DNA from: an uncultured Muribaculaceae bacterium
GTDB lineage: Bacteria; Bacteroidota; Bacteroidia; Bacteroidales; Muribaculaceae
Reading direction: 5' to 3'
NCBI GenBank assembly: GCA_949742535.1
Contig: CATJQX010000171.1
Location: forward strand, 1-39,492
Length of the DNA stretch: 39,492 bases
This document shows positions 1-39,492 of this stretch, one piece after another. The number at the start of each line of letters is the position of its first letter. The stretch's first letter is position 1. Under the pieces are notes generated by a model, which saw only the letters and a list, made by a program, of their open reading frames with translations, searched no databases and was not told where the DNA came from. The position numbers were made by a program, and so were the translations under genes.

Positions 1-762
1 GACTGGTGCGGATACTGGCGCAAACATCAGAACGAAGCCGACAAAGAAACCCTCGCATCATACATCCGCCCATACCTCCTCATGGAAGGGTTCCTCCGCG
101 AACAGCCACGCGACATATTCTACAGCCTCTGCCAGTATGGTATGCAGGACGTATGGAAATGGGGCGAATGCGTCGACGCCAATTCATGGCGCACCACAGG
201 CGACATCGTCGACACATGGGAGTCACTCTACGACATAGGATTCGTACAGCAGGCCGACCTATATCCCTATTCACGCCCGGGAGCCTGGAACGACCCCGAC
301 ATGCTCATCGTGGGAAAAGTAGGATGGAGCGACAACCTCAGGGATTCACGCCTCACACCCGACGAACAGTACACCCACATCACACTGTGGACCCTTCTCG
401 CTGCCAACATGCTCATCGGATGCGACCTCGCACAGCTCGACGATTTCACTATCAATCTCCTGTGCAACAACGAAGTCAACGCCATCAACCAGGACACCCT
501 CGGCAAACAGGCCAAACGCGACATCGTTGACGGCGATATCCAGATCTGGAGCCGTCCCCTCAGCGACGGAAGCCGTGCCATAGGCATCTTCAATGTCGGC
601 ACAGACGAGCAGACCGTAGATTTCAACAAATACAAGAAAGCGCTCGGAATAGGAAACGTAAAAAACATACGCGATCTCTGGCGTCAGAAGGACCTTTCAA
701 CCACCGACACCAGTTACCTTGTCGCTCCCCACGGAGTAAGATATATCAAGGTGACAGAATAA
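1..762 (+). CDS. GH27 alpha-galactosidase, C-terminal part (5' truncated by window edge)
   Basis: Frame 1 is open from base 1 (DWCGYWRKHQNEAD...); motifs IFYSLCQYG, NSWRTTGDI, PGAWNDPDMLIVG are typical of GH27 melibiases; stop TAA at 760-762. Confidence 0.9.
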   Translation, partial: DWCGYWRKHQNEADKETLASYIRPYLLMEGFLREQPRDIFYSLCQYGMQDVWKWGECVDANSWRTTGDIVDTWESLYDIGFVQQADLYPYSRPGAWNDPDMLIVGKVGWSDNLRDSRLTPDEQYTHITLWTLLAANMLIGCDLAQLDDFTINLLCNNEVNAINQDTLGKQAKRDIVDGDIQIWSRPLSDGSRAIGIFNVGTDEQTVDFNKYKKALGIGNVKNIRDLWRQKDLSTTDTSYLVAPHGVRYIKVTE

Positions 763-804
763 CCCGCCATTCTGTAGTGTATCACTCCACGGAATAACAG
801 AAAC

Positions 805-853
805 AATATCCCCTCCCGACAGTTCCGTCACATGACTGTCAGGAGGGGATATT
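805..853. terminator. Hairpin between convergent GH27 gene and folC, probable bidirectional terminator
   Basis: AATATCCCCTCCCGACAGT (805-823) / ACTGTCAGGAGGGGATATT (835-853), 18 of 19 positions complementary, 11-nt loop, followed by TATATTTT on +. Confidence 0.75.
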
Positions 854-879
854 ATATTTTATGGAACAGGGCAAAAATG

Positions 880-2172
880 CTATTTGCCGAGGCTCTTCAG
901 CAGATCAGCCACTACAAAAGTGCTTCCCCCGATAAATATAGCCCCCGGATCCAAGGCTACAGCATTGTCATAGGCTTCCTTCACACCTGCCACAGCCCTT
1001 CCCGCTCGACCGGCACGCTCTGCAATCTCAGAAAGTCTGTCCGCAGGAAGCGCGCGCGGAATGTCCGCATTGGTATATATATATGTGGCGTCCTCAGGCA
1101 ACTTCGGGAAAATATGCGATGTATCCTTGTCATTCACAAAGCCGAGCACCACAACAAGAGGACGCGGCAGCCGGCCAAGCTGTGGGGAAAGAAACTCCCA
1201 TCCACCCTCATTATGTCCCGTATCACATATCGTCAGCGGTCTGTCGGCAATCTTCATCCACCGGCCCATCAGACCGGTTGCGTCACATACATGCCTCATA
1301 CCCTCGGCGACATCACAGTCCTTTATCTTCCACCCCAGAGATCTCAGCTCCTTCAGAGCGGCAAGCACCGTCAGTGAATTTTCCCTCTGGCAGTCACCTG
1401 TAAGCTGATACTCCAATGCCCCGAATTCCGTTCCATCCACCCTCAGCATACCGGCGGCGGAATAACTGAAACCCGCATCGGGAAACATACCGCAAACCGG
1501 CCTGGGAACAGCGCCGCACTTGCACGCGCACTCTTCCAGAAACTTCCTGATATTCTCCTTCGGCTCCCCTATCACCACCGGTATTCCGGGACGCATTATG
1601 CCGGCTTTCTCCCTGGCTATATCCTCAAGCGTGTTGCCGAGCTGCGCCATGTGGTCAAATGAAATATTGGTTATCACCGAAAGCTGAGGGTCGACAATAT
1701 TTGTGGAGTCAAGACGGCCTCCAAGTCCCACCTCAATGACAGCCACATCCACCTTGCAGCGGCTGAACCACTCGAAAGCCATCACCGTTGTAAGCTCGAA
1801 AAACGAAGGGGCGAGCCTTTCCGACAGACCGGACTCCACATAACCGTTGACAAAACGCGCCACCTCGTCACGTGGAATCTTCTCGCCGTTAACCCTCATA
1901 CGTTCGCGGAAATCCACAAGATGAGGCGATGTGTACAGTCCCACCTTATATCCCGCGGCCTGCAGCACCGCCGCAATCGTATGCGAAGTGGATCCTTTGC
2001 CGTTTGTGCCAGCCACATGCACCACAGGATAGTTCATATGCGGATTCTCGAAAGCCACAGCCAGATCTGTCACCGTCTGAAGCCCCGGCTTGTATGCCGC
2101 CGCGCCTATCGACTGGAACTGAGGCGTCTGCAGATACAGAAACTCCACAGCTTCATCATACGTCATTCTCAT
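880..2172 (-). CDS. folC: Bifunctional folylpolyglutamate synthase/dihydrofolate synthase
   Basis: HVAGTNGKGSTSHTIAAVLQAAGYKVGLYTSPHLVDFRERMRVNG and GLGGRLDSTN motifs of the FolC/Mur ligase family. Confidence 0.95.
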   Translation of the reverse strand: MRMTYDEAVEFLYLQTPQFQSIGAAAYKPGLQTVTDLAVAFENPHMNYPVVHVAGTNGKGSTSHTIAAVLQAAGYKVGLYTSPHLVDFRERMRVNGEKIPRDEVARFVNGYVESGLSERLAPSFFELTTVMAFEWFSRCKVDVAVIEVGLGGRLDSTNIVDPQLSVITNISFDHMAQLGNTLEDIAREKAGIMRPGIPVVIGEPKENIRKFLEECACKCGAVPRPVCGMFPDAGFSYSAAGMLRVDGTEFGALEYQLTGDCQRENSLTVLAALKELRSLGWKIKDCDVAEGMRHVCDATGLMGRWMKIADRPLTICDTGHNEGGWEFLSPQLGRLPRPLVVVLGFVNDKDTSHIFPKLPEDATYIYTNADIPRALPADRLSEIAERAGRAGRAVAGVKEAYDNAVALDPGAIFIGGSTFVVADLLKSLGK

Positions 2173-2188
2173 AATTTCCGTTCCCCTT

Positions 2189-2755
2189 TCAATAATATAT
2201 TATAAAACCGGCCAGTCCGGAAAGAATTATCACAAGTATAGGATGGATCTTTGTAAAAAGTACAGCTGCCAGAGCACCACAAGCAATCACGACAGAAATG
2301 AGCACTTCACCTGACTCGCTGCCGAAATTGGCCTCATTCATCAGCAGGAGAGCAGCCGACGCGATAAGCCCTATAACCACCGGCCGCAGCCCCATAAAGA
2401 TACCCCTTACCACCACACTCTCCTTATGTCTCTTTATAAAATGGCTTGTATACGCCACCAGCAGAAACGACGGAAACACCACCACCAACGTACAGATCAG
2501 CGATCCAAGCAATCCCCATAAAGGATTGTCGTAACCTGCATGCAACGGAGCCGCATAACCTATGTAAGTGGCTGAGTTTATCCCGATGGGGCCGGGAGTC
2601 ATCTGCGAGATGGCCACGATATCAGTAAACATCTTCTCAGTAATCCAGCCCGGACCCACAATCTCGCGTTCAATCAGGGAAAGCATCGCGTAACCGCCCC
2701 CGAAGCCAAACAGACCGATTTTCAGATAACTCCAGATAAGTCTCAGATATATCAT
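2189..2755 (-). CDS. Chromate transporter (CHR family), half-size subunit
   Basis: FGGGYAMLSLIEREIVGPGWITEKMFTDIVAISQMTPGPIGINSATYIGY, CHR-domain signature. Confidence 0.9.
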   Translation of the reverse strand: MIYLRLIWSYLKIGLFGFGGGYAMLSLIEREIVGPGWITEKMFTDIVAISQMTPGPIGINSATYIGYAAPLHAGYDNPLWGLLGSLICTLVVVFPSFLLVAYTSHFIKRHKESVVVRGIFMGLRPVVIGLIASAALLLMNEANFGSESGEVLISVVIACGALAAVLFTKIHPILVIILSGLAGFIIYY

Positions 2756-2765
2756 AATAAACTCG

Positions 2766-3416
2766 TTATTTCAGGAAATCGGCATCTTTGCCACTTTCCC
2801 GGCCATCACCTCCGTTCTCCTCACGCTCTATCCGGGCATCGGTCAGCAGACGCTCCTGGCGTCTGAGCCATAGATAACCTGCCGCCCCTCCGATCACTAT
2901 GAACATAATCGGATTTGATACATACGGTATGCCCGACCATATGAGAAGAGCCACTACCACCGGAATCCATACCGTTTTCCATCCTATATGCGATGATTTC
3001 GCAGTCGTTATTACAGGAGCGATAATAAGAGCCACTACTGCCGGACGTATCCCGCGGAAAATGGAGCTGACCACATGGTTATTCTGAATCAGGTCGGGCG
3101 TCAGGAACACCGCAATGGCGAGTATGATCAGGAAACATGGCATAATTGTGCCGAGAGCAGCCGCTATACTCCCCTTCATGCCGCGCAGATGGTCGCCTAC
3201 AGCCACAGAAATGTTCACCGCCAGAATACCTGGCAGCGACTGCGCCACCGCAAGCAGATCAAGGAACTCTTCACGCTTTATCCACTTCCGGTTATCAACA
3301 ACCTCACGCTCTATCAGTGATATCATAGCCCAGCCGCCCCCGAAAGTAAATGCGCCTATACGCATGAAAGAGGAGAACAGCTGGGCATATAGATTACCGT
3401 TTTCCATTATCTGCAA
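2766..3416 (-). CDS. Chromate transporter (CHR family), half-size subunit
   Basis: FGGGWAMISLIEREVVDNRKWIKREEFLDLLAVAQSLPGILAVNISVAVG; paralogous to the adjacent gene. Confidence 0.9.
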   Translation of the reverse strand: MQIMENGNLYAQLFSSFMRIGAFTFGGGWAMISLIEREVVDNRKWIKREEFLDLLAVAQSLPGILAVNISVAVGDHLRGMKGSIAAALGTIMPCFLIILAIAVFLTPDLIQNNHVVSSIFRGIRPAVVALIIAPVITTAKSSHIGWKTVWIPVVVALLIWSGIPYVSNPIMFIVIGGAAGYLWLRRQERLLTDARIEREENGGDGRESGKDADFLK

Positions 3417-3429
3417 CGGATCTTGCTTA

Positions 3430-5274
3430 TTATTCCACAGTTACAGACTTGGCAAGGTTTCGGGGCATGTCCACATTGCACCCTTTCTTGATAGCGATGT
3501 GATAGGCCAGAAGCTGCAGAGGCACAGAGACAATCACAGGCGACACACACTCGGGCACCTGAGGAATCTCCAGCACATGGTCGGCAATCTCCTTGATGGT
3601 AGTGTCACCTTTGGTCACCACAGCGATCACCGAGCCGCCGCGCGCCTTCACCTGCTGTATGTTGGATATGATCTTCTCATGCATCTCGTCGTCGGGAGCT
3701 ATCACCACCGTTGGCAGTTCATGGTCAATCAGCGCTATAGGCCCGTGCTTCATCTCTGCCGCGGGATATCCCTCTGCGTGTATATAGCTTATCTCCTTGA
3801 GCTTAAGCGCTCCCTCGAGTGCGCTCGGGTAGTTGTATCCTCGTCCGAGGTAAAGGAAATTATGCACATATGTGTATATGCCCGACAGCTTCTCTATGCT
3901 GTCATTGAGCTTGAGTGTCTGCTTTATAAGCGACGGAAGGGAGCGGATGGCATCGGCGATCTCCCGGCGTGTCTCTTTCGAGATTGTATTCTTGAGAGTG
4001 CCTATTGCCAGGGCAAGCATAGTAAGCACGGTTACCTGCCCGGTAAATGCCTTTGTGGATGCCACGCCAATCTCCGGACCGACATGGATGTATGTACCCG
4101 AATCGGTAGCGCGCGCTATGGATGAACCGACAACATTGCATATGCCATATACAAACGCGCCGCACTTGCGTGCCATCTGTATGGCGGCCAGGGTGTCTGC
4201 CGTTTCGCCGGACTGGGAGATCGCGATCACTATATCGTTCGGCGTCAGCACCGGATTGCTGTAACGGAATTCACTCGCATACTCTACCTCCACCGGTATA
4301 CGGGCTATCTCCTGGAGGAGACGCTTGCCTATGAGACCGGCGTGCCATGATGTACCGCACGCCACAATCACGATCCTGTGGGCATTGATGAAACGGTCCT
4401 GATGCTCTGTCACACCCGACAGAAGTACCTCGTCACCCGACGACGCCACACGGCCGCGGATACAATCCTGAATGGTACGCGGCTGCTCGAAAATCTCCTT
4501 AAGCATGAAATGCGGATAGCCCCCCTTTTCAAGCTGCGATACCGACATGCGCAGTGTCTTTATGTCTATCGCGGCTGGCACATTGTCAGAGTCCACAATC
4601 TGGAGAGGCTCGTTGCGGCGGATAATAGCGATCTCGTCATCATTCAGATATACCACTTTGTCGGTAAATTCGATGATCGGGGTGGCATCTGAGGCCAGGA
4701 ATGTCTCCCCCTCCCCTATGCCGATCACCAGCGGAGAACTTTTGCGTGCCCCAATCATGGTGTCCGGCTCATTCGTATCGATCACAGCTATGGCATAAGC
4801 TCCTACCACCTCTTTCAATGCGCCGCGCACAGCGTCGAGCAGCGAGCACTGGTTTTTTTCTTTTATATACTCTATCAACTGCACGAGAACCTCTGTATCG
4901 GTCTCGCTCTTGAACGTACAGCCCTCCAGTTCCAGAGCCTCTTTAAGCACATGGTAATTCTCAATGGTGCCGTTATGCACCAGGGCGATATTGCCGCTGT
5001 GGCTCACATGGGGGTGGGCATTTGTGTCATTCGGTTCGCCGTGGGTGGCCCAACGCGTATGGGCAATACCTATTGCACCATCCACATCTTTCTCTCCACA
5101 GAAACGCTCGAGGTCGGCAACTTTGCCACGGGTCTTATAGACATTAAGTTTATTGTTGGGAGCCATCAGCGCCACTCCGGATGAATCGTAACCGCGATAC
5201 TCCAGGCGGTGAAGACCCTTTATTAAAATCTCATAGGCAGGTTTATCGCCTAAATAACCAACAATTCCACACAT
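3430..5274 (-). CDS. glmS: Glutamine--fructose-6-phosphate aminotransferase (isomerizing)
   Basis: MCGIVGYLGDKPAYEILIKGLHRLEYRGYDSSGVAL N-terminal glutaminase, two SIS domains, C-terminal NLAKSVTVE. Confidence 0.98.
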   Translation of the reverse strand: MCGIVGYLGDKPAYEILIKGLHRLEYRGYDSSGVALMAPNNKLNVYKTRGKVADLERFCGEKDVDGAIGIAHTRWATHGEPNDTNAHPHVSHSGNIALVHNGTIENYHVLKEALELEGCTFKSETDTEVLVQLIEYIKEKNQCSLLDAVRGALKEVVGAYAIAVIDTNEPDTMIGARKSSPLVIGIGEGETFLASDATPIIEFTDKVVYLNDDEIAIIRRNEPLQIVDSDNVPAAIDIKTLRMSVSQLEKGGYPHFMLKEIFEQPRTIQDCIRGRVASSGDEVLLSGVTEHQDRFINAHRIVIVACGTSWHAGLIGKRLLQEIARIPVEVEYASEFRYSNPVLTPNDIVIAISQSGETADTLAAIQMARKCGAFVYGICNVVGSSIARATDSGTYIHVGPEIGVASTKAFTGQVTVLTMLALAIGTLKNTISKETRREIADAIRSLPSLIKQTLKLNDSIEKLSGIYTYVHNFLYLGRGYNYPSALEGALKLKEISYIHAEGYPAAEMKHGPIALIDHELPTVVIAPDDEMHEKIISNIQQVKARGGSVIAVVTKGDTTIKEIADHVLEIPQVPECVSPVIVSVPLQLLAYHIAIKKGCNVDMPRNLAKSVTVE

Positions 5275-5370
5275 AATATGTACCTATTTTTGATGAACCT
5301 AAATGCTGATTGAAGTAAGATTTCAGATACAGCTGTTTACGCAATACCTGTTGATACCAACAAAAGATAC

Positions 5371-5399
5371 TTCCGGCAACAGACATTCTGTCACCGGAA
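5371..5399 (-). promoter_or_regulatory. 5'-proximal leader hairpin of the glmS transcript
   Basis: Minus-strand RNA UUCCGGUGACAG-AAUGU-CUGUUGCCGGAA: 12 consecutive pairs including two G-U wobbles. Confidence 0.6.
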
Positions 5400-5415
5400 A
5401 TAGCTTTTCACGATG

Positions 5416-5444
5416 CAAAGTTAGTAATTCTACTCTTTTTACAA
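5416..5444 (-). promoter_or_regulatory. Putative Bacteroidetes-type promoter for glmS
   Basis: Minus strand TAACTTTG (5416-5423, TAnnTTTG) with TTG at 5442-5444, spacing 18. Confidence 0.6.
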
Positions 5445-5547
5445 TCAAAAAGGATATGTTTTCTTCATCAGAGCCGGAAAGTTTTTTGCACGTTCTTTAC
5501 AGGCACAGTTTGCATATCGGCTCTACTTTCCTGTTTTTCAAATGCTT

Positions 5548-6348
5548 TTATTTTACATCCGCATCTCCTGGCTTGCATATACCGTTCGGCACTTTCGTCA
5601 GACCCGACTTGCCCGCACGTTCCATCATGGCGATATTGCGCGCGTCGTTCTCTTTGGAATTCTCCTTATGATACAGATGGTATTCGATGCCTCCGAACTT
5701 AACGAAACCCTTTTTCTTCCCCGAATTTATCAGTCTGTAGGACAGCTCCGAGTCCTCTCTCCCCCATCCCTGGATATCTTCGTTGTAACCGTTCACGTTC
5801 AGGAGATCTTTCCTCCAGAAAGCCATATTGCATCCGCGCACATAGCTCCCGTCCCCGCTTTTATATCTTCTCATCATGCGCATAAGCCACGGAATACGCC
5901 TGCATTTTCCACTCTTCCGTTCAGGGGCATCCTCTGGCAGTTCCACAATTTTCCTTGTGAGCATCTTCTCTGTGGTTGCGGGTGAAAGCAGCACACGGCT
6001 ACCGGAATAGAACCATCCTTCGCGCGCCATAGCCACATGATCAGCTATAAACGACGGATGAAGCACTATATCCCCGTCGATCTGGATTATATAATCCCCC
6101 TCGGCCGCAGCTATGGCACGGTTTCTTATCGCCCCGAGCCTGAACCCCTCGTCGGGATGCCATATATGGTGCAACGGCACAAAAGATTCCGCCGCCATCT
6201 CCTCCACCAGCATGCGGGTATCTTCACCCGACCCGTCATCGGCCACCAATATCTCATCAGGAAGCCTCCTCTGGTTCATCACACTTTTCAGTGTAAGATA
6301 GAGAAACTCCGGGTTGTTATATGTGGCCACTATCAGCGAGACTTTCAT
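5548..6348 (-). CDS. Glycosyltransferase family 2
   Basis: MKVSLIVATYNNPEFLYLTLKSVMNQ...EILVADDGSGEDT, GT-A fold; internal ATG at 6348 chosen because it removes overlap with the upstream gene. Confidence 0.9.
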   Translation of the reverse strand: MKVSLIVATYNNPEFLYLTLKSVMNQRRLPDEILVADDGSGEDTRMLVEEMAAESFVPLHHIWHPDEGFRLGAIRNRAIAAAEGDYIIQIDGDIVLHPSFIADHVAMAREGWFYSGSRVLLSPATTEKMLTRKIVELPEDAPERKSGKCRRIPWLMRMMRRYKSGDGSYVRGCNMAFWRKDLLNVNGYNEDIQGWGREDSELSYRLINSGKKKGFVKFGGIEYHLYHKENSKENDARNIAMMERAGKSGLTKVPNGICKPGDADVK

Positions 6349-6364
6349 TTTCCTTTGTAAATCA

Positions 6365-7396
6365 TCAGTCGTATAACAGTTTCTCTTTTCTGTTCCCGGC
6401 AAAGACAAACATCCGCTCGAGCTTCATCTTTCGGCGGAACCATACCGGATTTTTCATCATCAGCTCATAGCGCCGTGCCGTTTTTGCAGGAAGAATACCA
6501 CAGCACAGATTGAAATAATCCGATGTGCAGCCAAGTATTTCAGCGATAGCCCTGTCGGTTGCGTCAGCATCAGCGCATCCGCGGGCGATTGCCTTCGCCG
6601 CACTCACGGCACTACCCACTACCTGGGCACCAATCTCAGCCTCTGTCATTCCATGCCTGTCAGCAGGAAGATCCGTCATGAAACGCGCCCTGTCAAGATC
6701 GGCACGGAACTTGGCCATCCGTTTCTCCACACTGAAACCGTTGGTCACTCCAGACCGGCGCATACGGTAATGATACATCGGCTCGGGCACCACAACCCAT
6801 CTGCCCACTTTCGCGAACCAATGCAGCATAGTGGCATGATCCTCGAAATAACGCTGCGACGGGTAACCGTCCCCGGCCACTTCCCTCCTGAACACCTTGT
6901 CGCACGATATGCTCTGCACCTTACGGTCCAGATAACCCTCGCGCATAAGATCGCTCCCAGCATATACACCCGCATCGGGAATAGGCTGCTTGAATTTCCT
7001 CATCCCCTTGAAATCCAGGTAATACCCGCACATGGCCATATCGGCGTCACTTTTCAATAACGCACCCATCAGTTTCTCATACATGTCAGGCTCTATGCTG
7101 TCGTCGCTGTCCACAAACCCCAGATATGCACCACGCGCCATTCTTATTGCATCGTTGCGCGCAGCCCCCTGCCCCTCGTTCCGTTTATGTATCACCTTTA
7201 TACGGCTGTCGCGGCGGCTGTACTCATCGCATATGGCCGGACAACCGTCAGGCGAGCCATCATCCACCAGTATCAGTTCCCAGTCCGTGTAAGTCTGCGC
7301 TATCACAGAGTCCACCGCCTCATTCAGATAGCGTTCCACACCATATACGGGCATTATTATGCTCAGACATGGCGCTCCATCAATATCCATAGTCAA
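6365..7396 (-). CDS. Glycosyltransferase family 2
   Basis: LSIIMPVYGVERYLNEAVDSVIAQTYTDWELILVDDGSPDG, DSDD motif. Confidence 0.93.
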   Translation of the reverse strand: MTMDIDGAPCLSIIMPVYGVERYLNEAVDSVIAQTYTDWELILVDDGSPDGCPAICDEYSRRDSRIKVIHKRNEGQGAARNDAIRMARGAYLGFVDSDDSIEPDMYEKLMGALLKSDADMAMCGYYLDFKGMRKFKQPIPDAGVYAGSDLMREGYLDRKVQSISCDKVFRREVAGDGYPSQRYFEDHATMLHWFAKVGRWVVVPEPMYHYRMRRSGVTNGFSVEKRMAKFRADLDRARFMTDLPADRHGMTEAEIGAQVVGSAVSAAKAIARGCADADATDRAIAEILGCTSDYFNLCCGILPAKTARRYELMMKNPVWFRRKMKLERMFVFAGNRKEKLLYD

Positions 7397-7469
7397 ACAA
7401 TAAGTAATTCCTCAAAATAATTGCGGGATCGTGTATCAACGAAAAAATCCTTGCAGAAAGCCGGCACTA

Positions 7470-8591
7470 CTATACAGGCACAACAATCATCGGCACATCC
7501 GAGCGGAACAGTATCCTGTGTGCGAGCGAGGGATTGAACACCCGCAGGAACACACTCTTGCGCTTGTTGGGCATACACAGCAGGTCATACTCCCTCTTCC
7601 CGTCAGCCGTGTTGAACTGCGTCTCGTCAAGAGGCAGGTTTACAGACCCTAATGCAAAGGTATAGTTCGGGAAATGCTCGCGGCAATACTTAAGCAGATT
7701 CTCCTCTGTCTGCCTGGCTGGCATTATTGACTTGCGCAGGCTGCGGCGCGGCATATGCAGCAGAGTCACTTCAAGGCTCATCTCGGGGAAGAGTCTGTAC
7801 AGCGCGTCGAGCGCAAGCATATCCTCCTGGTCAAGATTGCAGAAGAATGCCACTTTTTTCAGAGTCCTGAAACTTGCAGAATCCACTGTCTCCGGTATCG
7901 TGAAAGCCGGAACACGGCACGAGTCAAGTACCTCGGCCGTCACACTGCCTATAAGTTCCGACTCCTTTTTGTGCGCGGCACGTGTACCCATCACAACCAT
8001 CAGGGGCTTGTTCTCGCGGGTATATTCCAGAATCGCCTCCTCAGGCAGCCCCTCCGTCACCACTGTCCCGTATTTCACCACAGGGATCGCCCCCTCTTTC
8101 ATAGCCACCTTCACTTTCTCCACAAAACGCCCCATCAGACTTTCAGCCTCCGTCTGCAGCATGTGGGAAGCCTCTATATCGGCAGTCTCGTAATCATACA
8201 CATCCGACAGCTGCACATCCTCCCGCCCTACAGGGGTCATATATGCATACAGGAAGTCGATCTCGCATTTCAGACGGGAAGCCAGATGTATCGCAGGAAT
8301 AGCCGCATTGAACGAACATTCCGAAAAGTCCGTCGGTACAAGTATTTTCCTTTTCTCTGATATCACATTGAGATCAGGTACCGCGAATATCTCGAAATTC
8401 TCCACGATCCTCAAAGCGAGAGGCAGATCCGACTCAAGCACACGTATGCGCACCCCGGCCGAAACCACAGGCGACGCGAGGTTCACATTGTTCAATTCCA
8501 CATAAATGCCCTCCCGCTCAAGAAGATTCTTGATCGGCAAGGCTCTCTCGTATGTATGTATCGCTAAAGTTATAAGTCGGTTCGGTGTCAT
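7470..8591 (-). CDS. Universal stress protein-domain protein with N-terminal DUF2007-like region
   Basis: KILVPTDFSECSFNAAIPAIHLASRL...VMGTRAAHKKESELIGSVTAEVL is USP-like; the N-terminal ~70 aa (ALPIKNLLEREGIYVELNN...VRIRVLESDLPLALRIVE) resembles DUF2007-type domains; C-terminal half is a divergent second USP-like region. Confidence 0.8.
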   Translation of the reverse strand: MTPNRLITLAIHTYERALPIKNLLEREGIYVELNNVNLASPVVSAGVRIRVLESDLPLALRIVENFEIFAVPDLNVISEKRKILVPTDFSECSFNAAIPAIHLASRLKCEIDFLYAYMTPVGREDVQLSDVYDYETADIEASHMLQTEAESLMGRFVEKVKVAMKEGAIPVVKYGTVVTEGLPEEAILEYTRENKPLMVVMGTRAAHKKESELIGSVTAEVLDSCRVPAFTIPETVDSASFRTLKKVAFFCNLDQEDMLALDALYRLFPEMSLEVTLLHMPRRSLRKSIMPARQTEENLLKYCREHFPNYTFALGSVNLPLDETQFNTADGKREYDLLCMPNKRKSVFLRVFNPSLAHRILFRSDVPMIVVPV

Positions 8592-8668
8592 GAAGAATTG
8601 TAATAGTAACTTGGAGAATATTTAAGGCGATGTGCCAGAATTGCGAATCCTGACACGTCCTCCTAAAA

Positions 8669-8714
8669 AACCGCGCTTAAGGTCCCGCCGAAACAAGCGG
8701 CCCAAAGCGCGGTT
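8669..8714 (-). terminator. Rho-independent terminator of the small HTH gene
   Basis: AACCGCGCTT (8669-8678) / AAGCGCGGTT (8705-8714), perfect 10-bp stem; T run on the minus strand (TTTTTT, 8665-8670); inner CCGC/GCGG hairpin. Confidence 0.8.
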
Positions 8715-8748
8715 ATCTTTTTACGTCGGAGATATGATGCCTTCCGGC

Positions 8749-9015
8749 TTATTGCTCCTTCTTTTGCTCCTCTTCCTCGAGGATGGCCACCGCCATATCA
8801 TAAATCGTGGTGTCATCAAGAACCACTATGCCCCCATCGGGACCCGGCTCTATGTGGACACCACAGTTCTTCCCAAACTCATAGTTGGAACCGCCGAAAT
8901 AGTTGCGGACGGTCTGAGCGGTTATGTTTAGCTTGTCGGCAATGCGGCTTGTCGCTCCATCGGGCAGACTGTCCTTCAGGCGACGCAGGTCGTTGAAAGT
9001 GATGGTCTTTGTCAT
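8749..9015 (-). CDS. Small helix-turn-helix DNA-binding protein (88 aa)
   Basis: GATSRIADKLNITAQTVRNYFGG is HTH-like; C-terminal GVHIEPGPDGGIVVLDDTTIYDMAVAIL; own promoter and terminator. Confidence 0.75.
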   Translation of the reverse strand: MTKTITFNDLRRLKDSLPDGATSRIADKLNITAQTVRNYFGGSNYEFGKNCGVHIEPGPDGGIVVLDDTTIYDMAVAILEEEEQKKEQ

Positions 9016-9121
9016 GTTCTTTTATTTTTGGAGGGTTAATAGTTTTTATAATTGCTCTTTTCCAGCTATGGCAACTTACATGCATTTACCGTTGATGGAA
9101 TGAAGTTGCTTGCGTGGAGTT

Positions 9122-9153
9122 CAAATTTATATAACTTATTTCTCTTTTCCAAA
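9122..9153 (-). promoter_or_regulatory. Bacteroidetes-type promoter of the small HTH gene
   Basis: Minus strand TTTG (9150-9153) - 20 nt - TAAATTTG (9122-9129), matches TTTG/TAnnTTTG. Confidence 0.75.
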
Positions 9154-9160
9154 TCAATTC

Positions 9161-9180
9161 AGCATGTTCTATAACATGCT
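9161..9180. promoter_or_regulatory. Candidate operator palindrome
   Basis: AGCATGTT-CTAT-AACATGCT, perfect 8-bp arms, immediately upstream of the -33 element. Confidence 0.5.
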
Positions 9181-9267
9181 TTCAACAACACTCGCCCTAA
9201 TAGTTACGCAATCAAAGATTTATAGGAATACAGGCTGAAAAATTTCTTTCACTGCCCCATATTCCAC

Positions 9268-10152
9268 TTATATGCGCTCCACATCGGAGGCTTTTATCCA
9301 GGCACGCTCATGCCCTACCTTCACCTCATACCAGGCGCCGTCGGCAGTTCCGCTCACCGAGTCCACAATCTCCACTTTCGTGCCTTCATGCAGCAGAAAC
9401 GCTTCCTCGGACTGAGTGCGAGCCTCACGGGGAGAGGTCGACAGCTGCGCGGCAGGCGAAAGGATTATGGCGAAATCATTGTTGTCTACACGGTTGGCCG
9501 CGGCAAACGATACTATCACAGCTCCGGCACACAGGAAAAACACTATTATTCCACCGAAGAAGCTCACCTTTTTTACCATGACCACCGACGAAAACAGGTA
9601 CGTACAGGCACCTGCGAGAAAGATCGCGAACAGAATCACGGCTATCCAAGCCCACGTGTCGGCCTTGAAAAAGCCTATTATACTGTCAGACAAAGTTGTC
9701 ATTATTGAGCCACTGTCAATCTGCTTGTCGGTTATTTTTGTCCTTACAAACTCCAGATTGACACGAGCATCTGTCATCGTCGGGTCTATCTTCAGCGCGC
9801 GCTCGTAATTCACCAGTGCCATACCGAGATTTCCCTGACGGTAATAGGCATTGCCGAGATTGTAGAACAGAGGCGCTGATGTCCCCTCCGCAGCCATAGC
9901 CGCCTTATAAAGTTGCTCGGCAAGGGTGAAATTATCAGCCGAATAAGCCGAATCTGCCCTCGCGGCAAGCGCTTCGCCATTCATCTCCTCATGCGCCGCA
10001 TTGACAAGATCCTCATCAGAGTTTACAGTATCCCCCGATACGGCGGCCTCTGTATTCTGCTCTGCCTCCACGGCATTCTGCGCGGGTGCGGCAACGGGCA
10101 CACAGAGCAGACACGCAGACAAAGCTATTATAGAATATATCCTTCTTATCAT
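9268..10152 (-). CDS. batE: BatE-like TPR and SH3-domain protein
   Basis: Signal peptide, TPR (APLFYNLGNAYYRQGNLGMALVNYERALKIDP), TM segments, C-terminal SH3-like GTKVEIVDSVSG...ERAWIKASDVERI; position in bat operon. Confidence 0.85.
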   Translation of the reverse strand: MIRRIYSIIALSACLLCVPVAAPAQNAVEAEQNTEAAVSGDTVNSDEDLVNAAHEEMNGEALAARADSAYSADNFTLAEQLYKAAMAAEGTSAPLFYNLGNAYYRQGNLGMALVNYERALKIDPTMTDARVNLEFVRTKITDKQIDSGSIMTTLSDSIIGFFKADTWAWIAVILFAIFLAGACTYLFSSVVMVKKVSFFGGIIVFFLCAGAVIVSFAAANRVDNNDFAIILSPAAQLSTSPREARTQSEEAFLLHEGTKVEIVDSVSGTADGAWYEVKVGHERAWIKASDVERI

Positions 10153-10192
10153 GATGTCAGTATCTTATGTTTTTGAGGGTGCTTAATAATTT

Positions 10193-12031
10193 TCATGACT
10201 TACTTACGATACGGCTCTTTTCCATCGCGTTTATGGCATCGGTAGCCTCGTTGTAAAGAGCTTCCACCGAAGAATCGAGCGATGAATCGGGAGTGTAACG
10301 TGCCATTTCGCAATCATCCAGTATTTTTATCACCTTGTCTGATACTTCGGAAGCCACACCTCGCTGCGACAGGGTGTCCACGATGTTCTGACGTGTCAGT
10401 TGCGAAGCCGGCATGTTGAGCTTGTCGCTCAGATAACCCCACATGGCCTTGAGCATCTCCTCATAGAACTGCTCGCTCTTATGGGCATGCATGAATTTCT
10501 CGGCAGCCTTGAGACGTTTGCGCGCCACTTTGTTCGCTCTGGAAGTGCGTCGGCCCACCACATCGGCCTCAAGTTTCATATGCCGTCCATAAGCCCATGT
10601 AGCCGTGATCATCACTATCAGAAGCACTCCGAAGATGCTCCAGTACCACCAGAACCGCACAATGGGAGTATGGTCTTTGCTCAGATTCTTTTTGCCGAGT
10701 TTGATATGGAGTATATCCAGATTTTTTGCCTCGATGTCGCGTTGGTCCACAGAGGCGGTCGTACCCGATCCTTTGGCGACTTTGAGCGTGTATCCAGGAG
10801 CTGTAAGCGTTACGTACTCTTTCTTTGCGATGTCGAAATAACTGAATTCCTGAGCCGGAATCTTGAACTCGCCCACACTCTGCGGCACAATTGTATATTC
10901 CGCCGTGACTGTGCCGGTCATTGTGTTGCCGGTCACGCGGCTGTTCTCCTCCGTTTTGGGCGTATACTGTTCGAACTCGTTGGGGATAACCGGTTTCGGA
11001 GCTTTAAGGTATTTGATATTACCCGTACCGGTAATGATATACTCCAGAGATGCGGCCTCCCCGGTGCGGAGTTCTGTGGAGCTCATGCGGCTCTCGAACT
11101 TGAACTGTCCCACAGCACCGGAGAAACTTGCGGGGGCTGGCTGCGGCAGCGGCGAAATCTCTATGGTCTGGCTGAATGGCTGAAGCTGTACCGACTTCTC
11201 TACCGGACGCGCCGAAATGAAGAAACCGTTCGACACACGCTCGAGCTGCACCACACTCAGGTCATATTTACCTGAATTGATGGTCAGCTTGCCCGATTTC
11301 TGGGGATAGATGATGCATTTTTTCAGCACGGCCGTGATATAGTTCTGGCCGTTGTAATGCTCCACCTCGTTAAGCGACGCCTGTGTATCGATCTCTTCGA
11401 TAAGGAAGCCGTCGTATGTAGGAGGAGAGGTGACCATAAAGGAGTTGATGCGCTCAAATTTGGTGTAAAGTTTCAGAGTGCACTCTATCGCCTCCCCCTC
11501 GTAGGCATGGCTCTTGTTGAGGAGCACACGCACGAAAATGTCATTCTTGCCTATAGCGGCATTGTCCTGCGTGGATGGATCGTCGATCGTGGGTGCCGGA
11601 TAGCCGAAGCCACCACCCTGCTGCTGTTGCCTTCCGGCATTGCGGTCAGGCGGAAGCACCTTGAACTGTGTCTGCTTTGTCTGGTAGGTCTTGCCGTTTG
11701 CCTGTATTGAGGCCACCGGTATGGTATAGGTACCCTCCTTCTCGGCACGGTAAGTGTATGTGTAATCCTCTGTAGTGCTTGAGGTCTGGTGTCCGTTGAT
11801 AATCTCCACAGACTGCATCGTGCTCACACCCGGGCGCTGGCTCAGCAACTTGCAGCCAGCCACTGCCGGAGCGCTCAGCCCGCTGCCGGAGCCGTTGGTC
11901 AGACGGTAAGTCACATAAAAGGTATTGCCGGCAATCACATTGCGGGGCGGAACCACCTGAAACGAAGTCTGGGCCCAAAGTCCCGACACCGTCGCAATAA
12001 CCACACCCAATGTCAATAACAGCTTTTTCAT
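10193..12031 (-). CDS. batD: BatD family protein
   Basis: MKKLLLTLGVVIATVSGLWAQTSFQVVPPRNVIAGNTFYVTYRLTNGSG...; oxygen-tolerance BatD type; start placed at the signal peptide Met. Confidence 0.9.
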   Translation of the reverse strand: MKKLLLTLGVVIATVSGLWAQTSFQVVPPRNVIAGNTFYVTYRLTNGSGSGLSAPAVAGCKLLSQRPGVSTMQSVEIINGHQTSSTTEDYTYTYRAEKEGTYTIPVASIQANGKTYQTKQTQFKVLPPDRNAGRQQQQGGGFGYPAPTIDDPSTQDNAAIGKNDIFVRVLLNKSHAYEGEAIECTLKLYTKFERINSFMVTSPPTYDGFLIEEIDTQASLNEVEHYNGQNYITAVLKKCIIYPQKSGKLTINSGKYDLSVVQLERVSNGFFISARPVEKSVQLQPFSQTIEISPLPQPAPASFSGAVGQFKFESRMSSTELRTGEAASLEYIITGTGNIKYLKAPKPVIPNEFEQYTPKTEENSRVTGNTMTGTVTAEYTIVPQSVGEFKIPAQEFSYFDIAKKEYVTLTAPGYTLKVAKGSGTTASVDQRDIEAKNLDILHIKLGKKNLSKDHTPIVRFWWYWSIFGVLLIVMITATWAYGRHMKLEADVVGRRTSRANKVARKRLKAAEKFMHAHKSEQFYEEMLKAMWGYLSDKLNMPASQLTRQNIVDTLSQRGVASEVSDKVIKILDDCEMARYTPDSSLDSSVEALYNEATDAINAMEKSRIVSKS

Positions 12032-12095
12032 ATGTCTGTTGAAATATGTAGTCAAAATCACTTTTACCTGTCAGTTTTAATTAATACGTGAGGCA

Positions 12096-12953
12096 TCACC
12101 ACGGTTTGGCGGTGGTACGGCGGTTGGCACGCTTCTCTTCGTTCTGCTTCATCAGCTCCACTTTCTGACGCGTGCCGTTCTCCTTATCCTCCATCGCTTT
12201 CAGGATCTGTTGCGCGCTTGCGTCGCTCAGACCACCTTGCTGCTGCTTCTGCTCCTGGTCTTTTTTGTCCTGGTTCTGATCCTGCTTGTCCTGCTGGTTT
12301 TCCTGTTCGTCTTTATTCTTGTCCTGATCCTGGTTCTGATCCTGATTCTGGTCCTGGTTCTGATTTTTGTCCTGATTCTGATCCTGGTTTTGATCCTGGT
12401 TCTGCTTGTCGTCCTGGTTCTGATCCTGGTTTTGCTGATCCTGTTCCTGTTTTTTCAGTTGGGCCAGACGCAGGTTCTCACGTGCCTGATTGTTCTCGGG
12501 ATTGCGGCGCAGGGCGTTTTTATACATCTCGATCGCTGATGCATAATCTTCGGCCTTGTATGCCACGTTGCCGCGGTCGTAGAACGACGGCTCCGCCAGA
12601 TTCTGATCCTGTGCCAGACGTGCCAGCATCGCATCAGCGGTGCGCACAAGCGAATCTTCCTTGTTTGTCAGATCCTCCCCACGCTGTTTCAGATAGGAGG
12701 AAGCGAGATTGAACTGGGCCACCGCATTGTCTGGATTCTCTTCAAGTGCCTTCTTATATGCTACTTCCGCCTCGGCATACCGTTTGTCGCCATACAGCTT
12801 GTTGCCCTCCTTTATCGAATTTCGCTCACGTTTAGTCGACACCACCGGAGCGGTATCCTTCTCGGAATCGTCGCTGCATGATGACAGCACGTTTACGGAT
12901 GTCGCCGCAAGCGCCATATTGAGTAATATGCAGATAAACTTGTTCATTGTCAA
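12096..12953 (-). CDS. batC: BatC-like TPR protein with Gln/Asp/Asn/Lys-rich low-complexity tail
   Basis: Lipoprotein-like N-terminus (NVLSSCSDD), TPR units, (DQNQ)n low-complexity region; between batB and batD. Confidence 0.85.
   Translation of the reverse strand: MTMNKFICILLNMALAATSVNVLSSCSDDSEKDTAPVVSTKRERNSIKEGNKLYGDKRYAEAEVAYKKALEENPDNAVAQFNLASSYLKQRGEDLTNKEDSLVRTADAMLARLAQDQNLAEPSFYDRGNVAYKAEDYASAIEMYKNALRRNPENNQARENLRLAQLKKQEQDQQNQDQNQDDKQNQDQNQDQNQDKNQNQDQNQDQNQDQDKNKDEQENQQDKQDQNQDKKDQEQKQQQGGLSDASAQQILKAMEDKENGTRQKVELMKQNEEKRANRRTTAKPW
12235..12460. repeat. Degenerate coding repeat encoding DQNQ/DKNQ units
   Basis: Reiterated TCCTGGTTCTGATCCTGG-type units within batC. Confidence 0.9.
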
Positions 12954-12964
12954 AAGGGATTTGG

Positions 12965-14005
12965 TTACTTTTCAGACCGGTGGAAGAAAGTGAAGCGTTT
13001 GAGCCATCCTATCTTGCGCGGCATCACGAATGCGTCGATCACAAGCAGTATCACGGCTATCCACACGAAAACCGGGAACTGTTCGGCGCTCGCCTTGTAT
13101 GTCACATGCTGCAGGTCGCTCTTCTTTATCTGGTCGAGGCTCTCCACAAGCTGATCCACGGCTTTCGCGCCGCTGCCGTTGATATATACGCCACCGCCTG
13201 CCGAGGCTATCTCCTTTGCCATACTCTCGTTGAGGTAAGTGGTAACGGGAGCTCCGGAATCGTCTTTCAGGAACTCCCCGCGTTTTCCGTCAAGAGGTAT
13301 GGGAGCGCCTTTCAGCGATCCGATGCCTATCACATCCACCTCTATGCCGAGTCCCTCGGCATATTTGGCCATCTCAAGGGCATCCCCCTCATGGTTCTCA
13401 CCGTCTGTTATCACTATTATCGCCTTGTTGATCTCCTCGTCGGGCGAAAACGAGTGGATACACATGTTAATGGCGGTGCCGATGGCTGTGCCCTGTGTGG
13501 GCACCATATCAGTCGATATCTCGTCGAGATACATCCTTGCCGAAAGGAAATCGGTAGTGATGGGAAGCTGTGTATACGCTTCACCCGCAAAGACGATAAG
13601 CCCCACCTTGTCGTTGTCGAGTTTGTCGATCAGGCGGTTGAGAATATACTTGGCGCGTTGCAGGCGCGATACTCCGTTGGGATCGTCCGTAGCGGATGCG
13701 AGCATCGAGCGCGACACGTCGAAAGCTATCATCACCTCTATGCCGGAAGTGTTTTCCACCTCCTCCTTCTCCCCTGCCCGGGGCCTTGCCACAGCCACGA
13801 TCAGAGCCGCCAGTGCCAGAAGTTCCAGCGTGATCTTCACTGCGGGCATGTACTTCGATGCCTCAGGCATAAGATGCTGCAGATGCTCGGGCTGTCCGTA
13901 GCGGCGCAGCTTTGCCCGCCGGGCCATACGTGCCCAGAACCACAGGCCGAATACCACCGGCACAAGCAACAGCAGATAAAGCAGATATGGATATGCAAAC
14001 GTCAT
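12965..14005 (-). CDS. batB: VWA-domain protein BatB
   Basis: IEVMIAFDVSRSMLA (MIDAS DxSxS), TPTQ/TQGTAIGTAI, ITDGENHEGD. Confidence 0.92.
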   Translation of the reverse strand: MTFAYPYLLYLLLLVPVVFGLWFWARMARRAKLRRYGQPEHLQHLMPEASKYMPAVKITLELLALAALIVAVARPRAGEKEEVENTSGIEVMIAFDVSRSMLASATDDPNGVSRLQRAKYILNRLIDKLDNDKVGLIVFAGEAYTQLPITTDFLSARMYLDEISTDMVPTQGTAIGTAINMCIHSFSPDEEINKAIIVITDGENHEGDALEMAKYAEGLGIEVDVIGIGSLKGAPIPLDGKRGEFLKDDSGAPVTTYLNESMAKEIASAGGGVYINGSGAKAVDQLVESLDQIKKSDLQHVTYKASAEQFPVFVWIAVILLVIDAFVMPRKIGWLKRFTFFHRSEK

Positions 14006-14017
14006 TGTTTCAAATTC

Positions 14018-14129
14018 TAAGTAACTGGTCGAAATAATTTTAATGTTTGTTCAAAAAACTCAAAAATTTTACTGAAGAAACATTGAAATAATCTGACCAA
14101 TATATAACATAATTTTGAACAGTTACTTA
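14018..14129. mobile_element. MITE-like inverted-repeat element between batA and batB
   Basis: Terminal inverted repeats TAAGTAACTG (14018-14027) / CAGTTACTTA (14120-14129), arms remain similar further in (CTGGTCGAAATAATTTTA vs CTGTTCAAAATTATGTTA); TA at both ends; AT-rich, noncoding. Confidence 0.5.
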
Positions 14130-14172
14130 ATAGTCCGTTTTTCAGAGATTTTGTTCCACACGCGCATCACCG

Positions 14173-15162
14173 TCATGGAATAGTGCGCAACCATGTGTGT
14201 CGGAGTACAATCTCGAGCAGGAACAGACCCAGTGCGGCAAGCGCCCACGGCAGATAGTTGTCCTCGGTATGGGAGAAATTGCGCACATCAAGCTCGGTCT
14301 TCTCAAGTTTGTCTATTTCGTCGAATATCTCACTCAGCACCTTGTTGTTGGTGGCCCTGAAATATTTGCCGCCGGTGATGGAGGCTATCTGTTTCAGCGT
14401 CTCCTCGTCGATAACCACAGGGGTAGGCACATACTCGATGCGGCCGAACATGTTTACCTGCGGGTAGGGAGCAGTGCCGTTGGTACCCACACCTATGGTA
14501 TACACCTTTATACCCATCTTGTGGGCTATCTCGGCTGCGGTGAGAGGAGCCACGATACCGGTATTGTTGGAGCCGTCGGTAAGCAGGATTATACTCTTGC
14601 TCTTTGCCTTGCCGTCTTTTATGCGGTTTATTGAAGTGGCCAGGCCGTCGCCGATGGCGGTACCGTCCTCAAGCATCTCGCGGCTGAGAGCGGTCACATA
14701 GTTGGTGAGCGCGGCGCGGTCTGTTGTCATCGGTACACCAGTGAAAGCCTCCCCGGCAAATACCACCAGACCCATGTTGTCGCTCTCGCGGCCATTGATA
14801 AATCTCGACGCGATCTTCTTTGCCGCCTCCAGACGGTCCGGTTTGAAGTCGCGTGCGAGCATACTCGACGATATGTCGAGCGCAAGCACCATGTCGGTTC
14901 CCTCGGTGTGCGACTTCTGCCAGGCATCGCGGGTCTGCGGACGGGCGAGAACCACTATCAGACACCCTATCGCCAGAAGCCGTAACGCAAACAGGAGATG
15001 CTGCATATACTGCTTCACCGGGCGCTTGAGCCGGGCGAACGGACGCACTGTAGATACTTCGAGCGCGGCATGTGCGCTACGGTGTTTCCATACATACCAT
15101 GCGATCATCGGTACATACAGCAAAAACAGCCATAACACGCCTGGATGTGCCAAATGAATCAT
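14173..15162 (-). CDS. batA: VWA-domain protein BatA
   Basis: DMVLALDISSSMLARDFKPDRLEAAKKIASRFI, LLTDGSNNTG, C-terminal TM. Confidence 0.92.
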   Translation of the reverse strand: MIHLAHPGVLWLFLLYVPMIAWYVWKHRSAHAALEVSTVRPFARLKRPVKQYMQHLLFALRLLAIGCLIVVLARPQTRDAWQKSHTEGTDMVLALDISSSMLARDFKPDRLEAAKKIASRFINGRESDNMGLVVFAGEAFTGVPMTTDRAALTNYVTALSREMLEDGTAIGDGLATSINRIKDGKAKSKSIILLTDGSNNTGIVAPLTAAEIAHKMGIKVYTIGVGTNGTAPYPQVNMFGRIEYVPTPVVIDEETLKQIASITGGKYFRATNNKVLSEIFDEIDKLEKTELDVRNFSHTEDNYLPWALAALGLFLLEIVLRHTWLRTIP

Positions 15163-16175
15163 TTCTTATCCTTTCCTTTTAAGGGTTCCACCTCTGCTCC
15201 GGCATCTTCAGTATTCGCTGAATCCTCAGGCAACTCTGCAGGTTTCGTATCCTCCACAAACTGGAGGGCATCCTGCCAGGAGCGCACATTGTCGTCGGGC
15301 ATAGGGCGCACTTTCGCGAATTTCACATAATCGGCTATCTCCACTACCCTCTCCATATATTTCTGGGGAAGGCGCGTCTCCTCGTTGGAGCGGAGAGCCT
15401 TGAGAATCTGTGAGGAGGTCATCTCCATGGCGTTTATTCCGAAACGCTCCTGCAGATACTCCCTCAGGATATCTATCAGACGGGTATAATATTCCTTCTC
15501 CTGACCTTTCTCCCACAGCTGTGCCTCTTTCAGCTCGTTCAGGCGGCTGAAAGCGATCTGGTCAGGCGGCAGACGTTTCTTCTGCGGAAGGATGTTGACG
15601 GTCACCTTCTTGGTGAAGATCAGATAGCCGCATATTCCGCCCGCTATTATCAGCAACGCCAGAAGATACCACACCCAGTATTCTGTGAGCCAGTCGGGGA
15701 GCCAGTCATACCACTTGCTGTGGAAATCAGCCACAGATGCAAGCGGATTTATATCCGACATGGCGCTCACATCCACCGGGTTCACCTTCAGTGTCAAAGC
15801 CTTTGAGCGCACGGTGTCGGGACCGTTCACAAGCAGAAACGGAGGGATGGTGTACACCCCCGAATCAAACGGCTGCACCACAAGAGCGCGTTTCATCTCC
15901 ACCATCCCGTTGCCCAGGTCGGTTGTATCACCATACACCCAGTCCACGATCTCCACCTCCGGGGGAAACACAGCCTTGTCCACGACAAGCTGCGACGGAG
16001 ATGCGGCCTTATCCACTATTTCGACCTTGATGGCCGTGCGGTAGCCCATCGTTATCTGGCTTGAATCGATCGCCGCGGTAACTGACGGACGCACTGCGGC
16101 GCTTCCGTCGAACGCGCTGCAGCCGATGGAGGAAGCCAGCAACATGGCGTATATGTAGGGTCTGGAAATTCTCAT
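15159..16175 (-). CDS. Bat operon membrane protein (BatD-like N-terminus, single TM)
   Basis: Signal peptide, beta-rich N-terminal half, TM (WVWYLLALLIIAGGICGYLIF), helical C-terminus; overlaps batA start by 4 bp. Confidence 0.8.
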   Translation of the reverse strand: MRISRPYIYAMLLASSIGCSAFDGSAAVRPSVTAAIDSSQITMGYRTAIKVEIVDKAASPSQLVVDKAVFPPEVEIVDWVYGDTTDLGNGMVEMKRALVVQPFDSGVYTIPPFLLVNGPDTVRSKALTLKVNPVDVSAMSDINPLASVADFHSKWYDWLPDWLTEYWVWYLLALLIIAGGICGYLIFTKKVTVNILPQKKRLPPDQIAFSRLNELKEAQLWEKGQEKEYYTRLIDILREYLQERFGINAMEMTSSQILKALRSNEETRLPQKYMERVVEIADYVKFAKVRPMPDDNVRSWQDALQFVEDTKPAELPEDSANTEDAGAEVEPLKGKDKK

Positions 16176-16213
16176 GTCTTTATATCTTCTTTGTATGATA
16201 TACTCACTTCCCG

Positions 16214-17083
16214 CTATCCGCGGCGTTTGAACAGCCCCATCAGAGCCGCCACATAATCCTCGTCAGTAGCCACCGACGCGATATTGACACCGCACCGCTT
16301 GAGCGTGTCGCTCATAATCTGCTGACGCTCATACCACCAGCGGCCATACTCGTTGCGCACCTTTTTGGAGGACGTGTCCACCCACATCTCGCGGCCGGTC
16401 TCAAGATCGGCCACACGCATCAGCCCTACGTCGGGCAACTGCGCGTCGCGCTTGTCATAGACCTGTATTCCGTAAACATCGTGCTTGTTCGACGCGATGG
16501 AGAGAGCCTTGTAATAATCCTTGTCGTCGATAAAGTCCGAAATCAGGAAAGTGGTGCACCGTTTCTTCAGCGCATCCGAGAAATATTTAAGCACCATTCC
16601 GATATCGGTTCCGCGGCTCTCGGGAGTGAAGTCTATCAGCTCGCGGATTATGAAGAGGATATGTTTACGCCCCTTTTTGGGAGGTATGAATTTCTCTATT
16701 TTATCCGAGAAGAATATCACGCCGATCTTGTCGTTGTTCTGGATCGCCGAAAAAGCGAGCGTGGCGGCTATCTCCGCTATCATCTCGCGTTTCTCCTCAC
16801 CTACGGCGCCGAAAAGACGGGAACCGCTCACATCCACCAGAAGCATCACCGTAAGCTCGCGTTCCTCCTCATACACCTTGATATATGGATGGTTATGTCG
16901 GGCGGTGACATTCCAGTCGATGTCGCGTATGTCGTCGCCATACTGATATTCACGCACTTCAGAAAATGTCATGCCTCGGCCTTTGAAAGCCGAGTGATAT
17001 TCACCCGCGAATATGTTCTGCGAAAGTCCGCGGGTTTTTATCTCTATGCGTCTTACTTTTTTAAGCAGTTCGTTTGCGTCCAT
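16214..17083 (-). CDS. DUF58 domain-containing protein
   Basis: FKGRGMTFSEVREYQYGDDIRDIDWNVTARHNHPYIKVYEEERELTVMLLVDVSGS. Confidence 0.95.
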   Translation of the reverse strand: MDANELLKKVRRIEIKTRGLSQNIFAGEYHSAFKGRGMTFSEVREYQYGDDIRDIDWNVTARHNHPYIKVYEEERELTVMLLVDVSGSRLFGAVGEEKREMIAEIAATLAFSAIQNNDKIGVIFFSDKIEKFIPPKKGRKHILFIIRELIDFTPESRGTDIGMVLKYFSDALKKRCTTFLISDFIDDKDYYKALSIASNKHDVYGIQVYDKRDAQLPDVGLMRVADLETGREMWVDTSSKKVRNEYGRWWYERQQIMSDTLKRCGVNIASVATDEDYVAALMGLFKRRG

Positions 17084-17153
17084 CAGCGGTTATAATTGTG
17101 CTTGGCGTCGGATTTATGCCTTTGGTATAATTCTGAACATTTGATTATGTTAC

Positions 17154-17182
17154 GGCGGCGGGCATCACAGACGACCGCCGCC
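17154..17182. other. GC-rich hairpin between moxR and the DUF58 gene
   Basis: GGCGGCGG (17154-17161) / CCGCCGCC (17175-17182); T run only on the + side. Confidence 0.6.
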
Positions 17183-17210
17183 TTTTTTCACAGGCCGGGA
17201 CAACTATGCG

Positions 17211-18206
17211 TCAGGGCACCTCCACCTTGTCGAGAATCTCAGATATGATCTCGTCGGCGGTGATATTGTTGGCCTCTGCCTCGTAAGTCAGACCGATACG
17301 GTGACGCAGCACATCGTGGCATACGGCACGCACATCCTCCGGAATCACATATCCGCGCTGATGCAGGAATGCATAGGAACGCGCCGCACGGGCCAGTGAG
17401 ATTGAGGCACGTGGAGAGGCACCGAAAGAAATTATGCTGCCGAGATCCTTGAGACCATATTCAGCCGGCACACGTGTCGCAAACACGATGTCCACGATAT
17501 AGCGCTCGATCTTTTCGTCGATATATATCTTCTCCACGATCTTCTGCACTTCCAGTATTTCCTGGGGCTTGAGCAGAGGAGTCACGGTCTTTTTCTCGTT
17601 GGTGATATTCTGTCTGATAATGAGTTTCTCCTCCTCGCGTGAAGGATAGCCGATCACCACTTTCAGCAGGAAACGGTCAACCTGCGCTTCGGGCAGAGGG
17701 TAAGTGCCCTCCTGCTCTATGGGGTTCTGGGTTGCCATTACCAGGAAAGGCTCGTCAAGCGGAAATGTATGGTCGCCGATAGTCACCTGACGCTCCTGCA
17801 TGGCTTCGAGCAGAGCCGACTGCACTTTGGCTGGAGCACGGTTGATCTCGTCGGCCAGAACGAAATTTGCGAAAATAGGACCTTTTTTCACCTGGAACTG
17901 CTCCGATTTCACGCTGTACACCATCGTACCGAGAACGTCGGCAGGGAGAAGGTCGGGGGTAAACTGTATGCGGCTGTACTTGGCGTCTATCAGCTGCGAC
18001 AGAGTCTTGATGGCCAAAGTTTTGGCAAGACCGGGCACACCTTCCAGAAGCACATGACCGTTTGACAGTAACGCGATCAGCAGAGACTCCACAAGGTGTT
18101 TCTGCCCCACGATTGTCTGATCCATGCCCCGCGTGATGAGATTGACAAAATCATTTTTGCTCGCCACGAGGTCGTTAAGCTCGCGGATATTTACCGTTTC
18201 ACTCAT
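17211..18206 (-). CDS. MoxR family AAA+ ATPase
   Basis: HVLLEGVPGLAKT Walker A, ADEINRAPAKVQSALLEAMQERQVTIG Walker B/MoxR signature, VMATQNPIEQEGTYPLPEAQVDRFL. Confidence 0.97.
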   Translation of the reverse strand: MSETVNIRELNDLVASKNDFVNLITRGMDQTIVGQKHLVESLLIALLSNGHVLLEGVPGLAKTLAIKTLSQLIDAKYSRIQFTPDLLPADVLGTMVYSVKSEQFQVKKGPIFANFVLADEINRAPAKVQSALLEAMQERQVTIGDHTFPLDEPFLVMATQNPIEQEGTYPLPEAQVDRFLLKVVIGYPSREEEKLIIRQNITNEKKTVTPLLKPQEILEVQKIVEKIYIDEKIERYIVDIVFATRVPAEYGLKDLGSIISFGASPRASISLARAARSYAFLHQRGYVIPEDVRAVCHDVLRHRIGLTYEAEANNITADEIISEILDKVEVP

Positions 18207-18402
18207 AATTATTTATCAGTTAGTCTTTTTATTTTCTATTTGACTTTCCCCTCACCCTATGGGCGGCATATGCGCGCCAACGCTATCTGCGGATATTGCA
18301 CATATTCACAACCCGAGTGCAAAAATATAAAATTATAGCCCCAGAATGTGAAACGGGAATGTTAATTTTTTCTTAATTGAGTTTAGCTCTATTAAGAAAT
18401 AA

Positions 18403-19671
18403 TCAATTTTTGGAATAACGGCTCATAATCTCAGCGGCCTTGCGTTCGGCGGCCTCCTCGCTGGCTCTGTCACCCGGCTTTATGCCGTATTTGGAGGCGG
18501 GAGGGATCACAACGGTTGTCATCGGGGGTATCAGATCGGGATCGCCGAGCTTGTCGATGTTTTCCATATAGATATAAACCCAGAATTTTTTCTTCCCGTA
18601 ATGTTTCTGTGCCATCGTAGTAAGAAAACGCCCCGCACGCACCGTATCGGTAACAACACCGGGTGTCGCCACCGAAGCTTCCGGAATTTCGGGAACCGTT
18701 TTTTCCGCAACAGCAGCGCGGGGTTCGGGATCAGTTTTTATCAGCGTGGAATCCACCTCTGTGGGTTCGGCTTTGGCCTCAGGAACATCACTCGCCGCAT
18801 GATATACCTGTACATCCTCCGCTGATATGTTAACACTTTTCACCGCACTTAAGTTTAACCTGTCATATGCGAAAAATCCGATGAGCAGTCCTGCCATCAG
18901 AGCCAGAAACGCGGTAAGCACTATGTTCATTGTATGGTGGTTGTTTTCAACCACCCTTTCCTTTTCTATCACACGCTCGTAGGTAACAGCAGGTGCCTCC
19001 CGGCGCTGTTCGGCGATTTTCTCGTTAAGGGATCTGGGAACCTGACGCACACCTGCGCGTGACCGGGATGCCTGCCGCGAAGGCCCATGAACTGGAGCAG
19101 GCTCCGGTTGAGGCGTCTCCTCCACAACTGTATCTTCCACAACCGTTTCCCTGACAGGTGTATCTGTTACGTGGCGTGCCTCCTCGCTTTCCTCTGTCTG
19201 AGGCTCATCATCGGCAGTATTACCAACTTCAGAGGCATCCACGTCAGATGGTTCCTCGTCCACTTCAGATGGTTCCTCGTCCACTTCAGACGGCACAGCC
19301 ACGTCGGCCGGCGCCTCATCGCGCTTTGCCGCCGTCAACGGTGCCATCACCGAAGTCTCCGCCTCCTCGGCGGCAGCCTCAAGCATATCCTCGGTCACCT
19401 CATCGTCAAGCTCCACCGGCTCGAACATCGAGAACGGGAGGTTCACAGCCTCGGCGAGCGACGGGTCAGGACCGAATTCCACCGTCACTGTCCCCCCGGC
19501 CTCAATCTTCCGGAAAACACCTATACCTTTCACCTCACAGAAACCCTGGTCGGCGAGTGCGGCACCAACAAGATCCGCAAAATCCACAAGAAACGCTCTT
19601 GCAAGATCCTCGCTGCACCCGTTTATTTTTGTCAGCTGTGCCACTATCACGGGCAATGGAAGTATACTCAT
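18403..19671 (-). CDS. HU-fold / transmembrane / LysM protein (422 aa)
   Basis: N-terminal HU-like domain (VIVAQLTKINGCSEDLARAFLVDFADLVGAALADQGFCEVKGIGVFRKI), acidic linker, one TM (MNIVLTAFLALMAGLLIGFFAY), C-terminal LysM-like VRAGRFLTTMAQKHYGKKKFWVYIYMENIDKLGDPDLIPPMTTVVIP. Confidence 0.8.
   Translation of the reverse strand: MSILPLPVIVAQLTKINGCSEDLARAFLVDFADLVGAALADQGFCEVKGIGVFRKIEAGGTVTVEFGPDPSLAEAVNLPFSMFEPVELDDEVTEDMLEAAAEEAETSVMAPLTAAKRDEAPADVAVPSEVDEEPSEVDEEPSDVDASEVGNTADDEPQTEESEEARHVTDTPVRETVVEDTVVEETPQPEPAPVHGPSRQASRSRAGVRQVPRSLNEKIAEQRREAPAVTYERVIEKERVVENNHHTMNIVLTAFLALMAGLLIGFFAYDRLNLSAVKSVNISAEDVQVYHAASDVPEAKAEPTEVDSTLIKTDPEPRAAVAEKTVPEIPEASVATPGVVTDTVRAGRFLTTMAQKHYGKKKFWVYIYMENIDKLGDPDLIPPMTTVVIPPASKYGIKPGDRASEEAAERKAAEIMSRYSKN
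19244..19291. repeat. 21-bp coding tandem repeat (EVDEEPS units)
   Basis: TCAGATGGTTCCTCGTCCACT repeated exactly at 19244-19264 and 19265-19285, plus a partial third copy. Confidence 0.95.
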
Positions 19672-19952
19672 TTCTGCCCCCCTTTCATTCTTTTCTTCAA
19701 CATTCCTCCCGCGGCGAACCTCACCTCTATCGAGGGGGGAAGCAGCATCCGTTTGCCTGTGACAAGATCAGTCGTTATCTCCTCGTCATGCTTGACACCC
19801 TCGAAAGTCCCGAAACCCGGGATCGCCACACGGTTCTCCTCACCACACTGTTCGCGGAGTATCATGCTGAATCCCTCGAGCAGTCTTGCCGCAGTGGCGG
19901 CATCACAACCGAGCTTCTGGGCAAGAGCGCCGGCAAAGTTTCTGTTATCCAT
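19668..19952 (-). CDS. HU/IHF-family DNA-binding protein
   Basis: DNRNFAGALAQKLGCDAATAARLLEGFSMILREQCGEENRVAIPGFGTFEGVK...SIEVRFAAGGMLKKRMKG; 4-bp stop/start overlap with the downstream HU-TM-LysM gene. Confidence 0.88.
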   Translation of the reverse strand: MDNRNFAGALAQKLGCDAATAARLLEGFSMILREQCGEENRVAIPGFGTFEGVKHDEEITTDLVTGKRMLLPPSIEVRFAAGGMLKKRMKGGQK

Positions 19953-19956
19953 GGCC

Positions 19957-20163
19957 TTATTTATGATTTTTTGTTTTCCCTTTCTTTTTCAGGTCACAAT
20001 CAATGGTGCATCCGGCACAACCACATCCGCACGACGGACCGTTTCCTTCTTTCAATCCCTTGCGGAACTGCAACACTTTCCTCACTATGACAACCACGGC
20101 TATCACTATGACAGCCACTACCGTTGCCCATTGTATCAGATCATTGAAACTCATATCCATCAT
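19957..20163 (-). CDS. Small Cys-rich single-TM protein (FeoB-associated Cys-rich type)
   Basis: TM (ATVVAVIVIAVVVIV) then CGCGCAGCTIDC. Confidence 0.7.
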   Translation of the reverse strand: MMDMSFNDLIQWATVVAVIVIAVVVIVRKVLQFRKGLKEGNGPSCGCGCAGCTIDCDLKKKGKTKNHK

Positions 20164-20236
20164 TTTGCCGCATCCGCGATCTCCAAGTAAACCACCTTAT
20201 TATCTCTAAATATGTTCCGTGCCGGAATCGCCATTG

Positions 20237-22306
20237 TCAGGACTTGAATTTTTTCTTTATGGCAGCGGCAAGTCTGGCAGGAGTAAGATCGCTCGGAAAT
20301 TCCACAAAAGGAAGATTCAGCGTGCATCCCGAGGCATATCGCGAACATCCGTAAGCCATCCTCCCTTTCAGAATATGACCCTCGCCGCATAGGGGGCACA
20401 CGATCTGCTCGAGCGATTTTATCGCAGGGGCACGTTTCCGGGCCGGTTTCGGTTCGCCATCGGCGCTTCCGGTTTTCCCCTTGGCACCACCTTTGCCTTT
20501 TCCGGCATCCTCATCCGCCACCGCTATACGCTTCATAGAGTTGTCGGTCAGCACATTGTGCACTATCTGTTCTATCATCGACTTAAGCTCGTCGATGAAT
20601 TCCGACGCGCTGTAGGAGCCATCCTCGATCTGGCGCAATTTATTCTCCCAGATTCCGGTAAGCTTGGCGCTTTTAAGAAGTTCCTCGTCGATAGTGTCTA
20701 TCAGGTCGATACCCGCCTGGGTCACCATGATGTTCTTGCGCTGGCGATATATATACCGGCGTTTTACAAGTGTCTCGATGATCGCGGCACGTGTCGACGG
20801 GCGTCCGATGCCGTTCATCTTCATGGCCTCACGCAACTCTTCGTCATCAACCGTCTTGCCGGCGGTTTCCATGGCGCGCAGGAGTGTCGCGTCGGTGTAA
20901 TATTTCGGAGGCTGCGTGGTTTTCTTTACCACAGACGGCTCGTGCGGGCCACTTTCTCCCACGGTAAACGAAGGAAGGATGCGGTCGTCAGACGATGTAT
21001 CACCCTCCTGTCTGTTCTCTTTCCCGAAAACATCACGCCAACCCGATTTCACAATGACTTTCCCGAGAGCCTTGAATTTTATGCCGTCGGCCTCGGCCAT
21101 GACTGTTGTCGACATGAACTCGCAGTCGGGATAAAAATTGGCTATGAACCTCTGCGCGATCAGGTGATACATCAGTTTCTCATTGCCAGCAAGCACCGAT
21201 GGCGATTGCCCTGTGGGTATGATGGCATGGTGGTCCGTAACCTTTGAGTTGTCAAACACCTTCTTGCTTTTCAGCAACTTACCCTGCGCGAGCAGCGGCG
21301 CCGTCAGATTGGCATACGGCGTCATCCGACGCATAATATCCGGCACTTTGGCATAGATAGCATCGTTGAGATAAGTCGTATCAACACGCGGATATGTCGT
21401 GACCTTCTTCTCGTAAAGCGTCTGGATGAGCTTCAGCGTCTCGTCGGCCGACCATCCCCACCGCTTGTTACATTCTACCTGCAGCGAAGTAAGGTCAAAC
21501 AGTCTCGGAGGAGCTTCCTTTCCCTTCTTCTCGGTCACATCGGTTATGACAAGGGGCACCTGCCTTATCCTGTCGGCCACCTCCTTGGCCGACGCCTCGG
21601 AATTGAAACGCCCGGATGTGGCGTTGAACACCGCTTCACGGTATATGGTCTTGAGTTCCCAGAAATCCTCAGGCTTGAAATTGGCGATCTCCTTGTGACG
21701 CTGCACGAGCATGGCAAGGGTCGGTGTCTGCACACGCCCGATGGAAAGCACTTTCCCCGGTTCGGAATATTTGAGGGAATAAAGCCTTGTGGCATTCATG
21801 CCCAGAAGCCAGTCACCCACAGCACGCGAAAGCCCCGCCAGATACAAGTTATCCTTTTCGGCGGAAGGGAGCAGATGGTCGAACCCCTCGCGGATGGATG
21901 CATCGGTAAGGTCGTTGATCCACAGTCGCTTCACCGGACAATGTATATCAGCTTTCTGCATCACCCAGCGCTGTATCAACTCACCTTCCTGCCCGGCGTC
22001 ACCGCAGTTTATCACCTCATCGGCCTCAGCAATCAGAGATTTTATGACATTGAACTGATGCTCATAACGTGCCTCGGGGATCAGCTTTATCCCGAAACGC
22101 GGAGGCACCATAGGCAACGAGCCAAGCGACCACCGTTTCCACCATTCCGTATAATCTGCCGGCTCCTTAAGGCAGCACAGGTGGCCGTAAGTCCAGGTCA
22201 CCTTATAGCCGTTACCCTCTATATAGCCGTCGCGCGACACAGTGGCGCCTACCACTGCGGCGATATCACGTGCCACACTCGGTTTCTCGGTTACGCAAAC
22301 TATCAT
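20237..22306 (-). CDS. topB: DNA topoisomerase III (type IA)
   Basis: MIVCVTEKPSVARDIAAVVGA TOPRIM, SIGRVQTPTLAML active-site region, GIGRPSTRAAIIETLVKRRYI, C-terminal zinc finger CPLCGEGHILKGRMAYGCSRYASGC. Confidence 0.96.
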   Translation of the reverse strand: MIVCVTEKPSVARDIAAVVGATVSRDGYIEGNGYKVTWTYGHLCCLKEPADYTEWWKRWSLGSLPMVPPRFGIKLIPEARYEHQFNVIKSLIAEADEVINCGDAGQEGELIQRWVMQKADIHCPVKRLWINDLTDASIREGFDHLLPSAEKDNLYLAGLSRAVGDWLLGMNATRLYSLKYSEPGKVLSIGRVQTPTLAMLVQRHKEIANFKPEDFWELKTIYREAVFNATSGRFNSEASAKEVADRIRQVPLVITDVTEKKGKEAPPRLFDLTSLQVECNKRWGWSADETLKLIQTLYEKKVTTYPRVDTTYLNDAIYAKVPDIMRRMTPYANLTAPLLAQGKLLKSKKVFDNSKVTDHHAIIPTGQSPSVLAGNEKLMYHLIAQRFIANFYPDCEFMSTTVMAEADGIKFKALGKVIVKSGWRDVFGKENRQEGDTSSDDRILPSFTVGESGPHEPSVVKKTTQPPKYYTDATLLRAMETAGKTVDDEELREAMKMNGIGRPSTRAAIIETLVKRRYIYRQRKNIMVTQAGIDLIDTIDEELLKSAKLTGIWENKLRQIEDGSYSASEFIDELKSMIEQIVHNVLTDNSMKRIAVADEDAGKGKGGAKGKTGSADGEPKPARKRAPAIKSLEQIVCPLCGEGHILKGRMAYGCSRYASGCTLNLPFVEFPSDLTPARLAAAIKKKFKS

Positions 22307-22322
22307 CCCTCTCCTGATCTGG

Positions 22323-22727
22323 TTACTGACGGGCAGGTGACACTATATCCCCCTTAACTGTATGGAACAGCAGTGTGGAATTCTTAGGCAGAGTGCCCTT
22401 GAAGGGGAAATCCACCTCGATGGTTATCACACCCTCATCCTCAAACTGGAAATAGCGTTTGAAATCCACTCCGTCTATATCAGTGGCCGGATAGATCTTT
22501 TTATCCACTTTCAGATCCACACTATCTATACGTTGTGAAGTATGGGGGATGCCTATCAGGCATACCGACACACGGATGCCGTCGTCGGTCTTGGCAACTT
22601 TATCGGGGATAATGTTTATATCCGCGTCAATCTGGTTCACCTGCCCGGAGACTGTCTGCGGCATAACGAATGCCGTGCACGCCGTGAGCGAGGCTACTGC
22701 CAGTATCAGGTTCCTTAAAGTTTTCAT
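22323..22727 (-). CDS. Secreted hypothetical protein
   Basis: MKTLRNLILAVASLTACTAFV signal peptide; no recognised domain; start moved to the signal peptide Met. Confidence 0.65.
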   Translation of the reverse strand: MKTLRNLILAVASLTACTAFVMPQTVSGQVNQIDADINIIPDKVAKTDDGIRVSVCLIGIPHTSQRIDSVDLKVDKKIYPATDIDGVDFKRYFQFEDEGVITIEVDFPFKGTLPKNSTLLFHTVKGDIVSPARQ

Positions 22728-22898
22728 ATAAGTCTGTCGTTTATAGTTTACAGGCAAGAGGTCTGGATTCAGATATGCCAAATCAGATCAGCCGCCACAA
22801 TTAATACGCATTACCCAAGCTGTTGGTTGAGTTGAAACGGCTCCCCCGAAATGCACACTTTATAGTATGACTGCCAGTTAGGCATGAAGTAAATCACA

Positions 22899-23723
22899 TC
22901 ACTCTTTTTTCTTACTCTCCTGCCACAAAGCCTCCATCTCATCAAGGCTCATTTCATTGAGTTTCCTCCCCTGCTCCTTGGCTCGTCCCTCAAGATAGTT
23001 GAAACGGGAGATGAACTTCTTGTTGGCACGTTCGAGAGCATTTTCGGGGCTTATGCCATAGAGACGCGCGGCGTTCACAAGCGAGAACATCAGATCGCCC
23101 ATCTCTTCCTCCATGCGCGCATGCTGTGCGGCCGACACTTCGTCTTTCCCCGGGAAGCCTTCCGCCTCCACAGAGAATTCGCCGATCTCCTCACGCACCT
23201 TTTCCCATACATCGGCAGGCTTTTCCCAGTCGAAACCGGCATTTGAAGCCTTCTCCTGGACTCTGAAAGCCTTTATCAGAGCCGGAAGAGCCGCGGGCAC
23301 ACCGGCGAGGATGCTCCTGTTGCCATCTTTCTCCTTCAGCTTTATGACCTCCCAGTTCTGCTCCACCTGATGGGCGTCATCGGCATGCACATTTCCGTAG
23401 ACATGAGGATGACGGTAAATCAGCTTGGCTGCGAGGGCATCGCATACATCGGCCACATCAAACGCGCCCTTCTCCTCCCCTATCTTGGAGTAGAAGAACA
23501 CATGCAGCAGCACGTCGCCAAGCTCTTTCTTTATTTCGGCATCCTCCTCGCGGATGAGGGCGTCGCACAGCTCGAACACCTCTTCGATGGTGTTCGGCCG
23601 CAGACTCTCGTTTGTCTGTTTCGCATCCCACGGACATTTCACACGTAGCGTGTCCAGCACATCAAGCACTTTTCCAAGCGCCTCAAGTTTCTCCTGACGC
23701 GTATGTCTTTCCATTATATCCAA
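22899..23723 (-). CDS. mazG: Nucleoside triphosphate pyrophosphohydrolase MazG
   Basis: LRVKCPWDAKQTNESLRPNTIEEVFELCDAL, EELGDVLLHVFFYSKI-type repeats of MazG. Confidence 0.95.
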   Translation of the reverse strand: MDIMERHTRQEKLEALGKVLDVLDTLRVKCPWDAKQTNESLRPNTIEEVFELCDALIREEDAEIKKELGDVLLHVFFYSKIGEEKGAFDVADVCDALAAKLIYRHPHVYGNVHADDAHQVEQNWEVIKLKEKDGNRSILAGVPAALPALIKAFRVQEKASNAGFDWEKPADVWEKVREEIGEFSVEAEGFPGKDEVSAAQHARMEEEMGDLMFSLVNAARLYGISPENALERANKKFISRFNYLEGRAKEQGRKLNEMSLDEMEALWQESKKKE

Positions 23724-23759
23724 TATAAATATATATCTGTATTCCTTATACTTGTCGGA

Positions 23760-25739
23760 TTAATTCTGTTCAGAGTATTTTTTGAGACCTGCGTTCAGCC
23801 ATTCCACGAAAGCGGTCACATTCTCGTCGTAATATGTCGGCGACACAAGAGCCTTGCCATCATTGTCGAGAATTATATAATACGGCTGTGAGTTGGCTGC
23901 AAACTTAACTCTCTGGAGATAGCTCCATTTGTCACCTACCGTCTCGAGAGTCAGCTTCTGGCCGTTCTCCTCCACTGTCATCGGTTCCGGAAGCGCTTTC
24001 TTCTCGTCTACCATCAGTTTGATCAGTACGAAATTCTCCTTTATTATACCGGTTACCACGGGAGTATCAAACACGGCGCCCTCCATTTTGCGGCAGTTCA
24101 CGCATCCATGTCCTGAAAAATCGATAAGCACCGGACGATGGTTCTCGGCGGCATAGCGCATACCCTCGTCGTAATCGTCGAATTCCTCGAAGACACCGCC
24201 TGTGTAAAGGCTGAAATCCTGGGTGTACAGCGGCGGCACAAACGCGCTCACGCTTTTCAGAGGAGCGCCCCACAGGCCGGGTATGAGATATACCGCAAAC
24301 GACAGCGATGCAAGCGACATGAAGAAACGGGGTATCGACACATGGTCAAGAGGTGTGTCATGCGAGAACCTGATCTTTCCAAGCAGGTAGAGACCAAGCA
24401 TCACGAAAATAACCACCCAGAGGCAGATGAACACCTCGCGGTCAAGTATTCCCCAGCCGTAAGCGAGATCGGCCACGGAGAGGAATTTAAGCGACAGGGC
24501 AAGTTCCAGAAATCCGAGCACTACTTTTACTGAGTTCATCCAGCTTCCCGAGCGGGGCACCTCCTTGAGCCACGACGGGAAAACGGCAAACAGTGTGAAC
24601 GGCAGAGCGAGTGCTATGGCAAAACCGGCCATACCGGCGGCGGGACCGGCAAAATTACCCATCGAGGCGGCCTCCACAAGCAGTGTGCCTATAATGGGAC
24701 CAGTGCATGAAAACGATACCAGCGCGAGGGTAAACGCCATGAAAAAGATGCTCAGCAGACCTGTGGCACGCTCGGCACGGGCGTCGGCGCCATTACGCCA
24801 TTTCTCGGGCAGCTGAATGTCAAATCCGCCGAAAAAGCTGATGGCAAACAGCAACAACAGCAGGAAGAAAGCCATGTTGAACCACGCATTCGTAGAAAGC
24901 TCGTTAAGTTTTCCGGCTCCGAAAATTCCGGTGATGATCAATCCGAGTGTAAGATATATCACAACGATGCTTACGCCGTATATGATGGCATCGCTGACCT
25001 GTTTGCGGCGGCTGCCGCTCTTTTTAAGGAAGAAACTTACAGTCATCGGTATAAGGGGCCATACACACGGGGTGAGCAGAGCCAGAAGGCCACCGCCGAA
25101 CCCCCATATGAAGATAACCCACAGCGGACTTGAAGATACATTTTCGGCAGGCACATCCTCTGCAGTGATATCCACAGGCGCCCACCAGTCGGCCTCGCAG
25201 TGGGATTTGGCCACGTCGGGTGCCGCATTGGAAGGCGCGGCCGCAGGCTGTTCCGCATCAGCGGTCGCCGCTGCCACCTCGCCGGTACCCACCTTTAATG
25301 TGAAAGGTATCTTCTGCGGAGCGATACATGTCTGGTCGTTGCATCCCTGGAAAAAAATCTGTCCTGTTATCTCATGCGACTTGCCATCGGCGATTTTCAG
25401 GCGACGGGTGAATACCACATCATTTTCCCACCACGAAAGTTTCAGGGTGAACACCGGGTCAAACTCCTCTTTCGGGGCGTGGTCGGGCACAAAATCTCCC
25501 TCGGCGGTCACACCTTCCGGCAGATCGAGTTTTATTGAAGTCGCATTGGGGCCATCCTCCGGCAGATCGAAACCATACAGGTGCCAACCTTTTTCGATAG
25601 TGGCAGCAAACCGCAGCGTGGCTCCGGTAGCGGAGTTGTCCTCCACTGAAGCCTCCCATTTTATCGGATCGAACGTCTGGGCATTAAGCTGCAACGCAAA
25701 CAGCAGCAAAAGCGCAAATGACAGAATTTTTCGACACAT
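23760..25739 (-). CDS. dsbD: Thiol:disulfide interchange protein DsbD
   Basis: N-terminal DsbD-alpha domain (GCNDQTCIAPQ), multi-TM core (LLTPCVWPLIPMTVSFFL), C-terminal thioredoxin-like GHGCVNCRKME. Confidence 0.93.
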   Translation of the reverse strand: MCRKILSFALLLLFALQLNAQTFDPIKWEASVEDNSATGATLRFAATIEKGWHLYGFDLPEDGPNATSIKLDLPEGVTAEGDFVPDHAPKEEFDPVFTLKLSWWENDVVFTRRLKIADGKSHEITGQIFFQGCNDQTCIAPQKIPFTLKVGTGEVAAATADAEQPAAAPSNAAPDVAKSHCEADWWAPVDITAEDVPAENVSSSPLWVIFIWGFGGGLLALLTPCVWPLIPMTVSFFLKKSGSRRKQVSDAIIYGVSIVVIYLTLGLIITGIFGAGKLNELSTNAWFNMAFFLLLLLFAISFFGGFDIQLPEKWRNGADARAERATGLLSIFFMAFTLALVSFSCTGPIIGTLLVEAASMGNFAGPAAGMAGFAIALALPFTLFAVFPSWLKEVPRSGSWMNSVKVVLGFLELALSLKFLSVADLAYGWGILDREVFICLWVVIFVMLGLYLLGKIRFSHDTPLDHVSIPRFFMSLASLSFAVYLIPGLWGAPLKSVSAFVPPLYTQDFSLYTGGVFEEFDDYDEGMRYAAENHRPVLIDFSGHGCVNCRKMEGAVFDTPVVTGIIKENFVLIKLMVDEKKALPEPMTVEENGQKLTLETVGDKWSYLQRVKFAANSQPYYIILDNDGKALVSPTYYDENVTAFVEWLNAGLKKYSEQN

Positions 25740-25761
25740 AGAACAAATATATAATATGATT

Positions 25762-26280
25762 TTAATTTGTTTGTTTCACTGTGATATACAATTCCTTCGT
25801 CTGGGGCTGGAGGCATGTGCTGTCATCGCATCCCATGAAACGCACCACACATTTTATACGGCCCGGGGCAGTGCCCTCCGTCAGTCTGAAACGGCGTGTG
25901 AAACGTATGTCGCCCCCGTCCCAGTACTCGAGTTCGGCCCCGAACATATCATCGTATTTCCTCGTTGTCGCACGGTTTACCGTCAGTCTGCCATCAGCCT
26001 CCATTCCTGAAGGGAACTCGAAACTTATCTGCGTTGGCTGAGGGCCATCCTGTGGCATACGCATGCCATACAGATGCCATCCCGGTTCCAATGTCACAGT
26101 CACAGCCGCGACACCCTCGGTTGACGACACCATGTGTGCCGATCCTTCCCATACGATCGGTGTGGATGACACACTTCCGGGAAGGTGGACACCACCCTGT
26201 GCGTTAATGTCTGCATTCATATGCGCCGGATGCAGCATGGCAGCCAGCGATACAGCCAAGTATATCCATTTGATCCTCAT
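25762..26280 (-). CDS. Standalone DsbD N-terminal-domain-like secreted protein
   Basis: Signal peptide; WHLYGMRMPQDGPQPTQISFEF...VRFMGCDDSTCLQPQ parallels the DsbD N-domain encoded next door. Confidence 0.85.
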   Translation of the reverse strand: MRIKWIYLAVSLAAMLHPAHMNADINAQGGVHLPGSVSSTPIVWEGSAHMVSSTEGVAAVTVTLEPGWHLYGMRMPQDGPQPTQISFEFPSGMEADGRLTVNRATTRKYDDMFGAELEYWDGGDIRFTRRFRLTEGTAPGRIKCVVRFMGCDDSTCLQPQTKELYITVKQTN

Positions 26281-26487
26281 ATCATTCTAATAATCCTCAA
26301 AAAAAACGGTCAGTACATCATGCCACTATGATACATCAACAATATAATCATAACAAAAAGCATCTTAACTTGCAAAGTTAATCATTTTTTTCAAAACATC
26401 ATAAACACATGTCACTACATCAATACAACCCGCATTAGGCATACATGGACTGCACAGACCGATTATAACATCAAAAAGCACAGCAAA

Positions 26488-26522
26488 TTTGCATGAAGTT
26501 TGAGCGGAAGTTAGTACCTTTG
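26488..26522 (+). promoter_or_regulatory. Putative promoter of dCMP deaminase gene
   Basis: TTTG (26488-26491) ... TACCTTTG (26515-26522), TAnnTTTG type, 26 bp before ATG; spacing 23 is at the long end. Confidence 0.55.
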
Positions 26523-26547
26523 CAAGCTATTAACAGCCACACTAAAA

Positions 26548-27024
26548 ATGACAACCGAATATACCGATACCCACAACGGCCATTATTCCTCGGAAAAGCA
26601 GGAGACAATAGACCGCAGATACTTGAGGATGGCACGTATCTGGGCTGAGAATTCATACTGTGAGCGCCGCAAGGTGGGAGCCATCATCGTAAAAAACTCG
26701 ATGATCATTTCCGACGGCTTCAACGGCACACCATCCGGGTTTGAAAACGTATGCGAGGATGAATCCGGAATAACCAAACCGTATGTACTGCACGCCGAGG
26801 CAAACGCCATAACAAAAGTGGCGCGGAGCAATAACTCCTCGGCCGGCGCCACACTGTACATCACTGCATCCCCATGCCTCGAGTGTGCCAAACTTATCAT
26901 ACAGGCCGGCATAGAACGGGTAGTGTTCCACGAGCTTTACCGCATCACCGACGGTGTGGAGCTTCTGAAACGTGCCGGCGTCAGATGCGAGCAGATAGCC
27001 GACCTCGAGCCGGAGCATCCCTGA
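26548..27024 (+). CDS. dCMP deaminase family protein
   Basis: HAEANAITKVA zinc ligand and TASPCLECAKLIIQAGI motifs of the cytidine/deoxycytidylate deaminase family. Confidence 0.93.
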   Translation: MTTEYTDTHNGHYSSEKQETIDRRYLRMARIWAENSYCERRKVGAIIVKNSMIISDGFNGTPSGFENVCEDESGITKPYVLHAEANAITKVARSNNSSAGATLYITASPCLECAKLIIQAGIERVVFHELYRITDGVELLKRAGVRCEQIADLEPEHP

Positions 27025-27081
27025 AATGTACCGGATCATTGCAACCATACATACTGACTACACTACTATTTTTACTGCTTC

Positions 27082-28755
27082 GTGAATAATTTGAAGAAAA
27101 CATCCACCTGGGTGCCTCTCATAGTGGCACTGGCGTTCATTGCAGGACTGTTTGCCGACAACCTGCTCAACCACCATGCCGGGCCTACTCCCACACAAAA
27201 GAAATTTCAGACCATACTGAATCTCATTCGCAACGATTATGTGGATAATGTGAACCTCGACAGCCTTCTGGAGAATTCCATTCCGGGACTTCTCTCGAAC
27301 CTCGATCCGCACTCGGCATACATACCCGCATCAGAGCTGCAGGCCGTAAACGACGAGCTCGACGGTTCTTTCTGCGGCATCGGCGTACAGTTCATGATCA
27401 ACAACGACACCATCACCGTCGTTGAAGTCGTATCAGGAGGTCCATCCGAGAAAATCGGCATCAAGGCCGGAGACCGCATCGTGAAAGTAGACGGAGAGGA
27501 CGTGGCCGGGATCGGCATCACCAACGAGCAGGTACTGAAAAAACTGCGCGGCGAATGCGACACACCTGTAAAACTCGGCATCAGACGCCAGACATCGAAA
27601 AAGATACTGCAGTTCGACGTGATACGCGGCGAACTGCCTAACACATCCGTCGACGCCGGCTACATGCTCGCCCCAGGCATCGGCTACGTGAGGGTCAACA
27701 AGTTCGGACGCACCACTTACGACGAATTCTTCCAGACCCTCAACGATCTCAGCCGCGAGGGTGCCACCGACTATGTGATCGACCTCCGCGGCAATTCCGG
27801 CGGTTTCATGGAGATAGCATTCCTCATGGCAAACGAATTCCTCGAAAAAGGACAGACCATAGCCACTACGAGAGGGCGCGACTATTACACCCCCTCGGGA
27901 GTGCAGGCCGACGGCAACGGCAACTTCAAGGAGAGCCGCGTGGTGGTACTTATCGACGAATTCTCAGCCTCCTCCTCAGAGATCCTCGCCGGTGCCCTGC
28001 AGGACAACGACCGCGCGCTCATCGTCGGACGCCGCTCGTTCGGAAAAGGCCTCATACAGCGCCAGTCCGTACTGCCCGACAGCAGTGCCATACGCCTCAC
28101 CATAGGCCGCTACTACACCCCCTCGGGACGATGCATACAGAAAGACTACTCCAACAGCGCCCTGTACGGACACGACATACTCGACCGATACAACCGCGGA
28201 GAGATGTTCAGCGAGGATTCGATAAAACTCGATACCGAACTTAAATTCCAGACACTCAACGGACGCACCGTCTACGGCGGAGGAGGCATAATGCCCGATA
28301 TCTTTGTGCCTAACGACACATCAGGCATCACATCATATTACCTCAATGTGGCAAACGCCGGGCTGCTGCAGAAATTCGCGTTCGACTATGTGGACAACAA
28401 CAGGGAAAAACTCGAGGACGCATCAGACGTGGAGGAACTTCTCAAGCGTCTCCCTGCCGACGACGCGCTCCTGCGGATGTTTGTGAACTTCGCAACACGC
28501 AACGGCATCCAGGCACGGTGGTATTACATCAACATTTCACACGACTTGATTGTTAATCAACTGAAAGCGCTGATAGCACGCGATGTACTGGGATACAACG
28601 CCTATTTCAACCTCATAAACCGCATCGACGCCAATGTGAGCCGCGCGGTGAGCGAGATCCAGAAAGGCGGAGCCGACATCCCGGTAAAAAGCGACAGAAA
28701 CAGCGCTTCCGCGAACGACAAGAAGGGAAAGCCCGCTTCCACAAAAGGGAAGTGA
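27082..28755 (+). CDS. S41 family C-terminal processing peptidase with PDZ domain
   Basis: GTG start; FCGIGVQF...GGPSEKIGIKAGDRIVKVDGEDV PDZ; VVLIDEFSASSSEILAGALQDNDRALIVGRRSFGKGLIQ catalytic Ser/Lys region. Confidence 0.95.
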   Translation: MNNLKKTSTWVPLIVALAFIAGLFADNLLNHHAGPTPTQKKFQTILNLIRNDYVDNVNLDSLLENSIPGLLSNLDPHSAYIPASELQAVNDELDGSFCGIGVQFMINNDTITVVEVVSGGPSEKIGIKAGDRIVKVDGEDVAGIGITNEQVLKKLRGECDTPVKLGIRRQTSKKILQFDVIRGELPNTSVDAGYMLAPGIGYVRVNKFGRTTYDEFFQTLNDLSREGATDYVIDLRGNSGGFMEIAFLMANEFLEKGQTIATTRGRDYYTPSGVQADGNGNFKESRVVVLIDEFSASSSEILAGALQDNDRALIVGRRSFGKGLIQRQSVLPDSSAIRLTIGRYYTPSGRCIQKDYSNSALYGHDILDRYNRGEMFSEDSIKLDTELKFQTLNGRTVYGGGGIMPDIFVPNDTSGITSYYLNVANAGLLQKFAFDYVDNNREKLEDASDVEELLKRLPADDALLRMFVNFATRNGIQARWYYINISHDLIVNQLKALIARDVLGYNAYFNLINRIDANVSRAVSEIQKGGADIPVKSDRNSASANDKKGKPASTKGK

Positions 28756-28791
28756 CACATCTTCCCGGGAAGCCATTTAATACCTCACGCC

Positions 28792-29370
28792 ATGGACAAG
28801 AATGATATAAGAAACCGGATAAAGACACGTAAAAGCCTGCTTTCACAGGCCGAAAAAGCATACGCTGCCAAAAGCGTCTTCGACCGCCTCGAGCAATCGG
28901 CGGCTTTCCTGCTGGCCGACAATGTGCTCCTGTATCATTCCCTCCCCGACGAGCTCTCCACCCGTGAGTTCCTTGACAAATGGTGCGGCCGGAAACATTT
29001 TTTCCTCCCGAGAGTGAACGGTGTGAACCTCGATATCCTGCCGTTTGACCGCTCGAGGATGGCACTCGGCTCATTCCATATAGAGGAACCGACAGGCGAC
29101 GAGACCACCGACATAAATGCCATAGAACTCATCATAGTACCGGGCGTGGCATACGACCGCCGGGGCAACCGCATCGGCCGCGGAAAAGGTTATTACGACC
29201 GTCTGCTGTCATCCACATCCGCCACCAAAATAGGTGTGGGATATGACTTCCAGCTCATAGAGGAGGATATTCCCGCCGAGGAGCATGATGTGGCCATGGA
29301 TATTGTCATAACAGACCGCAGGCGTCTGGTAATACACCACCGGAAAAAAGACCGGAACCACAAAAATTAA
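28792..29370 (+). CDS. 5-formyltetrahydrofolate cyclo-ligase
   Basis: LIIVPGVAYDRRGNRIGRGKGYYDRLL signature. Confidence 0.95.
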   Translation: MDKNDIRNRIKTRKSLLSQAEKAYAAKSVFDRLEQSAAFLLADNVLLYHSLPDELSTREFLDKWCGRKHFFLPRVNGVNLDILPFDRSRMALGSFHIEEPTGDETTDINAIELIIVPGVAYDRRGNRIGRGKGYYDRLLSSTSATKIGVGYDFQLIEEDIPAEEHDVAMDIVITDRRRLVIHHRKKDRNHKN

Positions 29371-29403
29371 TCCGATTGTATAATACACTTTCACCATACG
29401 GCT

Positions 29404-31416
29404 GTGATAGCTATACAGAACCTTAAAGTAGAATTCAGTGCAAAATCTCTCTTCGATAATGTAAATTACGTGATCAATCCCCGCGACCGCATAGCCCTCG
29501 TCGGCAAAAACGGTGCCGGGAAATCAACCATGCTGAAAATAATCGCGGGACTGCAGACCCCCACCTCGGGATGTGTCGCCGTGCCGTCAGGCGTCACCAT
29601 AGGCTATCTGCCACAGCAGATGAAACTGGCCGACGAGACCACCCTCCTTCAGGAAGTGCGAAAGACATTCAGCCACATCGACGACATGCAGAAACGTCTC
29701 GACAGCCTCAACATACAGCTGGCTGAAAGGACCGATTACGACTCCGACGAATACCACCGCATAATCGACGAAGTATCGCTGCTCACCGAGAACCTCGCGA
29801 TGGAACAGACCGAGAACCACGAAGCCGAAATGGAACGCACCCTCATCGGCCTCGGTTTTCTGCGTTCAGACTTCGACAGGCCCACATCTGAGTTCTCAGG
29901 CGGATGGCGCATGCGTGTGGAGATCGCCAAACTCCTGCTCAAACACCCCGACCTTCTCCTGCTCGACGAGCCTACCAACCACCTCGACATCGAATCCATA
30001 CAGTGGCTTGAACAGTTCCTCGCCACAAAAGCCAAAGCAGTGGTGCTTGTGAGCCATGACCGCGCGTTCATCGACAATGTGACCAACCGCACCATAGAGA
30101 TCTCATGCGGGAAAATATACGACTACGCGGTCAACTACTCCAAATTCGTGGAACTGCGCCGTGAAAGAATAGAACAGCAGACACGCGCGTATCTCAACCA
30201 GCAGAAGGAGATCGCCGATACCGAAGCCTTCATAGAACGGTTCAGGTATAAGGCTACGAAAGCCGTGCAGGTGCAGAGCCGCATGAAACAGCTCGCAAAA
30301 ATAGAGCGCATCGAGATCGACGAGACAGACACATCGCACCTCTCGCTCCGTTTCCCCCCTGCGCCACGATCGGGAGACTACCCGGTCATCGCCGACAACG
30401 TAGGGAAGGCATACGGCAACCATCAGGTATTCGACAACGCCACATTCACCATACGCCGCGGCGAGAAAGTGGCCTTTGTCGGCAAAAACGGCGAGGGAAA
30501 ATCAACCCTTGTCAAGTGTATCATGGGTGAGATCCCCTATACAGGCAATCTGAAAATAGGCCACAATGTGCAGATAGGATATTTCGCCCAGAACCAGGCG
30601 CAGCTTCTCGACGAATCGCTCACTGTGTTCGACACCATCGACCATGTGGCCACCGGAGACATCCGCACCAAGATACGCGACATCCTCGGTGCGTTCATGT
30701 TTGGCGGCGAGGCGTCGGACAAGAAGGTAAAAGTGCTTTCCGGAGGCGAAAAAACCCGTCTGGCCATGATAAAGCTCCTCCTCCAGCCGGTGAATCTGCT
30801 TATCCTCGACGAGCCTACCAACCACCTCGACATGAAGACCAAGGATATCCTGAAGCAGGCGATCAAGGATTTCAACGGCACAGTGATAGTGGTCAGCCAC
30901 GACCGCGAGTTTCTCGACGGCCTTGTGGAAAAAGTCTATGAATTCGGTGGCGGAAAAGTCAGGGAATGCCTCGGTGGCATATACGAATTCCTTGAAAAGA
31001 AAAAGATCAGCTCACTGCAGGAGCTTGAACTCAGCAAATCACCCGGATCGGGTGAAAACATTCCGGCAGACAAAGAGGCAAAAAAAGGCAACGGCGCACC
31101 GGCGGCATCACCCTCACGGAAAACAGATGCCGATACCGGCAAAAATGCCGCTCCTGCCTTGAGCTATGCCGAACAGCGCGAACGCGAAAAAATGCTCAAA
31201 CGCGCCGCAAAAAAAGTGGAGGATGCGGAAGCGGCAGTAGCGGCAGCCGAAGAAGAGATAGCCGAAATAGAACGGCGCATCGCCGCAGGCGAAACAGACG
31301 GAGACATCTTCACACTGCATCAGACCAAGACACGCGACCTCGAGACAGCCATGTCTCTCTGGGAGCTTGCCGAGCAGGAATCCTCCGAACTCAAGGCTCG
31401 CTTCGGGCGGCAATAA
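29404..31416 (+). CDS. ABC-F family ATP-binding protein
   Basis: GTG start; two ABC domains (GKNGAGKSTMLK, EFSGGWRMRVEIAKLL, LLLLDEPTNHLDIESI; GKNGEGKSTLVK, LSGGEKTRLAMIKLL, LDEPTNHLDMKT) with linker and coiled-coil C-terminus. Confidence 0.96.
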   Translation: MIAIQNLKVEFSAKSLFDNVNYVINPRDRIALVGKNGAGKSTMLKIIAGLQTPTSGCVAVPSGVTIGYLPQQMKLADETTLLQEVRKTFSHIDDMQKRLDSLNIQLAERTDYDSDEYHRIIDEVSLLTENLAMEQTENHEAEMERTLIGLGFLRSDFDRPTSEFSGGWRMRVEIAKLLLKHPDLLLLDEPTNHLDIESIQWLEQFLATKAKAVVLVSHDRAFIDNVTNRTIEISCGKIYDYAVNYSKFVELRRERIEQQTRAYLNQQKEIADTEAFIERFRYKATKAVQVQSRMKQLAKIERIEIDETDTSHLSLRFPPAPRSGDYPVIADNVGKAYGNHQVFDNATFTIRRGEKVAFVGKNGEGKSTLVKCIMGEIPYTGNLKIGHNVQIGYFAQNQAQLLDESLTVFDTIDHVATGDIRTKIRDILGAFMFGGEASDKKVKVLSGGEKTRLAMIKLLLQPVNLLILDEPTNHLDMKTKDILKQAIKDFNGTVIVVSHDREFLDGLVEKVYEFGGGKVRECLGGIYEFLEKKKISSLQELELSKSPGSGENIPADKEAKKGNGAPAASPSRKTDADTGKNAAPALSYAEQREREKMLKRAAKKVEDAEAAVAAAEEEIAEIERRIAAGETDGDIFTLHQTKTRDLETAMSLWELAEQESSELKARFGRQ

Positions 31417-31504
31417 CATACCGGCAACCGCCGCATCAATCCCCCACTCTTTCTACTTTTTTCGGTAGATCCAGAAAAATTTTTATCTGCCGCGAAAAAA
31501 ATAA

Positions 31505-31569
31505 CAGACATGTTGCCTCCCCCTCATACACGCCCCAGAAACGTGTATGAGGGGGAGGCAATGTGTTTG
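31505..31569 (+). other. Long hairpin (possible structured RNA or cis element)
   Basis: Perfect 20-bp arms TTGCCTCCCCCTCATACACG (31513-31532) / CGTGTATGAGGGGGAGGCAA (31542-31561), 9-nt loop, extended to 28 pairs on + RNA by 8 more including 3 G-U. Confidence 0.85.
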
Positions 31570-31709
31570 CCATACCCCTGTGCAGAATCTTAATGTAAAA
31601 ATTTTCCGAGAATTTCACACACGGCTCAACCTTTTGTTAAATGCAAATGTTAATAGAATAAAAGCTGAGATAATGAAGATTACAGAAAACCTCTAACAAC
31701 TATTTAGAT

Positions 31710-32768
31710 ATGAAAAAAGCTCTATTATTGATCGCAGTCATGGTAGGATGCATGACGGCATCAGCACAGAAAATTGACAAAAACGAGTTGCGTCAACTCC
31801 AGCAGTTCCTTTCACTTCCAGGTGAAAAAGACGCTACAAACGCACAGGCCCTTAAAATCACAGACATCAAGAATCCTTCCTCCTGGGAAGGGGTGACTGT
31901 TGAAAACGGACATGTCACCGCTATCGAATGGAGCGACAAACATCTCGCCGGATCACTCGACCTCTCTGGCTTCACAGCCCTTACCAAACTGAACGTTTCA
32001 CGAAACGCTATCACTTCCCTCGATCTTAAAGGCGCCACCGCAGTAACACGCATCGACGCGCAGCGCAACAAGATCTCCTCTTTCAGTTTCACCGGATGCT
32101 CCGCGCTCAATACACTGAACATCTATAAGAACCGTATTACAGACATTGACATCTCGGAGACACCGATGCTCGAGACATTCAATATCAGCAATAACCGTCT
32201 TGCGGAACTGAATGTGGCAAACTCCACGACACTCAAAACACTGAATTGCCAGGGCAACCATCTCGAGGAGCTCAACATCCAGTATTGCACGAACCTCAAG
32301 AACCTCTATTGCGGCTACAACAAGCTCACCGGCATCACTCTGGTGGGAGTGGAGAAACTCGAGAACATCAACATGGACGATAACCAGATCTCATCAATCA
32401 TCGTCAGCGGTCTTCCATCGCTATCCTCGTTCATCTGCTCCGACAACAACATGACCTCACTCGGCATGCGCAACTGTCCGATGCTTCTTGACCTTGTTTG
32501 CTCCTACAACGACCTTACCTCACTCCAGGTGGACGACTGCCCGCAGCTCATCTTCGTGGATTGCTCGTACAATGACCTCACAACCCTCACACTCAGCAAC
32601 CAGACCTACCTGCAGCGTCTGCTTTGCGACCACAACCAGCTCACCACGCTCGATGTATCGTTTGACCAGGCTCTTACCTACATCAACTGCCGTTTCAACC
32701 AGCTCGTTGACCTCCGCACAATCGGTTGCAGCAGCCTCCGCATGGTTGCCTCACAGTGGAATCCCTGA
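31710..32768 (+). CDS. Secreted leucine-rich-repeat protein (internalin-like ~21-aa repeats)
   Basis: Signal peptide MKKALLLIAVMVGCMTASAQ; repeated L..L.C..N.L..L.L..C..L units. Confidence 0.9.
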   Translation: MKKALLLIAVMVGCMTASAQKIDKNELRQLQQFLSLPGEKDATNAQALKITDIKNPSSWEGVTVENGHVTAIEWSDKHLAGSLDLSGFTALTKLNVSRNAITSLDLKGATAVTRIDAQRNKISSFSFTGCSALNTLNIYKNRITDIDISETPMLETFNISNNRLAELNVANSTTLKTLNCQGNHLEELNIQYCTNLKNLYCGYNKLTGITLVGVEKLENINMDDNQISSIIVSGLPSLSSFICSDNNMTSLGMRNCPMLLDLVCSYNDLTSLQVDDCPQLIFVDCSYNDLTTLTLSNQTYLQRLLCDHNQLTTLDVSFDQALTYINCRFNQLVDLRTIGCSSLRMVASQWNP

Positions 32769-32809
32769 TAAGTCATAGCACATCGCCCCAAAAGGCGAAA
32801 TGAATAGAT

Positions 32810-32854
32810 AAAAGATGCGGCGTCAGAACCAAGAAATCTGACGCCGCATCTTTT
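32810..32854. terminator. Bidirectional terminator between convergent LRR and purF-like genes
   Basis: AAAAGATGCGGCGTCAGA / TCTGACGCCGCATCTTTT perfect 18-bp stem, 9-nt loop, T run on + and A/T flanks for -. Confidence 0.92.
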
Positions 32855-32905
32855 TATTTTTATATGTCATATGACAACCTAAACAGGAGGCATATGTCAG
32901 GCTCC

Positions 32906-34795
32906 TCAGGATCGTTTGTCGGGATTACCCTCGTAGTAGTTTATAAACGACATGTTGACGAGGCGGTTTCCCCCCGGTGTAGGATAGTCGCCGGAGAAAT
33001 ACCAGTCGCCGGGGCAGGTACCCACTGCCTTATGAAGCCCTTCTATGCTCTGATATACGATCTCCACCTCTGCCTTTGTGCCCTCCGGGGTGAGCATCTC
33101 CACCATCTTGCGTGAGATCTCTTCGGGAGTGAACGGTTCATAGATCGCCTTCACAGCATTTGTCTGCTCCGAGGCAGGAAGCTCTATCTGATGCAGACAG
33201 TCGGCATACACACTGTCTATGACATTCTGCATGCCTCTCTCCTTAAGCAATGCGATAGCGGCACGGAAAGCTATGAACTCGCTCATACGCGACATGTCAA
33301 TGCCGTAATAATCGGGATAACGCACCTGCGGGGAAGAGCTTACTATCACAATTTTCTTGGGATGCAACCGGTCAAGCATACCGATGATCGACTGTTTCAG
33401 AGTGGTGCCGCGCACAATGGAGTCATCGATCACCACAAGATAGTCACGGTCGTTCTCGATGCACCCGTATGTCACATCATATACATGCGCCGCAAGATCA
33501 TTGCGCGAGTTTCCCTCGGCGATGAAAGTGCGCAGCTTTATATCTTTTATCGCGACTTTTTCCACACGCAGTCTGCGGTCAAGCAGTTTCGTCACACGCT
33601 CAGGTGTCATTGTTCCCTCTTTCTGCATCCTGAGCAGCTCCGAGGTTTTCACTTCGTTGAGATAGCTGTTGAACCCGTCCACAAGACCTATGAAAGCCAC
33701 CTCGGCCGTGTTTGGTATGAAAGAGAGCACCGTGTGGTCAATATCGCCGTTTACCGCCCTGACTATTTCCGGCACAAGAAGGCGCCCGAGTTCCTTACGC
33801 TCCCGGTATATGTCGGCATCGCTGCCGCGTGAGAAGTATATCCGTTCAAAGGAACAGCGGCGGTTCTCCCCTTTCCCCAGTATGTCGGCTATATTTACAT
33901 TACCTTTCCTGTCTACAGTAAGGGCGCTTCCAGGTTCAAGCTCGCTGACAGATGCGCGCGGCACATTGAATACCGTCTGTATCACGGGGCGTTCCGAAGC
34001 CACCACCACCACCTCGTCGTCCATATAATAGAACGCCGGGCGTATGCCGTTGCGGTCACGGAGCACGAACATGTCGCCCGATCCTGTCGCACCACAGATC
34101 ACGAAACCGCCGTCCCAGTCGCGGGTAGCACTTCCGAGCACATTGGTGATATTGATATTGTCCTCGATGGCCAGCCCCAGTTCCGGTTCTTCAAGTGTGT
34201 CACGGAACTGCCTGTACAGACGGTGGTTCTCTTTGTCGAGCGCATATCCGAGCTGCTCGAGGAGCACCACAGTGTCGCTGTAGATGCGGGGGTGCTGCCC
34301 TTTTGCCACAATCGCGCGGAACACCTCATCTACATTGGTCATATTGAAGTTGCCGCACATGAGCAGATTGCGCGACCGCCAGTTGTTGCGGCGCAGGAAA
34401 GGATGCACATATGATATGCCGCTTTTACCCGTCGTTGAATATCGCAGATGCCCCATATATATCTCCCCTATGAAAGGAGAATGGCGCTCTACATCGTCTG
34501 CCGTCAGGTCATCGGTATGATCCTGCTCGAACTGTGGCAGTATGTTGGAGAATATTTCCGTTATGGCGTTGGTGCCGAGGGCACGCTCGCGGAACACATA
34601 TTCATGTCCCGGCTCGGCATGCATCTTCACAACCCCGACACCGGCACCCTCCTGCCCGCGGTTGTGCTGCTTCTCCATAAGCAGGTAGAGTTTGTTCAGC
34701 GCATAGGAGTAGGAGCCGTATTTACGCCTGTAATATTCAATCGGCTTGCGGAGGCGTATCATCGCCACACCGCATTCATGTTTGAGTTGTTCCAT
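32906..34795 (-). CDS. purF: Amidophosphoribosyltransferase-like protein
   Basis: Class II glutaminase (CGVAMIRL, KQHNRGQEGAGVGV, MGHLRYSTTGKSG) and PRPP-binding VVIDDSIVRGTTLKQSI; 629 aa, longer than classical PurF. Confidence 0.85.
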   Translation of the reverse strand: MEQLKHECGVAMIRLRKPIEYYRRKYGSYSYALNKLYLLMEKQHNRGQEGAGVGVVKMHAEPGHEYVFRERALGTNAITEIFSNILPQFEQDHTDDLTADDVERHSPFIGEIYMGHLRYSTTGKSGISYVHPFLRRNNWRSRNLLMCGNFNMTNVDEVFRAIVAKGQHPRIYSDTVVLLEQLGYALDKENHRLYRQFRDTLEEPELGLAIEDNINITNVLGSATRDWDGGFVICGATGSGDMFVLRDRNGIRPAFYYMDDEVVVVASERPVIQTVFNVPRASVSELEPGSALTVDRKGNVNIADILGKGENRRCSFERIYFSRGSDADIYRERKELGRLLVPEIVRAVNGDIDHTVLSFIPNTAEVAFIGLVDGFNSYLNEVKTSELLRMQKEGTMTPERVTKLLDRRLRVEKVAIKDIKLRTFIAEGNSRNDLAAHVYDVTYGCIENDRDYLVVIDDSIVRGTTLKQSIIGMLDRLHPKKIVIVSSSPQVRYPDYYGIDMSRMSEFIAFRAAIALLKERGMQNVIDSVYADCLHQIELPASEQTNAVKAIYEPFTPEEISRKMVEMLTPEGTKAEVEIVYQSIEGLHKAVGTCPGDWYFSGDYPTPGGNRLVNMSFINYYEGNPDKRS

Positions 34796-34815
34796 TATTC
34801 AAATGGCATGAAACA

Positions 34816-34860
34816 GCAAGACCGGCAGACTGCCTGGAAGGCTCCGTCTCCCGGTCTTGC
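34816..34860. other. Hairpin in the glnN-purF intergenic region
   Basis: GCAAGACCGG (34816-34825) / CCGGTCTTGC (34851-34860), with inner AGAC/GTCT and GCCT/AGGC pairs. Confidence 0.65.
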
Positions 34861-34872
34861 GTTAGATGGTTG

Positions 34873-37062
34873 TTATCTTATGAAGAGCATTTCGCGGTAT
34901 TTGGGCAATGGCCACATCTCGTTGTCGACCATCAGCTCGAGCTTGTCGATATGGTAGCGGATACGCTCCATAGCGGGCACCACATTGTCGTGATATGCGA
35001 TGGCTTTCTCACGCTCGTTCTCTATCTTGTTGGCTGCCTTGCGGGCATTCACCATACGCTCGGTTTCCTCCTTGATCACGCTCATATGCTCCGACATGCG
35101 CTCGATCATGGAGAGGTCACGGGCGGTAAGCTCGTTACCTTTGGCAACCGGGAAGAGGGTTTTCAGTTTCACCAGATTATCCACGAGCATCGACTGGTAG
35201 CGGGTCGCTACAGGAAGGATATGGTTCAGAGCCAGATCGCCGAGCACACGTGCCTCGATCTGGATTTTCTTCGTATAGGTCTCCCACTTCACCTCATTGC
35301 GGGCATGAAGCTCAAACTCGGTGAACACACCGGTATCGCCGAACATCTTCACCGACTCCGGACGCAGATATGCGTCAAAGATCTTCGGTACGGAAGTCTC
35401 GCAGTCAAGACCGCGGGCCTCGGCCTCGGCCTTCCATTCATCGCTGTAGCCGTTGCCGTCGAAATGGATAGGCTTCGACTCCACGATCAGTTTCTTCACC
35501 TCCTCGAGTATGGCATGGTAAAGCGATTCCTCACGCTCCACACGGGCATCCACACGGGCCTTGAACTGCTTGAGCTGATCAGCCACAGCGGCGTTGAGGG
35601 CTATCATGGCAGACGCGCAGTTGGCGGAAGAACCCACGGCACGGAACTCGAAACGGTTGCCGGTAAAGGCGAAAGGCGATGTGCGGTTGCGGTCGGTGTT
35701 GTCCATCATGATTTCCGGAATCTGGGCCACACCCATGTCAATGCCCTCCTTGCCGCCGAGAGTGATAAGCTCGTCCTCGGTGCTGGTCTCCAACTTTGCC
35801 AGAATGTCAGCGATCTGTTTTCCGGTGAAGATGGAGATGATGGCGGGAGGCGCCTCGTTGGCACCCAGACGGTGAGCGTTGGTAGCCGACGAGATGGAGG
35901 CTTTGAGCAGACCGTTGTGGTGATATACGGCAGCCATGACGTTGGCCACGAATGTTATGAAGCGGAGATTCTCACGTGGTGTCTTTCCGGGAGAGAAAAG
36001 GAGGGTGCCTGTGTCGGTGCCGAGGCTCCAGTTGTTGTGCTTGCCCGAACCGTTGATACCGGCGAACGGTTTTTCGTGGAGAAGTACGCGGAAATTATGA
36101 CGGCGGGCCACCTCGGTCATAACCGACATCAGAAGCAGGTTATGGTCGTTGGCCAGATTGGTCTCCTCAAAAATCGGGGCAAGTTCGAACTGGTTAGGTG
36201 CGACCTCGTTATGGCGTGTGTGCGCCGGTATTCCAAGACGATGGCATTCTATCTCGAGATCAAGCATGAAAGCTGCCACGCGCGAGGGGATGGCTCCGAA
36301 ATAGTGGTCCTCGAGCTGCTGGTTTTTGGCGCTTTCGTGTCCCATGAGCGTGCGGCCGGTCATAACGAGATCGGGGCGCGCGTTGTAGAGCGCATCATCC
36401 ACAAGGAAGTACTCCTGCTCCCATCCGAGATAGGAGTTCACATGCTTCACGTCCTTGTCAAAGAAACGTGCCACATCGGCAGCAGCCTCGTCTACGGCGT
36501 TGAGCGCACGCAGCAGAGGAGTCTTGAAGTCAAGGGCTTCACCGGTGTAGGAAATGAAGATGGTGGGTATGCAAAGTGTATTGTTTACGATGAATACCGG
36601 CGATGAGATGTCCCATGCCGAATATCCGCGGGCTTCGAAAGTATTGCGTATGCCGCCGTTAGGGAAACTGGATGCGTCGGGTTCCTGCTGCACCAGAAGT
36701 TTGCCGTCAAACTCCTCTACTACTCCCCCTTTACCGTCATGCTCGATAAAGCTGTCGTGCTTCTCTGCAGTCCCTCCTGTCAGAGGATGAAACCAGTGGG
36801 TATAGTGTCGGACGCCATTGTCGATGGCCCACTTTTTCATCCCGGCTGCCACGCTGTCTGCAAGTTCACGTGAGATCGGCTGCTTGTTGTCGATAGCGTA
36901 AACGAGTTGGTCGTAAGTTTTCTTAGGCAGATATTCAAACATTTTCTCGCGGTTGAACACTGCTTTCCCGTAATAACGCTCCGGGCGTTCTGAAGGTATC
37001 TCCACATGCACAGGTTTGCGGTCGGACGCTTCCTTCACAACTTTAAATCTAAGTAACGACAT
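34873..37062 (-). CDS. glnN: Glutamine synthetase type III
   Basis: 729 aa; FNREKMFEYLPKKTYDQLVYAIDNKQPISRELADSVAAGMKKWA...THWFHPLTGGTAEKHDSFI, typical GSIII. Confidence 0.96.
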   Translation of the reverse strand: MSLLRFKVVKEASDRKPVHVEIPSERPERYYGKAVFNREKMFEYLPKKTYDQLVYAIDNKQPISRELADSVAAGMKKWAIDNGVRHYTHWFHPLTGGTAEKHDSFIEHDGKGGVVEEFDGKLLVQQEPDASSFPNGGIRNTFEARGYSAWDISSPVFIVNNTLCIPTIFISYTGEALDFKTPLLRALNAVDEAAADVARFFDKDVKHVNSYLGWEQEYFLVDDALYNARPDLVMTGRTLMGHESAKNQQLEDHYFGAIPSRVAAFMLDLEIECHRLGIPAHTRHNEVAPNQFELAPIFEETNLANDHNLLLMSVMTEVARRHNFRVLLHEKPFAGINGSGKHNNWSLGTDTGTLLFSPGKTPRENLRFITFVANVMAAVYHHNGLLKASISSATNAHRLGANEAPPAIISIFTGKQIADILAKLETSTEDELITLGGKEGIDMGVAQIPEIMMDNTDRNRTSPFAFTGNRFEFRAVGSSANCASAMIALNAAVADQLKQFKARVDARVEREESLYHAILEEVKKLIVESKPIHFDGNGYSDEWKAEAEARGLDCETSVPKIFDAYLRPESVKMFGDTGVFTEFELHARNEVKWETYTKKIQIEARVLGDLALNHILPVATRYQSMLVDNLVKLKTLFPVAKGNELTARDLSMIERMSEHMSVIKEETERMVNARKAANKIENEREKAIAYHDNVVPAMERIRYHIDKLELMVDNEMWPLPKYREMLFIR

Positions 37063-37147
37063 AAATTAAATGATTTGAATATTGAATAAATGGATGGTAA
37101 AAACCACCTTGTTTCAAGAGTCACATGAAGAGAGAGGCTTATAGCGG

Positions 37148-37183
37148 CGGCGGCTCCTGAGGCGTCTGCCTCGGGAGCCGCCG
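37148..37183. other. GC-rich hairpin upstream of glnN / downstream of dapL
   Basis: CGGCGGCTCCTGAGGC (37148-37163) / GCCTCGGGAGCCGCCG (37168-37183), 15 of 16 WC pairs, 4-nt loop; no T tract on the minus side. Confidence 0.7.
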
Positions 37184-37191
37184 TGTGGGGG

Positions 37192-38424
37192 TCAGCTGAA
37201 ATCAGTGGCCGCGATGCGCTTGACCGCTTCCACTGTGTTTTCGTAGGTGTTGAACGCCGTTAGCCTGATGTATCCCTCGCCGGAAGGGCCGAAGCCGCTG
37301 CCGGGGGTGCCTGCCACATGACAGCGCTCGAGCAGCATATCGAAGAAACGCCACGAATCCTTGCCGCATGGTGTCTTTATCCAAACGTAAGGCGCGTTCT
37401 CACCTCCGAACACCTCAAGTCCGGCGGCGATAAGCCCCTCGCGCATGACAGCAGCATTTCGCAGATAATAGTCTATTGTCTCGCGGGTCTGGGCTTTCCC
37501 CTCAGGGGTATATATGGCAGCCGCGGCTCGCTGCGACACATAGCTCGCGCCATTGAACTTGGTGCACTGGCGGCGGTTCCAGAGATGGTTCATCGACACC
37601 TCCTTGCCGTCGGCCATATGCCCTTTGAGTTCTTTGGGCACAACCGTATAGGCACAACGCACACCAGTAAATCCGGCGGTTTTCGAGAAGCTGCGGAATT
37701 CTATGGCCACCTCGCGGGCACCGGGTATCTCATATATGCTGTGAGGCACATTCTCGTCGCGGATAAAAGCTTCGTAAGCTGAATCATAGAGAATAAGTGA
37801 GCCGTGGGCGCGTGCATAGTCCACCCACACCTTGAGCTGTTCGCGTGTCAGTGTGGTACCCGTCGGATTGTTGGGATAGCACAGATATATCACATCTGCC
37901 ACTTCAGCGGGAAGAGCTGGCACAAAACCGTTCTCGGCAGTCACCGGAAGATATATGATGCGGCTCCAGCAACCGTCCACAAGCTCTCCGGCGCGGCCAC
38001 CCATCACATTGGTGTCCACATATACCGGATATACCGGGTCGGTCACAGCCACACGGTTGGCAGTGGAAAGTATGTCGCCTATGTTGCCGGTATCGCTTTT
38101 GGCGCCGTCGCTCACGAATATCTCGTCGGGAGCGATCTCCACGCCGCGTGCACGGTAATCATGCTCGGCGATGGCATCGCGCAGGAAAGCATATCCCTGT
38201 TCGGGACCGTAGCCGTGGAAGGATGAGGCATCGGCCTCCTCGTCAACAGCCGCATGCATCGCCTTTATTGCAGCATCGCAAATCGGGCGTGTGACATCAC
38301 CGATACCCATACGTATGATATCGGCATCGGGATGCGATTCCTTGAAAGCGTTGATCCGACGCGCCACCTCAGAAAAAAGATAGCTGTCGGCAAGCCTGCA
38401 AAAGTTGTCGTTTATATGAAACAT
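37192..38424 (-). CDS. dapL: LL-diaminopimelate aminotransferase
   Basis: [24 protein letters not shown]...[41 protein letters not shown]; start placed at internal Met matching the family N-terminus. Confidence 0.93.
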
Positions 38425-38509
38425 CGTTTCGGAAAATTGTCGTGAAAAAATAAAAATCCCCCTCTCTACCACACCCGGCATACATCCGCGGAACATCCGG
38501 CATAATGCG

Positions 38510-39397
38510 TCATTGTCGGAACTGCATGTCTATCTCCCCATCGAAAACAGTGGTCGCGCCACCTGTCATATACACATGTCCGTTTGCCGGATCCCATTTT
38601 ATACGCAATGTGCCGCCGAGCAAACGCACCGTGACCTCGCGTTCACTTGTGCGCCCGGTGAGCATAGCGGCCACCGCAGTGGCGCATGCGCCTGTGCCGC
38701 AAGCCATCGTCTCGCCGCTACCGCGCTCCCATACACGCATCTCTATCTCATTGTCACCACGCATGCGGGCAAACTCTATGTTGGCTCTGTCGGGCCAGAT
38801 AGGGTGCGTCTCCAGCTCGCGTCCCACCTGATGAACGAGGGCGTCGGTTATCTCATCCACGAATATTACTCCGTGTGGATTGCCCATCGACACTGCGGTG
38901 AGCGTAAAATCCTTTCCCTGCGCACAGACACCTATGTGGCTTGCATCGGCCACACTATCGGCCAATACGGGTATTGCCGACGGCTCGAGCACGGGAGCAC
39001 CCATATCTACCGTGACACAGTCAACCCGGCCGTCTTCACCGGTATGAAGCGTCAAATATTTAACGCCCGAAGCGGTTTCGAGCGTTATTTCTTTTTTATC
39101 GGTGTGGTGATTGTCAAAAACATACTTACCGATGCAGCGGGTGGCATTGCCGCACATACGCCCTTCCGAGCCGTCGGCGTTGAACATCCTCATCCTGAAA
39201 TCAGCCTTCATGGAAGGGAGGATGAGTATGATGCCGTCGGCGCCGACACCGAAGTGCCTGTGGCTAAGGCGCTCCGAAATTCCCCCGATACGGGAGGTGT
39301 CCTCAAGAATCGAACTGTCATCGCCTCCGAACGTCCCATCCATACAATCAATATAGATGTAGTCGTTTCCGGCGCCGTGCATCTTAGTGAATTTCAT
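38510..39397 (-). CDS. dapF: Diaminopimelate epimerase
   Basis: [54 protein letters not shown]; start corrected to ATG at 39397. Confidence 0.96.
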
Positions 39398-39425
39398 ACC
39401 TGAAATATCTCTGATTTTGACGCCG

Positions 39426-39433
39426 CAAAGGTA
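39426..39433 (-). promoter_or_regulatory. Putative -7 element of the dapF-dapL operon
   Basis: Minus strand TACCTTTG (TAnnTTTG) 28 bp before the dapF ATG; no well-spaced -33 TTTG found. Confidence 0.4.
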
Positions 39434-39492
39434 TGAAAATTTCCACAAATATCCATTCATACTTCCGTGATTTTTTTGCACATTTTTTCACA

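Follow-up and report, generated by a model that had tools for sequence, protein, structure and literature searches.

Why should one bacterial protein join an HU-like domain to a transmembrane (TM) helix and a LysM module? The question was raised by a gene in a 39,492-nucleotide contig of an uncultured Muribaculaceae bacterium, and this whole stretch is referred to here as the window. The initial annotation of the gene had proposed that its product tethers the nucleoid to peptidoglycan. We call this product HU2 and its partner, introduced below, HU1, and we examined the domains, neighbours and relatives of both across Bacteroidota. The features on which the argument depends are collected in Table 1.

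Table 1. Features of the HU1-HU2 locus, its neighbourhood and the related protein encoded in the same genome
Feature	Position	Strand	Residues, size or basis
HU2: HU, acidic linker, TM, LysM protein	18403..19671	-	422-aa ORF
HU fold with short arm (14 residues between arm borders)	19432..19671	-	residues 1-80; AlphaFold, Foldseek, alignment
Post-HU motif PFxxFEPVEL (conserved) and extra helix	19351..19431	-	residues 81-107
Acidic cytoplasmic linker, predicted disordered	18934..19350	-	residues 108-246
Single TM helix, G261 nearly invariant	18859..18933	-	residues 247-271; alignment, AlphaFold
Periplasmic spacer, disordered	18655..18858	-	residues 272-339; AlphaFold
LysM domain	18502..18654	-	residues 340-390; profile, AlphaFold
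C-terminal helix	18412..18468	-	residues 402-420; AlphaFold
A+T-rich hairpin at HU2 end	18362..18406	-	fold of 18300-18425 (-), z -3.15
HU1: HU protein	19668..19952	-	94 aa; Pfam Bac_DNA_binding E 5e-13
MoxR AAA ATPase, first gene of downstream bat-type operon	17211..18206	-	conserved neighbour
bat-type operon: MoxR, DUF58, BatD/BatA/BatB-like, TPR	9268-18206	-	beside the pair
CCDC81-type protein (own-genome contig C77)	L032:547-1683	-	TM and SPOR-like C-terminus read from sequence

HU2 carries an HU domain and a LysM domain joined by a membrane helix

Homologues of HU2 were found in 103 of the 119 genomes of the window's family and in 87 of the 91 good ones, a near-universal presence of the kind expected for a housekeeping role. 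Single-sequence searches with HU2 were uninformative, since Pfam returned no match at E<=10 and NCBIfam only LysM matches below threshold, and a family profile was therefore required. The domain calls were based on a profile built from a 45-member family alignment (profile A1), used together with structure prediction.

Against the PDB, profile A1 matched HU/IHF proteins over its first 80 positions, with best E-values of 4.8e-11 to 1e-7 (scIHF, 4.8e-11; T. maritima HU, 2.1e-9), and 36 of the 45 family members matched PF00216 at E<=0.01, the HU2 of the window itself giving no match. In the AlphaFold model of HU2, two domains of high confidence and a TM helix are connected by disordered stretches. 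The first domain, at residues about 6-107 (pLDDT mostly 89-97), was aligned by Foldseek to the HU structures 1b8z and 1riy with TM-scores of 0.85 and 0.83 of target length and an rmsd of 1.8 A. The second corresponds to LysM: profile A1 matched the potassium-binding protein Kbp near the end of the alignment (E 8.7e-8), the domain was modelled with pLDDT of about 95-98 in the expected order strand-helix-helix-strand, and this segment is the best-conserved part of HU2 outside the HU domain in the 45-member alignment. Residues 101-245, which span most of the linker, contain 15 K/R against 38 D/E.

For the topology, we counted K/R residues around the TM helix in 71 homologues: 56 have more of them on the N-terminal side, 3 have more on the C-terminal side and 12 are tied, and in the HU2 of the window the margin is a narrow 3 to 2. 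By the positive-inside rule, the HU domain should thus be cytoplasmic and the LysM domain periplasmic. The anatomy of HU2 is secure, and it is the one described in the initial annotation, in which an HU-like N-terminal domain is followed by a long acidic linker, then by a single TM helix and, at the C-terminus, by a LysM-like module. The structure prediction named there as a check on the HU and LysM calls modelled both folds confidently, and the cytoplasmic N-terminus deduced from Arg/Lys residues before the helix agrees with the count over homologues.

HU2 is encoded together with a second HU protein

HU1 lies directly upstream of HU2, the stop of the former and the start of the latter share 4 nt (ATGA), and the two genes are a translationally coupled pair. 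Almost all of the complete loci that we examined have HU1 adjoining HU2, both in Bacteroidales and in a distant family from another class of Bacteroidota (f129), and in two Bacteroidales loci of other families (L116 and L126) both proteins are encoded in one reading frame that keeps the linker, the TM helix and the LysM domain. Profile-profile comparison aligned HU1 with HU2 at E 2.8e-15. The structure model of HU1 alone fitted HU loosely (TM-score about 0.45, pTM 0.37), probably owing to the absent dimer partner; its clear assignment as an HU protein comes from sequence. PADLOC gave no defence match for either HU1 or HU2.

Because HU proteins are dimers, an HU1-HU2 heterodimer is the simplest reading of this arrangement. 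HU1 is coupled to HU2, conserved beside it and fused to it in two genomes, and the cytoplasmic head is therefore probably an HU1-HU2 heterodimer. The alternative offered in the initial annotation, in which proteins are the binding partners of the HU domain, was in this respect at least partly right, with HU1 as the likely first partner. That annotation had overlooked HU1 as a coupled partner, and also the absence of a long beta-arm in HU2 and the sister loci without LysM that are described below.

Two further ORFs were noted. At L123:1770-2321 (+), an HU1/HU2 fusion appears as a 183-aa ORF without a TM helix; the match contains an internal stop, so that the gene may be broken or split. Just upstream of HU1 in the window, a 68-aa ORF (19957-20163, minus strand) encodes a TM helix with a cysteine-rich tail behind it, an arrangement that resembles the small FeoB-associated Cys-rich membrane proteins, and it is possibly co-transcribed with the pair.

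The DNA-gripping arms have degenerated in the window's clade

We next compared the beta-arms of both subunits, with arm length taken as the number of residues between two arm borders, counted by alignment columns. The arm of the window's HU2 has 14 residues against 30 in a full arm, and residues 1-95 of the protein carry a net charge of -12. HU1 of the window (pI 8.7) keeps the 30-residue length, with DL replacing the NP tip and an arm net charge of -2. A DNA-binding beta-arm with basic residues and a tip proline was thus found in neither protein. A full HU2 arm of 30 residues is present in the other Bacteroidales families and in f129. HU1 has a basic [NH]P arm in those Bacteroidales, whereas its tip in f129 is NP or SP, and the best match of these arm-bearing HU2 relatives to Bac_DNA_binding is at E 4.9e-26. 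Within the window's family, most members, the window's own pair among them, have HU2 arms of 10-22 residues and an HU1 that lacks the [NH]P tip and has lost most of its positive charge.

The two arms vary together. Of 18 Bacteroidales pairs whose HU2 arm is long, 17 carry [NH]P in HU1, and of 33 whose HU2 arm is short, 0 do (Fisher p 1.2e-12, a value inflated by relatedness), and we used a tree of the neighbouring MoxR instead. On this tree each arm trait changes three times, with 2-3 independent pairs, all concordant and not significant; in this test HU1 was scored by eye for the two fused loci. One locus (L040), whose frame runs through a disrupted end, was left out of the analysis. A locus outside the tree (L121) is concordant for the tip, yet its HU1 arm is still basic.

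Since the arms of HU are described as needed for DNA binding (PMC5683647) and are absent or degenerate in the window pair, HU-style direct DNA binding by this pair and its clade appears doubtful. Some members keep intact arms in both subunits, which suggests an ancestral DNA grip, and DNA binding is the likely ancestral state of the pair. These data bear directly on the nucleoid-to-peptidoglycan tether of the initial annotation, in which non-specific DNA binding would be a property of the HU1-HU2 head itself and the LysM domain would anchor this head to the wall. We consider this reading unlikely for the window: the HU fold of both subunits, the length of the HU1 arm and the pI of HU1 are consistent with it, as are the 30-residue, mostly NP-tipped arms of both subunits in other families and f129 and the close match of their HU2 to Bac_DNA_binding, but the acidic HU2 has no full arm, the HU1 arm is net negative without its NP tip, and these are the parts that HU is described as requiring. 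The anatomy permits a two-sided tether and the arm-bearing relatives fit it well, but in the window HU2 is acidic and armless and the basic, proline-tipped character of the HU1 arm is gone; a DNA-to-wall tether is possible but unproven.

Part of this group may have been seen before. HU_bacL, the Bacteroidetes HU proteins with long charged C-termini, have a mean extension of 238 residues with 19 K, 9 R, 13 D and 31 E (PMC5683647), and the long-arm HU2 members have one of 300 residues with 21 K, 9 R, 20 D and 39 E. Extension length and charge are thus alike, the text of PMC5683647 naming neither a TM helix nor LysM. Judged by these two properties, HU_bacL may already include the arm-bearing HU2 members, an identity that is unproven, and the armless members probably fall outside the alignment of that study.

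The membrane anchor is constant and the LysM domain is variable

In eight sister loci (L039 and L041-L047) the HU domain, the acidic linker and a glycine-rich TM helix are kept and LysM is missing. HU2 stops there soon after the TM helix, leaving a tail of 0-39 residues, and HU1 and the MoxR synteny are kept; on the MoxR tree, the loss of LysM amounts to two changes. Membrane anchoring of the HU pair is thus the constant part and LysM the variable part, and wall contact cannot be essential everywhere. The wall half of the proposed tether keeps its LysM fold in the HU2 of the window but lacks it in these eight loci.

Assuming that it behaves as others of the LysM family, the domain of HU2 plausibly binds peptidoglycan, as does the LysM of FimV, another LysM-TM-acidic protein (PMC12918733). 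The nearest solved LysM by sequence is nevertheless that of Kbp, a protein named for potassium binding, and this match and the LysM-less loci would both fit a LysM that serves as a spacer or as a protein- or ion-binding module, leaving HU2 as a membrane-anchored, HU-derived scaffold without wall contact. The conservation of the LysM segment, the precedent of FimV and the presence of SPOR at the equivalent position in the parallel CCDC81-type family argue against this explanation, which we hold to be quite unlikely.

The pair is a counterpart of CCDC81-type HU-HU-TM-SPOR proteins

The same genome encodes a 378-aa protein that matches HU-CCDC81_bac_1 and HU-CCDC81_bac_2 (PF18174/PF18175) above the cut-offs, and proteins of this type occur in 110 of the 119 family genomes. 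When 14 members of this type from the family were searched, Pfam recognised SPOR in 7, and the copy of the window's genome was not among these. The two types share a phylum, occur within one genome and have the same order: two HU domains (HU1 corresponding to bac_1 and HU2 to bac_2), then a TM helix, then a wall-end domain. Profile alignment matched HU1 to the first HU domain of the CCDC81 type (E 1.5e-7) and HU2 to the second (E 1.5e-6), the HU2 alignment extending into the region of the conserved post-HU motif. HU1 of the LysM pair passes the PF18174 cut-off in five sister genomes, and the window pair scores below the CCDC81 Pfam cut-offs (HU1, 13.3 bits against 26; HU2, 12.3 against 35). 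The CCDC81 type has a SPOR end and one gene, whereas the window pair has a LysM end, a longer acidic linker and two genes, and no SPOR domain was found in the HU2 of the window, where the profile and AlphaFold place LysM at the C-terminus. From these sequence comparisons, the LysM pair is best seen as a sister, or LysM counterpart, of the CCDC81-type protein. Denuded peptidoglycan is the generally accepted ligand of SPOR domains. The CCDC81-type clade was reportedly described by Burroughs et al. in 2017 (Cell Cycle), with a predicted role in chromosome partition.

The SPOR type is itself split in two further families of this phylum, into a 66-68-aa HU protein and an HU-TM-SPOR protein (L130:1735-3051 (+), L132, L139 and L140), and thereby mirrors the LysM pairs that are fused.

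Two further systems invite comparison. The polar landmark proteins HubP and FimV resemble HU2 in having a periplasmic LysM, a single TM helix and, in the cytoplasm, a long acidic part, but their LysM is N-terminal, so that the order is opposite, and they carry a TPR/FimV domain where HU2 has HU; an N-terminal LysM with a C-terminal FimV/TPR domain was not found in the AlphaFold model of HU2. HubP/FimV is an analogue of HU2 and no relative, and HubP reaches the chromosome indirectly, via ParA1 (PMC8789113). HU and IHF share the fold, and a heterodimer is likely here as in IHF, but the HU2 of the window is acidic, membrane-anchored and without a DNA arm. Our literature search found no LysM-HU protein and no nucleoid-wall tether of Bacteroidetes.

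The pair lies beside a MoxR/bat operon

In the majority of complete loci from Bacteroidales, several other families included, MoxR and DUF58 genes lie downstream of the pair, and a functional link between the HU pair and the bat system is possible. This neighbourhood would suit a role of the pair as an adaptor for the adjacent MoxR/bat envelope-stress or chaperone system, with no part in the chromosome. We find that role improbable, as MoxR is absent beside the pair in several loci of other families and in all f129 loci examined, and a hairpin and promoter-like sites stand between the two units. The hairpin at the HU2 end is a possible transcript end and, because it (z -3.15) and the promoter-like sites lie there, the sequence suggests that HU1-HU2 and MoxR/bat are separate transcripts.

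A proposed envelope-anchored HU platform

The explanation that we favour, with a probability of about 0.62, is that HU1 and HU2 form a two-subunit, envelope-anchored HU platform whose arms are degenerate in the window's clade and whose contact with the nucleoid is weak or partner-mediated. In this model, the products of the overlapping genes would assemble in the cytoplasm into an HU/IHF-type heterodimer, which the acidic linker and the N-in TM helix of HU2 would keep at the inner membrane and which the periplasmic LysM domain may fix to peptidoglycan. The ancestral head probably gripped DNA, both arms degenerating later in the window's clade, where the head most likely touches the nucleoid weakly or via a protein partner; the proposed role would be chromosome positioning or envelope organisation. 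A broader extension, which we offer tentatively and regard as rather doubtful, is that envelope-anchored HU heterodimers, whose LysM and SPOR types can share a genome, physically link nucleoid and wall throughout Bacteroidota, and that the LysM type switched in one clade from a DNA grip to a protein-partner grip.

Little is known about how Bacteroidota position the chromosome with respect to the envelope, and a nearly universal paired HU module that is anchored to the membrane and wall is a concrete and testable candidate. The natural variants with and without the arms, and with and without LysM, are ready-made mutants for asking which half matters.
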